Below, piece after piece: positions 1-64,000 of a stretch of DNA of 64,000 nucleotides (the first letter of the stretch is position 1; each line of letters starts with the position of its first letter). The notes below the pieces were generated by a model. It saw only the letters and a program-made list of their open reading frames with translations, was not told where the DNA came from and made no database searches. Source of the stretch: Symploca sp. SIO3C6 (GTDB lineage Bacteria; Cyanobacteriota; Cyanobacteriia; Cyanobacteriales; Coleofasciculaceae); the NCBI GenBank assembly GCA_010692425.1, contig JAAHHJ010000006.1, positions 1 to 64,000 of the forward strand, written 5' to 3'. Made by a program: the position numbers and the translations under genes.

Positions 1-85
1 AAAATTTTCCCAGTGATAGTTGAGGAGCTGAAGGTGGACTAAGTATTTTTACTTAACAACTGCCTCGATTTAGCACTCGCTTTGA

Positions 86-117
86 GCACCCTCAGTCCAT
101 GTGACAGTTGAGGGTGC
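86..117. repeat. Inverted repeat, possible hairpin
   Basis: The 9-base arms gcaccctca (86-94) and tgagggtgc (109-117) are perfectly complementary around a 14-base loop. No T-run follows, so it is not a textbook terminator. The gene it would follow lies outside the window. Function unknown. Confidence 0.4.
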
Positions 118-402
118 GGAATGTGGGATTTAAATCAAAATGTGGTTTGATCGCCAAAACGCTTATCAGATAAGAGTCTTAGCAATCACGGTCTCCGAAA
201 GTGACAAAAGAGGGATAATTGACGATCATTGGAAACAGAAGCCAAAATGTACTTTATAAACCTGTAATTCTCTATATATTTGTGGGAAAGCCAAAGATAA
301 GAGGAAAAAATCAAAATATACTTTCATGATTGCTATAACCGCAACTTCCCGGTCCTTACCTATTCTCAAAAGCTCCTGATACTTAGTTAGCTACTGTGTT
401 AT

Positions 403-440
403 TAAGTTAACAATTACTAGCTGTGGTACTAAGTTAACAA
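403..440. promoter_or_regulatory. Direct repeat upstream of the histidine kinase gene
   Basis: The 11-mer taagttaacaa occurs at 403-413 and again at 430-440, start to start 27 bases, about two and a half helical turns. The pair lies 120-160 bases before the sensor kinase start, where a regulator could bind. The rest of positions 1-562 holds no convincing gene. Binding by a regulator is inference. Confidence 0.3.
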
Positions 441-562
441 CAGCTAAAATCGAGGACAAGGAGCCAGAATAATAAACAATAAAAAGATAATAAACGCTAA
501 AAAAAAGATACTAAACTTGACCAGGACAAAGTTGTATAACTGGTTCAGAAACCATAAATCCC

Positions 563-2764
563 ATGGGCAGATTTAGCCGTAAACCATGGTCACTAGCTAC
601 CAAACTAACAATAACCATGACCGGTCTGGTTATTTTTGCAGTTGCCAGTGTCACTATTCTATCTCTGCGCCGCGAACAACAAACCTTTAGACAAGAACTA
701 GAACATCAGGCTGAAATCTTGTTGGATACCCTGGCAATAACTGCATCTGATCCACTCTACTTCTTGAACATCGACTTTCTAGAGGAATTGATGGCAGGGC
801 TTAGTGAAGATGATGTTTTGGTATCAGGTCGCATTTATGAAAAAGAAGGACGGTTGGTTGCCGATGCTTATGGGATGAATTTGCTTGCCTATGCTACCAA
901 ACCAGACCCCTTTGGTCAACAGCTCGTGCAAAGTACTGAGACAGTTTTTCAGTGGCAGAATAAGCAACTGCTGGCAGGTAAGGCAGTCAGGGTGGGGCGA
1001 CAATCGCTAGGGGCAGTTAGTGTGGGCTTATCTACAGCACCTCTACAGCAAAAAACTGCTACTATGCGCAATCAGGGTATTCTGGTAGCGCTGGTAGCTG
1101 CTATCGTCGGTGCCTTGCTAGCACTACTGCTAAATCGGTCAATCACAAGACCATTAAAGCAGATGACTAAAGCGACACAGCGCTTTGCCCAAGGAGATCT
1201 AAGCCAGAAGCTCAAGATTAGTAGTAATGACGAATTCGCGGTACTGGCTAACGCCTTTAACCGTATGACTACTCAGCTACAAACACTAATTGATAATTTA
1301 GAACAACGGGCTGAAGCTTTACATCAAAGTGGGATTTTACTGACACAAAAGGTGCAACAAGAAGCACTAATCAACGAACTCAGTAAGCAAGTCCGTAACT
1401 CCCTTGACTTAGATACAATTCTAGAAACTGCTCTCCAAGCAATCTACAGTTTATTGCAGATTGACCAATGCCAGTTTTTGTGGTATGAAACTCAACCAAA
1501 CCCGGTTTGGAATTGTGTTAAAGAAGCTAAGCATCCTGAATTGCCTAGCAGTTTAGGTAAATACCCAGTAGCAGAAAATGACCTCTTTGGTAAGCAGGTT
1601 TTAAGTTTACAGCTGATTCGACTTTCTAAAACAGTCGAAGTCAATGATTCCCGTGAGCAGAGGTGTTACTTTAGCTATGGGAATAGCGCCCTATTAGCAT
1701 TGCCAATCGTGACCAAAAGCCGTAGGATTGGAGTAGTATGCTGTCGTCAGTTTAGTTCACCTCGGGATTGGCAAGACTCAGAAGTAGAACTCCTTTCAGC
1801 AGTATGTGACCAGTTAGCGATCGCTATTTCCCAAGCTGAACTGTTCCAACAAGTTACCTCTACTGCCGAGATGGCTCAAGAGAGAGCCTCGCAATTAGAA
1901 CAAGCTTTGCAAACCCTTAAAAGTACCCAGTCTCAGTTAATTCAGAGTGAGAAGATGGCTAGTTTAGGGCAGTTTGTAGCAGGAGTTGCCCACGAAATCA
2001 ATAATCCGATTAGTTTTATCTATGGCAATATAGCTCCTGCTCAGGAATATGCCTCTGATTTTTTGCATTTATTGGGATTGTACCAGCAGCACTACCCAAA
2101 TCCCGCGCCGGAAATCCGCCAAGCTGCCGAAGAGATGTCTTTAGAATTCCTGATGCAAGACTTCCCTAAACTACTAAGTTCAATGAAAATGGGAGCAGAG
2201 CGCATTAGTGAAATTGTCCAGTCATTACGCAGTTTCTCTTATCCAGATCAAGCTGAGATGAAACTGGTTGATCTTCACGAAGGTATTGATAATACTTTAC
2301 TGATTCTCAAAAACTCTCTTAAAGCCAATACAGATCATCCTGCCATCAAAGTGATTAAAGAATACGGCAAGTTGCCCAAAGTAGAGTGTTATTCTGGACA
2401 GATGAATCAGGTGTTCATGAACATTATTGCCAACGCCATTGACGCCTTGGATGATTACAATCAACAACGAACTCCTGAGCAGATTGAGCTAGAGCCATCA
2501 ACAATTCATATCAGCACAGCTTTCACAGATTCAGAGACGGTTTTGATCAGCATCAAAGATAATGGTCCAGGAATTCCCCCTGAGGTACAGAAAAAGATAT
2601 TCAATCCTTTTTTTACCACCAAACCAGTTGGTAAAGGAACAGGACTAGGGATGTATATCAGTTACCAGATAGTAGTAGAGAGACATAGAGGACAATTGCG
2701 TTGTAATTCCTTACCAAGTCAAGGAACTGAATTTGTCATTGAAATTCCAGGATATCAAGATTAG
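563..2764 (+). CDS. Membrane sensor histidine kinase (HAMP-GAF-HisKA-HATPase)
   Basis: A 733-residue sensor kinase that would autophosphorylate on histidine and pass phosphate to a response regulator not present here. The order is a membrane segment (about 13-35), an extracytoplasmic sensor region, a second membrane segment (about 170-190), HAMP (about 190-240), GAF (about 270-420), a coiled segment, a DHp helix with the H-box VAHEINNPISF, and an ATPase domain with N-box NQVFMNIIANAIDAL, G1 DNGPGIP and G2 GKGTGLGM. All catalytic motifs are present. The next gene, 128 bases downstream on the same strand, is a PhnD-like binding lipoprotein, so the two may form a sensing pair. The ligand is unknown. 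The start has no strong ribosome binding site. Confidence 0.9.
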   Translation: MGRFSRKPWSLATKLTITMTGLVIFAVASVTILSLRREQQTFRQELEHQAEILLDTLAITASDPLYFLNIDFLEELMAGLSEDDVLVSGRIYEKEGRLVADAYGMNLLAYATKPDPFGQQLVQSTETVFQWQNKQLLAGKAVRVGRQSLGAVSVGLSTAPLQQKTATMRNQGILVALVAAIVGALLALLLNRSITRPLKQMTKATQRFAQGDLSQKLKISSNDEFAVLANAFNRMTTQLQTLIDNLEQRAEALHQSGILLTQKVQQEALINELSKQVRNSLDLDTILETALQAIYSLLQIDQCQFLWYETQPNPVWNCVKEAKHPELPSSLGKYPVAENDLFGKQVLSLQLIRLSKTVEVNDSREQRCYFSYGNSALLALPIVTKSRRIGVVCCRQFSSPRDWQDSEVELLSAVCDQLAIAISQAELFQQVTSTAEMAQERASQLEQALQTLKSTQSQLIQSEKMASLGQFVAGVAHEINNPISFIYGNIAPAQEYASDFLHLLGLYQQHYPNPAPEIRQAAEEMSLEFLMQDFPKLLSSMKMGAERISEIVQSLRSFSYPDQAEMKLVDLHEGIDNTLLILKNSLKANTDHPAIKVIKEYGKLPKVECYSGQMNQVFMNIIANAIDALDDYNQQRTPEQIELEPSTIHISTAFTDSETVLISIKDNGPGIPPEVQKKIFNPFFTTKPVGKGTGLGMYISYQIVVERHRGQLRCNSLPSQGTEFVIEIPGYQD

Positions 2765-2795
2765 ATATCTTGGAAAAATCGGGAACTTCTTATTG

Positions 2796-2832
2796 CTCCC
2801 TATCTCCCCATCTCCCCCTCTCCCCCTCTCTT
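2796..2832. repeat. Pyrimidine-rich short tandem repeat
   Basis: Imperfect tandem copies of a CTCCCCAT/CTCCCCCT-like unit lie between the kinase and the PhnD-like gene. Related octamer arrays occur at 12390-12417 and 57961-58005. Such arrays are common between genes in larger cyanobacterial genomes. Confidence 0.55.
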
Positions 2833-2892
2833 CCATTCCCCTATAGGGTGTGCCTGCCAAGTTATCATCTTTCGAGGTAAAAGCTAGACAAG

Positions 2893-3837
2893 ATGCTAGG
2901 CAATATTTTAGGAAAAGTCTTACTCCTTGGTATGGTTACAGCTCTAGTAAGCTGTAGTCCCACAGAATCAAGCTTACAACTAGAACCAACCATAGAACCT
3001 GCTCTCACCTCTGAAGCTAAGGGAGTCATTACTCTAGGTGAAGTTTCCAATAAGCCCACTAAAAAGATCAAGCGCTTTGGGCCGATGGCTGATTACTTAG
3101 CTGCAAACTTGAGCCAGTTTGGTATCGGGGTTGGTGAAGTTAAAATTGCTCCAGATCTCAACACTATTACAACTTGGCTCGAATCAGGCGAAGTGGACAT
3201 TTACTTTGATAGCCCTTACCCAGCGATGATTGTCAGCGATAAGTCTGGAGCTGAGCCAATTTTACGTCGCTGGAAGTATGGACAAGCCGAATACTTCGGA
3301 GTTTTCTTGGCTATGAAAAAGCAAGGGATTACTTCGTTGAGTGAACTTCAGGGTAGAATGATAGCTTTTGAAAAGCCTATATCAACATCAGGTTATTTTT
3401 TACCCCTAGTTCTGTTGAGGGAAAATGGTCTTAACCCAGTGGAAAAATCTTCGCCGGATCAGCCAGTGGCAGCAGATGAGGTGGGTTATATCTTCAGTGA
3501 TGATGATGAAAATACTATTCAATGGGTAATTAGCGGCAGAGTAGCTGCTGGTGCCGCTGACATCTCCACATTTAGGTCGATCCCAGAATCCAGTCGGGAG
3601 TCAATAACTGTTCTTGCCGAAACAGAGAAGGTTTCGAGGCATTTAGTTTTGCTGAGAGAAGGTATTGAACCTGAAAAAGCAGAAGCAATTAAAAATTTAC
3701 TCCTCGGGATGGATAAAACTCCCGAAGGTAAGGAAGTACTCCAGAAGTTTGAAAAAACAGCCAAGTTTGAGGAGCTTCCCAAGGAAGTAGAATTAGAGAG
3801 AATGGGAAAACTATACAAATTATTAAAGGAGAGATGA
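2893..3837 (+). CDS. PhnD-like phosphate/phosphonate-binding lipoprotein
   Basis: A 314-residue solute-binding protein of the PhnD/PtxB type. The N-terminus is a lipoprotein signal with a hydrophobic core and lipobox LVSC, so the mature protein would start at Cys21. The body has the family's ligand-site region around DSPYPAMIVSD and the typical SLSELQGRMIAF hinge segment. No transporter permease or ATPase genes follow; the next gene, pyrE, is on the other strand. The protein more likely feeds a signal to the adjacent sensor kinase than to a transporter, which is an inference from the pairing. The ligand could be phosphate, phosphite, phosphonate or something else. Confidence 0.85.
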   Translation: MLGNILGKVLLLGMVTALVSCSPTESSLQLEPTIEPALTSEAKGVITLGEVSNKPTKKIKRFGPMADYLAANLSQFGIGVGEVKIAPDLNTITTWLESGEVDIYFDSPYPAMIVSDKSGAEPILRRWKYGQAEYFGVFLAMKKQGITSLSELQGRMIAFEKPISTSGYFLPLVLLRENGLNPVEKSSPDQPVAADEVGYIFSDDDENTIQWVISGRVAAGAADISTFRSIPESSRESITVLAETEKVSRHLVLLREGIEPEKAEAIKNLLLGMDKTPEGKEVLQKFEKTAKFEELPKEVELERMGKLYKLLKER

Positions 3838-3872
3838 GTACAATTTGAAAGTAAAGAGTCTCCCTCAATTGC

Positions 3873-4469
3873 TTATTGGCACTGACGTATCTCCTCAATA
3901 TTAAACACCGCCTGAAACTTAAGCCCAGCTGACTGATACAATTGAACCCCCCCCTGTTGTCGGTCTACTAGTGCAATTACTTGCTCTACTTGATAACCTG
4001 CATCTTTGAGGTGTTCAACTGCTTTCATCGCAGATTTCCCAGTGGTGACGACATCTTCCAAAACCACTACTTTCGCTCCTGCTGCCAGAGTTGGTCCTTC
4101 AATATATGCCATGGTGCCATGCCCCTTAGGCTGTTTGCGGATAATTAGAGCTGGGAGTGGTCGATTCTCTAAAGCAGAAACCACACTTACTGCCGTTACA
4201 ATTGGATCAGCTCCCAGAGTCAAACCAGCTACTGCCTGGGTATCAACAGGCAGCATAGATAAGAGTAGACGCCCAATCGCCAAAGCACCCTGGGGATGGA
4301 GCGTTACCTGTTTGCCATTAATGTAGTAAGAACTGCGTTGCCCCGAAGAGAGGACAAAATCGCCTTCTTTATAAGCTAGCTGGCAAAACAACTGGCACAG
4401 CCACTGGCGCAGGGAAGTTAAATCAGTTGAGTCGTCAGGGAGAAACGGTTGTTTAATCTTGTCAATCAT
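3873..4469 (-). CDS. pyrE: Orotate phosphoribosyltransferase
   Basis: Converts orotate and PRPP to orotidine 5'-monophosphate in pyrimidine synthesis. The protein is 198 residues from the ATG at 4469; a TTG two codons upstream is less likely. The PRPP-binding loop VVVLEDVVTTGKSA is intact, and the Lys-rich loop IIRKQPKGHGT and the segment FVLSSGQRSSYYINGK are typical of the family. It is convergent with the PhnD-like gene (35-base gap) and divergent from the secreted protein gene at 4529. Confidence 0.93.
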   Translation of the reverse strand: MIDKIKQPFLPDDSTDLTSLRQWLCQLFCQLAYKEGDFVLSSGQRSSYYINGKQVTLHPQGALAIGRLLLSMLPVDTQAVAGLTLGADPIVTAVSVVSALENRPLPALIIRKQPKGHGTMAYIEGPTLAAGAKVVVLEDVVTTGKSAMKAVEHLKDAGYQVEQVIALVDRQQGGVQLYQSAGLKFQAVFNIEEIRQCQ

Positions 4470-4528
4470 TAACAATATACTTAATTTGAAGACTCAGATA
4501 CTATTAAGAAAAAGTGTGGGTGAGTATT

Positions 4529-4993
4529 ATGGTGATGGGGTTAAATAAGTGGCTGTGCGCTTTAAGTATTGCTACAGTAGCAGGTGTATTTGCTAGCAGC
4601 GCCAGTGCACAAACTGATTCCTCAGAGTTCGAGCCAATCCGCCTAGAGACGATTCCCGAGGTCTTTAATCGAGCCTTTTTCAAAGACTCTGGAGACTTTT
4701 ACCGCAACCGTTCACTCCAGCGCCAATTTGAGGTAATTTTTGGACCAGGTGTACCAGGGCAAGCTAATTTCCCAGAGCTGGAGATCGAGCGTGATGCCAA
4801 AACCATCAATACTATCTATAACGATGTATTATACCAACAGCTTTACGCCGACCCTCTAATTCGCACCCCGGACCTGCCCAACCCCTTCAACACCTCAATT
4901 CTAGTTCTAGAAAGGGAAGGTTTTCGCCCTACCCGTTTTGGCAACCGAGTAGAGGGAACCGAGTTTTTCTTTGAGACTCTACCCATAGAGTAA
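4529..4993 (+). CDS. Secreted protein of unknown function
   Basis: A protein of about 154 residues with a clear Sec signal peptide (Lys-containing start, hydrophobic stretch, cleavage near SASA/QTD). The mature part is short and acidic, with no domain I recognise; it contains FYRNRSLQRQFEVIFGPG followed by a proline-rich tail. I chose the ATG at 4529 because it gives a normal signal peptide; a GTG at 4514 adds five residues. It is probably exported to the periplasm or thylakoid lumen. It resembles hypothetical proteins conserved among cyanobacteria, but I assign no function. Confidence 0.7.
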   Translation: MVMGLNKWLCALSIATVAGVFASSASAQTDSSEFEPIRLETIPEVFNRAFFKDSGDFYRNRSLQRQFEVIFGPGVPGQANFPELEIERDAKTINTIYNDVLYQQLYADPLIRTPDLPNPFNTSILVLEREGFRPTRFGNRVEGTEFFFETLPIE

Positions 4994-5022
4994 CAGACTC
5001 AAACCATTACAGTTTAAGATAA

Positions 5023-5095
5023 TCCAGGGTGCAGGAGTTGAACCTGCCTAGGGCGAATTATGAGTTCGCTGCCTCAACCGCTCGGCCAACCCTGG
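5023..5095 (-). tRNA. tRNA with CAU anticodon, probably tRNA-Ile2
   Basis: Folds as a full cloverleaf: acceptor CCAGGGT/ACCCTGG, a D-arm, anticodon stem GCGAA/TTCGC with loop CTCATAA (anticodon CAT), T-arm GCAGG-TTCAACT-CCTGC, and discriminator A. The CCA tail is not encoded. The loop CTCATAA matches plastid trnI-CAU, where the C is modified to lysidine, more than plastid elongator tRNA-Met. Elongator Met is the alternative. Confidence 0.9.
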
Positions 5096-5479
5096 TTAAT
5101 CTATCATTAATATTGTAATGTATCTTAGCTCAGGCTGACTAAGCCAACTTAAGGACAAATTCCTGATTGAAGCAAAAATTTTCGGAACTATGAGATAACT
5201 TAGTATAAAAATTCTCTTTTCCGGGAACTGGCTTACTGCAGCTCCCACCAATGAGAAGCTTTGAGCCCTCAACTGGCAAGGTAGTTCTCCTATTTGAGTA
5301 AATAACAGTGAGTGATGCTTGGAAAGTAAGTGCAAAAAAAAATAATTACCGAGAAGGCTCAGAGGTAGTAGGTTGAAAACAGGGGAGCCCATGTTTTTGT
5401 ATCGGAAAACTGTGAGCGGCAATAGTAGGTGTGGCATGCCGCAGCTCAATAGTGCTTATGGGAGTAGCTGGAATCACTG
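5096..5479. other. Intergenic stretch, no gene seen
   Basis: This 384-base stretch between the tRNA and the next gene holds a minus-strand open frame (5096-5449) with no recognisable domain and a composition that does not look coding. It probably contains the promoters of the tRNA and of the gene at 5480. Confidence 0.5.
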
Positions 5480-6199
5480 ATGAAATTAAATTCGACCGTA
5501 GCACTCACTTTAACATTGCTGGCAATGATGCTAGGAGCAGGTTTAGTCAGTGCCCTGTGGGGATTTACTATTGGTTACGAAGCCCTCAAAGGTGTTACCC
5601 AGCCAGATGTTCGCCCCACCAAAAAACTGGCAGGAACTCAGAAATCTAGTACTGGTAAGGAAGGTGTAACTTTTCTGCGCGAAGAGGATATATTGATCAA
5701 TGTTGATGCTTACATCAGAGGTAAGGGTAACAATTCTAAGAAAAATGACGACCAAGCCCGAGTCAGAAACTCTCATGGTCAAACCGAACATAAATTATCA
5801 CCTCATTGGGCATTTAACACCAAAAAATCTTTTACCAGTTCAAATGGGTTGTTGAATTTACCTGTTAAAAGCCATGATCGGGGAGTGACACTGGAAGTAC
5901 GTTCCGCCTCTCAAAAAGGCAGTTCTTTATTGCTTGATGTCAGCATGAAGAATGAAGGCAGCAATAATGTCCGCTTCCTATACAGTTTCTTAAATATTAT
6001 GGACGACAAAGGTCGTGCCCTAAGTGCAATTACCGAAGGCTTGCCAGGGGAATTACCTGCAAATGGTCAAGAATTCTCTGGGACAGTGAGTATTCCTACA
6101 GCTTTGTTGGATAACTCCCAGAAGCTCTCGTTGAAGTTGACAGATTATCCTGATCAAAAACTTCAGCTGCAAACGTCTGAGATTCCTGTAGTGAGGTAA
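5480..6199 (+). CDS. Membrane-anchored protein of unknown function
   Basis: A 239-residue protein with one N-terminal hydrophobic segment (about residues 8-32) and a long soluble part outside the membrane. Residues 45-120 are polar and low in order. Residues about 130-235 look like a beta-rich domain (GVTLEVRSASQKGSSLLLDV, then FLYSFLNIMDDKGRAL), like the extracellular immunoglobulin-type domains of DUF4352 proteins. That resemblance is weak. It lies 90 bases upstream of the CNNM/CorC gene on the same strand. Confidence 0.7.
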   Translation: MKLNSTVALTLTLLAMMLGAGLVSALWGFTIGYEALKGVTQPDVRPTKKLAGTQKSSTGKEGVTFLREEDILINVDAYIRGKGNNSKKNDDQARVRNSHGQTEHKLSPHWAFNTKKSFTSSNGLLNLPVKSHDRGVTLEVRSASQKGSSLLLDVSMKNEGSNNVRFLYSFLNIMDDKGRALSAITEGLPGELPANGQEFSGTVSIPTALLDNSQKLSLKLTDYPDQKLQLQTSEIPVVR

Positions 6200-6289
6200 A
6201 CCACTTGTGCGTTGTTGCTTATCTGTTGTTTGTCACTTGCCAAGAGCCACAAATAACAAACAACTAGACTTTTAATTTTTACCTTTTTT

Positions 6290-7789
6290 ATGGTAAGCGA
6301 CCTCATGGTTCTCCTCACAGCAAGTGCTTCTACGAGCCTCACCGGCTTAGATGTCATGCTGCGATTGTTATCGGTGCTACTACTGATTGCGCTCAACGCC
6401 TTTTTCGTGACTGCAGAATTTTCCATGGTTTCAGTGCGCAGATCACGCATCAATCAGCTGGTTGATGCCGGTGATGTACAAGCGAAGACTGTTCAAGGAC
6501 TACAACGCAGTATTGACAGATTGCTCTCTACAACTCAGTTAGGGATTACTCTTTCTAGTTTGGCACTGGGCTGGATTGGTGAAAGTACGATGGCAGTTCC
6601 GGCAGCAGCAGCAATGGTAGAACTACCAATACCGCCACAGCTTAGTCAAATGATTGCCCATTCTCTAGCAGTGCCAGTGGCATTTTTCCTGATTGCCTAT
6701 CTGCAAATTGTTCTAGGTGAGCTTTGCCCCAAATCCGTAGCAATGCTCTATTCAGAACAGTTGGCACGGTTTCTCGGGCCTCCTAGTTCAGCAATTGCAC
6801 GTTTTTTTAAACCTTTTATCTGGATTTTAAACCAATCAACTCGTTTTCTACTGCGATTGGTAGGCATACAATATACAGGTCAGAGCTGGTACTCTCGAGT
6901 AACACCAGAAGAGTTACAGCTAATTATCACCACTGAACGGGAATCTACTGGACTCGAAGCTGAAGAACGAGAACTACTTAAAAACGTATTTGAGTTTGGC
7001 GATGTTTTAGCAGCAGAGGTGATGGTTCCCCGTACTAATATTGCTGCTATTCCGAAAAATGCAACTTTTCAGACTTTATTAGAGGAAATTGCTAAAACTA
7101 ACCATTCTGGCTATCCTGTAATCGGAGAATCCCTTGATGACATTTGCGGCATTATCTACTTTAAGGAGCTGGCTGAACCTCTATCTCAAGGGCAACTGAC
7201 TATAGAAACAGCAATTGCACCATGGATTCGTCCCGCGAGGTTTGTACCAGAGTCTAGACCTTTAAGTGAACTACTACCATTAATGCAGCGATCGCATCTG
7301 GCTATGGTCATGGTGGTTGATGAGTTTGGTGGTACTGCTGGGTTAGTTACCCTCAAGGATTTAATTGCTGAAATTATTGGTGAGCATCCTGAAGTTGAGA
7401 GTAACAAAGAATTAGATATCAAAGTTCTAGACGATCATACCTTCGAGGTACAAGCCCAAATGGACTTGGAAGAAGTCAATGAAATGCTTGATTTAGATTT
7501 GCCTTTGGCTGAGGAGTACCAAACTTTGGCAGGTTTTTTGCTCTATCAATTGCAGAAAATTCCTGTAGAGGGCGAAACCACCATTTATGAGAATCTTGAG
7601 TTAACAGTAGTCTCTGCTCAAGGACCACGCTTGCACCAGATTCGCATACACCAAAGGGAGCTGACGGCAGCAGAGTCTACAGATAACTCTGTAAATGAGG
7701 TCACGCCAGTAATTGCTACAGCCACTGATGAAAAAGCTGCCAATCTTATCAGCGAAGCAGATAGCGCCTCCTACAAAGATTCAGGCTAG
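6290..7789 (+). CDS. CNNM/CorC-family (hemolysin-like) membrane protein
   Basis: A 499-residue protein of the CNNM-CBS-CorC_HlyC architecture, linked in other bacteria to magnesium or other divalent-metal efflux. In order: the CNNM membrane domain (about 20-220) with the signature FFVTAEFSMVSVRRSRI and several helices, two CBS domains (about 230-360) that usually bind adenine nucleotides, and a CorC_HlyC domain (about 380-460). The acidic tail of about 40 residues is not conserved. The ATG at 6290 begins just before the first helix. Despite the historical name hemolysin, nothing here suggests a toxin. Confidence 0.88.
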   Translation: MVSDLMVLLTASASTSLTGLDVMLRLLSVLLLIALNAFFVTAEFSMVSVRRSRINQLVDAGDVQAKTVQGLQRSIDRLLSTTQLGITLSSLALGWIGESTMAVPAAAAMVELPIPPQLSQMIAHSLAVPVAFFLIAYLQIVLGELCPKSVAMLYSEQLARFLGPPSSAIARFFKPFIWILNQSTRFLLRLVGIQYTGQSWYSRVTPEELQLIITTERESTGLEAEERELLKNVFEFGDVLAAEVMVPRTNIAAIPKNATFQTLLEEIAKTNHSGYPVIGESLDDICGIIYFKELAEPLSQGQLTIETAIAPWIRPARFVPESRPLSELLPLMQRSHLAMVMVVDEFGGTAGLVTLKDLIAEIIGEHPEVESNKELDIKVLDDHTFEVQAQMDLEEVNEMLDLDLPLAEEYQTLAGFLLYQLQKIPVEGETTIYENLELTVVSAQGPRLHQIRIHQRELTAAESTDNSVNEVTPVIATATDEKAANLISEADSASYKDSG

Positions 7790-8018
7790 GATTTAACAGC
7801 GGTTCCACTAAGGCGAGCAATTATAGCCGCTGACTTGAGTTCTCTCTAGTGCCGCTGCTGGTAGTCAAAGGAAATTGCATAGCAATCATAACCATCAGCT
7901 TTGGCTTAATATACAATTGTAGAGGAGTCCAAACCTCCAAATAGGAGCAACAACCGCTTTGGTCATCAAAAAATTTGCCAGGATCGATTTAAATTGCTCA
8001 GATTTGGGCCTAGACGCA

Positions 8019-8891
8019 CTAGCTAGAACCTGCCTCCCATATATATCGCCCTGGCCTAATTCGCCTCCAGCCTTTGGAACCACTCCCCTTAGTTAAAGCA
8101 TTACTAATAGCTTGGCGTGCTAATGTCCTCTTGTGGCCCTTCAAACCTTCAGGATAAAAAATAGCCAAAATCTCTGGGGCTGTCATCACCTTAGGATAGC
8201 TTGCTTTTAAGACTGAGGCTACTGCTTCATGTAACGCCATGTTCTCCAATTTTTCTGAGTAAGGTAGCCTTGAACGATGAAGAGATTGCCGCATCGATGA
8301 TCTGGGGTTTTGCCTATTACCAGGATCTAATTCAGGGAAATCTTCAAGGGAAAAGGTATAACAACCAGGGGAGTCAGAGATAGAGTACCATAAACCCTCA
8401 CTCTCTCCTTCAGACAAAATAGAGTTAACCATGACAGTTGCTGAGGTATGGGCTGCTTCCTCTAGCTCTCCAAACATCTCCCTGATGATGTAATCAACTC
8501 GCAGCATTATTCCCCTATTAGCTTCTAAAACCCGAGCAATCGCTTCTTTGGTGCCCATCTGTTGGTAGGGAGGCTGCTTTTTGGGCTCCGATGGCAAACC
8601 ACCCACTGAGTTAAAATAGGCTGAGCTCACTGGAGAGTTTAGCGTAGGAAAGTGATGTTGCTCATTCCTTTGGCGATCGCTACCTTCACCAGGCAGAGTT
8701 TTTTGCCAGTTATTCTCCCCTAAAACTACTGAATGGGGCTCGAGCAAAGCTTTAGCATAGTTGTATTCTTCTCTGGCAACCGCCGCCGCATGTTCATGGT
8801 ACTCCGCTAGTTGTCGGTAGTAGTCAACCAACTCTGCCAACATCTTCTGGCTTCCCAATGGTAGTGATGGAGGTTTTGGGAAATCAGCCAT
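8019..8891 (-). CDS. Protein with two winged-helix-like (HARE-HTH-like) domains
   Basis: A 290-residue protein not matched to a named family. Residues 10-60 form a charged helix rich in Tyr and Ala, probably a coiled coil. Two similar modules follow: residues about 112-180, opening TKEAIARVLEANRGIM, and about 218-287, opening LHEAVASVLKASYPKVM and closing GRYIWE. The helix-helix-helix then beta-wing pattern resembles HARE-HTH or other winged-helix DNA-binding folds. The start codon abuts the stop codon of the upstream zinc-ribbon gene, so the two are translationally coupled. The pair may act together on DNA or chromatin. Function is inferred from fold only. Confidence 0.7.
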   Translation of the reverse strand: MADFPKPPSLPLGSQKMLAELVDYYRQLAEYHEHAAAVAREEYNYAKALLEPHSVVLGENNWQKTLPGEGSDRQRNEQHHFPTLNSPVSSAYFNSVGGLPSEPKKQPPYQQMGTKEAIARVLEANRGIMLRVDYIIREMFGELEEAAHTSATVMVNSILSEGESEGLWYSISDSPGCYTFSLEDFPELDPGNRQNPRSSMRQSLHRSRLPYSEKLENMALHEAVASVLKASYPKVMTAPEILAIFYPEGLKGHKRTLARQAISNALTKGSGSKGWRRIRPGRYIWEAGSS

Positions 8892-9107
8892 TTATTTATC
8901 CCCAAATTTCTTGCTTTCTTGGAGACGAAGGCACTTGCTAGCTACCCCCTGACAATTATTCCCATACTTAGGACAGCAGGTGGCGTAAGTTTCTCTCTCC
9001 ACAGGTGAATTACAGAAGTGGCAAATGAATTTGTAAACCCTGGTATGAATTTTACGCTTATGGGCTCTGACTGTGTACTCTCGAACGTAGACATCTTTAC
9101 TAGGCAT
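8892..9107 (-). CDS. Small zinc-ribbon-like protein
   Basis: A 71-residue basic protein with Cys pairs in [12 protein letters not shown] and [11 protein letters not shown] that could bind one zinc ion. The first 30 residues are rich in Arg, Lys and His ([14 protein letters not shown]). I chose the ATG at 9107 over a TTG at 9119. Its stop codon touches the start of the winged-helix protein gene, so the two form a two-gene operon. It probably binds nucleic acid or the partner protein; no specific family is recognised. Confidence 0.65.
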
Positions 9108-9392
9108 GGTCTTCTCCAATTTTGATTACTTTTAAAAAGTTAACAATACTCTGGTCATCAACTAAACATAGCTAGATGGACAGCTGTTAATTTTGGCATT
9201 TTGTGGTTAAGCCACAAAGAGGCGATTACTCTACCTTGCCAAGGTCTACCCTTGTTGTGTATAGTAGAATAGCATCTCCACTTGACATGAGGTAGACCAT
9301 AGGTTATAGAAAAAAGTATCCCTATAGGGACTAGTTTTCCAACCAGTTGCAAGCTAAGGTATTACCTAGTGGAAAAATTTACAAGTCTGATC

Positions 9393-10706
9393 TTAAAAAA
9401 CGCCATAAAGACGCATCATAATTGATTTAATTTTATCTCCATAGTGAGGATCAGGAAGCCAACGCCTCCCCAAACCGTAAATTGAGGGGGCTACTCCCCG
9501 CGGGACAAAATCAAAACGAGGGTCAACAATTGGTTGCTGCTTAATTAGGTCATTACTAGCATAAGCTTTCAGATGTTGGATCTGAGCAGTAACTCCTGTT
9601 TTGGGATCAGGAAAAGAAGCACCTGAGGGACTCCCATCGGCAGAACCAAGACCACAGAAGTTATTTTGATCGGGTTTAATCCTACCATCAAAGCGCAAAT
9701 AATTTGTGTGTAGACACATCTGACAAAAGGCAATATCGTGGTTAACACCTTCAAGTTCAGACTCTTGGATGTAAAGTTCAGGTAAATCAGGGAACTTTGC
9801 CAAGGCATTTTCATTATTACTTTCAATAAAACTTTTTAGTTCACTTGCTGTGGTATTTCCCAAGCCCATAATTTGTTCAGACCCTGATAATTCTGTTCGA
9901 GGACGGAGATCAAGTACTACAGTTCTCGTCTGATTTTCCCAGGCTATGGCAATATCAAACTTCTGTAGGTCTATAGCTTTAATATAAACAATATTGCCGT
10001 AACTGATTTGGCGAATCTCGGGTAGAGAGGCTACTTTGATCCCTAACAGTTCGACTAAATCACTGGGAATATATGAATTGTTATTAACGAGAACTCCTTT
10101 CTCCTCATATTCGTTATCTTTAACACGGATATTAATCAGTGGAAACTCTCTTTGTTTGAGGTTTCTAGAATTCCATGCAATCAAACCATCAGCAATACCT
10201 TGGGCAAATTTATCACGATAGGTTTGCAGCAATTTTAAGTCTTCGCGGTTATCAATAAAACATAATTCCAGCAGTAGAGAAGCAACAGCAATCCGGCGAC
10301 AAAAGGCTAACCCACTGCGATGCATAGTGACAGTATCTGGTTTAGCTCCACGACTGGGAAGTCCGGGAACAGCCTTGAGTAAAGCGTCAAGTAAAATTTG
10401 TGCATCCTTTTGGCGTTGAGTGTTTTTAGCAATATAGAATGCTTCTGCTCCTCGTACAGAACCGTTAAAAGCATTGCCATGGAGATCAATAGCTACATCA
10501 CCAGGCACTGCATTAGCGTTAACCCAGCGAATTGTCCCTGTCAGGCTTAAATAGTCAGGAACAGAAATAAAATCTGCGCCCCTTGCTTTAAGTTCCTTGG
10601 CAACCAAGTCGCGGGTAAGTCTCATTTCTTTAGATTCAGTTGTTCCCAGAGCTACTGCTCCGGGATCTCTAAGATCATGACCAGCTGAAAGGATGATCCG
10701 TCCCAT
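9393..10706 (-). CDS. N-acetylmuramoyl-L-alanine amidase with glucosaminidase domain
   Basis: A 437-residue cell-wall hydrolase with two catalytic modules. Residues 1-180 are an Amidase_3 domain (zinc amidase cutting the MurNAc-L-Ala bond): MGRIILSAGHDLRDPGA, AIDLHGNAFN and LLLELCFIDN carry the His and Glu ligands. Residues about 185-270 resemble the copper-amine-oxidase-like beta domain seen in other amidases. Residues about 285-437 match a GH73 glucosaminidase (ESELEGVNHDIAFCQMC, NNFCGLGSADG). There is no signal peptide: the protein starts directly with the catalytic domain. It is followed upstream on the same strand by a carboxypeptidase gene, also without signal (74-base gap). How they leave the cell is unknown. 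Confidence 0.88.
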   Translation of the reverse strand: MGRIILSAGHDLRDPGAVALGTTESKEMRLTRDLVAKELKARGADFISVPDYLSLTGTIRWVNANAVPGDVAIDLHGNAFNGSVRGAEAFYIAKNTQRQKDAQILLDALLKAVPGLPSRGAKPDTVTMHRSGLAFCRRIAVASLLLELCFIDNREDLKLLQTYRDKFAQGIADGLIAWNSRNLKQREFPLINIRVKDNEYEEKGVLVNNNSYIPSDLVELLGIKVASLPEIRQISYGNIVYIKAIDLQKFDIAIAWENQTRTVVLDLRPRTELSGSEQIMGLGNTTASELKSFIESNNENALAKFPDLPELYIQESELEGVNHDIAFCQMCLHTNYLRFDGRIKPDQNNFCGLGSADGSPSGASFPDPKTGVTAQIQHLKAYASNDLIKQQPIVDPRFDFVPRGVAPSIYGLGRRWLPDPHYGDKIKSIMMRLYGVF

Positions 10707-10780
10707 TAATTCACCTCTGCTTAAATTTGTTTTTACTCAAGTTCAAGGTTAGCTTTAGGTGTGGTACTTCTTGTGACTAA

Positions 10781-11824
10781 TTAAAAAGCTAGTTTTTCCA
10801 GAGTTGCAGGTCCGACAATACCATCAGCTGTTAAGCCTTTCTGCTCTTGGAATTGCTTGACTGTTGCTACTGTTCCTGGTCCATAAAAACCATCGACTTC
10901 AATAGATAAACCTGTCTTAGCTAAGGCACTCTGAACCTTGCGAACATCTTCACCCTGCATGTAGGGTTGACTCAGGCGCAGTACCCTAAACTCTCCAATT
11001 GCGATGCCAAAGCCTTCGACAGGAGAGTTGTTGAGTCGTCTCGCCGTTTGACCACCATAGGCACCATCTTCGGCAATTTTGTCATTGAGGTTATGTTTAT
11101 TCCACAAACGCTGGAAAGCTCGCACAGATAGTGAGCGAATGTCACGCCTGCCAGACCCTTTATAGTCGAAATGAACTGGATCCCCAGGACCAAGCCAGCG
11201 CCAGCCATATTGAGACAAGTGTCTTCCCCAAAAAGTAGGATAGGGAGTATCGAGTGCTAAACCGCTTTGGTGGTTGCTTCTAGAGGGCGTCGCTGCCAGA
11301 GCAATATTGCATCGGCGGTTCTTATAGTGATTGTAGAGGATTTGCTGCTGAGCAATAGTACGATAAGCTGAGGTGATTGTCATTTTGTCTCCGGCAGAGG
11401 CAATAGCACGTTCTAGGGCTCTCTTGGCAGGTGGTTGCAGATAAGGCCAAACCGCTGAACCAAGATTCACATTCAAATCATCAAAGCTTACCAAGATACC
11501 AGGGACAATGCGATTCATTTCTGCAATAATTTGTCTGTCTAGCCCCTTGACAATCGCGGTTGAGCAGCATTGCACCTCCTTAACTATAGACGGAATTACC
11601 TGTACGTGTGGAATGAAAGCGTACCAGGTATTTTTACCCTGGAAATTTTCTTTAGCCAAAGAAACTCGGATATAAAACTTCTCTTCCTCAAGACGATCCC
11701 AACTGTGTAGTTCTAGTTCTGTTCCTCTTGGGATGCTATGCTTATCTTCAGCAGAGAGGTTAGAACTGCTTACAGGTTTCTGTTTGAAGACGGTATTCTC
11801 TACGATTTTTAGCCTTAAAGTCAT
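10781..11824 (-). CDS. VanY-type D-Ala-D-Ala carboxypeptidase with peptidoglycan-binding domain
   Basis: A 347-residue protein with three parts. Residues 1-75 look like an SH3-like domain. Residues about 100-230 are an M15B/VanY zinc peptidase with SNHQSGLALDT (zinc His and Asp) and DPVHFDY (zinc His). Residues about 230-347 hold a partly degenerate and then a clear PG_binding_1 repeat (GEDVRKVQSALAKTG, VDGFYGPGTVATVKQFQ). It would trim the terminal D-Ala from wall peptides. No signal peptide or membrane segment is visible, as in the amidase directly downstream. The two are likely cotranscribed. Confidence 0.85.
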   Translation of the reverse strand: MTLRLKIVENTVFKQKPVSSSNLSAEDKHSIPRGTELELHSWDRLEEEKFYIRVSLAKENFQGKNTWYAFIPHVQVIPSIVKEVQCCSTAIVKGLDRQIIAEMNRIVPGILVSFDDLNVNLGSAVWPYLQPPAKRALERAIASAGDKMTITSAYRTIAQQQILYNHYKNRRCNIALAATPSRSNHQSGLALDTPYPTFWGRHLSQYGWRWLGPGDPVHFDYKGSGRRDIRSLSVRAFQRLWNKHNLNDKIAEDGAYGGQTARRLNNSPVEGFGIAIGEFRVLRLSQPYMQGEDVRKVQSALAKTGLSIEVDGFYGPGTVATVKQFQEQKGLTADGIVGPATLEKLAF

Positions 11825-12737
11825 CAGAAAATCTCTAGGGTACTATGTCCGAGCACTTTACTAGATTAGGTGCTTCTTTCCTCTGTACTATAGAGAATAG
11901 AATATGCGATCGCCAAATTGTTCCTACTATGAGTACGGCGTGAGTAGGATAAATTACTTTAACTTACCTACTTGTATTTATTTTTCTTCCGCAATGAGCA
12001 CAGATTTATATGGATTAAAGGATTACACGGATGAAGGATTGGGTAGTCCTGTAGAGTAGTGACATTATAATGTCAGGATAATCATCAAGTTATAATGGTG
12101 AAAGAAATTCTAAATAGCACCAAGATTATTTTCTGGTTTTTTGGAGAAGGATAAAGTCTTTCTAACTAAAGGAGAAAATTGTTAGCGGAATCTACTATTT
12201 ACTCTTTCTATGTGATTTGGATTTTGGACAAAGGAAAATAGCATTTGCGTAACTTTTAAGAAATGATAGCATAAATAATGAATGCTCTATACTAGCCCAA
12301 ATCAAAGTAGAGAACTGGCTATTTTTTAGGATTAGAGAGGTTGGTTAGAGAGAGAGGGGGTGAACGAAATTTTGGTTGGAATTTTAATTCTCCGCGTCTC
12401 CACGTCTCCGCGTCTGCCTACTCCTTCCCCCACTCTTTTTTTTGTTCACCCTTAGGGAGGAGTCATCTTCTTGGTAAGTTTTCTACTTTGACATTTGGAA
12501 TGTTTTTCGAGAACTAAATGATGATTTCGGGGGATTATTTTATTAAAACTGATAATTTGTCTCACCAAAGTTTGGAGTAATTCTTGAAAATTAATTTCCT
12601 TTATTGTCTGCAAATAGAAGTATCTTTTTTCTTCGTAAGTTTTCGTTTTCCTAGTAGAGGAATTGCCCAAGGTTGATGACCATTTTCCTCTGGTTCTGAT
12701 AGAGCAGCGATAACGCAATAGGAATGACAACTAGATG
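11825..12737. other. Gene-poor intergenic stretch
   Basis: No convincing gene. It contains HIP1-like DNA (11909), AT-rich sequence, and the pyrimidine repeat at 12390-12417. A minus-strand open frame at 12452-12730 has no recognisable domain. An overlapping frame near 12620-12740 reads VIAALSEPEENGHQPW before a stop, which may be a remnant of a broken gene. Confidence 0.5.
12390..12417. repeat. Short tandem repeat (cgtctccn units)
   Basis: Tandem near-copies of the octamer TCTCCGCG/TCTCCACG, followed by a short T-run. Same class as the arrays at 2796 and 57961. Confidence 0.55.
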
Positions 12738-12954
12738 ACTATGTAGGTGAAAAGCCTACCCCGCAGGTGCAGGGGTGAAAGCACTTCCTCAGGTTCGAGA
12801 CTAGCCATCAACGCCTGAAGCAGGGATCAAAGGTGGCAATACTAGAAGCCTAGTATATATCATAATTGTAAGCAGGCTTTGCGTAGGACAACTTGGGGCT
12901 CCGTAGCAATATCGGCTGATAATCCCTGTTTTGCAAAGCAGGGAGATGTCAAAT
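12738..12954 (+). ncRNA. Structured IS200/IS605-end or omega-RNA-like relic
   Basis: About 215 bases with an unusual density of hairpins: gtagg/cctac (12743-12759), cccc/gggg (12759-12775), a bulged ctt..tcagg/cctgaag arm (12784-12820), atactag/ctagtat with a 4-base loop (12839-12856), and tccctg/caggga (12923-12944). The 3' part, gctgataatccctg followed by the hairpin and gatgtcaa, resembles right ends of IS200/IS605-family elements and the 3' end of HEARO/IscB-associated RNAs as I remember them. No tnpB, iscB or tnpA frame is nearby; tRNA-Cys follows. It could be a transposon relic or a stand-alone guide-type RNA. Confidence 0.4.
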
Positions 12955-13012
12955 TCAATCCCTTATCTAGCTAGATACTTGCTAGTTTGATATACTATAA
13001 TTCTGGAGTCAT

Positions 13013-13083
13013 GGCGGCATAGCCAAGTGGTAAGGCAGGGGCCTGCAAAGCCTTTATCCCCAGTTCGAATCTGGGTGCCGCCT
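13013..13083 (+). tRNA. tRNA-Cys (GCA)
   Basis: Cloverleaf with acceptor GGCGGCA/TGCCGCC, anticodon loop with GCA, T-loop TTCGAAT and discriminator T, typical of tRNA-Cys. The CCA tail is not encoded. It is 169 bases from the end of purM on the opposite strand. Confidence 0.96.
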
Positions 13084-13251
13084 TTTAAAGAGGATGCGGG
13101 GAGAAATTAAAACCACTCCCCTTGCCGGAGAGAGGTTTTTTAGATACTGTCAAAAGTAAATTTACCAAAGAGAGGAGGATGCAAGGGGGTGAGGGTCAAA
13201 AACTTGCCAAATTGACATGCACCCAAAGAGATGCCTCTAAAAAAATTCTCG

Positions 13252-14103
13252 TTATTCGGGTATACCGATAACGTCGCCTGTACCTTCAATCACTTCACCA
13301 ATGGTGTAGGCGGCAATGCCGAGTGACTCAAACCAGCTCAAAGTTTGTTCTGCCTGAGTTGGCGATACAATTAGCACAAAACCAATACCCATATTAAAAG
13401 TATTAAACATCTCTTGGGCACTGACATCACCAGCTTGGGCTAGCCACTGAAAAATTGGCGGAATTACCCAGCTACTGGGTTCAATTTGAACCGATTGACC
13501 AACGCCAAGGCAGCGAGGTAGGTTTTCTGGTATGCCACCACCGGTTATGTGAGCCATAGCGCGAATCTCAATACCAGAGTCAAGGGCATCAAGAACAGGT
13601 TTGACATATATCTGAGTAGGCGTTAACAAAACTTCACCTAAACTGCTACCACCAAGCATTTTTGGACAAGTGTCCCAGTTGGAGGTGCCAGTATCTGAGG
13701 TAGACTCGCTGACAATTTTCCGCACCAAACTAAAGCCATTACTATGAACACCCTCACTTGCCAAACCAATGGCAACATCTCCCATTTGTACCTTAGAACC
13801 ATCTAGCATCTGGCTCTTTTCGACAATTCCCACACAAAATCCTGCTAAATCATACTCTCCCGGTTTATAAAAACCAGGCATTTCTGCTGTTTCTCCTCCC
13901 AGCAAAGCACAGCCAGCAAGGCGACACCCTTGGGCAATACCAGCAACCACCTGGGTTAATTGCCCAGAGTTGAGCTTGCTAGTTGCTAAGTAATCTAAGA
14001 AAAATAGAGGTTGGGCCCCAGAAGTCAAAACATCATTAACACACATTGCTACTAAGTCAATCCCTACTGTATTGTGACAATTAAGGTCTTGAGCAAGTTT
14101 GAG
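13252..14103 (-). CDS. purM: purM exon 2 (AIR synthetase, C-terminal 283 residues)
   Basis: The larger part of phosphoribosylformylglycinamidine cyclo-ligase, which makes aminoimidazole ribonucleotide in purine synthesis. Read without its start, it begins [20 protein letters not shown] and continues to the natural end [12 protein letters not shown]. Key family segments are intact, including [18 protein letters not shown] and [11 protein letters not shown]. Joined to exon 1 it gives a 347-residue protein, the usual PurM length, with the junction falling inside [13 protein letters not shown]. An internal ATG exists in exon 2, but a protein started there would lack the N-terminal ATP-grasping region and be inactive. 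Splicing of the intervening intron is therefore probably required. Confidence 0.9.
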
Positions 14104-14144
14104 ATTAAACTAAGCCACTTAGTCACCTAAGGGACTCGTCTTCA

Positions 14145-14178
14145 AAACCGGACATGAGACTTTCACCTCATCCGGCTC
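14145..14178 (-). ncRNA. Group II intron domain V
   Basis: Minus strand reads GAGCCGGATGAGGTGAAAGT then CTCATGTCCGGTTT. This is the canonical 34-base catalytic hairpin: stem GAGCCGGA pairs with TCCGGTTT, with an upper stem closed by a GAAA loop. It is followed by the short domain VI region and the intron 3' end about 40 bases on. The intact fold suggests the ribozyme is still active. Confidence 0.92.
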
Positions 14179-14219
14179 CTCAATGATTTGGCGCTTGCTA
14201 AGCGAACCTACAGCTGTGA

Positions 14220-15164
14220 TTAAGTATGAGTAAGTAACCGCATCAATTTGTTATTTTTCTGTTTACTCGCAAATACCCAGTTCTGACTTTCAAGAGTATG
14301 CCAATACTTATTTGATACCCATTTCCTGCCTTTTTTGGGATGGCGGTGCTTTGCCCATGACATCAGTTTGAGAAACACTAAATGATCTAAGCGTTTAGAT
14401 ATCTTCTTACTAACCTGTGACCAATAGTAGTTTTTCCACTCTTGAATAACTGGATTTAAACGCCGAATTAATGCCTCTTGAGGCGCTGATTTGTGGGCGT
14501 CAATAATACTAACTATTCGCCAGTAGTGTTTCTGTTGCTGATCTTTAGTTAGGGTAATCTTACTTAGAAAGCCTTGATTTTCGTCAAGTTGCTTCGCGAC
14601 AAGACAGAATTTACAAGCAGAATTTGCTGAGTGTAACCTAAGTTGTTTGTTACAATGATTACGAACTTCTGGAACACAGTCCCTAACTTCTAAATTTTGA
14701 ACTCCTTGTTCAAACTTAGCTTCCCATTCCGGCTCTATTGCTAGTTTTGCAAGGACTTGTAAAGCTCGGTTATACATTTTCACAATAGCCAGATATTTCC
14801 GACTATACCTAACTATTTTGGGCTTATCTTCCCCAATAATTGTCCAACCCTTAGAGCTGAATTTTAATTGGTTAGCTAATGTTAGACACTGCTGTGAAGA
14901 TAATGGGATATGGTGATCAGAGTAAAGTAGATGAAATTGGCTTACACTCTTCTGTTTTGTAACAGTTCTAATAACTTGTCGAACTGATAAGCACTTTGCC
15001 GACCAAGACTTGAGTAAAGTTTTCTGTAGTCTACGAACAACTTTGAAATCACCACGCTGTGAGGCTCTGTAGATGCGCTTTTGCAACTTAAAGACTACCC
15101 ATTCTAGCTTATGCCAGGGTATGTTCTTCCATTCCACCGTCGGATATTCCCGCGTTTTAGACAT
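14220..15164 (-). CDS. Degenerate group II intron maturase lacking the RT core
   Basis: A 314-residue intron-encoded protein, open from the ATG at 15164 (MSKTREYPTVEW, the usual start of this family; an upstream start at 15233 is less likely). Residues 1-60 match the RT-0 region (FKLQKRIYRASQRGD, LLKSWSAKCLSVRQV). Residues about 60-165 are a weak remnant of RT blocks 1-2 with a good match at MYNRALQVLAKLAIEPEW. RT blocks 3-7, including the catalytic YADD, are missing. The thumb/domain X is well kept (APQEALIRRLNPVIQEWKN, SKRLDHLVFLKLMSWAKRR-like segment, RKWVSNKYWHT). No HNH endonuclease domain remains. It can no longer reverse transcribe but could still help splicing. Confidence 0.85.
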   Translation of the reverse strand: MSKTREYPTVEWKNIPWHKLEWVVFKLQKRIYRASQRGDFKVVRRLQKTLLKSWSAKCLSVRQVIRTVTKQKSVSQFHLLYSDHHIPLSSQQCLTLANQLKFSSKGWTIIGEDKPKIVRYSRKYLAIVKMYNRALQVLAKLAIEPEWEAKFEQGVQNLEVRDCVPEVRNHCNKQLRLHSANSACKFCLVAKQLDENQGFLSKITLTKDQQQKHYWRIVSIIDAHKSAPQEALIRRLNPVIQEWKNYYWSQVSKKISKRLDHLVFLKLMSWAKHRHPKKGRKWVSNKYWHTLESQNWVFASKQKNNKLMRLLTHT

Positions 15165-16203
15165 ATTAATTGCTACCAAGTATCCACATTCCAAATCATC
15201 GTGAGTCTGTCTGCATATCCCAATTATTACCACTGGGCATTGGCTTATGACTCAATCTCTCCCAACACATTCATGCGGTTAGTACCTACTCTTGATAAGC
15301 TAAAACACATTTAATTTAGACAATCATCAAAAATCATCTGTTTCTTGTGTAATAGTCATGGGATGAGTGTCTCACTTGTCTAAAAACCTCATCCAAAACC
15401 TGCAAGTAAAATGTGGAACAACTTACTTTCTCAAGAGAGAAATGTGTGGGTTACTTCGTTCCTGATAACCATTGATAGAGTCCTTAGGATGATGCTCTAC
15501 ACCGGGATTATAGGAAGTGCTACTAAGCAACGAAGATACTTAGACCCTAATCCAATTTGATGTTTTAGCCTAATTACATCAGTACGTCATTACGATGCTT
15601 CAACACATCTTCGTTTTCACTATCCATAGACTCTTGCTGAAGGTTTTACCAGTTTATAATTAATTTATAAAATCAATAATTATAAATTTAATATTTACTT
15701 TATAAATTAACTTTTAGGCTACCAGTAAATCCTCCTTTGCCTCCCGCTTTAGGGATTGATGACTAGTCGCTACCCTAGGGATATTGCTTTCACCACAGCA
15801 CTAGTGGGGAGGGACTTGTTGCAAACTTAATTTATGATTTAAGCTTGTTTTCAGCGAAAGTTTACTTTTTCCTGAAACTACGGTTTTTATGTAATACTCA
15901 TTGACTTTTGAGCCAGTTTGTATATTCATAAATCCTGTTACTCACCCTCATGGCTATCAAGTTATCAGGGTATCTTGAAAGGAACTAATATCAATTAGAT
16001 ACTCGACTTGGGAGGTGTAGGAAATTCAGCAACAGTAGAAGATGTATGGAAACAGTTTTCTGTTTCCTATTCCCTAGTGCCCTTATTTTTCATTACTTTT
16101 GATGCTAGCCATCCAAGTCATAAAATGATGTATGTTCCTGTTTTAGTCCCTGTGGCTAATCCCCCAAGCTCTTATCGGCTGGTTTCTAGCCAACGAATCG
16201 CAC

Positions 16204-16395
16204 CTTCGTACCAACGCCATCTGTTCCAGATACAAGAACTGGTTCTCGATACCCTACTGGCAGCTGAAAGCAACCACTAAAACTACCGAATCCACCTAAT
16301 ACTTCAGACCGATACGTGCTTTGCACCAAGCTGCGAATTTGCTCTACAAAAGCTCGACCTGCTTCAACATCAACTCCTGCTTCTCGATAATCCAT
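16204..16395 (-). CDS. purM: purM exon 1 (AIR synthetase, N-terminal 64 residues)
   Basis: Encodes [20 protein letters not shown] to [12 protein letters not shown], the highly conserved N-terminus of PurM with the glycine-rich ATP-binding segment. The ATG at 16395 is the family's usual start. The frame is cut after Lys64 by the group II intron; reading on gives only VRFVG and a stop. It lies 98 bases downstream of the Atg8-like gene on the same strand, so the two may share a promoter. Confidence 0.92.
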
Positions 16396-16493
16396 GTAGC
16401 TTTCTCCATAAGTAATTTAGTGCAGCAATTAGAAGTTTAACCTGACAACATCATCTCTTACAAAGAAAACCTCTAAATCTAGATAGAGTTTAG

Positions 16494-16805
16494 CTAGCTG
16501 TAGGCAATATATAAGAAACCATCTTCGTCTTCATATTCAGAATATATTGTTTCCATGGTATTAGAAATATCAGTAATTACTTTCTTTTTGATTAAGAAAG
16601 ATAAATCTTTTTCTTCTGCAAGATTTAATCTTACTCGAATGGTATAAATAAAAGCCGAAACCGTGAGCGTGGCTGGCACGAAGTATTTTGGTTTGTCTAA
16701 ATCAGGCATCATAGAACCTTCCGATTTTTCTACGATAACAGGAACTCTGTCTGGATGTTTGGACAAGATTTTTAAAAAATCTGCAAAACGAACCTCAAAA
16801 TGCAC
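16494..16805 (-). CDS. Atg8/GABARAP-like ubiquitin-fold protein without C-terminal tail
   Basis: A 103-residue protein that aligns with eukaryotic Atg8/LC3/GABARAP along nearly its whole length. Landmarks: HPDRVPVIVEK (GABARAP YPDRVPVIVEK), DLDKPKYFVPATLTV (GABARAP DLDKKKYLVPSDLTV), FIYTIRVRLNL (YFLIRKRIHL), and the end DEDGFLYIAYS (GABARAP FLYIAYS, yeast Atg8 DGFLYVTYS). The basic Lys-x-Lys-Tyr strand and following Val-Pro that line the LIR-motif docking sites are kept. The frame stops right after AYS, so the tail carrying the conjugated glycine is absent; reading past the TAG shows no hidden glycine tail. The start is GTG, with a stop 9 bases upstream, so the N-terminal helices are shortened. 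No Atg4, Atg7 or Atg3 homologue is in the window. Conjugation is unlikely; a binding role is possible. Confidence 0.85.
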   Translation of the reverse strand: MHFEVRFADFLKILSKHPDRVPVIVEKSEGSMMPDLDKPKYFVPATLTVSAFIYTIRVRLNLAEEKDLSFLIKKKVITDISNTMETIYSEYEDEDGFLYIAYS

Positions 16806-17132
16806 AACAGCTTATCAAGAGATAGGCATCTTAGTGTAAACTTTTATTTAGCACTTTTAACATAACTTTCAGGAAATCAAAGCTGCCAACGTCAGTCTCA
16901 AGGTTATTTTTGACTAAATCTAAAATTCCAACTTTGATGAATTTTTGATGAATTTTGGGCAAAATCTTGGATATTACTGATCCCCAAACTCAAAAGTTCG
17001 TGATAGTCTGTTGCCGTTGAATGAAATAAAGCGGAAACGAAACGAGTACGATTTATCGAGGTGTGTCTTAATGTTCTCTTACAGAACTCAATAGTCAGCC
17101 TCAAAATCCCAAACACTTTTAACAACAGACGT

Positions 17133-17684
17133 ATGAATCAACGAATTTGGAGTAGTCTCACTTTTACACTCTTGACCACAGCCATTGGCACAACACCATC
17201 CCATGCTGAACCAATTGAAGCAGTTAACCAAAGTTTTGAGGCAGTTACATCTGTGGCAGGGGTACAGCAAATGCCAGCGACGGCTACCCCTATTTCAGTC
17301 CAATACTCGGCTTTATCCGATGTAGATAAGAGAGCCGATAAGCCCAAAGTAGGTCAAAGAACACCAATTCCTCTCAAGCAAACTCGAAGCCAGATGAGGG
17401 GAATTGCTTCTTGGTATGGCCCTGGCTTGCATGGCAGGCGTAGCGCTAGTGGCGAAAGATTTAACCAGCATGCGATGACAGCAGCCCACCGCAGTTTACC
17501 TTTCGGAACACACGTGCGGGTTACTAATTTGAATAATGGTCGCTCTGTCGTGGTGCGAATTAATGACCGTGGACCATTTACAAGGGGTCGTGTCATCGAC
17601 CTTTCAGCAGCAGCCGCCGGAGCCCTGAGAATGAAGCAAGCAGGTACTGCGCCTGTACAGGTAGAGATTGTAAGGGCTAAATAA
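17133..17684 (+). CDS. rlpA: RlpA-like septal ring lytic transglycosylase
   Basis: A 183-residue exported protein with a double-psi beta-barrel (DPBB) domain. I chose the ATG at 17133, which begins a normal signal peptide ([16 protein letters not shown], cleavage near SHA/EP); the open frame extends 24 codons further upstream without sense. The DPBB domain spans about residues 85-183, with [19 protein letters not shown] and [11 protein letters not shown], the latter holding the catalytic-type Asp. RlpA proteins cut glycan strands lacking peptides. No SPOR domain is present, as is usual in cyanobacterial members. It is divergent from the Atg8-like gene (327-base gap). Confidence 0.88.
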
Positions 17685-17839
17685 ATAAAACAGCTCTAAT
17701 CAATGGGGAATCTGCTTTCCTCCCTATCTTTGGTAGGGTAGGGAGGAGGGTCAAAAGCTGATTTGTTCATTATTGATTGTTCATAATTGATTGCCATGAA
17801 CCATGAACGAACTGTAAGTAAGCCAAGAGTGAAATTGCC

Positions 17840-19066
17840 ATGAGTGACGTACCTGCAAATCATCCTCGCGCCTTATCATTGGAATTGCGAGAGAAAATTG
17901 AGTACTATCGTCAACTTGGCATTGTTGCAAATGCTGGTCCCATAGCCCATGGAAGAGGGGAAGCATTTGATTATCTTCTAGGTGAGACAACTCCTACTCC
18001 AGTTTTAGAAGATATATATACAGCTGCTGCTCTACTTCTAGAAGCTAAATATCCTGTGATTTCAGTTAATGGCAATACAGCTGTTTTAGCACCAAAGTCA
18101 CTTGTTTCACTTTCTAGAAAGATACCAGCTAAGTTGGAAGTAAATGTATTTTATGGTCGGACAGGAGAACGGGAAAAAAAGATTGCTGACTATTTGATTT
18201 CTCAAGGCGCTCCAGAGGTTATAGGTATTAATGCTGAAGCTAAAGTCCCGAATCTTCACTCAGCTAGAATGAGGGTTGATAAAAATGGAATGGCGTTAGC
18301 GGATATTGTTCTAGTTTCACTGGAAGACGGTGATAGAACTAAGGCTTTGATTGATTGGGGTAAAAAGGTAATATCTATAGACCTTAATCCTTTGTCTCGC
18401 ACTGCTGTTGATGCTACCTTAAATATCTGTGACAATGTTATTCGCGCTCTGCCTTTATTAGAAAAAGCTGTACAAGATTTACGAACAAACCAGCAAAGGA
18501 TTAAGGAGCTTACTGCTAAAGTTAACAATGATTATTCTACTGCGAGAGTTTTGAGGTTTCTGAATTATAGATTAAGAAATCTAGCTACGATTAAGAATGA
18601 ATTCTCAATTTTAGAAGCCACAGAAAAACACATCAATTTTATAAATTCTTTGACAAAATCTGTAATTGAGGAAGGATACTTTTATCCACAATCAGACGAA
18701 TTTAACACAGCAGACTACATGCGCTCGAAGCTTAATTCAGAATCTACCTATGTAAATGTCTTATTAGCTAGAAATAACCCTTGTGGTTTTATAGATGGAG
18801 ATGTTCGTGATGATCATAAATTTTATCTGAACCATCTTGCTATAGATAAAAGGTATAGAGGTTTTGGAGGGGGTAAGATTTTACTTGAGAAAGTAGAAAA
18901 GTTAGCAGTAATTAAAGATTGTCAGAAAATTGTAGTTAAAATCTTCACAAATTGTCACGCTGCACAAGCTTTATTTCTCAAGTCTGGTTACACCATTGAA
19001 GGTTTTATTGACTGCATTAAAGAAAAGCATAATTTAATAGTTATGGTTAAAAAGGTAATTTTATAG
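17840..19066 (+). CDS. Archaeal-type phosphopantothenate synthetase fused to a GNAT domain
   Basis: A 408-residue fusion. Residues about 5-230 match archaeal phosphopantothenate synthetase (4-phosphopantoate--beta-alanine ligase), which in archaea makes 4'-phosphopantothenate from phosphopantoate, beta-alanine and ATP. Hallmarks are IAHGRGEAFDYLLGET, PVISVNGNTAVLAP, EVNVFYGRTGERE, ADIVLVSLEDGDRT and VISIDLNPLSRTA. A helical linker follows (about 215-260). Residues about 260-408 are a GNAT acetyltransferase-like domain with the acetyl-CoA loop RYRGFGGGK and NCHAAQALFLKSGY. The gene is followed convergently by coaBC, and coaX and panC-cmk are close by, so a CoA role is well supported by context. 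The GNAT part might sense CoA, as PanZ does in enteric bacteria; that is inference. Confidence 0.87.
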   Translation: MSDVPANHPRALSLELREKIEYYRQLGIVANAGPIAHGRGEAFDYLLGETTPTPVLEDIYTAAALLLEAKYPVISVNGNTAVLAPKSLVSLSRKIPAKLEVNVFYGRTGEREKKIADYLISQGAPEVIGINAEAKVPNLHSARMRVDKNGMALADIVLVSLEDGDRTKALIDWGKKVISIDLNPLSRTAVDATLNICDNVIRALPLLEKAVQDLRTNQQRIKELTAKVNNDYSTARVLRFLNYRLRNLATIKNEFSILEATEKHINFINSLTKSVIEEGYFYPQSDEFNTADYMRSKLNSESTYVNVLLARNNPCGFIDGDVRDDHKFYLNHLAIDKRYRGFGGGKILLEKVEKLAVIKDCQKIVVKIFTNCHAAQALFLKSGYTIEGFIDCIKEKHNLIVMVKKVIL

Positions 19067-19147
19067 ATAAAAATAGTAGCGACTATTAGGTTGAATTAAA
19101 TCAACTTAAATCAAAGACGGGAACAGCATAATTAAAAATTAAAACAT

Positions 19148-19191
19148 TTATTACTTAAATTACTTATTACTTATTACTTATTACTTATTGC
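19148..19191. repeat. Heptamer tandem repeat (TTATTAC)n
   Basis: Tandem copies of TTATTAC between two convergent genes. The same heptamer array occurs at 24871-24888 and 50186-50230. This is the short tandemly repeated repetitive (STRR) class known from filamentous cyanobacteria. Confidence 0.75.
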
Positions 19192-19200
19192 TTTAGATTA

Positions 19201-20445
19201 TCAACAAACTCTTTCCAAATGCTCCACAATCTCATAAGCAATTTCTTTTTTACCTACAATTTTTTTTGCCCCCTCTATTTGCGTCACTAGATAAGCTACC
19301 TGCTCTCCATTTACTCCAGTTTCCTCCCCTCGATTGGCTATCACAGCAGGATAACCACGCTGTAATCTGTTCAAAGCTATTTCCATCAATTGCTCATGGC
19401 TTATCCCTTCTTGGTACTTAAATATAACCATATATAGTTCAGGAAACTTGGCTTTTACTTCATCAATCACTTTCAAAGTCGGAAGCAGATTAATTGTTTT
19501 CAAGGCACCACCACTGGGTACTTTTCCCGGAATAATAGTCTCTGGCTTGTAGTCAGCTACAGCTGCAGAAAAAACCCCACAAGTATATGATTTACTATCT
19601 AATTCTCCAAGTACAAGATCCAAGTACTCATCAAAAGTTTTGGCAATTTGATGAGGCAAGTGAGCAGGGGGCATGAAGGTACTCTCCCCATGAATAAGTT
19701 TAACTTCTGCACCTCTTAAATAAAGCTCTTCAGCAATGTTTATACCCAATCTTCCTGTAAAGCGATTAGTAATTCTGCGCACATTATCAATTTCTACAGG
19801 TGTGGGGCCACCGGTTACTAGTACCGAAACCCCTTTAAGTAACGAGCGACTGACGGCTCGACATACTTGTGCCACAATTGTTGTGGAAGCAGGAAGATTG
19901 TGTTTACCATAGTCTGAGCGCGGCGAGATAATCCCTATTCCCATTGTCTTTAATTTTTGTAAGGACTCAGTGAGAATAGAGTTATGGAGACTTCCATGCA
20001 TAGTAGGGACAACCAAAATTTTGGTTTTTTCTTGTTCCATGCGCCCGATTGCTGAGGCTAATGAGGAAGTAATTACACCATCAGCAATGCCGTAACGCAT
20101 TTTGTTGATAGTGTTGTAAGTTGCTGGTGCCACTAGATAGACATCAAAAGGAGCATCATCACTAAGATGCTCTGCTGCTGCTGTCAGTTGAGTTACTACT
20201 TTATTGGTGGTACACCACTCCAGAGTATCTATAGTGGTGTATCGAAGTGCTTCTTTGGAGGCAAAAGCCACAACTTTTGCCCCTTGCCTGCGCAGTGAAC
20301 GTGCTACTTCTGGAGCTTTCATTGCTGCTATGCTACCAGTGAGCAAAAGTGCAATCCGTTTACCCTTGAGATGAGAGCCTTCGAGTAAGACATCATGATC
20401 TCCGAGGGTTGAGGGGGGTGGTGGGCTAAAATCCCAGTCACTCAT
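19201..20445 (-). CDS. coaBC: CoaBC, phosphopantothenoylcysteine synthetase/decarboxylase (archaeal-like)
   Basis: A 414-residue bifunctional enzyme joining cysteine to 4'-phosphopantothenate and decarboxylating the product. Residues about 28-200 are the flavoprotein (CoaC) half with LLLTGSIAAMKAPEVARSL and LVAPATYNTINKM. Residues about 205-410 are the CoaB half with VLVTGGPTPVEIDNVRRITN and AVADYKP. Instead of the bacterial PAMNxxMW loop it has VPTMHGSLHNS, closer to the archaeal PAMHxxMY form, and the preceding segment GVITSSLASAIG is archaeal-like too. The first 25 residues are an extra Pro-rich leader. It is convergent with the synthetase fusion (134-base gap) and divergent from coaX. Confidence 0.88.
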   Translation of the reverse strand: MSDWDFSPPPPSTLGDHDVLLEGSHLKGKRIALLLTGSIAAMKAPEVARSLRRQGAKVVAFASKEALRYTTIDTLEWCTTNKVVTQLTAAAEHLSDDAPFDVYLVAPATYNTINKMRYGIADGVITSSLASAIGRMEQEKTKILVVPTMHGSLHNSILTESLQKLKTMGIGIISPRSDYGKHNLPASTTIVAQVCRAVSRSLLKGVSVLVTGGPTPVEIDNVRRITNRFTGRLGINIAEELYLRGAEVKLIHGESTFMPPAHLPHQIAKTFDEYLDLVLGELDSKSYTCGVFSAAVADYKPETIIPGKVPSGGALKTINLLPTLKVIDEVKAKFPELYMVIFKYQEGISHEQLMEIALNRLQRGYPAVIANRGEETGVNGEQVAYLVTQIEGAKKIVGKKEIAYEIVEHLERVC

Positions 20446-20600
20446 GCCAATAAAACTTAACCGATTTTGACTGTTGCTAACTGTTGCTATTTTAATATTA
20501 AGCTAAAGCTTAAGGACAGATTCCCACGCTCAGCTAATCACTTAACACCACAACTAGTGCTGTTTTGCCAGGAATAGGGTGTGAAAGTGTACACAAGTCT

Positions 20601-20676
20601 TGTAGCTTTAAGATCGCTGGCAGATCTAAAAATCCCATGTGCTTTGGGTCGTGGGATTTTCAACCCCTAAGCTACA
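20601..20676. repeat. Nested palindrome, IS200/IS605-end-like
   Basis: Outer arms tgtagctt (20601-20608) and aagctaca (20669-20676) enclose inner arms aaaatccca (20629-20637) and tgggatttt (20652-20660). The inner hairpin resembles the imperfect palindromes at ends of IS200/IS605 elements and their MITE derivatives. It lies in the 333-base gap between coaBC and coaX and might also act on their expression. No transposase is present. Confidence 0.45.
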
Positions 20677-20778
20677 CTACCGACATCAGCCTGAATCCTG
20701 TAGATGCTCCCATTGCTTAAAGCGATTAACCTTGCGGGGCTAGCGCGAAGCAATAGCTAAAACTACCTAATTTTTAAT

Positions 20779-21573
20779 TTGGACACTTACCATAACCAAA
20801 AAGCAACAAATAATAACAATAAATCAAGATATTTAGTACTTGCTGATATTGGTAATTCTGCGATTAAGCTAGGAATAGCTGACACTGAGACAGCTACAAT
20901 TCACCAGTATATAACCTGCGAAACCATCCAAGATTGCCACGAATGGTTTAAGGATATGCCATCTAGTCAGATTTTTTATTCATCTGTCAGGCATGGTTTT
21001 CAAGTCGAAGGTTTAATGCCTAATTCATCCTGGAAGATTATCTCAGCAGAGCCTTTCATTGAAATGGATGCCTTGAATTTTAAAGCAGGATTAGATCTTG
21101 GCATTGACAGAAAATTGGCTTGTTTAGCTGCTTTTCAAGTTGTAGAACAGCCCTTCTTGGTAATAACTATGGGTACTGCTACCACTTTATCCTTAGTTTT
21201 AGATAATACTTGTAAATTTTCAGTTATTTTCCCTGGTCTGGGTTTATCAGTGAAAGCCGTTAACGATAATACAAGAATTATGGTAGAACCAAATTTTGAG
21301 CATCTGGATAATCCTGCTCAAACTACTACTATACAAGATTCAGTACATGCAGGAGTACTGTTTTCTACGGTATTTGCTATCGAAGGTTGGGTTAATTACT
21401 TCCATCAACAGCAACAATATTTTCCTAAAGTGATTATTAGTGGAGGATATAGTAATTTAATATCTAAATTTATTACAACCAAGCATATTATAGTTCCTAA
21501 CTTAACGATTAAAGGGTTGCTTAAATTGTTTTTAAATAGTAAAGTCAGAAAAATTATTCAGAATCAAACCTAA
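20779..21573 (+). CDS. coaX: Type III pantothenate kinase homologue with altered active site
   Basis: A protein of up to 264 residues clearly of the CoaX family, which phosphorylates pantothenate in most bacteria. The first motif LADIGNSAIKLGI and the GIDRKLA motif are present. However, the catalytic-base motif D-x-GTATT reads ITMGTATTLSL, with Thr in place of Asp, and the Asp after TATT-x is Ser. The GGDA/GGQS motif reads SGGYSN. The only in-frame start before the first motif is a TTG at 20779. The enzyme is probably inactive on pantothenate or has a changed substrate, for example pantoate. It is divergent from coaBC and upstream of panC-cmk. Confidence 0.8.
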   Translation: MDTYHNQKATNNNNKSRYLVLADIGNSAIKLGIADTETATIHQYITCETIQDCHEWFKDMPSSQIFYSSVRHGFQVEGLMPNSSWKIISAEPFIEMDALNFKAGLDLGIDRKLACLAAFQVVEQPFLVITMGTATTLSLVLDNTCKFSVIFPGLGLSVKAVNDNTRIMVEPNFEHLDNPAQTTTIQDSVHAGVLFSTVFAIEGWVNYFHQQQQYFPKVIISGGYSNLISKFITTKHIIVPNLTIKGLLKLFLNSKVRKIIQNQT

Positions 21574-21944
21574 GTATTATAGCCATCTAAAACTGAAAAC
21601 AAACAATACATAATCTCTATCTCAAAGCCAGTATATTGTTAATTATTAACCTGAGATATTTTCAAATCTTAAATTGGCAGTAATTAGAACACAGAGGTTA
21701 TAATCTTTCAGGATGTGGAAGTCTGAACGAGAAGTTTACAGGCGAAGGCAGGAGGTAGAAGAGAGTATCTCAGATGGGGATTTAAACCCTCACTCCCTTT
21801 CAACTAGCCAGCCGGCCCCTGTGCAATTGGGTATAAAAATAAACCTTCTGCTCTGGAGCCCTGGAGTACCTTGCTTTTCCAGTTAACTTCACCCACAAAC
21901 CTTCAAACTTAGAATTCATATTTTTGGTTGATCGAGGTATAGAA

Positions 21945-23513
21945 GTGCACCTGTTCAAAACAATAGCTGGGTTGCGCTGTTACTTGCAGTTGTCTTACCA
22001 GAGCAAAACAGTAAGCCTTGTACCGCTCATGGGAGCAAGTTACGCAGAGCATATTAGTCTGATCCAGCTGTCTCGCAGAGAGAGCGAGATTGTTGTCGTT
22101 AGTATCTTTGTCAATTCACTCCTATGTGAACCCAACTCAGACTTAGGACAACATTCCTATCAATTAGATGAAGTCTATAAATTGTGTCAAAAATTAGGAG
22201 TTAATGCAGTTTTCTCTCCAACCAAAGGGGAATTTTACGGACAGGAACAGACAGTAGCTTTGGAACAAAGCCAAAATCTGATTACCCAGGTGCTATTGCC
22301 AACCACGATGACTTCAGTATTATGGAGTCAGCAACAACCAGAGTATTTTCAAAATTTGGCAACAATTTTTATCAAGTTGCTGAATATAGTGCAACCAGCA
22401 AAAGTCTATTTTAGTCAGAAAGATTATCAGCAATTGGCGATTATTCGGCGCTTGGTAGCAGACTTAAATTTGCCAGTTAAAATCGTAACCTGTCCAATTG
22501 CACGGGAGGAGTCGGGATTAGCTTGTAGCTCTAGTAATGAGCATCTAACAGAGTCACAAAAAGCACAGGCACAGATAATCTACAAATCATTGTGTAGGGT
22601 AAAACAAACTTTCCAAGCTGGGGAGCGGGATCATCATGTGCTCATAGATGCCCTCAAGTCGGAATTAACCCTCGCCAGAGAGCTTGAAGTTAAGTACATT
22701 GAGTTGGTAAATCCCACCACATTGATCCCCATAGTTCAGGTGAAAACATCTGGATTGTTAGTAGTTGCGGTAAACTTAGGTTCGACTATTCTGACTGACA
22801 ATATACTGCTGCTCAACCGCAAGCCAATTGTGGCAATCGACGGACCAGCCGGTGCTGGTAAATCTACAGTCACCAGACAGGTAGCGAAGACATTAGGACT
22901 AATGTATCTCGATACTGGTGCTATGTACAGAGCTGTAGCCTGGAGAGTTCAACAAGCGGGAATTAAACTTACTGATCAACCAGCAATTGCTGAACTAGTC
23001 AGCCAGTCTCAAATTTATCTAACTGAAGACGAGAAATCTCAAAGCGGGGTTCGCGTTTGGATTGATGGGGAGGAAGTCACCAAGGCAATTCGTTCACCAG
23101 AAGTCACTGCCAAGGTATCAGCTATCGCAGCTGTGCCAGTAGTCCGCCAGGAGCTAGTGAAGCAACAGCAGCTGTGGGGAGCTAAGGGTGGTATCGTGGT
23201 TGAAGGTCGCGATATTGGCACCAACGTCTTTCCAGATGCCGAACTCAAAATTTTCTTAACTGCCTCCGTTGCCGAAAGAGCACGTCGACGTCTACAAGAC
23301 TTCAAAGCTCAGAAACTGCCAAGCATGAGTTTAGAGCAGCTCGAACAAGAAATTCAACAGCGCGATTTTACTGACAGCACTCGTGCCATCTCTCCCTTGC
23401 AAAAAGCAGCCGATGCGATCGAAATTGAGACAGATAGCCTTAATATTGCTGAAGTAACTGAGTTAATTGTTAGTCTTTACCATCAGAGGCTCTATACCTC
23501 TGTTGAGGTGTAA
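21945..23513 (+). CDS. panC/cmk: PanC-Cmk fusion: degenerate pantothenate synthetase with intact CMP kinase
   Basis: A 522-residue fusion common in cyanobacteria. I chose the GTG at 21945 (MHLFKTIAGLRCYL); a TTG at 21924 is possible. The PanC half (about 1-290) keeps the family outline (LNIVQPAKVYFSQKDYQQL), but its active site is eroded: the usual PTMGALHxGH reads PLMGASYAEH, VNPxQF reads VNSLLC, and SSRNxYL reads SSSNEHL, so a His, a Gln and an Arg that bind substrate or ATP are gone. The Cmk half (about 295-522) is intact: DGPAGAGKST, YLDTGAMYRA and VVEGRDIGT. It should phosphorylate CMP and dCMP. PanC activity looks lost. Confidence 0.92.
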   Translation: MHLFKTIAGLRCYLQLSYQSKTVSLVPLMGASYAEHISLIQLSRRESEIVVVSIFVNSLLCEPNSDLGQHSYQLDEVYKLCQKLGVNAVFSPTKGEFYGQEQTVALEQSQNLITQVLLPTTMTSVLWSQQQPEYFQNLATIFIKLLNIVQPAKVYFSQKDYQQLAIIRRLVADLNLPVKIVTCPIAREESGLACSSSNEHLTESQKAQAQIIYKSLCRVKQTFQAGERDHHVLIDALKSELTLARELEVKYIELVNPTTLIPIVQVKTSGLLVVAVNLGSTILTDNILLLNRKPIVAIDGPAGAGKSTVTRQVAKTLGLMYLDTGAMYRAVAWRVQQAGIKLTDQPAIAELVSQSQIYLTEDEKSQSGVRVWIDGEEVTKAIRSPEVTAKVSAIAAVPVVRQELVKQQQLWGAKGGIVVEGRDIGTNVFPDAELKIFLTASVAERARRRLQDFKAQKLPSMSLEQLEQEIQQRDFTDSTRAISPLQKAADAIEIETDSLNIAEVTELIVSLYHQRLYTSVEV

Positions 23514-23525
23514 ATTGCCCTGCTG

Positions 23526-23565
23526 TTGACACTCCCGGGCAAGAGCGCGCGGGGATTCTTGGTTC
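23526..23565. repeat. IS200/IS605-type element end, solitary
   Basis: The sequence ttgacactcccgggcaagag continuing to ggattcttggttc is very close to the conserved end of IS200/IS605-family elements in cyanobacteria, with an imperfect cccg/cggg hairpin. No transposase accompanies it. The rest of the gap at 23514-23916 has nothing else recognisable besides the deacetylase promoter region. Confidence 0.5.
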
Positions 23566-23916
23566 ATCAACACCTTTTAAACTAAACTATCCTTGATGTT
23601 TGTTCAAAAAACTTGCTATTGAACTCATAATTGTGCCATCTTGACAGTCGTTAATAATAGCAGCTTATTTCTTTCCCAATCGCCTTACCTCTAGGTTTGA
23701 CTTGGGGAGTATAGGGAATTTGTCTGTAAATAATTATACGGTGGGAGTAAATTAAAAACTGGCAATCGCCAAACTTCAGAGCTAATACCCAGTTGCAATT
23801 GCTGAAACCCTTTATTTTTGGTTTCTCTGCATAAGTCCTAATCTTTTAGAACACAACTTGGTATTAAAAGCCATAAATTGCCCAAATTTTGTTCAGAGGA
23901 GTGAGAAAAACTGAAA

Positions 23917-24822
23917 GTGAGTGATCTGAGTTTATTTGCTTGGCAACGCCGAGTTTCTATCTCTTTATTTATCGCTGCTGGTGTTAGTTTTATGGCAGGT
24001 GTCAGTGTACCATTAGTTCCCTTGGTGAATCAGAAAACTGTGACTAAGGAAACTTTGCTAGAGTCACAGCAGCAATTAGAGCTAAGTATTTCGGAGATCA
24101 CCCCTCTAATTGAGCAGCAACAGGAGGCATATCAACAACTCATTGCCAAATTGCCACTGAAAACAGAAAAGGAACTTACCTTTTCTGTACCTGAGCAATT
24201 TCAGGGCAAAACCATTTATCAAGTTGGACTCAATAGTAAAGATAAGATTGTTGCCTTGACCTTTGACGATGGTCCTTGGCCCAAGACTACTAACGAGGTA
24301 CTATATATCCTCAAAAAACACAATATCAAAGCCACTTTCTTTGTCCTAGGGACAAATGTAAAAAATTACTCAGGGCGGCTTAAACAAATTGTAGAACACG
24401 GTCATGCTATTGGAAACCACAGCTGGAGTCATCCCTATAGCTATCAGAACCCATCAGCCGCAGCACTGGAAATTGACCGTACCGAAGACCTACTCTACAA
24501 AATTAGTGGTGTTAAAACCTCTTTGTTTAGACCACCAGGAGGATTCCTCAACAATGGTTTAGCAGCTTACGCCCGTAAAACCAATCATGCTGTAGTTTTG
24601 TGGTCATCGGATTCTAGGGATTACTATACTTCTGAGCAAAAGCTGCTTAATAACGTACTCAAACAAGCTCAATCAGGGGGGATCATCTTGCTCCATGACG
24701 GCGGTGGTGATCGCTCTAAGACAGTGCGGGCTTTACCGACAATGATTACAGAACTAAAACAGCGCGGCTACAAATTTGTAACCGTGCCAGAATTGCTAGA
24801 AATTGCAGCTACTGCACAATAA
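23917..24822 (+). CDS. Polysaccharide deacetylase (NodB homology domain), membrane-anchored
   Basis: A 301-residue carbohydrate esterase 4 protein. It starts at a GTG with the ribosome binding site agaggag nearby. Residues about 12-35 form one membrane segment, and 40-85 a coiled region. The NodB domain spans about 105-295 with TFDDGP (catalytic Asp and metal Asp), NHSWSHP (metal His pair), RPPGG and LHDGGG. It would remove acetyl groups from peptidoglycan or an exopolysaccharide at the cell surface. It is convergent with the glutamate synthase gene. Confidence 0.9.
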   Translation: MSDLSLFAWQRRVSISLFIAAGVSFMAGVSVPLVPLVNQKTVTKETLLESQQQLELSISEITPLIEQQQEAYQQLIAKLPLKTEKELTFSVPEQFQGKTIYQVGLNSKDKIVALTFDDGPWPKTTNEVLYILKKHNIKATFFVLGTNVKNYSGRLKQIVEHGHAIGNHSWSHPYSYQNPSAAALEIDRTEDLLYKISGVKTSLFRPPGGFLNNGLAAYARKTNHAVVLWSSDSRDYYTSEQKLLNNVLKQAQSGGIILLHDGGGDRSKTVRALPTMITELKQRGYKFVTVPELLEIAATAQ

Positions 24823-24870
24823 TCACTGAAATAAGTAATAAGTAACAAATAAGAAATGTTTTTATTGTCA

Positions 24871-24888
24871 CTTATTACTTATTACTTA
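24871..24888. repeat. Heptamer tandem repeat (TTATTAC)n
   Basis: Short TTATTAC array between the convergent deacetylase and glutamate synthase genes. Same unit as at 19148 and 50186. Confidence 0.6.
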
Positions 24889-24905
24889 ACTCCAGAGCCA
24901 CTCGC

Positions 24906-27900
24906 CTATTGGACTGAACTCAACACCTTTTCTGCAACCACCTCCGCATTAGCTTCTGGGGTATCAGCCTCTGAAGGCGGTACTACTTGCCAGAATTTGG
25001 GTAGATATTGGGACCAGTTACGTAGAATCGTCCGAGCTTTAGCACTGTCGGTATACTCAGCATGAGCTTGAATTAGTTCTTGCAGCAGTTGCTCACCTGC
25101 TGGTGAGATTACCCGTTGAATCTTAACAATTTCCTGGTTGACTTTGGCTGGAAAACTGCCATCTTCATCTAGGAAATAAGCAAGACCACCAGTCATGCCA
25201 GCACCAACATTGCGACCAACATTACCCAAAACCACAATCACGCCACCAGTCATGTACTCACAACAGTGGTCGCCAGCACCCTCAATTACTGCCTGACCTT
25301 TAGAGTTGCGAACTCCAAAGCGCTCACCTGCTCCACCATTAGCAAATAAAATGCCACCGGTGGCTCCATAGAGGCAGGTATTGCCCACAATCGTATTTTG
25401 GGCTGAGTCATAGCCAGCCTCGCGCGGCGGTTTAACAATGATTTCACCACCATGCATGCCCTTACCCACATAGTCGTTGGCGTCACCTTCTAAAATCAGC
25501 GTCATGCCAGGAAGGTTGAAAGCACCAAAACTCTGACCTGCAGCACCACAGAATTTAAGGGTAATTTGCCCTTCAAAGCCAGTATTGCCATATTGTTTGG
25601 CAATTACTCCTGCCAGTCGCGCCCCTACAGTTCTGTCAGTGTTGACAATGGCAAGTTCCTTGGTTATGGCTCCTTGGTTGCGGATTGCCTTCTCAATTTC
25701 TTTGTCAGCAAGTAATTGATCATCTAGTACAGAGCCATTGTTGTGCACTTCTCCATGGTTCAGCCAACTGCGGTTACTGCGAGTATCGGGAAGCTGAGTC
25801 AGGCAATTGAGATTTAGGGCTGAGGTTTTGGTCAACTTGATCTCCTCTCGCACTTTCAGCAGATCAGCTCGACCAATAATCTCTTGTAATGAGCGGTACC
25901 CCAACCGTGCTAAGAGCGATCGCACTTCTTGGGCAATAAAGAAGAAGAAGTTGACCACATGCTCTGGTATGCCCGTAAAGCGCTTGCGCAGTTGTTCCTG
26001 CTGAGTGGCAACTCCCACAGGACAGTTATTGGTGTGGCAAATTCTCGCCATAATACACCCTTCAGCAATCATGGCTACAGAACCGAAGCCGTATTCTTCT
26101 GCTCCCATCAGTGCAGCCATTACCACATCCCAACCAGTCTTGAAGCCGCCATCTGCCCTTAGCAGTACTCGATCCCGCAGCTGGTTTTCCAGCAAGACTC
26201 GATGTACTTCGGTTACTCCCAGTTCCCAAGGCACGCCAGCATGCTTGATCGAACTCAAGGGAGAAGCTCCTGTACCACCATCGTGACCAGAAATTTGGAT
26301 AATATCAGCATTTGCCTTAGCAACTCCAGCTGCAATGGTACCAATGCCGATTTCTGCCACCAGTTTCACTGATACCCTTGCTTGAGGATTAATCTGATGC
26401 AGGTCAAAAATCAGCTGCGCCAAGTCTTCAATTGAGTAAATATCGTGGTGAGGCGGCGGTGAAATTAAGGATACTCCAGGTTTGGAACGACGCAGCATCG
26501 CAATGTAGGGGCTAACCTTTTTGCCTGGTAGTTGACCACCTTCTCCCGGCTTAGCTCCCTGAGAAACTTTGATTTCCAGTTGCCTAGCGTTGATCAAATA
26601 CTCTGGCGTCACTCCAAAACGACCTGATGCCACCTGCTTAATTGCAGAACTGGCGAGATCACCATTGCGTAAACCCTTAAGGTGAGGCAAGGTGGGAGAA
26701 TGCCCATTCTCATCGACATCATCAAGAACTTGGAAGCGAATGGGGTCTTCGCCTCCTTCGCCACTGTTGGATTTGCCCCCGATACGATTCATCGCGACGG
26801 CTAAGGTTTCGTGGGCTTCTCGCGATAGAGACCCTAGGGACATCGCACCTGTACAAAAGCGCTTGACAATTTCCTCGATTGGCTCTACTTCCTCAATCGG
26901 GATCGAAGTGCGATCGCTATTAAAGTCCAATAAATCCCGCAGTGCTGTCACTGGACGCCCGACCAACTGCTGTTGGTAAACTTGGTAGTGGTCATAATTT
27001 CTTCCTGAGACTGCCTTATGCAAGGCTTTCGACATTTCGGGGCTATTCATGTGATATTCGCCTTTGGGGCGATATTGAATAAAGCCGAAGTTCTCTAGTT
27101 TTTTGGCAGTTAACTCTGGGAAAGCCCTTTGCTGGAATGAGATTATTTCCTGCGCCAATTCATTAACACTCAAACCTCCTAGTCGCGATACAGTACCAGC
27201 AAAGCCAAGTTCCAATAAATCTGCGCCAATGCCAATCGCCTCAAAAATCTGGGCTCCGTGGTAAGAGGAAAGCAAGGAAATTCCCATCTTCGAGAGAATT
27301 TTCAATAAACCTGCCTCTACTGCCTTGCGGTAGTTTTTCTGGGCTTTTTCGATGGTGATATTATCGACTTTGCCCCGTGCCATTAGTTTTTGCGTCCTCG
27401 GATCTGACCACCAATGACGCACGGACTCTAAAGCCAGGTAAGGACAAACAGCAGAGGCACCATAACCAATCAAGCAGGCAAAGTGGTGGGTACTCCAGCA
27501 CTGTGCTGTTTTGGTAATGATTGAGGCTTTCATCCGCAACCCGCGATGGATCAGGTGATGGTGTACAGCACCAACTGCCAACAGTGGTGGAATGTAAAGA
27601 CTTTCCGGTGGAGCCTCTGTCTGATTTTCCTCCAGAGATTCACCGTTTTGATCACTTAGGATCAGAATTTTCTTGCCAGCCATCACTGCTGCTGCTGCTT
27701 GCTCGCACAAATTGCGTACTGCAGTTTCTAGCCCCTGAGGACCAGCTTTCAGGTCAAATAGGGTGGAGAGTTCAGCAGTATCAAAGTCTGAGCTTTTGAT
27801 AGCTTGTAATTCGGCTTCGTTAAGCACTGGTGTTTCCAGTTTTAACAAACGGGCATACTCAGGAAGAGTTTCCAACAGATTCCCCCGCTCACCTAGTTGC

Positions 27901-29588
27901 ATGCTCAGCGACATTACCAAACTTTCCCGCAACGGGTCAATTGCTGGGTTAGTTACTTGAGCAAAGCGTTGTTTGAAGTAGTCATAGAGCAAACGAGGCT
28001 TGTCTGAAAGTACTGCTAGGGGAATATCATCTCCCATGCAAAAAGTTGGTTCTTTGCCTTGGCTAGTCATCGGCTCGATGATCATCTCCACATCTTCAGC
28101 CGTGTAACCAAAGGCTGTCTGTCTTCGCAGCAGTTCCTTTGGCTCTAGCTTTGTGGTATTAACAAAGGCTTGTGGTTCTAAAACTATGCGGTAGGCATGC
28201 CACCAATCGCCATAGGGCTTGCGCAAGGCAACTCGCTGCTTGATTTCCCAATTTTTCAAAATTTCGTGGTTTTCTAAGTCTGCAGCAATCATCTGCCCAG
28301 GTCCTAGTCTACCTTTTTCAACTATTTCTGCTTCGGGTAAATCCACGACACCAGTTTCTGATGCCACGACGATATAGCCACTTTTGGTAATGCTATATCG
28401 TGCTGGTCGCAGTCCATTGCGATCAAGAGTTGCCCCCACAGTTTTGCCATCGCTAAACACTACCATGGCAGGGCCGTCCCACGGCTCCTGAATACCACTG
28501 TAGTATTCGTAAAAATCTATAATTTCTGGATATCTCTCCAAATCTGGCTGATTTTGGTAAGCCTCTGGCACCATAATCATCGCGGTTTCCAAGGGGCTGC
28601 GTCCAGAGCGCACCAGCAACTCCAGTACATTGTCTAGCGTGGCTGAGTCGCTATTGTCGCGATTAAGAATCTTGAGGTCATCCAAACTAATTGCAGGTTG
28701 CTCTTGTTCCCACAAAGGATGAGTCAAGTCTGCCTCGCGAGCCATCATCCAGTTGATGTTTCCTAGAACTGTATTAATCTCGCCATTATGCCCCAACAAC
28801 CGCATTGGTTGAGCTAGGTGCCACTTGGGCATGGTATTGGTACTAAAGCGGCGATGGTAGACGGCAAAGGAACTCTGGTAATCGGGATTCTTGAGGTCTA
28901 GATAAAATTCTCCCAATACCTCCGAACGAACCATGCCCTTATAAACAATTGTGCGGCTGGAGAAAGAGCAGATGTAGACATCGTCAGGTACTTTGGCTAT
29001 ACCTCTAGACTTTAGCGTCTTAGCAATCAGACACCTACCCTTAAACAGCAATCGCTCCAGTTCATCTCCTCGCTTCTGTTGTGAACTGACAATTATCTGC
29101 TCAATTTTGGGTTGATTCCCTTTGGCTTGGATGCCCAATACCTCAGGCTGCACTGGAACTACTCGCCAACCAAGTACCTCCAAGCCCTCTTTCCTTAAAA
29201 CATTCTCAACAATTTCGCGAGTTTTGCTGACAACAGTCTCATCCTGAGGCAAGAAAACCATACCTACCCCTAATTGTTCAGTGGGTGGCATTTCAATTCC
29301 TTGCTGCGCAAACCAAGACTGGAGAAGTTTCCAGGGAATTGCGCTCATTAAACCGGCACCATCTCCAGAATCTTGATCAGCACTACAACCACCCCGGTGT
29401 TCTAGGCAGCTCAAAGCCAATAAAGCTTGTTCAATGAGTTCATGCGTGTTTGTACCTTCCTGAGAGGCAATGAAGCCAACGCCACACGCATCTCGTTCTT
29501 CTACCAGCCATCGTTGACCTGGATAATTAATATCACCCTGATTCCACGGATGAGTTTGTTGGTTTTCCTTGATGATCCTGTTATCCAT
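24906..29588 (-). CDS. gltS: Glutamate synthase large subunit, probably ferredoxin-dependent
   Basis: A 1,560-residue enzyme that makes two glutamates from glutamine and 2-oxoglutarate, the GOGAT step of nitrogen assimilation. The glutaminase domain begins after a 34-residue propeptide, with the catalytic Cys in [11 protein letters not shown]. The central and FMN-binding domains follow, with GGEDPIRFQ and the 3Fe-4S cysteine cluster [13 protein letters not shown]. The C-terminal beta-helix carries the repeated GxxGG pattern ([18 protein letters not shown]). No gltD subunit is adjacent, so ferredoxin from photosynthesis is the likely electron donor; the NAD(P)H form cannot be ruled out. Length is normal for the family. 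Confidence 0.93.
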
Positions 29589-30680
29589 GGCAGATTCTCT
29601 TAGTGCTACAAAGTCGCGAATTGAAGTCTCTTAAGCCAGTAGTAGATTTACACTTGACTTCTCAAACAGAGGAAAAGACAATTGACCTTAAAGGTTGTTT
29701 AAAGCAGTAACTCCGCGCTAATTTTCCGATGAACCATAGTCTACAGCTTAGACAAAAGCTATGCCCTAAATTAATGAGCGGATGCAATTAATTCAAATGC
29801 TTGACTGATCGAAAGGCGAGAGCAGCTTCAATTATTTGTCTTAGATTTAGCGACCTAACTAACCAGTAAAAGAAAAGTTTCAGTGCTTAGGTGCTTTAAG
29901 CAAGTCTGAGAGCTCCATTTAAGACACTGAATATACTACTAGGTTGGCCGAGATCGCAATGTTATAGTAAACGGTCTTTTCTAGCAATCCCTGGCTGAAC
30001 TATTGGGATAATGTAACTTTTGCTACAGAAAGTTATTTATAATTTTGCTAGCAACGAGACACAACGATTGAGTTTAGTTCAAACAAAGCTTCTCTTGACA
30101 GAGCAGTTTTACCGGAAGGTTTTTGAGTGCAATCATAGCGCGATTTACTACTTTAGTAATAACAACATCATCAACTCTAAGTCGATGTAAGTTAAGGACA
30201 ATGAAATTAGAAGACTGAGTGGTTTGCCCCCTCAGCTAATATTAAGCTAAGCGCAAACTGACCAACTTCACCTTAATAAAGCCACTATTTTTTAAGATGC
30301 TTTGTCAGCTGTGATGGCAGTTGTATATTCTCACCGTCTCAATAGCAGCAGTTAAATCTGTCTATATCTAGAGAGTAATCTTACTGAGTACTCATGCTAG
30401 TTGTGGCTTTGGTTGACAAAACTTTAGATCTCTTCTGGCAGCACTTTTCCGAAAATAATCGATGGGTACTTGAAGTTTATACAAAGCCAAACCTTCACTA
30501 TGTGAAGAATAGGTATAGATTGCCCAAATTGACTAGCTTGATCAGTGACAGACACTAGGACAGGTTTGCTATGTTGGATTTTAGTGACTATGCTGCCGTG
30601 TTCAGGATATCGCATTAATAGCAGCTAGTAATTTTTTTTGTCCTCAATCAATTAAGGTTAGGTTCTCAGGAGAAAGAATC
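29589..30680. other. Long intergenic stretch, no gene recognised
   Basis: Nearly 1.1 kb between the divergent glutamate synthase and cupin genes. A 63-codon minus-strand frame at 30424-30615 has no domain I know and may be chance. Small palindromes occur (ttactactttagtaa near 30160). The two genes' promoters must lie here; I found no clear NtcA site by eye. Confidence 0.5.
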
Positions 30681-31112
30681 ATGGTTCAATCCAAAGAAGC
30701 TTCTCAAGTGTCGGCATTGACCATACCGGCATCAATGATGACTGCCGAGAATATTGATACCACAGGTATGCGACCTTGGGGATCATATACCATTTTAGAA
30801 GAAGGGCGAGGATATAAAATCAAGCGCATTGAGGTCAAGCCGGGACACCGGCTCAGCTTGCAAATGCATCACCATCGCAGTGAACACTGGATTGTTGTCA
30901 GTGGCACAGCTAAAGTTACTTGTGGTGATAAAATTTCGATAATTCACCAAAATCAATCCACCTATGTCCCCCAATGCCACGCTCATCGTCTAGAAAACCC
31001 CGGTATTATTCCCCTGGTTTTAATTGAAGTCCAAAATGGAGAGTACTTGGGAGAAGACGATATTATTCGCTTTGAGGATGACTACGACCGCAGCCAACCT
31101 CAAGGAAAGTAA
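30681..31112 (+). CDS. Cupin protein, mannose-6-phosphate isomerase type II-like
   Basis: A 143-residue single-domain cupin resembling the C-terminal domain of bifunctional ManC/PMI enzymes. RPWGSYTILEEGRGYKIKRI opens the domain, SLQMHHHRSEHWIVVSGTAKV carries the metal-binding His and Glu residues, and VPQCHAHRLENPG the second cupin motif. It starts at the ATG at 30681 with caggaga upstream. It may isomerise mannose-6-phosphate, or have another sugar-phosphate role; stand-alone members are common in cyanobacteria and few are tested. Confidence 0.82.
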   Translation: MVQSKEASQVSALTIPASMMTAENIDTTGMRPWGSYTILEEGRGYKIKRIEVKPGHRLSLQMHHHRSEHWIVVSGTAKVTCGDKISIIHQNQSTYVPQCHAHRLENPGIIPLVLIEVQNGEYLGEDDIIRFEDDYDRSQPQGK

Positions 31113-31203
31113 ACAACTTAGCAAATCAAGGGCTTGGATTCACCAGTGAATATAAAGCTGATACAGTTTGGACTGTTAAAGATTTGTAATTGAAAAGTAA
31201 TTA

Positions 31204-31272
31204 TAACCTGAGTTTGACACCAAACTAGAAACATCGACAGATTCTTTAGCTTTCGGTGCCTAACTCAGGTTA
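31204..31272. repeat. Long perfect-armed inverted repeat (69 bases)
   Basis: Arms taacctgagtt (31204-31214) and aactcaggtta (31262-31272) are perfectly complementary over 11 bases. Inside, cacc pairs with ggtg and aaactagaa with ttctttagcttt with a small bulge, so almost all of it can fold as one long hairpin. It lies downstream of the cupin gene without a T-run. It could be a MITE, a small RNA or an mRNA-end structure. Confidence 0.45.
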
Positions 31273-31459
31273 ACTTGAAAAAGTGAAACAAGCTTGTAAT
31301 GACTCTAAGACTTAAGGAACTCTAAATATTTATTCCGGTCAAGCCCAAGTACATCTGAAGCTATGGTGCAGTGCTGGCAAAAATAATTCCAGCCTAGTTT
31401 AAATCAATATTGCCTGCATTTGCTGTAGCATGGGCTAGTTCTAGCTTTGTAAGGAATTG

Positions 31460-31801
31460 ATGATTCAGATCAGCCAAGCTGCTGTCAAGGAAATTAAGCG
31501 CCTACAGTCAAGGCATCAAAACCCGCAACTACCCTTGCGTCTCAGTGTCCGCACTGGAGGATGCGTCCAACTATATTACACCTTAGAGTTCGACTCTCAG
31601 ATTAATTCTGACGACTGTACCATTGAAAACGATGGAATTTCTGTACTTATAGATTCCTATAGCAGTCAGTATCTCAAGGGTTTGACCCTGGATTTTTCAG
31701 AAGATCTTATGGGAGGAGGATTTCGTTTTCAAAATCCGAATGCCGCAGAAAGTTGCGGTTGTGGCAATTCATTTCGCTTAGAATCACTCTCCAGCACTTA
31801 G
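31460..31801 (+). CDS. IscA/HesB-family iron-sulfur carrier
   Basis: A 113-residue A-type Fe-S cluster carrier, helping to deliver iron-sulfur clusters to target proteins. It has the three conserved cysteines: one in RTGGCVQLY and two in the CGCGNSF motif near the end. MIQISQAAVKEIKRL is a normal start from the ATG at 31460, with aagg just upstream. It lies upstream of the ribosomal operon, on the same strand, with a 224-base gap. Confidence 0.88.
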   Translation: MIQISQAAVKEIKRLQSRHQNPQLPLRLSVRTGGCVQLYYTLEFDSQINSDDCTIENDGISVLIDSYSSQYLKGLTLDFSEDLMGGGFRFQNPNAAESCGCGNSFRLESLSST

Positions 31802-32025
31802 ATTCTCAAGGGAGAAGGGGACACGACATTGGTTGATTCTGTAGCATTTGAGGAACTTTTCAGTTCCTCGTTCCATATTCACTGCCCTCATTAAATCTAA
31901 GTCAATATTTTTTAACCAAATTCCCTAAATTACCAAAAAAATTGACATCAACCTCTAAGTATCGATATCATAGAAAGCTGTCGATAGTTATATTTATTAC
32001 CTAGAGCTGTACTCTAAACCAACTC

Positions 32026-32403
32026 ATGCCCACAATCCAGCAGCTCATTCGTAGCGAACGCGCTAAAGCTAAGAAAAAAACTAAGTCGCCCGCACTCAAG
32101 CAGTGTCCTCAGCGGCGCGGAGTCTGCACCCGAGTGTACACAACAACACCCAAAAAACCCAATTCAGCTTTGCGGAAAGTGGCGAGAGTTCGCCTGACTT
32201 CTGGTTTTGAAGTGACATCTTATATTCCAGGTATTGGTCACAACCTACAAGAACATTCTGTAGTAATGATCAGGGGAGGTCGTGTCAAGGACTTACCTGG
32301 AGTTAGATATCACATTATTCGAGGAACACTAGATACTGCTGGCGTTAAGGATCGCACCCAGAGTCGTTCTAAGTACGGAACAAAGCGTCCTAAGAAATCT
32401 TAA
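32026..32403 (+). CDS. rpsL: Ribosomal protein S12
   Basis: A 125-residue small-subunit protein at the decoding centre. [20 protein letters not shown] is the standard start, and [18 protein letters not shown] contains the decoding-loop lysine region where streptomycin-resistance changes occur; the sequence here is the normal one. It opens the rpsL-rpsG-fusA-tuf-rpsJ set, but the gap to rpsG is 755 bases, unusually long. Confidence 0.97.
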
Positions 32404-32586
32404 GGTCTGTTTTTTTGGCTCAATAGCCTTCGAAGTTGGCGATTGAGTCTCAGTTGCCTATAGTTATCTAAGATTTTGGGGCAAGGGAGAGCAGTAAAAC
32501 CCTCTTTCTAAGAGGAGCTAAGAGCTAAGCTCAAAGAGCTATTAGTAAGGAGGACTTAACGTACTCAGTACAGGGACTCTCTCAGA

Positions 32587-32643
32587 TTAAATTAATAGGT
32601 ACGCGCTCTGCGCCTGCTGCGCAAACGACGCCTATTAATTTAA
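32587..32643. repeat. Inverted repeat with 13-base arms
   Basis: Arms ttaaattaatagg (32587-32599) and cctattaatttaa (32631-32643) are perfect complements around a GC-rich core (gcgctctgcgcctgctgcgc) of the kind repeated in cyanobacterial spacers. It looks like a small inserted palindromic element. Confidence 0.5.
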
Positions 32644-32651
32644 CAACTGCC

Positions 32652-32732
32652 CTTGGCGATTTGCTAAATTAGTGTGCTATAGTGGGATGCGGTTAAACTA
32701 AAGTTTTCGAAAATCGCTAAAGCTAGCTAAAT
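32652..32732 (+). repeat. Dispersed repeat copy A
   Basis: Begins cttggcgatttgctaaatta and ends near aaaatcgctaaagc. It aligns by eye with the reverse complement of 38701-38776, which has the same terminal gcgattta/taaatcgc arms and an internal tatag. It is probably a MITE-like element; the match is imperfect. Confidence 0.35.
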
Positions 32733-33158
32733 TTGCTGCACTATCGATTGAGAAACAAGAAGAGTTTGACAATTAGAACAAGTAGAACAAGAGATTAAAC
32801 TAAGAACGTACCCTAGGGCTTAGGGGAATGGGGTTGGCTGTGCAGACGTTAGCGAAGCTGAACGCAATAGCGTTCCTCTACTTGAGGTTGAGTTGAGCGA
32901 AATTCAATCTAGGCAAGTGTCGGAATCTCGCACGCAAACGATGATAACCTCTGAAAGCCTAGTCGTAAAGCTTAGTTTTAAGTACTTGATGTTACCAATC
33001 TGACATTTTTGCTGCTCAAGGAAACTAAAATTGAGTTTGGTACTTTACCTAAATAGCCATAACCAATAGAGAAAGCTGCCTAAAAAGCAGCGATTTCATT
33101 CACTCATTGTGCAGTTGTTCGACTATATCCATTCTTTATCTTTACTGTAAGGCTCAAA

Positions 33159-33629
33159 ATGTCTCGTCGCGGAGTTATCAAGAAGCGCCCTATTCCACCT
33201 GACCCAGTTTATAATAGCCGCCTAATTAGCATGATGGGGCGTCGTTTAATGCGTCATGGCAAGAAATCTCTTGCCCATAGAATTATCTACGACGCTATGA
33301 AAATCATTGAAGAGCGGACAGGAGGCGATCCTGTAGAAACTTTTGAAAAGGCAGTAAGAAACGTAACGCCGCTAGTAGAGGTTAAGGCTAGGCGGGTCGG
33401 TGGTGCTACTTACCAGGTGCCCATGGAAGTTAGATCTGACCGAGGAACAACTCTGGCACTCCGTTGGCTAATACAATTTTCCAGATCAAGAGCAGGTAAG
33501 ACCATGTCCAGCAGATTGGCAAATGAACTCATGGACGCTGCTAACGAAACTGGAAATGCTATTCGCAAGCGGGAAGAAACCCATCGTATGGCAGATGCTA
33601 ATAAGGCTTTTGCCCACTATCGCTACTAA
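33159..33629 (+). CDS. rpsG: Ribosomal protein S7
   Basis: A 156-residue primary 16S rRNA-binding protein that starts assembly of the small-subunit head. [20 protein letters not shown] and [20 protein letters not shown] are typical of bacterial and plastid S7. It is followed by fusA after 260 bases. Confidence 0.97.
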
Positions 33630-33889
33630 AGTAATCTAACAGCCTAGATCCAGCAAGCTGGTCTTGATTAATTGGGTCTTGATTGATAGCAGTTTTGATC
33701 TTAACTGAAGTAAACTAGTCCTGGCTTTGAGGTTTCCAGCAGTAGTTATGGCGCATTTCGCTCCCATTACCAACTGCTTGATCATTGATCAGGCACAGAT
33801 CAACAAATGCCTAAAAACTTAAACAAAGTATAGAATTGTAAACAGATATCAATGAGCGAAAACGGTGGCAGCAGAGGAAGGAGGTAGCT

Positions 33890-35965
33890 GTGGCACGAAC
33901 CATCCCGCTTGAGAAAATACGTAATATAGGGATTGCCGCACACATTGATGCGGGCAAGACAACAACGACCGAGCGGATCCTTTTCTACTCAGGGATTGTA
34001 CATAAAATTGGTGAGGTTCATGACGGTACAGCTGTAACCGACTGGATGGCACAGGAGCGGGAGCGGGGGATTACCATCACTGCCGCTGCTATCAGTACAA
34101 ACTGGAGAGAACATCGGGTTAACATTATCGATACACCTGGTCACGTTGACTTCACAATAGAAGTTGAACGCTCGATGCGGGTGCTGGATGGCGTAATTGC
34201 TGTTTTTTGCTCAGTAGGTGGTGTTCAGCCTCAATCTGAGACAGTTTGGCGACAAGCAGACCGCTATAAGGTTCCTAGAATTGCGTTCATCAATAAGATG
34301 GATCGCACTGGTGCTAATTTCTTCAAGGTATACGAACAAATTCGGGAGCGCCTAAGGGCCAATGCCGTTCCCATCCAAATCCCTATCGGCTCTGAAAGTG
34401 ACTTCCGGGGAATTGTAGATTTGGTGCGTATGAGAGCAAAACTCTACACCAATGACCTGGGAACAGATATTGAAGATGTAGAAATTCCAGAAGAAGTTAA
34501 AGAACAAGCCGAGGAGTACCGTGCCAAGCTAGTTGAATCCGTTGCCGAAACCGATGAAGCTTTAATTGAGAAGTATCTCGAAGGTGAAGAGCTAACTGAA
34601 GAGGAAATTAGAGGAGCACTGCGCAAAGGAACGATTGAAGGCACAATTATGCCCATGCTTTGCGGCTCTGCTTTCAAAAATAAAGGTGTGCAACTGTTGC
34701 TTGATGCTGTGGTTGACTACTTGCCATCTCCAATTGATATTCCTCCTATTCAAGGGACATTGTCAGATGGCACAGTTGCAGCTAGACCAGCCGATGACGA
34801 AGCTCCGATGTCAGCCCTTGCCTTCAAGATCATGTCTGATCCCTATGGTCGCTTGACCTTTATGCGTGTCTATTCTGGAGTACTAACCAAGGGTAGCTAC
34901 ATCCTCAATTCAACTAAGGATAAGAAGGAGAGGATTTCTCGCTTAATCATCTTAAAGGCTAATGAGCGCATCGAAGTGGATGAGCTGCGTGCCGGGGATC
35001 TAGGAGCTGCTATTGGTCTCAAGGATACAATTACTGGAGACACTGTCTGTGACGATGCCAATCCCATCATTCTGGAGTCACTGTTCATTCCAGAGCCAGT
35101 GATTTCAGTGGCAGTGGAACCAAAAACCAAGCAGGACATGGAGAAGCTCTCCAAAGCCCTCCAAGCCTTATCTGAGGAGGATCCAACCTTCCGAGTCAGT
35201 ATTGACCAAGAAACTAACCAAACCGTGATTGCGGGTATGGGTGAGCTACACCTGGAAATTCTGGTAGACCGGATGCTACGAGAGTTTAAGGTAGAAGCTA
35301 ATGTCGGTGCACCACAGGTTGCCTACCGTGAGACGGTTCGCAAGCCAGTTAAGACTGAAGGCAAGTTTATTCGCCAAAGTGGTGGTAAGGGTCAGTACGG
35401 TCATGTGGTTGTTGAGTTAGAGCCAGGAGAACCAGGCACAGGTTTTGAATTTGTTTCCAAAATCGTTGGTGGTGCCATACCAAAGGAGTATATATCTCCC
35501 GCTGAGCAAGGTATGAAAGAAGCCTGCGAATCCGGTATCCTAGCTGGATATCCCGTTATTGATCTCAAAGTTACCCTAGTTGATGGGTCTTTCCACGAGG
35601 TAGACTCTTCGGAAATGGCATTTAAGATTGCTGGGTCAATGGCAGTTAGAAATGCTGTACTCAAGGCTTCACCAGTACTCTTAGAACCGATGATGAAAGT
35701 TGAGGTAGAAGTTCCTGAAGACTTCCTCGGAGATGTCATGGGGGATCTAAACTCCCGCCGTGGTCAAATTGAAGGCATGGGCTCTGAGGACACCATCGCC
35801 AAAGTCTCAGCTAAAGTTCCACTAGCAGAGATGTTTGGCTATGCTACGGATATAAGGTCCAAGACTCAAGGTCGGGGTATTTTCTCAATGGAGTTTAGCA
35901 ACTATGATGAGGTACCTCGCAACGTGGCTGAAGCCATCATCGCTAAGAGTAAAGGGAACGCATAA
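33890..35965 (+). CDS. fusA: Elongation factor G
   Basis: A 691-residue GTPase that drives translocation on the ribosome. It starts at a GTG preceded by the strong site gaaggaggt. The P-loop [10 protein letters not shown], switch [10 protein letters not shown] and NKMD box are intact, followed by domains II-V. Length and motifs are normal. tuf follows after 23 bases, and the two are likely cotranscribed. Confidence 0.97.
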
Positions 35966-35988
35966 CTAGGAAAAGGAAAACGTAATTA

Positions 35989-37218
35989 ATGGCACGCGCA
36001 AAGTTCGAACGGACTAAACCCCACGTCAACATTGGTACGATTGGTCACGTAGACCACGGCAAAACTACGCTTACCGCTGCGATCACGATGACCCTGGCGG
36101 CGGCTGGTCAAGCGCAGGTCAAAAAGTACGACGAAATTGATGCCGCACCAGAAGAAAAGGCGCGGGGAATTACCATCAACACTGCCCACGTAGAATACGA
36201 AACCGAAGAGCGTCACTACGCTCACGTGGATTGCCCAGGGCACGCTGACTATGTTAAGAATATGATCACTGGTGCCGCCCAAATGGATGGTGCTATTTTG
36301 GTGGTATCGGCGGCTGATGGTCCAATGCCCCAAACAAGGGAACACATCCTGCTGGCAAAACAGGTGGGCGTTCCTAACTTGGTAGTGTTCTTAAACAAGC
36401 AAGACCAAGTCGACGATGAAGAGCTGATGGAATTGGTGGAACTCGAAGTCCGGGATCTTCTCAGCAGTTATGAATTTGATGGTGACAATATCCCCATCGT
36501 TGCTGGTTCCGCCTTACAGGCAGTAGAAAAAATGACCAGCTCTCCCGATACAAATAAGGGCGACGATGATTGGGTTGATAAGATCTATGCTTTGATGGAT
36601 GAGGTTGATGCCTTTATCCCTACGCCAGAGCGGGATGTTGATAAGCCTTTCTTGATGGCAGTTGAAGACGTATTTACGATTACTGGTCGTGGTACTGTGG
36701 CAACTGGTAGGATTGAGCGGGGCAAAGTCAAGATTGGTGATGAAGTTGAGCTGGTGGGAATCAGGGAAACTCGCAAAACCACTGTTACCGGCATCGAGAT
36801 GTTCAAAAAAAGCCTCGATGAAGGTATGGCAGGTGACAACGCTGGAATCCTGCTTCGAGGTATGCAGAAGACAGATGTTGAGAGGGGAATGGTGCTTGCC
36901 AAACCGGGCTCAATTACACCTCATACCAAGTTTGAGTCTGAGGTATATGTCTTGAAGAAGGAAGAAGGCGGGCGCCACACTCCTTTCTTCTCTGGTTATC
37001 GTCCTCAGTTCTACGTGCGTACCACAGATGTGACGGGTACAATCGACAACTTTACCGCTGACGATGGTAGTTCTGCAGAGATGGTGATGCCTGGGGATCG
37101 TATAAAAATGACAGTTACCCTAATTAACGCTATTGCCATTGAGCAAGGTATGCGTTTTGCTATCCGCGAAGGTGGTCGTACTATTGGTGCAGGTGTTGTC
37201 GCCAAAATTTTAGAGTAG
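35989..37218 (+). CDS. tuf: Elongation factor Tu
   Basis: A 409-residue GTPase that delivers aminoacyl-tRNA to the ribosome. It has [10 protein letters not shown], the effector segment [24 protein letters not shown] and NKQDQ, then the two beta-barrel domains. It is a little longer than E. coli EF-Tu because of the cyanobacterial/plastid insertion near residues 185-200 ([12 protein letters not shown]). It ends 240 bases before rpsJ. Confidence 0.97.
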
Positions 37219-37458
37219 CTCTGCTACTGCTGAATAAGGAGTAGGAAGGCTTTTGCTTTTCTGCTTCTTGCTCATCAGAATTTGGATAAGAGATTGTAAT
37301 TACAATCTTTTCAAAGAATTCAACGCAGCCTTGAAGTCTATACCTGTAGAGTTGGGGGAGAGCCTCCAAGTAACAAGCTGTATTCAAAGAAATTAGCAAT
37401 ATAAGCTGCTCTTAAAGTAAGGTGCAGCAGTTGATTTTAGAACCTTGACAACTAAACA

Positions 37459-37776
37459 ATGGCAACTATTCAGCAGCAAAAAATCCGCATTCGTCTTAAA
37501 GCCTTTGATCGGCGATTGCTAGACACATCTTGCGAGAAGATTGTGGATACAGCTAACCGGACAAATGCGATCGCTATTGGTCCAATTCCCTTACCAACAA
37601 GACGTCGAATTTACTGTATTTTGAGATCACCCCACGTTGACAAAGATTCGCGTGAGCATTTTGAGACACGAACGCATCGGCGCATTATCGATATCTATCA
37701 GCCTTCTTCTAAAACCATCGACGCCTTGATGAAACTAGACTTGCCTGCAGGTGTTGATATCGAAGTCAAACTTTGA
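37459..37776 (+). CDS. rpsJ: Ribosomal protein S10
   Basis: A 105-residue small-subunit protein, also the NusE antitermination factor. [20 protein letters not shown] and [20 protein letters not shown] are standard. Its place after tuf is the usual cyanobacterial and plastid order. Confidence 0.97.
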
Positions 37777-37894
37777 AAAAACTGAGAAAGCTGCACTGAT
37801 TGCCAAGGCTTTAACGGGTTTTTCTAGTCTAAGTCTCAAGAGAAATCCGTTAAAGTAGTTAAAGAAGCGCAGTTACCTTTTTCACCAAGGCACA

Positions 37895-38536
37895 ATGGCA
37901 TCCTCTTCCTCAATTGCTGTCAGAGAACTCCCTTTATTTCCACTGCCAGAAGTAGTTCTATTTCCAGGGCGTCCTCTTCCCCTACACATATTTGAATTTC
38001 GCTACAGAATCATGATGAATACGATTTTGGCTGGCGATCGTCGTTTTGGAGTGTTGATGTGGGATCCCATCAAAGGTCAACCCACTAGTGTTGGTTGCTG
38101 TGCTGAAATTGTTCACTTCCAACGCCTTCCAGATGACCGCATGAAAATTTTAAGTGTGGGACAGCAGCGATTTCGAGTTTTGGAGCAAGTACGTGAAAAG
38201 CCATATCGCGTTGGGTTGGTAGAATGGATTGAAGACCAACCGCCAGAAAGAGAACTCAGGGGAATTGCTACCTCTGTTGAACAATTACTGCGAGATGTTG
38301 TACGTCTTTCTGCTAAGTTGACAGATCAAAAAATTGAACTACCAGAAGATTTACCAGATTTACCGATTGAGTTGTCTTACTGGGTAGCTAGTAACCTTTA
38401 TGGCGTTTCCTCAGAGCAACAGGCACTCTTAGAAATGCAGGATACAGCAATGCGCCTGGAACGCGAAGCAGAAATCCTGACTTCAACTCGCAATCATTTA
38501 GCTGCACGCACAGTCCTCAAAGATACCTTGAATTAG
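37895..38536 (+). CDS. Lon N-terminal substrate-binding domain protein
   Basis: A 213-residue protein consisting of the Lon protease N-terminal (LON_substr_bdg) domain without the ATPase or protease. RELPLFPLPEVVLFPGRPLP opens the domain, and the helical bundle ends near residue 200. Stand-alone forms are widespread in cyanobacteria; they may bind unfolded proteins or partners. It follows rpsJ on the same strand after 118 bases. Confidence 0.87.
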   Translation: MASSSSIAVRELPLFPLPEVVLFPGRPLPLHIFEFRYRIMMNTILAGDRRFGVLMWDPIKGQPTSVGCCAEIVHFQRLPDDRMKILSVGQQRFRVLEQVREKPYRVGLVEWIEDQPPERELRGIATSVEQLLRDVVRLSAKLTDQKIELPEDLPDLPIELSYWVASNLYGVSSEQQALLEMQDTAMRLEREAEILTSTRNHLAARTVLKDTLN

Positions 38537-38668
38537 GCTTTTGAAGCGTAAGCTATCACAGTTTTAATTTGCCTCTTTATATACAAGCTAGAGAAGCGGA
38601 GACAAGGATAAATCGTTCCTTAATTTCCGCGGAAACTATAGCGCTACGCGCAAGGCTCCAGGGCAGAA

Positions 38669-38696
38669 GGCTCCAAGGCAGAAGGTAGAATTTGAT
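38669..38696. repeat. Tandem repeat of 18 bases, two copies
   Basis: aaggctccagggcaga is followed directly by aaggctccaaggcaga with one change. It adjoins the dispersed repeat copy B. Confidence 0.4.
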
Positions 38697-38700
38697 AAAG

Positions 38701-38776
38701 TTCTAGCGATTTAGCTTGTCCTAACCTTAATACGTACTGCTATACCATAAATGTATTTCACTAAATCGCCAACTGC
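38701..38776 (-). repeat. Dispersed repeat copy B
   Basis: Terminal arms tagcgatttagc and ctaaatcgcc form an imperfect inverted repeat, with an AT-rich core that includes gctatacc. Read in reverse complement, it resembles the element at 32652-32732. The rest of the gap at 38537-38839 shows no gene. Confidence 0.4.
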
Positions 38777-38839
38777 CATAAGTCTATGTTATAAGTAGTC
38801 GGACATAAATACGTAAATATTAAAGGCTGATAGACCTCT

Positions 38840-39703
38840 TTAATCATCAAAAACCTCTGTTGAATCAATTGGTAAGACATTATAACTACCAAATACTTTG
38901 AGAATTTCAGAATAAGAGGCTAATTCTAAAAGAGCTTCTTTTACCGATGCCTTAGAAGCATCAGCCTCTAAATCTATAAAGAAAAGGTATTCCCCTAAGG
39001 AGCGCTTAGTAGGGCGAGACTCAATGCGGCTTAAGTTAATTCCCCTGGCAGCAAATACTTGCAAAGGTTTAACAAGAACTCCAGGAACATTGGCAGCAAA
39101 GCTAAAAGCAACTGAAGTATGACTGCCAGTAGTAGCTGGTTGTAGACCTAGTACCCAGAACCTTGTACAGTTTTCTGGATGGTCGTTAATGCCAAAGGCA
39201 AGTATTGGCAAATCATAAAGTTGTGCTGCCCTTTGGGAGGCTATTGCTCCTAAGCTAGAGTCTTGATCCAGATACTTTAGTGCTTCCGTTGTCGAGTTTG
39301 TCGGAATTAGTTGCACGGATGGTAAAAATCTCTCTAGCCAACCCTGACACTGTGCTAAAGCTTGAGGATGTGAATAAATTGTTTTAATTGCTGCTAAATC
39401 TGAGGCTCTGGAGAGTAAAGCGTGCTTAACTGGCAAGACCAGAGCTTTTTGAATTTTTAGCTGGTCTAATTGCCATAGTAAGTCAAGTGTAACGGTAACA
39501 CTACCTTCAATGGAATTTTCAACAGGGACAACTGCTAAATGGGCTTTTCCTTGTGCCACTGAATGTAAGGTTTGAGCAATGCTGGGATAAGGGCATAATG
39601 GAGAACTACAACCTTTGTCGATGGCAAGAGTTCCAAAATAAGCTAAAGCAGCAGCTTCCGTATAAGTCCCAGGCGGTCCTAAATAGGCAATAGAGACTGA
39701 CAT
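38840..39703 (-). CDS. pheA: Prephenate dehydratase
   Basis: A 287-residue enzyme turning prephenate into phenylpyruvate, in phenylalanine synthesis. The catalytic domain (about 1-180) has IAYLGPPGTYTEAAAL, VPVENSIEGSV and the NCTRFWVLG segment; the Thr of the latter is catalytic. An ACT domain (about 195-275) with GVLVKPLQVFAARGINLSRI, ESRP should give feedback control by phenylalanine. The ATG at 39703 is preferred over a TTG seven codons upstream. Confidence 0.93.
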   Translation of the reverse strand: MSVSIAYLGPPGTYTEAAALAYFGTLAIDKGCSSPLCPYPSIAQTLHSVAQGKAHLAVVPVENSIEGSVTVTLDLLWQLDQLKIQKALVLPVKHALLSRASDLAAIKTIYSHPQALAQCQGWLERFLPSVQLIPTNSTTEALKYLDQDSSLGAIASQRAAQLYDLPILAFGINDHPENCTRFWVLGLQPATTGSHTSVAFSFAANVPGVLVKPLQVFAARGINLSRIESRPTKRSLGEYLFFIDLEADASKASVKEALLELASYSEILKVFGSYNVLPIDSTEVFDD

Positions 39704-39852
39704 AAAGTACACTACATTAGGCAAACATCTTTTTAATCTTTACTTAACAATGGAGGTTTTGAAACCCCCATCCATCTTAGGAAATCAGCTTTTAGGGCTG
39801 CACTCAGCAAACGAGTGCTTTTCTGTGTAAGATGTAGCATTTTAGTTAAGAA

Positions 39853-40482
39853 ATGTTAATTTCGTTTGCTTGTGGTCAAAAATTATCATCTTCTATGTAT
39901 AGCCAGTTTGTTGCATCCCAGTCTCTGGAAATTGATGTGCCGGAACAAGCAGTTCCCATTGAACACTATTTGCGACAGCCGCAACACTTAGTGCGTGCGA
40001 TCGCTGATCCCCGTTTAATTAAGCAACTTAGCCCAGAGAGTTTCCGGATCAAAATGCGCCCTTTACATTTTATGTCTCTCAATTTTCAGCCCATGGTAGA
40101 CTTAAAAGTCTGGGCAGATTCTGAAAGTACTGTTCATCTGAAATCTATTGGCTGTGAAATTTTAGGACTGGACTACATCAATCAACGTTTTACGCTAGAT
40201 CTCAAAGGGAAACTTTATCCCAAGCAAGGTATTGATTCTACCCTGCTCAAGGGGACAGCAAATTTAAAAGTTAGCGTCAATGTACCGTTTCCCCTCTCCC
40301 TCACTCCCGAGACAATTTTAGAAACCACTGGTAATAGTTTGCTCAAAAGCGTTTTAGTAAGAATCAAGCAGAAGTTAATGCATCAGTTATTGTTGGACTA
40401 TCTGCAATGGGCTAACAAGGACCAATATACAAATGTTTGCATCCAAGCGCAAAAACTTAAAGGCTGGCAGCTCGAAAGTTAA
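39853..40482 (+). CDS. DUF1997 family protein
   Basis: A 209-residue protein of a family found in cyanobacteria and plants, with unknown function. HYLRQPQHLVRAIADPRLI and the beta-rich middle are characteristic. A start at the internal ATG at 39895 would remove 14 residues and give a more usual N-terminus. It is convergent with rnhB. Confidence 0.78.
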   Translation: MLISFACGQKLSSSMYSQFVASQSLEIDVPEQAVPIEHYLRQPQHLVRAIADPRLIKQLSPESFRIKMRPLHFMSLNFQPMVDLKVWADSESTVHLKSIGCEILGLDYINQRFTLDLKGKLYPKQGIDSTLLKGTANLKVSVNVPFPLSLTPETILETTGNSLLKSVLVRIKQKLMHQLLLDYLQWANKDQYTNVCIQAQKLKGWQLES

Positions 40483-40534
40483 TTAGCAATTTTTTCCCCT
40501 CCTAACCCTACGAGTATAGAAGAGGTTGAAAAGG

Positions 40535-41158
40535 CTATAGGTCTATTGCTGCAATCTTCGATACCCGACAGGGACTAAAAGACATTCTGTGCTGGGGAGT
40601 AGGTCCTAGCTGCTGCAGTGCTAAACGGTGTCTTTTAGTCCCGTAGCCCTTATTAGCAGCTAAATCGTAATCTGGGTATTTGGCTGCCAAACGAATTACT
40701 AACTCATCTCGCCAAACCTTAGCAACAACACTAGCGGCAGCAATTACAGGCGAGCGTTCATCTCCCTTAACCATCGATAGTTGTGGTATTGGTAAGTCAG
40801 GCAGAGATTGTTGCCCATCCACTAGACAAAGAGCTGGCTGCACCTTCAGCTTGAGAACAGCTCGTTTCATTGCTAAAAGTGATGCTTGCAGGATATTGAT
40901 CTGATCTATTTCATGACTGGTAGCATAGCCAATCCTCCAATCTATTGCCCTCTGTTGAATTTCTTGAGTCAGTTTAAGGCGTCGAAGACGAGTCAACTGT
41001 TTGCTATCTTTGAGACCTGTAGCTGCTAGTTGCAGCAGAGCAGTTGCTGGTAGAATAACAGCCGCTGCTACTACAGGTCCAAATAAAGCTCCCCTCCCTA
41101 CCTCATCTACACCTGCAACTAATCTGGGATTACCAGGTGAATCTGAAAGCTCACACAA
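40535..41158 (-). CDS. rnhB: Ribonuclease HII
   Basis: A 207-residue nuclease that cuts RNA in RNA-DNA hybrids and removes misincorporated ribonucleotides. The catalytic Asp-Glu pair is in AGVDEVGRGALFGPVV, a further Asp in LVDGQQSL, and another in VAKVWRDEL. The C-terminus NKGYGTKRHRLALQ is typical. The start appears to be a TTG at 41158, 45 bases after the rne stop; the rne-rnhB pair is a conserved cyanobacterial operon. Confidence 0.93.
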   Translation of the reverse strand: MCELSDSPGNPRLVAGVDEVGRGALFGPVVAAAVILPATALLQLAATGLKDSKQLTRLRRLKLTQEIQQRAIDWRIGYATSHEIDQINILQASLLAMKRAVLKLKVQPALCLVDGQQSLPDLPIPQLSMVKGDERSPVIAAASVVAKVWRDELVIRLAAKYPDYDLAANKGYGTKRHRLALQQLGPTPQHRMSFSPCRVSKIAAIDL

Positions 41159-41203
41159 GGTGATATCTTCTCCTGTGTCATCGGAACAGCCGCTACTGTT
41201 AAC

Positions 41204-43195
41204 TTAACTATCAATCGCCGAAGAGCGGCGGCGGCGGCGGCGCACCAAAGGGTGGCTGCTGTCTGATTCGCTAGAGGATTCTGATTCGCTAGGGGAGGAT
41301 GGTGAGTCAGTAGTTATTTCTTCTGTTGTAGATAGTTCTACAGGGGAAGTGAGGATTAACTGTTGTGGAGTCTCTGTTTCATCTAACTCCTGTAGAGACT
41401 CAACCTCTGGCATCTCTACAACCGATGGCTTTAGTGAAATCTCACTTGAGGTTTCCATTTGTTCGGCTTCTCCGGGCAGTACCACAGAGACAATTGCTGA
41501 CTTGGGATGTCTGATTTCCCGATTTAATTTCTTGAGAGGAGAAATTCCCATCAGAGCATAAACATCCTGCTCCTCTGAGGTCATTTCGACCACAATTTTT
41601 TCAAGTGGTTCTGCTTCTCTAGACTTAACTAAAGGTTTTCCCTCTAGATCTCCTGTATCAGAGACTTCGTCCTCTATTGAAAGATCTGATGACCTTTGGG
41701 ACACAAGAGTGGGACGAGAATTACTCTTTAAAGCCAACTCATCCTTGACTACCGGTTCATCAATTCGACGTCGGCGGCGTCGGCGAGTACTGCCATTGGC
41801 TACCCCTTGCTCTTGATAGCTGGGATGATTGACGAGTTCTAGTTCGTCAGTATAGTTGAAGGGGGCAAAATCTAAAGGTTCCGGGACATCCGGCACCCGA
41901 GATTCCTTCAAAGTCAGTGAGGCTGCAGGTTCACTTATTTCCTTAGCAGGACTTTCCGACTCACCAGGCAAACGAACTACATGTCCCAAACCACCACAGG
42001 TGGGGCAACTTTGTCCAAACAACTCGTATATATTTTGACCCTGACGCTTGCGGGTTAATTCCACTAAGCCCAGTTCTGAAAGTTGTGCAATCTGCGGTCT
42101 AGCTTTATCCTCTTTCAAGGCTTTATTGAAGTGTTCGAGTACCTGCAATTGGTCTCGACGTGAGTCCATATCGATAAAGTCAACCACAATTACCCCGGCA
42201 ATATTGCGCAGACGCAACTGGCGGGCGATTTCTGTTGCGGCTTCACAGTTTGTCCACAACACAGTTTCTCGCGATGTTGCCGAACGCGTAAAAGAGCCAG
42301 AGTTGACGTCAATCACGGTCAGAGCTTCGGTGGGTTCGATGATGATATAGCCCCCAGAAGGCAGGTCAACTCTCGGTTTTAGTGCTTCTCTAATCGCCGC
42401 ATTAACCCGGAAGTAATCTAGAATTGGTAAGCGATCGCGATGATGGTCGATCAATACACCCTCAGGTGTTCTACCCCCACTCCAGCTGAGTAAGTGTTGT
42501 TTTACCCGCTTCATTCCGGTGTGGGAATCGACCACAATCCGGTTGACATCAGCTGTGTACATATCCCGGAGTACACGCTGAATAAAATCATCATCGCGGT
42601 TAAGTAGTGCTGGAGCTCTGGTACTAGTTGCTTCCTGCTGAATAGCTTCCCATTGTTTTTGCAGTGACTCTAAATCTTCGATGATTGCTTCTTCTGATTT
42701 GCCCTCGGCTTCTGTGCGTACCAGTAATCCCATGCCAGCTGGTTTGATTAATATAGCTAAGGCTCTGAGGCGGTTACGCTCACTTTCACTCCTAATCCGC
42801 CGCGATAAATTCACGCCCCGCCCGTAAGGCATCATCACTAGATAGCGACCTGGAGAACTGATGTTACCTGTGAGCCGAGGACCTTTGTTTCCCGTAGGCT
42901 CCTTCATCACCTGCACCAGTACTTTCTGCTGGGGAGCTAAAAGCTCAGTGATCGCACCAGCTCTGCGCTTGAGCCGCAACGGGCCGAGGTCTGTGACGTG
43001 AATAAAGCCATTACGCTCAGCATCTCCGATATTGACAAAAGCCGCGTCTATCCCTGGTAAAACATTTTCGACAACACCCAGATAAATATCACCAACTTGG
43101 TGGCTGCCAGTAGCAACCACTAGTTCTTGAATTTGATCTTCCCAAAATACGGCAGCAAGCCGATGTTGCTCCGCAATAATAATTTGTTTAGGCAT
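41204..43195 (-). CDS. rne: Ribonuclease E/G
   Basis: A 663-residue endoribonuclease central to mRNA decay. In order: an S1 domain (about 35-120) with YLGVVENVLPGIDAAFVNIG, the 5'-sensor, the DNase I-like catalytic domain with IDVNSGSFT and IVVDFIDMD, and the zinc-link CPTCGGLG near residue 410. The C-terminal 240 residues are disordered and acidic, with basic patches (RRRRRRIDEP), ending VRRRRRRSSAIDS. That Arg-rich nonapeptide is the known binding site for polynucleotide phosphorylase in cyanobacteria. It is transcribed with rnhB. Confidence 0.95.
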   Translation of the reverse strand: MPKQIIIAEQHRLAAVFWEDQIQELVVATGSHQVGDIYLGVVENVLPGIDAAFVNIGDAERNGFIHVTDLGPLRLKRRAGAITELLAPQQKVLVQVMKEPTGNKGPRLTGNISSPGRYLVMMPYGRGVNLSRRIRSESERNRLRALAILIKPAGMGLLVRTEAEGKSEEAIIEDLESLQKQWEAIQQEATSTRAPALLNRDDDFIQRVLRDMYTADVNRIVVDSHTGMKRVKQHLLSWSGGRTPEGVLIDHHRDRLPILDYFRVNAAIREALKPRVDLPSGGYIIIEPTEALTVIDVNSGSFTRSATSRETVLWTNCEAATEIARQLRLRNIAGVIVVDFIDMDSRRDQLQVLEHFNKALKEDKARPQIAQLSELGLVELTRKRQGQNIYELFGQSCPTCGGLGHVVRLPGESESPAKEISEPAASLTLKESRVPDVPEPLDFAPFNYTDELELVNHPSYQEQGVANGSTRRRRRRRIDEPVVKDELALKSNSRPTLVSQRSSDLSIEDEVSDTGDLEGKPLVKSREAEPLEKIVVEMTSEEQDVYALMGISPLKKLNREIRHPKSAIVSVVLPGEAEQMETSSEISLKPSVVEMPEVESLQELDETETPQQLILTSPVELSTTEEITTDSPSSPSESESSSESDSSHPLVRRRRRRSSAIDS

Positions 43196-44005
43196 TCAAT
43201 TTCCTCAAAAACTGGCAGCACACTCTAACTTAATGAGGCTGTTTACGCCTCTTGATGGAGGCTGCCCAAGATAAGTGTGTAAGCAAAAATTCCGACTTCA
43301 CTGTTGAAAATATAGAAACTCTATTGATCTAATCTGGAAGTGACTCAATTTAGCTGCAACTCTCCTCAGTTAAATTCTCTCCCATACCATTGGTCGCAAA
43401 CGCCATACCTTGAAAAAAGGATAGTCATTAGAATTATTAATCGTTGTCGCGTCTGTTGACAGTGGAATCTGATGATTTCAGAAAAACCTTTTTGGGTTGT
43501 CCCTACTTAGGTTTTAAACTCTGATTTAGGGCTTTTAACAACCCTTCCTTAACCATTGATTAATCTCTGCCTCATTCTATTTACTCCTTGGCTTGAGCTT
43601 CTACTAAACTCAAACCGTCCCTATATTTAAGGCAAAGGTTTGGAAGTTTAAAGCACTCCTCCTTCTTTGGGAACCCAGTCTTGGAAATCTCCGCCAGACG
43701 CTAGCAAATAATTAGCTGGTCTCTTGGAAATCCATCCCTTCCCAGGAAGTGAACTGTCTTCCAGTTTTCCGTAACGTGTGAGTAGAAAGTTTTGAAGAGC
43801 GAATCCAAATATGTGCAGCATTCATTGCTAGTTTACACGGGGAAAGCCCCATCGACTTCTATTAGCAACTGCTCCCATGATGATGTATTATACAGCGCTC
43901 TTAGCTCTTATGCTAAACCAATCTGGCAGGTAGCTACTCTTTGGGGATTAACACATTTTCTAAAAATGCGCTTAAGCTGCAATAGCTGAGATTGTTTGTG
44001 GTTGT
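43196..44005. other. Long leader region upstream of rne
   Basis: 810 bases between rne and the cysteine desulfurase gene. No gene is recognised; a plus-strand frame at 43792-43989 is probably chance. Cyanobacterial rne genes often have long 5' untranslated regions through which RNase E controls its own level, so much of this may be rne leader. A small hairpin gcctc/gaggc lies at about 43246-43263. Confidence 0.5.
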
Positions 44006-45199
44006 TCATCGAACCTTGAAATTAGCGCTTTTAGAACCTATAGTTTGAGACCTGCGCAGAGACTCAATGGTGGAGATTGTCTGTTGGGCTACCTGTTCAA
44101 TTTCAGCAGCTGAGTTGAAGCGTCCGATACCAAATCGCACCGAAGCATATGCTAGCATTTCTGGCCGTCCTAGTGCCAAGAGGACATGGGAAGGAGCAAC
44201 ATTTACTGACGAGCAAGCAGATCCAGAAGAAACAGCTGCCGTAGACTGTAGCCCTAACAGCAAAGCTGAACCATCAACGCCCTCAACACTAATGTTTAGG
44301 TTTCCTGGCAGCCGCTGAGTCCTATGACCATTGAAATGAATCTTTTCTAGTTCACACAGAGCCTGCCAAAGACATTCCCTCAATTGCAGTAGACGTTGAG
44401 ACTCAGATTTTAGTTCTTCTAAACCCAATTCTACTGCCTTAGCAAACCCAACAATTTGAGGTGTAGACAGGGTGCCGGAACGAATTCCTCGCTCCTGCCC
44501 ACCACCTTGTATCTGAGGTGCAAGGCGCACTCTGGGGTTGCGCCGTCTTACATAGAGCGCCCCAATGCCCTTAGGGCCATAGACCTTATGAGCTGTGAGG
44601 GACATCAGGTCAATGTTCATCTCCTCTACATCTAGAGGAATTTTCCCAATTCCTTGGGCAGCATCAGTATGAAACAGTATTTGCTGTTGGCGACAGATAG
44701 CCCCAATTGCCGCCAACGGCTGTAAAACACCAATTTCATTATTTGCCGCCATCACTGACACTAAAACAGTATCGGGACGAAGGGCTTGTTCTAGCTGAGT
44801 CAAATCAATTAACCCATCTGGCTGCACTGGTAAATATGTCACTTCAAACCCTAGGGTTTGTAGATATCGACAAGGGTCAAGCACAGCTCTGTGTTCTGTC
44901 TCCACTGTGATTATATGGCGTCCTTGGCTAAAATAAGCCTCGGCAACACCTTTAAGCGCCAGATTGTTTGCCTCAGTGGCACCACTTGTGAAAATGATTT
45001 CCTCTGGCGTGGCACCGATAGCATCTGCCAGGCACTGCCGCGCCAGTTTGACAGCAACTTCTGCTTCCCAGCCGTAGGCATGGCTGATGCTGGATGGATT
45101 GCCAAAATGCTTAGTGAAATAAGGGAGCATTACCTCTAACACCCGTTCATCCATAGGTGTTGTTGCGTGGCAATCAAGATAAATAGGGCGATTAGACAT
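44006..45199 (-). CDS. Cysteine desulfurase (IscS/NifS type)
   Basis: A 397-residue PLP enzyme that takes sulfur from cysteine for Fe-S clusters and tRNA thiolation. YLDCHATTPMDERVLEVMLP opens it, the PLP lysine is in SLTAHKVYGPKGIGAL, and the sulfur-carrying Cys is in VSSGSACSS. All key residues are present. The start lies two bases after the stop of the nuclease-fold gene upstream, so they are probably coupled. The symbol (iscS or nifS) cannot be decided from sequence alone. Confidence 0.92.
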   Translation of the reverse strand: MSNRPIYLDCHATTPMDERVLEVMLPYFTKHFGNPSSISHAYGWEAEVAVKLARQCLADAIGATPEEIIFTSGATEANNLALKGVAEAYFSQGRHIITVETEHRAVLDPCRYLQTLGFEVTYLPVQPDGLIDLTQLEQALRPDTVLVSVMAANNEIGVLQPLAAIGAICRQQQILFHTDAAQGIGKIPLDVEEMNIDLMSLTAHKVYGPKGIGALYVRRRNPRVRLAPQIQGGGQERGIRSGTLSTPQIVGFAKAVELGLEELKSESQRLLQLRECLWQALCELEKIHFNGHRTQRLPGNLNISVEGVDGSALLLGLQSTAAVSSGSACSSVNVAPSHVLLALGRPEMLAYASVRFGIGRFNSAAEIEQVAQQTISTIESLRRSQTIGSKSANFKVR

Positions 45200-45201
45200 G
45201 G

Positions 45202-45831
45202 TTATTGGCTTACCAATTTACCCAATTTTTTAAGAATACTCAGCACCTGGTATAGCTCGTTTTTTCTTTTATAGAGGCTAAATACCTCAGAAAAATCATA
45301 CTTGGGTGTATCTTGTCCAGTTAATTTAATAAAAATTAACTCACTGCCGTTAGTGACTAATCCAAAAACTGGTTGTTCAGGATAAGGATTTGCCAGCATA
45401 TAGGCTAAAGCTTGGGGCATACCTGGTCTAGGGGACAAGCCTGCATTTTTAGACTTGATCGCTAGTAACCAGAGATGATCTTTAAGAACTATTACATCTA
45501 GATGGCCTCGGATAACTTCTTCTGTATCTTCAACTGAAATCTCTATGGATTTCTCGTCTATGACATCAAAAGGAAGTCGATAAAAACCGCTCCAAGCCAG
45601 CAAGGGTGCTAGAATCACCATTTTGACCATGTTTTCGGAAATTTCCCGATGTTCGACCAAACTGAGGTAATTTGCCTTAGCAAGATCTAGCACCTGTTTT
45701 TCCAGGTCAGTGATTTCAGGCAAGCGATCACGCCACTCTATAAAAAATGTATCATCTTCAGCCTGAGTAAGTCCAAATTTTGTATTTAAATTGATGATAT
45801 TGAGTTGGTGGGCTGGGATGACTTGAACCAT
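45202..45831 (-). CDS. Nuclease-fold protein (restriction subunit R-like) with altered active site
   Basis: A 209-residue member of a large cyanobacterial family often labelled restriction endonuclease subunit R. The PD-(D/E)xK-like core is residues about 95-170: GHLDVIVLKDHLWLLAIKSK then GMPQALAYMLANPYPEQPVF. The first Asp (HLDV) is kept, but the usual E-S-K of the strand reads K-S-K, so the metal-binding Glu is lost. No helicase or methylase is linked to it. It sits two bases upstream of the cysteine desulfurase. Function unknown; probably not an active nuclease. Confidence 0.7.
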   Translation of the reverse strand: MVQVIPAHQLNIINLNTKFGLTQAEDDTFFIEWRDRLPEITDLEKQVLDLAKANYLSLVEHREISENMVKMVILAPLLAWSGFYRLPFDVIDEKSIEISVEDTEEVIRGHLDVIVLKDHLWLLAIKSKNAGLSPRPGMPQALAYMLANPYPEQPVFGLVTNGSELIFIKLTGQDTPKYDFSEVFSLYKRKNELYQVLSILKKLGKLVSQ

Positions 45832-45990
45832 AATCGGGTTTTATGCAGAGGTGCTGCAATTGGCAATTAATTAGGGGGCATAACCTCTAGAAGCATTTGT
45901 TTTGATGGGTGTGGCGCTGTGAGCATTGAGATGGATGGGGCGATGGGTCAAATTTTTCCTCCTCGAAATTTTAATTGAGCAGCGAATAGT

Positions 45991-47877
45991 CTAGTTTATT
46001 CGCCATATCTTAATGGTACAGTCTCCGCCACCACTAGCCAGAATTCTCCCATCAGCACTAAATGCAACGACGTTTACACCATTTGAATGTCCATCAAGAG
46101 TGCAAATTGATTCTTCTTTGCCGATATTCCAAAACTTTATGGTTCCATCATCGCTGCCACTGACTATAGTTTGACCATCTGGACTGATGGCGACAGAATT
46201 AACTGCTCCTTTATGTTCGGCGAAAGTACAAATTTCTGCTCCGGTGTTGAGATTCCAAACCTTGATTGTGCTATTGTTACTGCCGCTAACCAGGATTTCT
46301 CCATCTGGGCTAATTGCTACGGAATGGCAAAAGCCTCCATGCATAGTTATGACTAGTCCTCTTGGCCAAACTATTATTGTTTTATCCTGACTGCCACTAG
46401 CTAAAGTGCGTCCATCCGAACTAGTAGCTAAATAGTGAACAGACTTTGAATGTTTGGCGAAAGTACGAATCTTCTTATTAGTCTCTAGATTAAATACCCT
46501 GACTGTTCCATCATTACTGCCGGTGGCATAAGTTTGACCATTGGGGCTGATTAATAAAGAATTGACGGCACCTGCGTGAGCAGTGGCATAATCTGTTAGT
46601 TGTCCGCCAGTGCTAAGTTGCCAACGTTTAATTATTCCATCAATGCCACCACTAAGTAGTATTTCTCCTTCTGGATCAATAGCCACATTTCTAATCTTCC
46701 ATGCAGACGGGTGATTATCCCTTTTGTACTTTGATGGGAGTACATGCCTAAGAGTGTAAATTGCTTCCTGGGTTGTCAGGTTCCAGACTTTGATTGTTTC
46801 ATCATCACTGCCACTGACTAAAGTCTCGCTATTTGGGCTAATTGCTAAATACCTAACAGCTTGAGAATGTCCAGGGGAGTCCCAACTACTGCCAAGAGAG
46901 TATTCTAGAGAAATATTTTGTCCATTGATTGAAGGTAATTGTTTAGGCAGCTTTGGTCTAGACAATCTTCTTGGATATAAACTTTGTTCAATCTCTGCTA
47001 ACTGTTCTAAAATCATCCCAGTATTAGCAGGACGATTCTTAATTGCCCGCGTCATTAAGCAGTCGATAAAATCTGCCAAAACAGAGGAAATGTCAGTAGC
47101 TTCCTCACGCCAATCCCAATCATCATCTGTATTAGGATCACGATAGTTATTACCAATATCTTGAGGATGCTTTCCCGTCAGCAGATAGACAAAAGTTCTA
47201 CCCAAAGCAAAAAAATCTGATTGTGGAACAGCTTTACCATTAAATTGCTCTAACGGAGAGTAACCATCAGAAACATACTTAGTAATCTGCCCTGCTTCCT
47301 GTTTCTCTCCGTAAGTTTCAGTAATTTCCCTTGCTATACCAAAATCGATTAACACCAGTTGCCCATCGGAGGTGAGCATAATATTCGACGGCTTGATATC
47401 TCGGTGGAATAGTTGCCGTTGATGTACTTCATGGAGAATGTGAACTAACCGAGTCAGCCAATTGATAGCCTGCTTTTGACTAATTGGGCGATTTCCCCTT
47501 TTTTCTAGCCATTCCTCTAAATTCAGCCCCTCAATTTTCTCCATTACCAAGCAGTGCAATGCTTCTTGGCTGTTTTCAGGGGAAAAGCAAAAAAAGTCTT
47601 CTGCTAGAGGAATACCTGGATGATTAAGCTGACTCAATACCTTGAATTCTCGTTTAAACAACTCTACCGCTTGATGATCATTTTTGAGTAGAACCTTCAA
47701 GATTTTTGTCGTCTCGCCCTCACATACCTCATAGATTTGACCAAAACCACCTTTTCCCAAAGGACAAATTACTTTATAACATCCCTCAAGGAGCAACTCA
47801 GAACCGCAGCTTTGGCAAAATAACTCATGATCTAGATTTTGAGGATGTTGACAGTCAGGATTGATGCACAGGCTCAT
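45991..47877 (-). CDS. Ser/Thr protein kinase with zinc ribbon and WD40 propeller
   Basis: A 628-residue signalling protein. I chose the ATG at 47877, just before the zinc ribbon; the open frame extends 52 codons further upstream. Residues 1-30 are a 4-Cys ribbon (CINPDCQ, FCQSCGSEL). The kinase domain (about 35-300) has GKGGFGQIYEV, the Lys in TKILKVL, catalytic FHRDIKPSNIM and metal-binding LIDFGIARE, all intact. After a linker come seven WD40 repeats (about 340-628), enough for one closed seven-blade propeller. This zinc ribbon-kinase-WD40 form is frequent in filamentous cyanobacteria. Targets unknown. Confidence 0.9.
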   Translation of the reverse strand: MSLCINPDCQHPQNLDHELFCQSCGSELLLEGCYKVICPLGKGGFGQIYEVCEGETTKILKVLLKNDHQAVELFKREFKVLSQLNHPGIPLAEDFFCFSPENSQEALHCLVMEKIEGLNLEEWLEKRGNRPISQKQAINWLTRLVHILHEVHQRQLFHRDIKPSNIMLTSDGQLVLIDFGIAREITETYGEKQEAGQITKYVSDGYSPLEQFNGKAVPQSDFFALGRTFVYLLTGKHPQDIGNNYRDPNTDDDWDWREEATDISSVLADFIDCLMTRAIKNRPANTGMILEQLAEIEQSLYPRRLSRPKLPKQLPSINGQNISLEYSLGSSWDSPGHSQAVRYLAISPNSETLVSGSDDETIKVWNLTTQEAIYTLRHVLPSKYKRDNHPSAWKIRNVAIDPEGEILLSGGIDGIIKRWQLSTGGQLTDYATAHAGAVNSLLISPNGQTYATGSNDGTVRVFNLETNKKIRTFAKHSKSVHYLATSSDGRTLASGSQDKTIIVWPRGLVITMHGGFCHSVAISPDGEILVSGSNNSTIKVWNLNTGAEICTFAEHKGAVNSVAISPDGQTIVSGSDDGTIKFWNIGKEESICTLDGHSNGVNVVAFSADGRILASGGGDCTIKIWRIN

Positions 47878-48052
47878 TAGCTCACTGATTTGCAATTTAT
47901 CTTGACAGTCTAGCCTTTTTGTGAATTGAATATAGCGATCGCCAATATCCCCAAAAAACATCCCACTCAGGCTAGTTAGACAACCTGCCGAAGACAGCCA
48001 ATATTTCGAGAAGCGATCGCATAACTCTGGCAAGCGTTAGACTATATCTCAA

Positions 48053-48622
48053 GTGAAGAGGATTGAGTTTCTCATGCTACGAGGTTTAGAACCCCCGCAA
48101 CGGCTTAAACAACGTCTGTTTTACCAAGGAAGAAGATTTAGCTTTGAAGTTAATACTCTCCGGCTTCCCAATAAATCAGAGGGAGACTGGGAATGTGTTC
48201 GTCATCCAGGCGGTGCCCTTGCCATACCAGTGACGCCAGAAGGACAACTAGTTCTCACACGGCAGTATCGCTTTGCACTCCAAGGACGAATTTTAGAATT
48301 TCCTGCTGGCACAGTAGAATCTCACGAAACTCCAGAAGAGACGATTAAGCGAGAAATTGAGGAAGAAACTGGCTACCGCGCCCACAAATGGCAAAAATTA
48401 GGTGAATTTCCCCTAGCCCCAGGCTATTCTGATGAATTCATCTATGCTTTTCTAGCCCAGGATTTAGAAAAGTTAGAAAATCCTCCTCAGCAGGATGCCG
48501 ACGAAGACATAGAAACAGTTTTAATGACACCTCAGGAGTTAGAAGAAGCGATCCTCGCTGGTGAGCCAGTGGATGCTAAATCTATTTGTAGTTTGTTTTT
48601 AGCCCGTCAATTTTTGTCTTGA
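48053..48622 (+). CDS. Nudix hydrolase, ADP-ribose pyrophosphatase type
   Basis: A 189-residue hydrolase. The full Nudix box is present (GTVESHETPEETIKR then EIEEETGY), preceded by RQYRFALQGRILEFPAG as in ADP-ribose pyrophosphatases (NudF type). It would cut ADP-ribose or a related nucleotide sugar. The start is a GTG at 48053, or an ATG at 48074. It is divergent from the kinase gene and 34 bases upstream of the photolyase. Confidence 0.88.
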   Translation: MKRIEFLMLRGLEPPQRLKQRLFYQGRRFSFEVNTLRLPNKSEGDWECVRHPGGALAIPVTPEGQLVLTRQYRFALQGRILEFPAGTVESHETPEETIKREIEEETGYRAHKWQKLGEFPLAPGYSDEFIYAFLAQDLEKLENPPQQDADEDIETVLMTPQELEEAILAGEPVDAKSICSLFLARQFLS

Positions 48623-48656
48623 GAGATATATTGCTGGTATTAGCGATTGATCATTG

Positions 48657-50090
48657 ATGTCTGAGTTAATTCTCTTCTGGCACCGCCGAGATTTGCGCAT
48701 CTCAGACAATGTTGGACTAGCCCTTGCCTGCCAACAAAGTTCCAAAATTGTCGGTGTATTTTGTTTTGATCCTCATATTCTGAAGCGGGATGACATTGCC
48801 CCAGCCAGAGTCACTTACATGATTGGCTGCTTGCAGGAGTTGCAGCAGCGCTATCAACAGGTTGGTAGCCATCTGCTATTCTTGCACAACGAACCTTGCC
48901 AAGGAATTCCCACCCTAGCAGCTGCCTTAAAAGCTAAAGCCGTTTTCTGGAATTGGGATGTAGAACCCTACTCACAACAACGTGATCAACAAGTTAAACA
49001 AGCCTTAAAAGAAAAGGGTATTGCTGTACACAATAGCTGGGATCAATTGTTACACCCACCCACAGAGATTACCACTAAGTCTGGTACCCCTTACACTGTG
49101 TATACCCCTTTCTGGAAAAACTGGATCAGCCAACCTAAAGCTGAACCCCAAGCAACTATAAAGGATGCAGAACCATTAACTGAACAAGAACAAGAGAACA
49201 CTAAAACAGTTGGTGTGATTAATTTACCCACTGCCAAAGACTTGGGGTATGCTTGGGACAATGAACTACTCTTGGCACCAGGAGAACAGATAGCCCTAAA
49301 AACTCTAGAGGAATTTTGTCATAACACCATTAGTCAATATCAGGAACAGCGAAACTTTCCCAGCGTTGATGGCACCTCTAAACTCAGTGCTGCTCTAAAA
49401 TTTGGTGCTATCGGCATCCGTACTATTTGGCAAGCAACTAAGGCTGTACATAGCGATAGTCGCAGCGATGAAAGCCGCGACAGTATTGAAACCTGGCAAA
49501 AAGAGTTAGCTTGGCGGGAGTTTTACCAACAAGCCATGTACTCCTTCCCTCAATTGTCACAAGGGCCATATCGACGGTTATTTAAAGACTTTCCTTGGGA
49601 CAATAATCAGGAACTATTCCAAGCTTGGTGTGAGGGCAAAACTGGCTACCCGATAGTAGATGCCGCTATGAGACAGTTAAATGAAACTGGTTGGATGCAC
49701 AATCGTTGCCGTATGATTGTTGCCAGTTTCCTAACTAAAGACCTACTCATTAACTGGCAGTGGGGAGAAAAATACTTTATGCAGAAGCTATTTGACGGGG
49801 ATCTTAGTGCTAATAATGGTGGCTGGCAGTGGAGTGCTTCTAGTGGTATGGATCCCAAGCCCTTAAGGATTTTTAACCCAGCTAGTCAAGCTCAGAAATT
49901 TGATCCCGAAGCGGAATATATTAGGCAATGGCTACCAGAACTAAGTTCTATTGATACAAAATACTTAGTTACTGGTAAAATCCACCAAAGCGATCGCGAT
50001 TACTGTGGTTATCCCGCTCCTATAGTTAATCACAAACAACGACAGCAAGAATTTAAACTGCGCTACCAGCGGCAGAAAGATGATTTATAG
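48657..50090 (+). CDS. phrA: Deoxyribodipyrimidine photolyase
   Basis: A 477-residue FAD enzyme that repairs UV-made pyrimidine dimers with light. The N-terminal photolyase domain (1-165) opens [15 protein letters not shown]; the FAD domain follows with [37 protein letters not shown] and [12 protein letters not shown]. All FAD-binding and tryptophan-chain segments look intact, and the Asn-Asn-Gly-Gly-Trp stretch suits a class I CPD photolyase. The antenna is probably 8-HDF, as in other cyanobacteria. ATG at 48657 follows a TTG in frame. Confidence 0.93.
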
Positions 50091-50185
50091 CGCTTTCAAT
50101 TGAGCGAGGTACAGCTTTTTGAAGGGATATGGGGAGATGGAGATCAAGAATTGGCACACCAGCCTCTGTAACAATCAAAGCCATA

Positions 50186-50230
50186 TTTATTACTTATTAC
50201 TTATTACTTATTACTTATTACTTATTACTT
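50186..50230. repeat. Heptamer tandem repeat (TTATTAC)6
   Basis: About six perfect tandem copies of TTATTAC, the longest such array in the window, between phrA and purD. Other copies are at 19148 and 24871. Confidence 0.85.
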
Positions 50231-50322
50231 AAAAAACATTTGTAGCAAACATTTAGCCAATCGATATAAGAGGCGTTGTACTTCATCAAGCGTGAAAGCT
50301 GCTATAAGACAAGGAGGTTTGT

Positions 50323-51582
50323 GTGAAGGTTTTGGTAGTAGGTAATGGAGGGCGCGAGCATGCCCTAGCCTGGAAACTATTGCAATCTCAAAATGTTGAG
50401 CAGGTGATATGTACTCCCGGCAATGGTGGTACCGCGACAATGCCGCGATGCCAAAATTTTCCCCTATCAGTTGAAGATTTTGAGGGAATTAAACAATGTG
50501 CCTTGGCTAATAATGTCTCTCTGGTTGTGGTTGGACCAGAATTACCACTTGCTCAGGGAATTACAGACTATCTACAACAGTACAAAATTAGGGTTTTTGG
50601 ACCAACTAAGGAAGGAGCCCAAATTGAGTCGAGTAAGCACTGGGCAAAGAATTTAATGCAGTCGGCAGGTATTCCCACAGCGGCTTTTGCCGTTTTTACT
50701 GAAGTTGACAAAGCAAAAGCCTACATCAAAACCCAAAAGGTACCAATTGTAGTTAAAGCTGATGGTTTAGCTGCGGGCAAAGGAGTCACCGTTGCCGCTA
50801 CCGTGGAGGAAGCACAAGCAGCTATAGATTCACTATTTGATAATGGTTTTAGTACCGTTGTAATTGAAGAATTTCTAACAGGACAAGAAGTTTCTGTTTT
50901 AGCAATAACTGATGGCTTGACAATTAGAGCTTTGTTACCTGCTGCTGATCACAAAAGAATTGGTGAGGGTGATACTGGAGAAAATACAGGTGGTATGGGT
51001 GCTTATGCTCCAGTACCTATTGTGACAACTGAGTTGATGGCACGCCTAGAAATAGAAATCCTTCAGCCTACCTTGGAGGCACTGCAGCAAAGAGGTATTG
51101 ACTATAGGGGAGTTCTCTATGCAGGGTTAATGATAAACTCTGTAGGTGATCCGATAGTTTTGGAATTTAATTGCCGTTTTGGAGACCCTGAAACCCAAGC
51201 CATCTTACCTTTACTAGAGAGCCCCTTGGAGCAGTTGCTCCTTGCCTGTAGCGATCAACAATTAGAGCAATTACCAGCTATTACTTGGAAACCAGGAGCT
51301 GCTGCCTGTGTTGTTGCTGCCTCTAAGGGATATCCCGGCGCTTATGAGAAGGGTAAGGTTATTTCTGGTATTGAGCAAGCAGAAACATTAGGAGCTAGTG
51401 TCTTTCAAGCTGGCACACAATTTAAGCAGCAGCAGTTACTTACAGATGGGGGGCGTGTCTTAGGAGTCACCGCTACTGATGAAAGTTTACAGAAAGCGGT
51501 TGCCGAAGCTTACAAGGCTATTAACTGTATTCAATTTGAGGGTATTTACTACCGCACAGATATCGGTCATCGCTTGATTTGA
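50323..51582 (+). CDS. purD: Phosphoribosylamine-glycine ligase
   Basis: A 419-residue ATP-grasp enzyme for the second step of purine synthesis (GAR synthetase). It starts at a GTG with a near-perfect site aaggaggt five bases upstream. MKVLVVGNGGREHALAWKL, VVKADGLAAGKGV, NTGGMGAYAPVP and EFNCRFGDPETQ are all family motifs. nblS follows on the same strand after about 280 bases. Confidence 0.95.
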   Translation: MKVLVVGNGGREHALAWKLLQSQNVEQVICTPGNGGTATMPRCQNFPLSVEDFEGIKQCALANNVSLVVVGPELPLAQGITDYLQQYKIRVFGPTKEGAQIESSKHWAKNLMQSAGIPTAAFAVFTEVDKAKAYIKTQKVPIVVKADGLAAGKGVTVAATVEEAQAAIDSLFDNGFSTVVIEEFLTGQEVSVLAITDGLTIRALLPAADHKRIGEGDTGENTGGMGAYAPVPIVTTELMARLEIEILQPTLEALQQRGIDYRGVLYAGLMINSVGDPIVLEFNCRFGDPETQAILPLLESPLEQLLLACSDQQLEQLPAITWKPGAAACVVAASKGYPGAYEKGKVISGIEQAETLGASVFQAGTQFKQQQLLTDGGRVLGVTATDESLQKAVAEAYKAINCIQFEGIYYRTDIGHRLI

Positions 51583-51649
51583 TCTCAAGCCTGTTGCTAG
51601 TATTGTCTATTAACTATTTCCTTTTCCTTGTTACTATAAAACTAGCTAA

Positions 51650-51673
51650 CCGATCGTCTGTTGACGATTGGCA
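51650..51673. repeat. Small inverted repeat in the nblS leader
   Basis: ccgatcgtc and gacgattgg pair around a tgtt loop with one mismatch. It lies between purD and nblS and may be a weak terminator or leader hairpin. Confidence 0.3.
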
Positions 51674-51860
51674 AAACGGACTAAAGCCGCATTATGGGCA
51701 AAGGCGAACCTTAGTTAATATCTAGCCGATTTGCCCGAGCTTGAAGACAAAATCGTCTCTTAAGTTAAGGTATAAATCCAAAATAGCTTATTTTGAACTC
51801 GTGCAGGGTTTATGTTAAGGAAATGTTGCAGTTCTTTCGATTAATTTTGGTGGATTGGTC

Positions 51861-53864
51861 TTGTTGGCTTTGCTAAAAACCGTTCGAGAAGTTATTGTTG
51901 GTTGGTGGTCGAAGTTCACCATCCAAACTAGGCTGATGGCAGCAGCAACCCTTGTCGTCTCCTTAATTATGAGTGGTTTGACCTTCTGGGCGGTGAACAC
52001 AATCCAACAAGACTCAAGAATGAACGACACTCGTTTTGGTCGTGATCTTGGTCTATTGCTATCTGCCAATGTCGCCCCTCAGATTGCCGAACACAATTTG
52101 ACCGAAGTAGCTCGCTTCTCCAGTCGCTTCTATAGCAGTACCTTTAGCGTACGCTATATGCTCTACGCCGACGAAGAAGGTCAAATCTTCTTCGGGATTC
52201 CCTTTTCTGAGTCAGAAGTACATAACTCCCTAACTATTCAGCGCAGAATTCAGCTACCAGAAGATTATGCAACTCACTCTGAGTTGCCGATGGTGAGGCA
52301 GCATCAGACTCCAGATGGTGAAGTGACGGATGTTTTTGTTCCTTTGAATCATGAAGGCAAATATTTGGGCGTCTTAGCTATTGGTATTAATCCCAACCCT
52401 ACAGTTGTTGCCTCTTCAAACTTGACAAGGGATTTAACAATTGCAGTTTTTATCACCATCTGGGTAATGGTGATTTTGGGTGCGGTGTTTAACGCCTTAA
52501 ACATCACCAAACCGATTAAAGAACTACTCGTGGGGGTTAAAAACATTGCCAGTGGTAATTTCAAGCAGCGGATTGATTTGCCCTTTACAGGGGAATTGGG
52601 TGAACTCATTTGCAGCTTCAATGATATGGCAGAGCGGCTAGAGCGTTATGAAGAGCAAAATATTGAAGAATTGACTGCTGAAAAAGCAAAATTAGAGACT
52701 TTAGTTTCCACAATTGCCGATGGAGCAGTATTAATTGATACCAACTTCCAAGTGATTTTGGTCAATCCAACAGCAAGACGCCTTTTTGGTTGGGAAAATA
52801 CAGATATTGTCGGAGAAAATGTCCTACATCACCTACCTGATGCTGTAACTCTAGAGCTAACTCGACCTCTTTATCAGATTGCTTCTGGGTCAACAGTTGC
52901 CAATTCAGAAGTAGAATCTCGCGAAGGTACAGAATTTAGAATTACCCTCTCTAAACCAATTATCCGCACTGTACGCATTCTTCTAACCAAGGTTCTTGAC
53001 CAATATCGCGAGAGTATTAAAGGCATTGCTCTAACTGTTCAGGATATTACTCGCGAGGTGGAACTTAATGAAGCTAAGAGTAATTTTATCAGCAATGTCT
53101 CCCACGAACTGAGAACTCCTCTATTTAACATCAAATCATTTATTGAAACTCTTCACGAGTACGGTGAAGAACTTAGTGAAGAGGAACATCGAGAGTTTCT
53201 GGAAACCGCTAATAGTGAAACTGATCGACTAACCCGTTTAGTTAACGATGTTCTAGATTTGTCGCGACTGGAGTCATCCTGTAGGATTTATCACTTTGAG
53301 CCCGTAGAAATTTCTGGACCAGTTGAGCAAACTCTTCGTAATTATCAGCTAAATGCCCGTGACAAAGGCATTAACCTAGTGCCGGAAATTAGTCCCAATT
53401 TGCCGCCAGTTTTAGGTCACTTTGACTTGTTGCTCCGAGTGTTTGACAATTTAGTCGGCAATTCCTTGAAATTTACTGAATCTGGTGGCTCTGTGGTGAT
53501 CAGAGCTTATTTGCTAGAAACCAATCCCAATCCTCATCAGAAAACTGCTCAAATAAGGGTTGAAGTCTCTGATACAGGAATTGGGATTGATCCAGAAGAC
53601 CAAGCCTCAATTTTTGAAAGGTTTTTCCGGGTAGAAAATAGGGTTCACACCCTTGAAGGCACAGGCTTAGGTCTTTCAATTGTGAGAAATATCATTGAAA
53701 AACACCACTCTAGCGTACACTTAATCAGTGAGGTTAGTGTTGGTACAACCTTCTGGTTTGATCTCAATGTGTTTGAGAAAAAAAAGACAGCGCCAGACAA
53801 CTCACTTCCTGTAGACAAAAGCACGACTACAGAAGATAGTTCTACTGCCGCTAGTACACTTTAA
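51861..53864 (+). CDS. nblS: Sensor histidine kinase NblS (Hik33/DspA)
   Basis: A membrane sensor kinase of about 667 residues controlling high-light, nutrient and cold responses in cyanobacteria. In order: TM1 (about 28-48), an extracytoplasmic region, TM2 (about 195-218), HAMP (about 218-270), a PAS domain (about 285-395), the DHp with SNVSHELRTPLFNIKSFIE, and the ATPase with NLVGNSLKFTESGG, DTGIGI and GTGLGLSIV. The segment TRLMAAATLVVSLIMSGLTF is a signature of this kinase. No ATG fits; translation probably starts at a TTG (51861, or 51855). purD lies upstream, as in other cyanobacteria. Confidence 0.93.
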   Translation: MLALLKTVREVIVGWWSKFTIQTRLMAAATLVVSLIMSGLTFWAVNTIQQDSRMNDTRFGRDLGLLLSANVAPQIAEHNLTEVARFSSRFYSSTFSVRYMLYADEEGQIFFGIPFSESEVHNSLTIQRRIQLPEDYATHSELPMVRQHQTPDGEVTDVFVPLNHEGKYLGVLAIGINPNPTVVASSNLTRDLTIAVFITIWVMVILGAVFNALNITKPIKELLVGVKNIASGNFKQRIDLPFTGELGELICSFNDMAERLERYEEQNIEELTAEKAKLETLVSTIADGAVLIDTNFQVILVNPTARRLFGWENTDIVGENVLHHLPDAVTLELTRPLYQIASGSTVANSEVESREGTEFRITLSKPIIRTVRILLTKVLDQYRESIKGIALTVQDITREVELNEAKSNFISNVSHELRTPLFNIKSFIETLHEYGEELSEEEHREFLETANSETDRLTRLVNDVLDLSRLESSCRIYHFEPVEISGPVEQTLRNYQLNARDKGINLVPEISPNLPPVLGHFDLLLRVFDNLVGNSLKFTESGGSVVIRAYLLETNPNPHQKTAQIRVEVSDTGIGIDPEDQASIFERFFRVENRVHTLEGTGLGLSIVRNIIEKHHSSVHLISEVSVGTTFWFDLNVFEKKKTAPDNSLPVDKSTTTEDSSTAASTL

Positions 53865-53865
53865 T

Positions 53866-54240
53866 TTAGCGAAACTGTGCCATCAGTGCCAACAAAAAAC
53901 TTACAGCTGTCAAAATTAATATACCTAACAATGTTGGGTGTCGCTGACACCATAACCCTAATGATGCAAACCAACTACGGCGGTGATTATATATCTGGTC
54001 AAAATTTAACCGAGTTTGGCTAAGGTCATGGTATAAGGTGCATTCTTGGGCATGGGGTCTTTGGGGAAAGTTACAGGTATCATCAGCGTGGTAGCTACAG
54101 CTTTCACACAAAGATTTTTCTCCAAGGGCCTGGTGCAAGGTAATACCTGGATGACCATAGGCTTTAAGAACTATGCCGCAATGAGGACAAGATAGGGCAT
54201 TGCTACTGATAGTGTGATCGCAACGAGGACAATTAGGCAT
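53866..54240 (-). CDS. Zinc-ribbon protein with C-terminal membrane anchor
   Basis: A 124-residue protein. Residues 1-25 are a 4-Cys zinc ribbon (CPRCDHTISSNALSCPHCG). A second Cys group follows (CESCSYHADDTCNFPQRP, then C at about 66). Residues about 98-120 form one membrane segment. It is a conserved cyanobacterial type without a known function. It converges on nblS with a one-base gap. Confidence 0.78.
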   Translation of the reverse strand: MPNCPRCDHTISSNALSCPHCGIVLKAYGHPGITLHQALGEKSLCESCSYHADDTCNFPQRPHAQECTLYHDLSQTRLNFDQIYNHRRSWFASLGLWCQRHPTLLGILILTAVSFLLALMAQFR

Positions 54241-54344
54241 GGGCGTTGTCAGTTTATTACAAGCATGCTTGGGTCGGTTGCGCCTTTCCCAACTCGTCAG
54301 AGTTAGTGTAGAAGTATGTCGCCGCCGAGTAATAGGATACGAAC

Positions 54345-54668
54345 ATGGACAATAACGACTGGCTCAAGCAGTTATTGATGGTTGGTGTTGGTACAACCTC
54401 GATGGTTGCAGAGAAACTTCGAGAAGTTAGTGATCAATGGGTAAAAGATGGCAAAATTAACCCAGAACAAGCTAAAGGCTTTGTTGACGAGATGATGGAG
54501 CAAATGAATTCCGAACAAGGGAATCTTCAGGTAAACATGGAACGACAATTGCGTAACATGTTGCAAGATTTAGGTGTACCTCGTCAATCAGAAATGGATG
54601 AATTGCGTGGTCGCATTGATCGTCTCGAGCGTCAGCTGCGAGACCTCGAAAATAAGCTCTGGCGTTGA
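54345..54668 (+). CDS. Phasin family protein
   Basis: A 107-residue, almost wholly helical, charged protein resembling cyanobacterial phasins, which coat polyhydroxyalkanoate granules. A hydrophobic start ([20 protein letters not shown]) leads to a long coiled coil ([20 protein letters not shown]). Its stop overlaps the start of the FKBP gene by four bases, so the two are coupled. A granule role is inferred from the family. Confidence 0.75.
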
Positions 54669-55255
54669 TGATAACTCAATTGGGAGGAAAAATTTTGAGA
54701 GAAATTTTAATCAGCTTAGGGGTAATGTTAGCCTGCGGGTTACTATTAGTTATAGCTCAATTGAGTACTGGCAAGAGTCCAGTTAGAGCTGAGGAAGTGA
54801 CCACAAACCAAACTCCAGTGGTGGCTGTAGAGAAAAATACTGACGAGACTATTAACGCGACAAAGCTTATTGCCATGAATTCTGATTCAGAAACTGAAAA
54901 CCAAGCTAATGAGGAAGTCGTGACTACTGAATCTGGTCTTAAATATGTTGATATTATTAAGGGAGAAGGAGCAAAGCCCCAAACAGGTCAGACTGTTGTA
55001 GTTCACTACACTGGAACTCTCACTGATGGTAGCAAGTTTGATAGTTCTCGCGATCGCAATCGCCCCTTTTCCTTCAAAATAGGTGTTGGACAAGTGATCC
55101 AAGGCTGGGATGAAGGAGTGGGAACGATGCAAGTTGGTGGACGCCGCAAGCTGGTTATCCCTCCAGATTTAGGTTACGGTTCCCGTGGGGCTGGCGGGGT
55201 GATTCCTCCTAATGCCACTCTGATTTTTGATGTGGAACTTCTCAAAATTAGTTAG
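54665..55255 (+). CDS. FKBP-type peptidyl-prolyl isomerase, exported
   Basis: A 196-residue prolyl isomerase. An N-terminal hydrophobic segment (about 14-32) acts as signal or anchor, followed by an acidic linker. The FKBP domain spans about 92-196: [53 protein letters not shown], and [20 protein letters not shown]. All active-site aromatics are present. It probably acts in the periplasm or thylakoid lumen. Confidence 0.92.
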
Positions 55256-55499
55256 CTGTTCCGGCAAGAAGCCCCGCGACCTACTTGAAGAGTTGGAAAC
55301 GGGATAAACTGCCAGTATATGCAACGGGTGTTGCAGAACTTTGCACCAAAATAGATCAAATAAACAAAGGTAACAAAGCCTTTAGCGCAGCGGACCCGCC
55401 TTTGGCGGGACAAATGCTGGTAACAGGTAACTGAACCTAAACAAGGCAAGAATAGGGGGTTCCATCCAGTAAGTGTTCAAATTTGAACAATCTGTGGGT

Positions 55500-55705
55500 G
55501 GATAAGATTCCAGCAGTACATGGGTAGAACAAGTTATTTATGTATTGTTCCTACGGCGGTGGGGCATCAGTGTCTCGTTAATAAAACTCAGTTAATGTCC
55601 GACGGGTTGCCGGGAGTCACGCTCGTAGCCCGCGAATCAACTTCGTCAGAAGTTAGCGCTGTAAGCAGATCACGAGCTTTTAACACCTCTCCCTATCTGG
55701 AGTAA
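55500..55705 (+). pseudogene. Possible TnpB (IS200/IS605) tail remnant
   Basis: An open frame starting at 55520 reads VNKTQLMSDGLPGVTLVARE followed by STSSEVSAVSRSRAF. It resembles the peptide read through the 3' end of tnpB genes in cyanobacteria, where the guide RNA is encoded. The hairpin aactt-cgtcag-aagtt fits such an RNA end. No upstream catalytic part exists. The rest of 55256-55746 contains a repeated GC-rich palindromic patch (cccgcctttggcggga, near 55395). Confidence 0.35.
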
Positions 55706-55746
55706 ATCAATACTTGTTGGGAGAGAGTGTGACCTGATTGAGTTGA

Positions 55747-57096
55747 TCAATAGTCTTGTTGCCTGGCTAGGTTGCGGAACTTAGTCAACTCTGGGTTAAA
55801 CAAAAGTTTAACCGTTCCTGTCGGTCCATTGCGATGTTTGGCGATGATTAATTCGGCAATATCTCGATCTGGAGAATCCGGATGATAGTATGAGTCTCTG
55901 TACAACATCATCACTAAATCGGCATCTTGTTCAATCGATCCCGACTCTCTCAAATCAGACATCATTGGTCGTTTGTTGGTTCTTGATTCAACCCCTCGGC
56001 TCAACTGAGACAAGGCAATGATGGGGACATTGAGTTCACGGGCTAATCCTTTAAGAGAGCGTGTAATCCTAGATAACTCCTGCACACGGTTTTCATTGCC
56101 ACTGCCTTCCATCAACTGCAAATAATCAATTAACACTAATCCCAACTTGCCAGCTTTTTCTGCTTGAAGACGGCGCAGTTGTGATCGCATCTGCATCACT
56201 GTTGGGTTAGCGCTATCATCAATGAAAATCGGCAACTCTGATAAGATACCGAGGGCATGACTTAATGGTGCCCACTGACTTTGGGTGATACGCCCAGAGC
56301 GCAGATAATTACTCTCAATCTGGGCCTCACTAGCTAGCAACCGCTGCACCAGCTGTTCCTTGGACATTTCCAAACTAAAAATTGCCACTGGCAAACGTTC
56401 CGAAACACTGCGAGCAATCCCTAAGGCAAAGCTAGTTTTTCCCATTGATGGTCTGCCAGCAACGATAATCAGATCAGAGCGCTGAAAACCACCAGTCATA
56501 TTGTCCAAGTCATAGAAATCAGAGGCAATACCGGGTAGAGAAACCTCCGGATCTCGATTTTTGATCTCTTGGAAAGCCTGGACTAGTGTCTCACAAATCG
56601 GAGTCAAACCAAGCTTAGGGCTAGCCTGAGTGAGACCAAAAACTTTTTGCTCAGCACTGTCAAGGACAGTTGCCAAATCTGTAGAGGTCTCATAGCCTAG
56701 TTCCACAATCTCATTACCTACCTTGATTAACTGGCGACGCACATACTTGTCGATCACCAATACTGCGTAGCGGTCAATATTGACAGAAGACACCGTGCGA
56801 GATACTAGTTGTGCCAGTCGGCTTTGACCACCAATTTTCTCTAACAATTCGTGGTCATACAACCAGCTGGTGACGCTCATCAAATCTGTCGGCTGACCCT
56901 GGTTATGGAGAGCCAAAGCAGCTTGGTAAATTTCTTTATTAGCATCAACGTAGAGAGCTTCGGGGAGGAGAATATCGGCAACTCGACCAATCGCCTCCGG
57001 ATCTAGCAAAATGCCTCCGAGAATAGACTCCTCAGCATCAACATTTTGGGGAGGTAGGGAGTTGCTAAATGCGGAAAAATCAAGTTCTTGAAACAT
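55747..57096 (-). CDS. dnaB: Replicative DNA helicase DnaB
   Basis: A 449-residue hexameric helicase that unwinds the replication fork. The N-terminal domain (about 15-115) begins PPQNVDAEESILGGILLDPE. The RecA-like domain has Walker A AGRPSMGKTSFAL, Walker B LVLIDYLQLM and the arginine-finger segment. Its length shows no intein, unlike many cyanobacterial DnaB proteins. rplI lies 155 bases upstream, the usual pairing. Confidence 0.96.
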   Translation of the reverse strand: MFQELDFSAFSNSLPPQNVDAEESILGGILLDPEAIGRVADILLPEALYVDANKEIYQAALALHNQGQPTDLMSVTSWLYDHELLEKIGGQSRLAQLVSRTVSSVNIDRYAVLVIDKYVRRQLIKVGNEIVELGYETSTDLATVLDSAEQKVFGLTQASPKLGLTPICETLVQAFQEIKNRDPEVSLPGIASDFYDLDNMTGGFQRSDLIIVAGRPSMGKTSFALGIARSVSERLPVAIFSLEMSKEQLVQRLLASEAQIESNYLRSGRITQSQWAPLSHALGILSELPIFIDDSANPTVMQMRSQLRRLQAEKAGKLGLVLIDYLQLMEGSGNENRVQELSRITRSLKGLARELNVPIIALSQLSRGVESRTNKRPMMSDLRESGSIEQDADLVMMLYRDSYYHPDSPDRDIAELIIAKHRNGPTGTVKLLFNPELTKFRNLARQQDY

Positions 57097-57251
57097 AAGA
57101 AAAGGCAGTGAGCCGGAGCTGAAAGCAGTAAATCAAGGGTGATAAGGTTGAATATTTAAAGGTTATGCGGTCAAGTTATTCCCGTTTCCCAACATTTAAG
57201 CTCAATTCAACCTTCCAGCCCCTAATAGCTACTAGCCAGTTTGAGTAGAAA

Positions 57252-57710
57252 CTAGTTAGAAGCAACCTGAATCTCGATCACCGCTGTAACTTCCGGATGT
57301 AGCTTAACTTCTGCCTTATAAAAGCCAAGTTGACTAATTTCGGGTAGAGTAATACCTCGTCTATCTACTTCCTGAGAAGTGGCTTCCTGAATCAGATCAG
57401 CAACTTCTTGAGCAGTAACGGTACCGAAAATCGCCTCATTTTCACCCACTTGCTTACGGATAGTAAAACGACCAATAGTTTCTAAAGCAACCTTGCGGGA
57501 TTCAGCCTGCTGTTTGATTTCAATTAAAAGTTGCCGCTCTTTTTCTTTTCGTCGCTCAACTTGCTTGAGAATGCCAGTTGTTGCTACCACCCCAATTCCT
57601 TTGGGAACTAAAAAATTACGAGCATAACCAGGAGCCACTTCAACCAAATCACCTGCTTTTCCCAGCTTGCTAACATCTTGGTTTAAAACTAATTGTACGC
57701 GTTTGACCAT
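57252..57710 (-). CDS. rplI: Ribosomal protein L9
   Basis: A 152-residue large-subunit protein. I chose the ATG at 57710 ([20 protein letters not shown]); the frame extends 13 codons upstream. [17 protein letters not shown] is the 23S-binding domain, followed by the long helix and C-terminal domain. dnaB is downstream. Confidence 0.95.
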
Positions 57711-57960
57711 TGTTTTGTTTCGAGTATGGAATTTAGAATTTACTAGCACAACGACCCATACTAAACCCCATGGGAATAGTCAGGGATAAATACTCACCAA
57801 TCTTAGGTGTGTTATCGGTGAGGATGAACACTCCATCATACGAAAATTATTTAATCGAACGCAAGCTATTACTAGGCTAATGCACATTTAACTTGCATAT
57901 TAGAGATGAAGCAGTGCAGATCTTAGCTCTGATGTAGGACAAGCCTGTGCAGCAATTCTG

Positions 57961-58005
57961 TCTCCGTGTCTCCGTGTCTCCGTGTCTCCCCATCTCCCCA
58001 TCTCC
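57961..58005. repeat. Octamer tandem repeat (TCTCCGTG/TCTCCCCA)
   Basis: Three TCTCCGTG units are followed by two TCTCCCCA units, just after the end of the glyoxalase II gene. Same class as 2796 and 12390. Confidence 0.75.
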
Positions 58006-58016
58006 AGAGCCTGCTC

Positions 58017-58790
58017 TCAAAACCTGTCCTTCATACCCCGCAGCCGCGCGAATGTCTGTACTGATTCTTGAGATTTGACAGCTGACTGTAATGCTGGTTG
58101 CTCCCAGCGCAAAAAGGGATTGGTGAGCCTTTCAATGCCTATTTGGGATGGGACAGTTGCCTCCAGGCGTTGCCTAGCTGCTCGCACTTGGGCATATCGA
58201 GTTTGTAAGTCTGGGTTATTGCCATCTACACTCAGGGCAAATTGAAGATTTTTCAGAGTGTATTCGTGAGCACACCAGACTCTGGTGCTGTCTGGTAAAG
58301 AGCGCAGTTTGCTCAGAGAGTCAACCATTTGGGCTGGTGTTCCTTCAAAAAGTCTGCCACAACCACCTGCAAACAAAGTATCACCACAGAATAACTCTCC
58401 GGGAACATCCCTTTGTGGTGAGGGAAAATAGTAGGCTATATGCGCTTTGGTGTGTCCGGGGATGAACAAGATGTTACCAATTCGATCTGCAAACTCCACT
58501 TCATCGCCTTCCTCCAAAAACACCTGTTGCCCAGGAATTCTGCCTCGATCTTGCTTGCCCCCATATACACAGACATTGGGAAAATGCTGTATCAATTGCT
58601 GATTACCACCTACATGATCCCAGTGATGATGAGTATTGAAGATTTTCACTAATTGTGCATCAAGTGTTTCTAGATGCTGTAGTACGGGAGTAGCTTCTGC
58701 TGGGTCAACTACAGCAGCAACATTGTATTGAGGGTCATGCAACAAAAAGATATAGTTGTCAGAGAGTGCTGATAGTCGATAAACCTGCAT
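58017..58790 (-). CDS. gloB: Hydroxyacylglutathione hydrolase (glyoxalase II)
   Basis: A 257-residue metallo-beta-lactamase-fold enzyme hydrolysing S-lactoylglutathione in methylglyoxal detoxification. The metal motif [10 protein letters not shown] is intact, with further ligands in IPGHTKAH and [14 protein letters not shown], and the C-terminal helical domain ends near RGMKDRF. I chose the ATG at 58790 ([17 protein letters not shown]); the frame continues 30 codons upstream without family similarity. Confidence 0.93.
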
Positions 58791-59061
58791 AATGTTCTTT
58801 GGATGATTCAAAATTTTGAGGTTCTGTGTTACAATCTCGGATCTAGGAAGTTTATGAGCAAGTTGCTTAGTAAAAGGCACACTCCCTAATAAGATAGTGT
58901 CAACTTCAGTAGGTGGTGAAACTAATCCTCTAGACCAGTACCTCTAGGTAAAAATCATCAAGCTTGGTAAACATCCTAGATACAAGAGTCCGGAAAGCTG
59001 TGGTTTGGCAGCGTAATTATTAAAGACATTGCTTATAAACAAGTGGGATGCGTTATTGCTT

Positions 59062-59268
59062 ATGGCATCTACACCTCAGTATCAATCAAACTTGAACATT
59101 CAGCTGCTAGTAGAAAAGATCCTCTCAGAGGGTCAATTGAGCCGTCAAGAGTATCTCCAGATGACGAGGGCTATCCTCTCTGACTACAATGTTACAGAAG
59201 AAGAAAGTAGCCAAATCAATCGCATATTTGACGATGTCCAGACTGGTAGCCTGAAGCTAGTTGACTAG
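59062..59268 (+). CDS. Small conserved cyanobacterial protein
   Basis: A 68-residue, mostly helical, acidic protein starting at the ATG at 59062; the frame extends 11 codons upstream. ILSEGQLSRQEYLQMTRAIL and EESSQINRIFDDVQTG suggest two helical hairpins. It resembles small hypothetical proteins conserved in cyanobacteria. Function unknown. Confidence 0.65.
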   Translation: MASTPQYQSNLNIQLLVEKILSEGQLSRQEYLQMTRAILSDYNVTEEESSQINRIFDDVQTGSLKLVD

Positions 59269-59560
59269 CGCAGTACTCTTAAGGGGAGCAACGGGTATCA
59301 AAACCAATGGTATCTGGTCTAAAAATCCAGACGGCAGCGGTTTACCTAGCATGTATAAAACATTTGCTCAAGCCAGACTTACTCCTAATGCATCAGTTGA
59401 TTAAGGCATCGATTAAGGCTGATTCTTCGGTACACACAGGCTTCGATTTTGTTGTTAGATGCCATCGAAATCTTGACGAGTAGCCTATTACTGGACTTGG
59501 TTGTTGATTTGGGCAGGTGCCTAAAATCATATCTAGTTTTAGTAGGTAGCAATTATTGAG

Positions 59561-59586
59561 ACCCTAATCATCGCCGATGATTGGGG
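59561..59586. promoter_or_regulatory. Hairpin in the galE leader
   Basis: accctaatcatc and gatgattggggt pair over 12 positions (one G-T) around a 3-base loop, ending 35 bases before the galE start. No T-run follows. It may protect or regulate the mRNA. The remainder of 59269-59620 shows nothing else. Confidence 0.45.
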
Positions 59587-59620
59587 TTAGAGAACAAGTA
59601 GTAAACTCTAAGGTGTCAAA

Positions 59621-60619
59621 GTGTCGCAAGCCAAAGCAACGATCTTAGTTACAGGAGGGGCAGGGTATATTGGCTCCCATGCTGTTTTAGCACTAAAACA
59701 GGCAGGTTACGATGTAATTGTACTAGATAACTTGGTCTACGGACATCGAGAGCTGGTAGAAGATGTACTCAAAGTGGAATTGATCGTTGGAGATATTAGC
59801 GATCGCTCTACACTAGATCAGCTATTTTCTACCCGTGAAATTGCGGCAGTAATGCATTTTGCTGCCTATATTGCTGTCGGAGAGTCAGTAACTGAGCCAG
59901 CCAAATACTACCGCAACAATGTCAATGGCACTCTAACTCTTTTAGAGGCAATGGTAGCAGCAAAGGTCAAGCAATTAGTCTTTTCTTCTACCTGCGCCAT
60001 TTACGGGATGCCTAAGCAGGTGCCTATGACAGAAGAACATCCTCAAGATCCCATGAGTCCCTATGCCGCCAGCAAGTGGATGGTAGAGCGGATGCTAGCG
60101 GATTTTGATCAAGCTTATGATTTAAAATCAGTGGCATTTCGCTACTTTAATGCCTCCGGGGCTAATCCAGAAGGGTTACTAGGTGAAGATCATAATCCAG
60201 AAACTCATCTGATTCCCTTGGTACTCCTGACTGCTTTAGGTAAACGAGAGTCAATCTCTATTTTTGGTAGCGATTATCCGACGCCAGATGGCACATGTAT
60301 TCGGGATTATATTCACGTGGGTGATTTAGCAGATGCTCACGTCTTGGGGCTAGAATACTTGCTTAAGGGTGGTACTAGGGAAGTCTTCAACTTGGGTAAT
60401 GGTAACGGCTTTTCTGTCAAGCAAGTAATTGAAACGGCAAGAGCAGTAACAGGGAGGGAAATCAAGGCTGTAGAGCGTGAGCGACGAGCTGGTGATCCAC
60501 CAATTCTGATTGGCAGTAGCGACAAGGCAAGACAAACTCTAGGTTGGTATCCTCAGTACCCAGACTTGAGTGATATTCTGTCTCATGCTTGGCAGTGGCA
60601 CCAAAAACGTCATGGGTAA
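59621..60619 (+). CDS. galE: UDP-glucose 4-epimerase
   Basis: A 332-residue SDR enzyme that interconverts UDP-glucose and UDP-galactose for surface polysaccharides. It starts at a GTG. The NAD-binding motif VTGGAGYIGSH and the Tyr-x-x-x-Lys of SPYAASKWMVE are present, as is FRYFNASGANPEG. It leads a probable polysaccharide set with the glycosyltransferase and ABC exporter downstream. Confidence 0.94.
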   Translation: MSQAKATILVTGGAGYIGSHAVLALKQAGYDVIVLDNLVYGHRELVEDVLKVELIVGDISDRSTLDQLFSTREIAAVMHFAAYIAVGESVTEPAKYYRNNVNGTLTLLEAMVAAKVKQLVFSSTCAIYGMPKQVPMTEEHPQDPMSPYAASKWMVERMLADFDQAYDLKSVAFRYFNASGANPEGLLGEDHNPETHLIPLVLLTALGKRESISIFGSDYPTPDGTCIRDYIHVGDLADAHVLGLEYLLKGGTREVFNLGNGNGFSVKQVIETARAVTGREIKAVERERRAGDPPILIGSSDKARQTLGWYPQYPDLSDILSHAWQWHQKRHG

Positions 60620-60830
60620 GCAGCTAAACTTACCATAATTGAGTATTTTAGAGATTATACATAGCCGCGACCTCAGCACCGAGTTGAGCAACACTGAGAA
60701 GGGCAGGTGGAGTATTTGTACAGTTATTAATTATTGTTACTTATTACCATCAGCCTCATCACCCTGAGAGGCAAATGAAAATTATTAAGTCTCTCCCCAG
60801 CAAGTAAAAATCGTGAGTCCATAGCAAACT

Positions 60831-62009
60831 ATGAAAGGTAAAGTTTCGTTAGTCGTCAGTGACTTATCTAGTAGTGGTTCTGGCAGATGGGGAGGAGCTG
60901 TACGCCCATTTTTACTCTACCAAGCTCTAAAAAAATTAGACTATGAGGTAGAAATTGTTGGCTTTGTTCCTAGTGATAACTCGGAACCTATACCTACCTC
61001 TAGCATTCCTACTAGTTATGTTACTGCCTACAAATACCCCAAATTTATTGTATCTATAAACAATCTTCTCCAGAAAATTGATGGAGATGTAATTTATGTG
61101 AGTAAACTTAAACCAACTAGCTTTGGTAGTGCTCTGATTAAGAAATTTATAACTCGCTCTCCTGTAATTTTAGACATAGATGACTGGGAGTTAAGTTGGC
61201 ATGGGGGGGATCAGTGGCAATACCGCCCAAGTTTAAAGCAATTGGCTAGAGATATTTTGAAGTCTGATGGTGCCTTGAGAAATCCCGATAATCCGGTTTA
61301 TTTGAAGTGGATAGAAGGATTTGTCCCCTATGCCAATGCGATAACAACACACACTCAATTCATGCAAGAACGTTTTGGTGGTGTGTATTTACCTAATGGC
61401 AAGGATGTGAATTTGTTTGAGCCCACTCAGTATGACCCAGCCTCCAGTAGAAAGCGCTATGGTTTAGAGGAATATCGAGTTTTGATGTTTCCTGGAGCTC
61501 CTCGACCTTACAAAGGTATTGAAGATGTGTTAATGGCGCTAGATCAGCTTAATGAACCTGACTTAAGACTTGTGATCGTAGGTGGCAGTCCCTATGATGA
61601 CTATGATCATGAGCTGATTCAAAAGTGGGGTCGTTGGATTATAAAATTGCCAAAATTTCCTGTCCAAGAAATGCCTGATGTCGTAGCTGCAGCCCATGTG
61701 GTGGTTGTTCCACAGCGAGATGCTCCTGCTGCTAAGGCTCAATTTCCTCTCAAAATTACAGATGGCATGGCAATGTCTAAGCCAATTTTAGCTACTAGGG
61801 TAGGAGATATCCCAGATATTTTAGGAGATACAGGTTACTTGGTAGAGCCTAGTTCTCCTGAACAACTTGCTGGGCAAATTAAATCAATATTCCAGAATTT
61901 CGAGCAAGCTCAGGAACAGGGAAGAAAGGCAAGAGCAAGGTGTGTAGAACGTTATAGTATTGATGCCATGGCGGCGATACTTGCAGATGTTATTGCTGGT
62001 CTTAAGTAA
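60831..62009 (+). CDS. Glycosyltransferase family 4 protein
   Basis: A 392-residue GT-B glycosyltransferase. The N-lobe begins VSLVVSDLSSSGSGRWGGAV, and the C-lobe has LMFPGAPRPYKGIEDVLMAL, LVIVGGSPYDDYDHEL and the nucleotide-sugar region ITDGMAMSKPILATRVGDIP. It is a cytoplasmic or membrane-associated enzyme adding a sugar to a surface polysaccharide or lipid. Donor and acceptor are unknown. The ABC exporter gene follows after 50 bases. Confidence 0.87.
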   Translation: MKGKVSLVVSDLSSSGSGRWGGAVRPFLLYQALKKLDYEVEIVGFVPSDNSEPIPTSSIPTSYVTAYKYPKFIVSINNLLQKIDGDVIYVSKLKPTSFGSALIKKFITRSPVILDIDDWELSWHGGDQWQYRPSLKQLARDILKSDGALRNPDNPVYLKWIEGFVPYANAITTHTQFMQERFGGVYLPNGKDVNLFEPTQYDPASSRKRYGLEEYRVLMFPGAPRPYKGIEDVLMALDQLNEPDLRLVIVGGSPYDDYDHELIQKWGRWIIKLPKFPVQEMPDVVAAAHVVVVPQRDAPAAKAQFPLKITDGMAMSKPILATRVGDIPDILGDTGYLVEPSSPEQLAGQIKSIFQNFEQAQEQGRKARARCVERYSIDAMAAILADVIAGLK

Positions 62010-62059
62010 GTAAATTAGCCACAAATTTAAACCTTATCTCTGACATTGGAAAATATCAT

Positions 62060-64000
62060 ATGTCTTCTAATAGATTACTCCTGCAATATGCAGTCAAATA
62101 TCGTTCTTTAATAGTTCTAACGGTCATATTAGGATTTTCCGGTGCACTTTTCAATGGCGTAGGGACTGCCTTAATTGTGCCAGTTCTGTTGGGATTCTTA
62201 GGTAAAGAATTTAACCTCGAAGGTGGACCACCTCTCCTTCAGAAATTTCTTTCAATTTTTGACAGGTTTGATGGAGAGGCAAGACTGCCAGTAATGCTGG
62301 GAGCTATATTACTAACCATTATCCTGAAAAATCTTGCTACTTATGCCAGTGGATTAAGTTCTGGCTATCTATCCCGTGCCCTAGTTAATGGGATGCGCCT
62401 CAAAGGTTTGAGGATGCTATTAGACGTGGATTTAGATTTTTATTCTAAACACAAAATTGGCGACATTATGAGTCGCATTAATCATGAGATTGGTCGCACA
62501 GCTGGTGCAATAAAAATTGGGGTAAAAATGTTTACCCAATCGGCTACTATCCTGGTATTTGTTGCCATCCTATTACAGATCTCTTGGCAGTTAACGCTGA
62601 TTACTACCGTGCTCTTGCTAATGGCGGCACTGGGCAACCAATATTTTGTCAAACGAGCTAAGGTTTTTGGAAAAATATTGACGGCAAAGTCTCGGGCTTT
62701 TTCTAATGGTCTAATCGAAATTTTGACTGGTATTCGCTTGATTAAAACGGTTGGCGAAGAAGAGAAGACCTATCAAAAAATGAGGCAAATTATCCGAGAA
62801 CGGGAGAAATCTGATTTCCAGGCACAAGCTAATTTTGCAGCGATTGGACCGATCAATGAAATTTCGGGAATTCTAGCAGTATTAGCCATAATACTTGCAG
62901 GGCGTTATGTCTTTAACGATACTGAGAAATTAGAATCTTTTGCCGAACTTTTAGTAGTTTATCTGGTAGTTCTATTCCGATTACTTCCTTTTGTTAGTCA
63001 GTTAAATGGAAGTCGCAGTCAATTTGCTAATGCTTCTGCAAGTGTGGAGGTGGTTCATGATTTTTTGCAACGAGACAAGCAACCAATTATGGTCAATGGC
63101 TCTATTCCTTACCAGGGATTAGAAAAGGGGATTCGCTTTGAAGGAGTAAATTTTTCCTATCCTGGTAGTGACAGGTTGGCTCTTAGTGGGGTAGATCTTT
63201 GGCTTCCTAAAGGCACAACCTTAGCGCTAGTGGGTACTTCAGGGGCTGGGAAATCAACTTTAGCAGATTTGATACCAAGGTTTTATGATGTTGCTGGGGG
63301 GCGGATACTTCTTGATGATAAAGATTTAAGGGAATATGACATCAAAAGTGTTAGACGAGCCATGGGAGTGGTAAGTCAAGATACATTTCTATTTAATAAT
63401 TCGGTATTTTACAACCTTGCCTATGGCTGGAAAAATGCCACAGAGGAGGAGGTGATTACAGCTGCCAAGAGAGCTAATGCCTATGAGTTTATTTTGCAGT
63501 TAGCCAATGGCTTTGAGACCCAAATTGGCGATCGCGGTGTTATGCTTTCTGGAGGGCAACGACAGCGACTAGCAATTGCACGCGCTCTGTTACGTAATCC
63601 AGATTTACTGATTTTAGATGAAGCAACTAGTGCGCTAGATACGGTTTCTGAGCGACTAGTACAGCAGGCAATTGATGAACTTTGTCGTGATCGCACCACG
63701 GTTGTGATTGCTCACCGACTTTCTACTGTGCAAAATGCAGATCAAATTGCGGTAATGGATAAAGGACGAGTAGTGGAAGTTGGCACCCATGAAGAGTTGC
63801 TCGCCAAAAAAGGAAGCTACACTCGTCTTTATGAGATGCAATTTTCTAAGAAAGCTGATGATGTTACTCAAACTGCTGTCAATAAAGCTTTAATGGAAAG
63901 CTCCTATGAAATTCGCACTCGTCTCAATCCGATGATTGGCTTCTTGCAATTAGTGGTTGATGATCTGGTAGATAGTGAAGATGAGCGTCAAGAGTTAACA
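62060..64000 (+). CDS. ABC exporter (MsbA/HepA-like), partial, with DHp-like tail
   Basis: The frame opens at the ATG at 62060 and runs off the window (647 codons seen). Residues about 15-300 are a six-helix exporter domain. The ATPase (about 345-590) has Walker A GTSGAGKST, signature LSGGQRQRLAIARAL, Walker B LLILDEATSALDT and the H-loop IAHRLST, all intact. After residue 600 the sequence ESSYEIRTRLNPMIGFLQLV resembles the DHp helix of histidine kinases (SHELRTPLNAILGF), but Tyr replaces the phospho-accepting His. The neighbours suggest export of a polysaccharide or glycolipid. Confidence 0.9.
   Translation, partial: MSSNRLLLQYAVKYRSLIVLTVILGFSGALFNGVGTALIVPVLLGFLGKEFNLEGGPPLLQKFLSIFDRFDGEARLPVMLGAILLTIILKNLATYASGLSSGYLSRALVNGMRLKGLRMLLDVDLDFYSKHKIGDIMSRINHEIGRTAGAIKIGVKMFTQSATILVFVAILLQISWQLTLITTVLLLMAALGNQYFVKRAKVFGKILTAKSRAFSNGLIEILTGIRLIKTVGEEEKTYQKMRQIIREREKSDFQAQANFAAIGPINEISGILAVLAIILAGRYVFNDTEKLESFAELLVVYLVVLFRLLPFVSQLNGSRSQFANASASVEVVHDFLQRDKQPIMVNGSIPYQGLEKGIRFEGVNFSYPGSDRLALSGVDLWLPKGTTLALVGTSGAGKSTLADLIPRFYDVAGGRILLDDKDLREYDIKSVRRAMGVVSQDTFLFNNSVFYNLAYGWKNATEEEVITAAKRANAYEFILQLANGFETQIGDRGVMLSGGQRQRLAIARALLRNPDLLILDEATSALDTVSERLVQQAIDELCRDRTTVVIAHRLSTVQNADQIAVMDKGRVVEVGTHEELLAKKGSYTRLYEMQFSKKADDVTQTAVNKALMESSYEIRTRLNPMIGFLQLVVDDLVDSEDERQELT

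Follow-up and report, generated by a model that had tools for sequence, protein, structure and literature searches.

A divergent CoaX-like gene beside an archaeal-type PPS in Symploca: a candidate pantoate kinase

The window considered here is the whole stretch of 64,000 nucleotides of Symploca sp. SIO3C6 DNA (genome G000). Between rlpA and a fused panC-cmk gene, it carries an archaeal-type phosphopantothenate synthetase (PPS) fused to a GNAT domain, a divergent CoaBC and a CoaX-like protein (Table 1). The same order (rlpA, PPS-GNAT, CoaBC on the opposite strand, the CoaX-like gene, panC-cmk) is found in the sister genome of Symploca sp. SIO2E9 (G001). Both are draft genomes, with a completeness of 97 and 98%. 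Misassembly was rejected as a source of this arrangement, which recurs in the second genome (the two contigs measure 307 kb and 19.7 kb). In three of the five relatives (G006, G014 and G007), purM, rlpA and panC-cmk stand in a row without PPS, CoaBC or the CoaX-like gene between them; in G007, one unrelated frame of 420 codons lies between rlpA and panC-cmk. Of the other two relatives, G013 has different neighbours, and panC-cmk of G012 lies next to the end of its contig. The neighbours of the ordinary coaX vary among the relatives.

Table 1. Genes, domains and residues of the block and its surroundings (positions in the window; residues numbered in the CoaX-like protein).
Feature	Position	Strand	Remarks
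purM, split by a group II intron	13252–16395	-	
Group II intron match	14104–14180		Rfam RF00029
ORF in the purM intron	14220–15233		Pfam RVT_N and maturase domain GIIM
rlpA	17061–17684	+	left flank of the block; TIGR00413, 151.3 bits
PPS (residues ~1–240) fused to GNAT (~250–408)	17840–19066	+	archaeal-type PPS; PF02006, 204.5 bits; Acetyltransf_1, 43.7 bits
GNAT domain of the fusion	18590–19066	+	
CoaBC	19201–20445	-	divergent; only PF04127 match in the genome
CoaX-like protein	20779–21573	+	264 aa from a TTG start; candidate pantoate kinase
D110 of LGIDR (L107–R111)	21106–21108	+	hGhDR proton acceptor, retained (by alignment; role according to PMC8721197)
T130 (ACT)	21166–21168	+	in place of the Asp in D-x-GTATT (PHOSPHATE2)
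F147–S148	21217–21222	+	in place of GG of the INTERFACE motif GGxIxPG; GG in all 33 comparison sequences
I185 (V in the sister genome)	21331–21333	+	in place of a Thr seen in 32 of 33 comparison sequences; a gappy part of the alignment precedes this column
PanC half of the PanC-Cmk fusion	21924–22811	+	presumed catalytic residues lost
Cmk half of the PanC-Cmk fusion	22824–23513	+	conserved

GC3 is 0.245 for PPS, 0.252 for GNAT, 0.264 for the CoaX-like gene and 0.328 for CoaBC versus 0.366–0.448 in the flanks (six genes or gene halves). Of the 35 stop-to-stop frames of at least 200 codons in the window, PPS-GNAT and the CoaX-like gene have the two lowest values; CoaBC is sixth in the same ranking, which is unremarkable. 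In the CoaBC tree, a clade with five cyanobacterial CoaBC is rejected, marginally (AU p 0.041). Branches are very long in the CoaX tree, which leaves the CoaX-like protein unplaced, a clade with cyanobacterial CoaX not being rejected (AU p 0.648); for this reason, acquisition of the CoaX-like gene is argued from its place and its GC3. We read the block of PPS-GNAT, CoaBC and the CoaX-like gene as acquired, presumably by horizontal transfer; the analysis found no donor for it.

The PPS part passes the family profiles PF02006 (204.5 bits, cut-off 26.4) and NF010324 (288.3 bits, cut-off 227), and it is 51% identical over 204 positions to the solved Thermococcus enzyme (3wdk). The cut-off of the archaeal equivalog NF041123 (300) is not reached by it (261.2) or by the sister protein (264.4), and its probable reaction is therefore taken from the wider family. 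Among 20 genomes of the family, PPS exceeds the cut-off in two, which both belong to this genus; in an even sample of 386 genomes across the phylum, it does so in one, G000 itself (three more matches are weak and below the cut-off). No match was found in plasmids, and no relative was confirmed in viral contigs. A scan of genome contigs returned the sister genome alone; this search used a single-protein query, which reaches close relatives only, so PPS may occur in other bacteria as well. The fused GNAT domain evolves faster than the PPS part (dN/dS between the two Symploca genomes 0.35 vs. 0.10).

The CoaX-like protein passes both profiles of type III pantothenate kinase (PF03309, 68.2 bits, cut-off 24.7; TIGR00671, 94 bits, cut-off 58.2), and nothing else in the 7.49 Mb assembly matches PF03309. 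PF03309 is also its only Pfam match, the GHMP kinase fold (PF00288) not being recognised in it. Upstream of motif 1, there is no in-frame ATG or GTG, and the start is TTG, as in the preliminary description; the sister protein (82–83% identical) has TTG at the same place. The predicted model (pLDDT 84.6) has its best fold match in 5b8h, the solved type III PanK of Burkholderia cenocepacia (Z 26.1, rmsd 2.2, 233 residues aligned). With the protein as a query against 57 genomes, its own included, matches were obtained in 50 and none in seven; the 48 matches outside the genus are 22–33% identical to it over the matched part. The residue comparison set (n = 33) comprised 28 cyanobacterial CoaX of these 48 and five CoaX from plasmid records, and 26 of the 28 entered the model alignment.

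Residues 130–136 read T-M-G-T-A-T-T and residue 138 is Ser, exactly as had been described at the outset. The PHOSPHATE2 Asp (D-x-GTxxT), which we take to be annotated as a monovalent-cation ligand, is thus replaced by T130 in both genomes; this column holds D in 32 of 33 comparison sequences and G in the Acinetobacter one. By alignment, Thr also occupies this position in 5b8h, and the PHOSPHATE2 Asp is therefore perhaps not defining for type III PanK. Cyanobacterial CoaX do not typically carry Asp after TATT: the position of S138 is held by Thr in all 28 compared. The preliminary description erred in taking the missing Asp for the catalytic base. According to the study of Mycoplasma CoA genes (PMC8721197), the Asp in the PAN motif hGhDR serves type III PanK as proton acceptor, and this motif is intact in the CoaX-like protein, together with the Asp of motif 1 (D23) and the Thr residues in GTATT. 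Since the catalytic hGhDR is kept, Thr occurs in 5b8h and Thr is usual after TATT in cyanobacteria, T130 and S138 alone say little about activity. Both are identical in the two genomes, which argues against sequencing error.

The INTERFACE motif GGxIxPG is changed to F-S-V-I-F-P-G in both genomes. Inexact INTERFACE motifs are known from Mycoplasma too, according to PMC8721197. Judged from the alignment, the replacement of GG by FS at 147–148 and of Thr by I/V at 185, both fixed in the two species, is more telling than T130 and S138. The motif-1 Asp before GN(S/T), present here as D23, is absent from all 28 other cyanobacterial CoaX, in which the column holds M (12), I (5), A (4), V (3) and C, T, N and E (one each); the usual cyanobacterial CoaX is atypical itself at a residue of the ATP site.

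Between G000 and G001, the CoaX-like gene has a dN/dS of 0.20 [0.13–0.33] with an intact frame in both species; the ordinary CoaX of one same-genus control pair (G006/G014) gives 0.26 [0.18–0.41]. The gene is under purifying selection and is maintained. Decay, which had been offered as one outcome for this gene, was rejected on the dN/dS value and the intact frames. Conservation in related strains had been suggested as a check, and the sister genome shares T130, S138, the TTG start and the intact frame. Between the same genomes, the two domains of CoaBC give dN/dS values of 0.10 and 0.12, and Cmk gives 0.12.

The divergent CoaBC is the sole PF04127 match in the sister genome as well, and ordinary coaBC was not found in G000 or G001 by this profile. 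Its score (106.1 bits; about 106 in both genomes) compares with 212.5–218.7 in the five relatives. With TIGR00521, the values are 219.9 (G000) and 218.7 (G001) at a cut-off of 219.7. The CoaC domain of this only CoaBC has PTMH for PxMN and a shortened Cys loop in both genomes, yet its dN/dS is 0.10; Bacteroides CoaBC likewise lacks the PxMN Asn and the Cys.

The fused PanC is the only PanC in each of the two genomes. In its GALHxGH motif, the first His is replaced by Tyr in both genomes and the second His by Tyr in G001; SSRN has become SSSN (Arg to Ser) in both. These histidines and the Arg, which we take to be the catalytic residues of pantothenate synthetase, are thus lost from the PanC half, the second His in G001. 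Of the sites invariant in the five relatives, both genomes keep 97 of 156 in PanC and 117 of 127 in Cmk; identity to the relatives is 49–55% and 69–73%, respectively, the two halves being about equally conserved among the relatives themselves. By these comparisons, the PanC half is degraded and the Cmk half kept. Some constraint on PanC remains: TIGR00018 (212.75) is still passed, with 233.3 in G000 and, barely, with 214.8 in G001, and dN/dS is 0.22 [0.15–0.32] versus 0.11 [0.05–0.20] in the control pair, the intervals overlapping.

A GHMP-type pantoate kinase or another pantothenate kinase, for which a search of the genome had been proposed, was not recognised. The GHMP kinases over the cut-off in G000 are ThrB and IspE (one further match is under the cut-off), and the translations of the two GHMP kinases in G001 look by eye like the same two enzymes. 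A second, ordinary CoaX was not found by PF03309 in G000, and the protein query gave one match in G001. CoaA (TIGR00554) was not found over the cut-off of 235 in G000, G001 or G006. Six weak CoaA matches over the three genomes (22.5–28.9 bits) were set aside as related kinases, because they also occur in a relative with ordinary CoaX. Type II PanK (PF03630) gave no match in three genomes, the controls giving no match either. PanB is present in G000, G001 and G006. At the sensitivity used, the CoaX-like protein is the only recognised candidate for the phosphorylation step.

According to PMC6650551, a paper of 2019, most archaea use pantoate kinase (PoK) and PPS instead of PS and PanK; PoK and PPS are called there exclusive to the archaea. 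The Symploca block resembles the pantoate kinase/PPS route of T. kodakarensis described there in its PPS and in that PanC could be dispensable; it differs in its bacterial host, in the fusion of PPS to GNAT, in that no GHMP pantoate kinase is recognised and in that the candidate kinase belongs to a different fold family. With type III PanK, the CoaX-like protein shares homology over the whole length, the fold, the PHOSPHATE1 Asp and hGhDR; it differs in T130, in FS for the INTERFACE GG, in I/V for T185 and in its location beside PPS in a genome whose PanC is degraded.

The reading that we somewhat favour is that an acquired cassette replaced PanC, CoaX and CoaBC, and that the CoaX-fold protein is its pantoate kinase. 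The cassette (PPS-GNAT, divergent CoaBC and divergent CoaX) would have entered between rlpA and panC-cmk. Pantoate would be phosphorylated first, by the CoaX-like protein; PPS would then join 4-phosphopantoate and beta-alanine to 4'-phosphopantothenate, which could be taken on by CoaBC. The native coaX and coaBC would have been lost, and PanC would be losing constraint while the fused Cmk is kept. What is observed are the synteny, the selection on the CoaX-like gene, the degradation of PanC and the failure to recognise other kinases at the sensitivity used. That the genus switched its essential CoA pathway to the archaeal step order, by a cassette with a CoaX-fold ASKHA pantoate kinase non-homologous to the GHMP enzyme, stands for us at an even balance. 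As a pantoate kinase, the CoaX-like protein may be grouped with the archaeal enzyme by putative activity, not by family. The repurposing suggested in the preliminary description, with pantoate kinase as an example, thus keeps its direction, to which the presence of PPS, the lack of a recognised GHMP-type kinase, the degraded PanC and the single CoaX point; the evidence for a changed kinase lies in the context, in GG to FS and in T185 to I/V, not in the missing Asp.

Several observations count against this reading. To our knowledge, no known CoaX is a pantoate kinase. CoaBC was replaced without need of a new function, and the replacement of CoaX therefore does not prove a changed function. PanC passes its profile, and its dN/dS is below 1. 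It is possible that a pantoate kinase of unrecognised type is encoded elsewhere in these draft genomes. PPS could also act on free pantoate, and this leads to the main rival, which we hold to be rather unlikely: the CoaX-like protein could still be a pantothenate kinase, its substrate being imported or made from free pantoate by PPS, which would stand in for PanC, and its substitutions would reflect divergence within the family. Both kinase profiles are passed, the PAN motif is intact and the same Thr occurs in 5b8h, whose title names a complex with pantothenate; the NCBIfam name of the PPS subfamily is 'phosphopantothenate/pantothenate synthetase'. A Methanosarcina member reportedly makes pantothenate. 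Against a pantothenate kinase speak the INTERFACE GG and T185, altered in both species, and the likeness of PPS to the Thermococcus enzyme, where PoK precedes PPS according to PMC6650551.

The CoaX-like protein might instead be a non-kinase regulator (pseudoenzyme), with an unrecognised kinase encoded elsewhere acting on pantoate or pantothenate; we regard this as improbable. The precedent is CoaX of M. tuberculosis, which is described as lacking kinase activity and as regulating the depupylation of PanB in response to pantothenate (PMC7770189, PMC12288473), so that in both cases the job of a CoaX homologue may not be ordinary PanK activity. Conserved residues are indeed lost in Symploca, but hGhDR and motif 1 keep their Asp and GTATT its Thr residues, and if the protein were a regulator, no recognised PanK or pantoate kinase would remain for the step, in contrast to M. 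tuberculosis, where CoaA exists besides CoaX. Hardly credible is a decaying relic without function: the protein is highly divergent from other cyanobacterial CoaX and its neighbour PanC is under reduced constraint, but its frame is intact in two species with a dN/dS like that of the control CoaX.

If the pantoate kinase reading is true, the route of a central cofactor pathway has changed within bacteria, in a cyanobacterial genus with PPS, and pantoate kinase has a second, unrelated origin. No description of such a system was found in the open-access literature, as covered by titles and the beginnings of abstracts, most subscription journals lying outside this scope.

On the far side of rlpA, a group II intron interrupts purM (Table 1). 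The ORF in this intron matches only the two Pfam domains listed, the central RT domain not being recognised in it. The split purM arrangement is also present in the sister genome (L033, 15531–18506).
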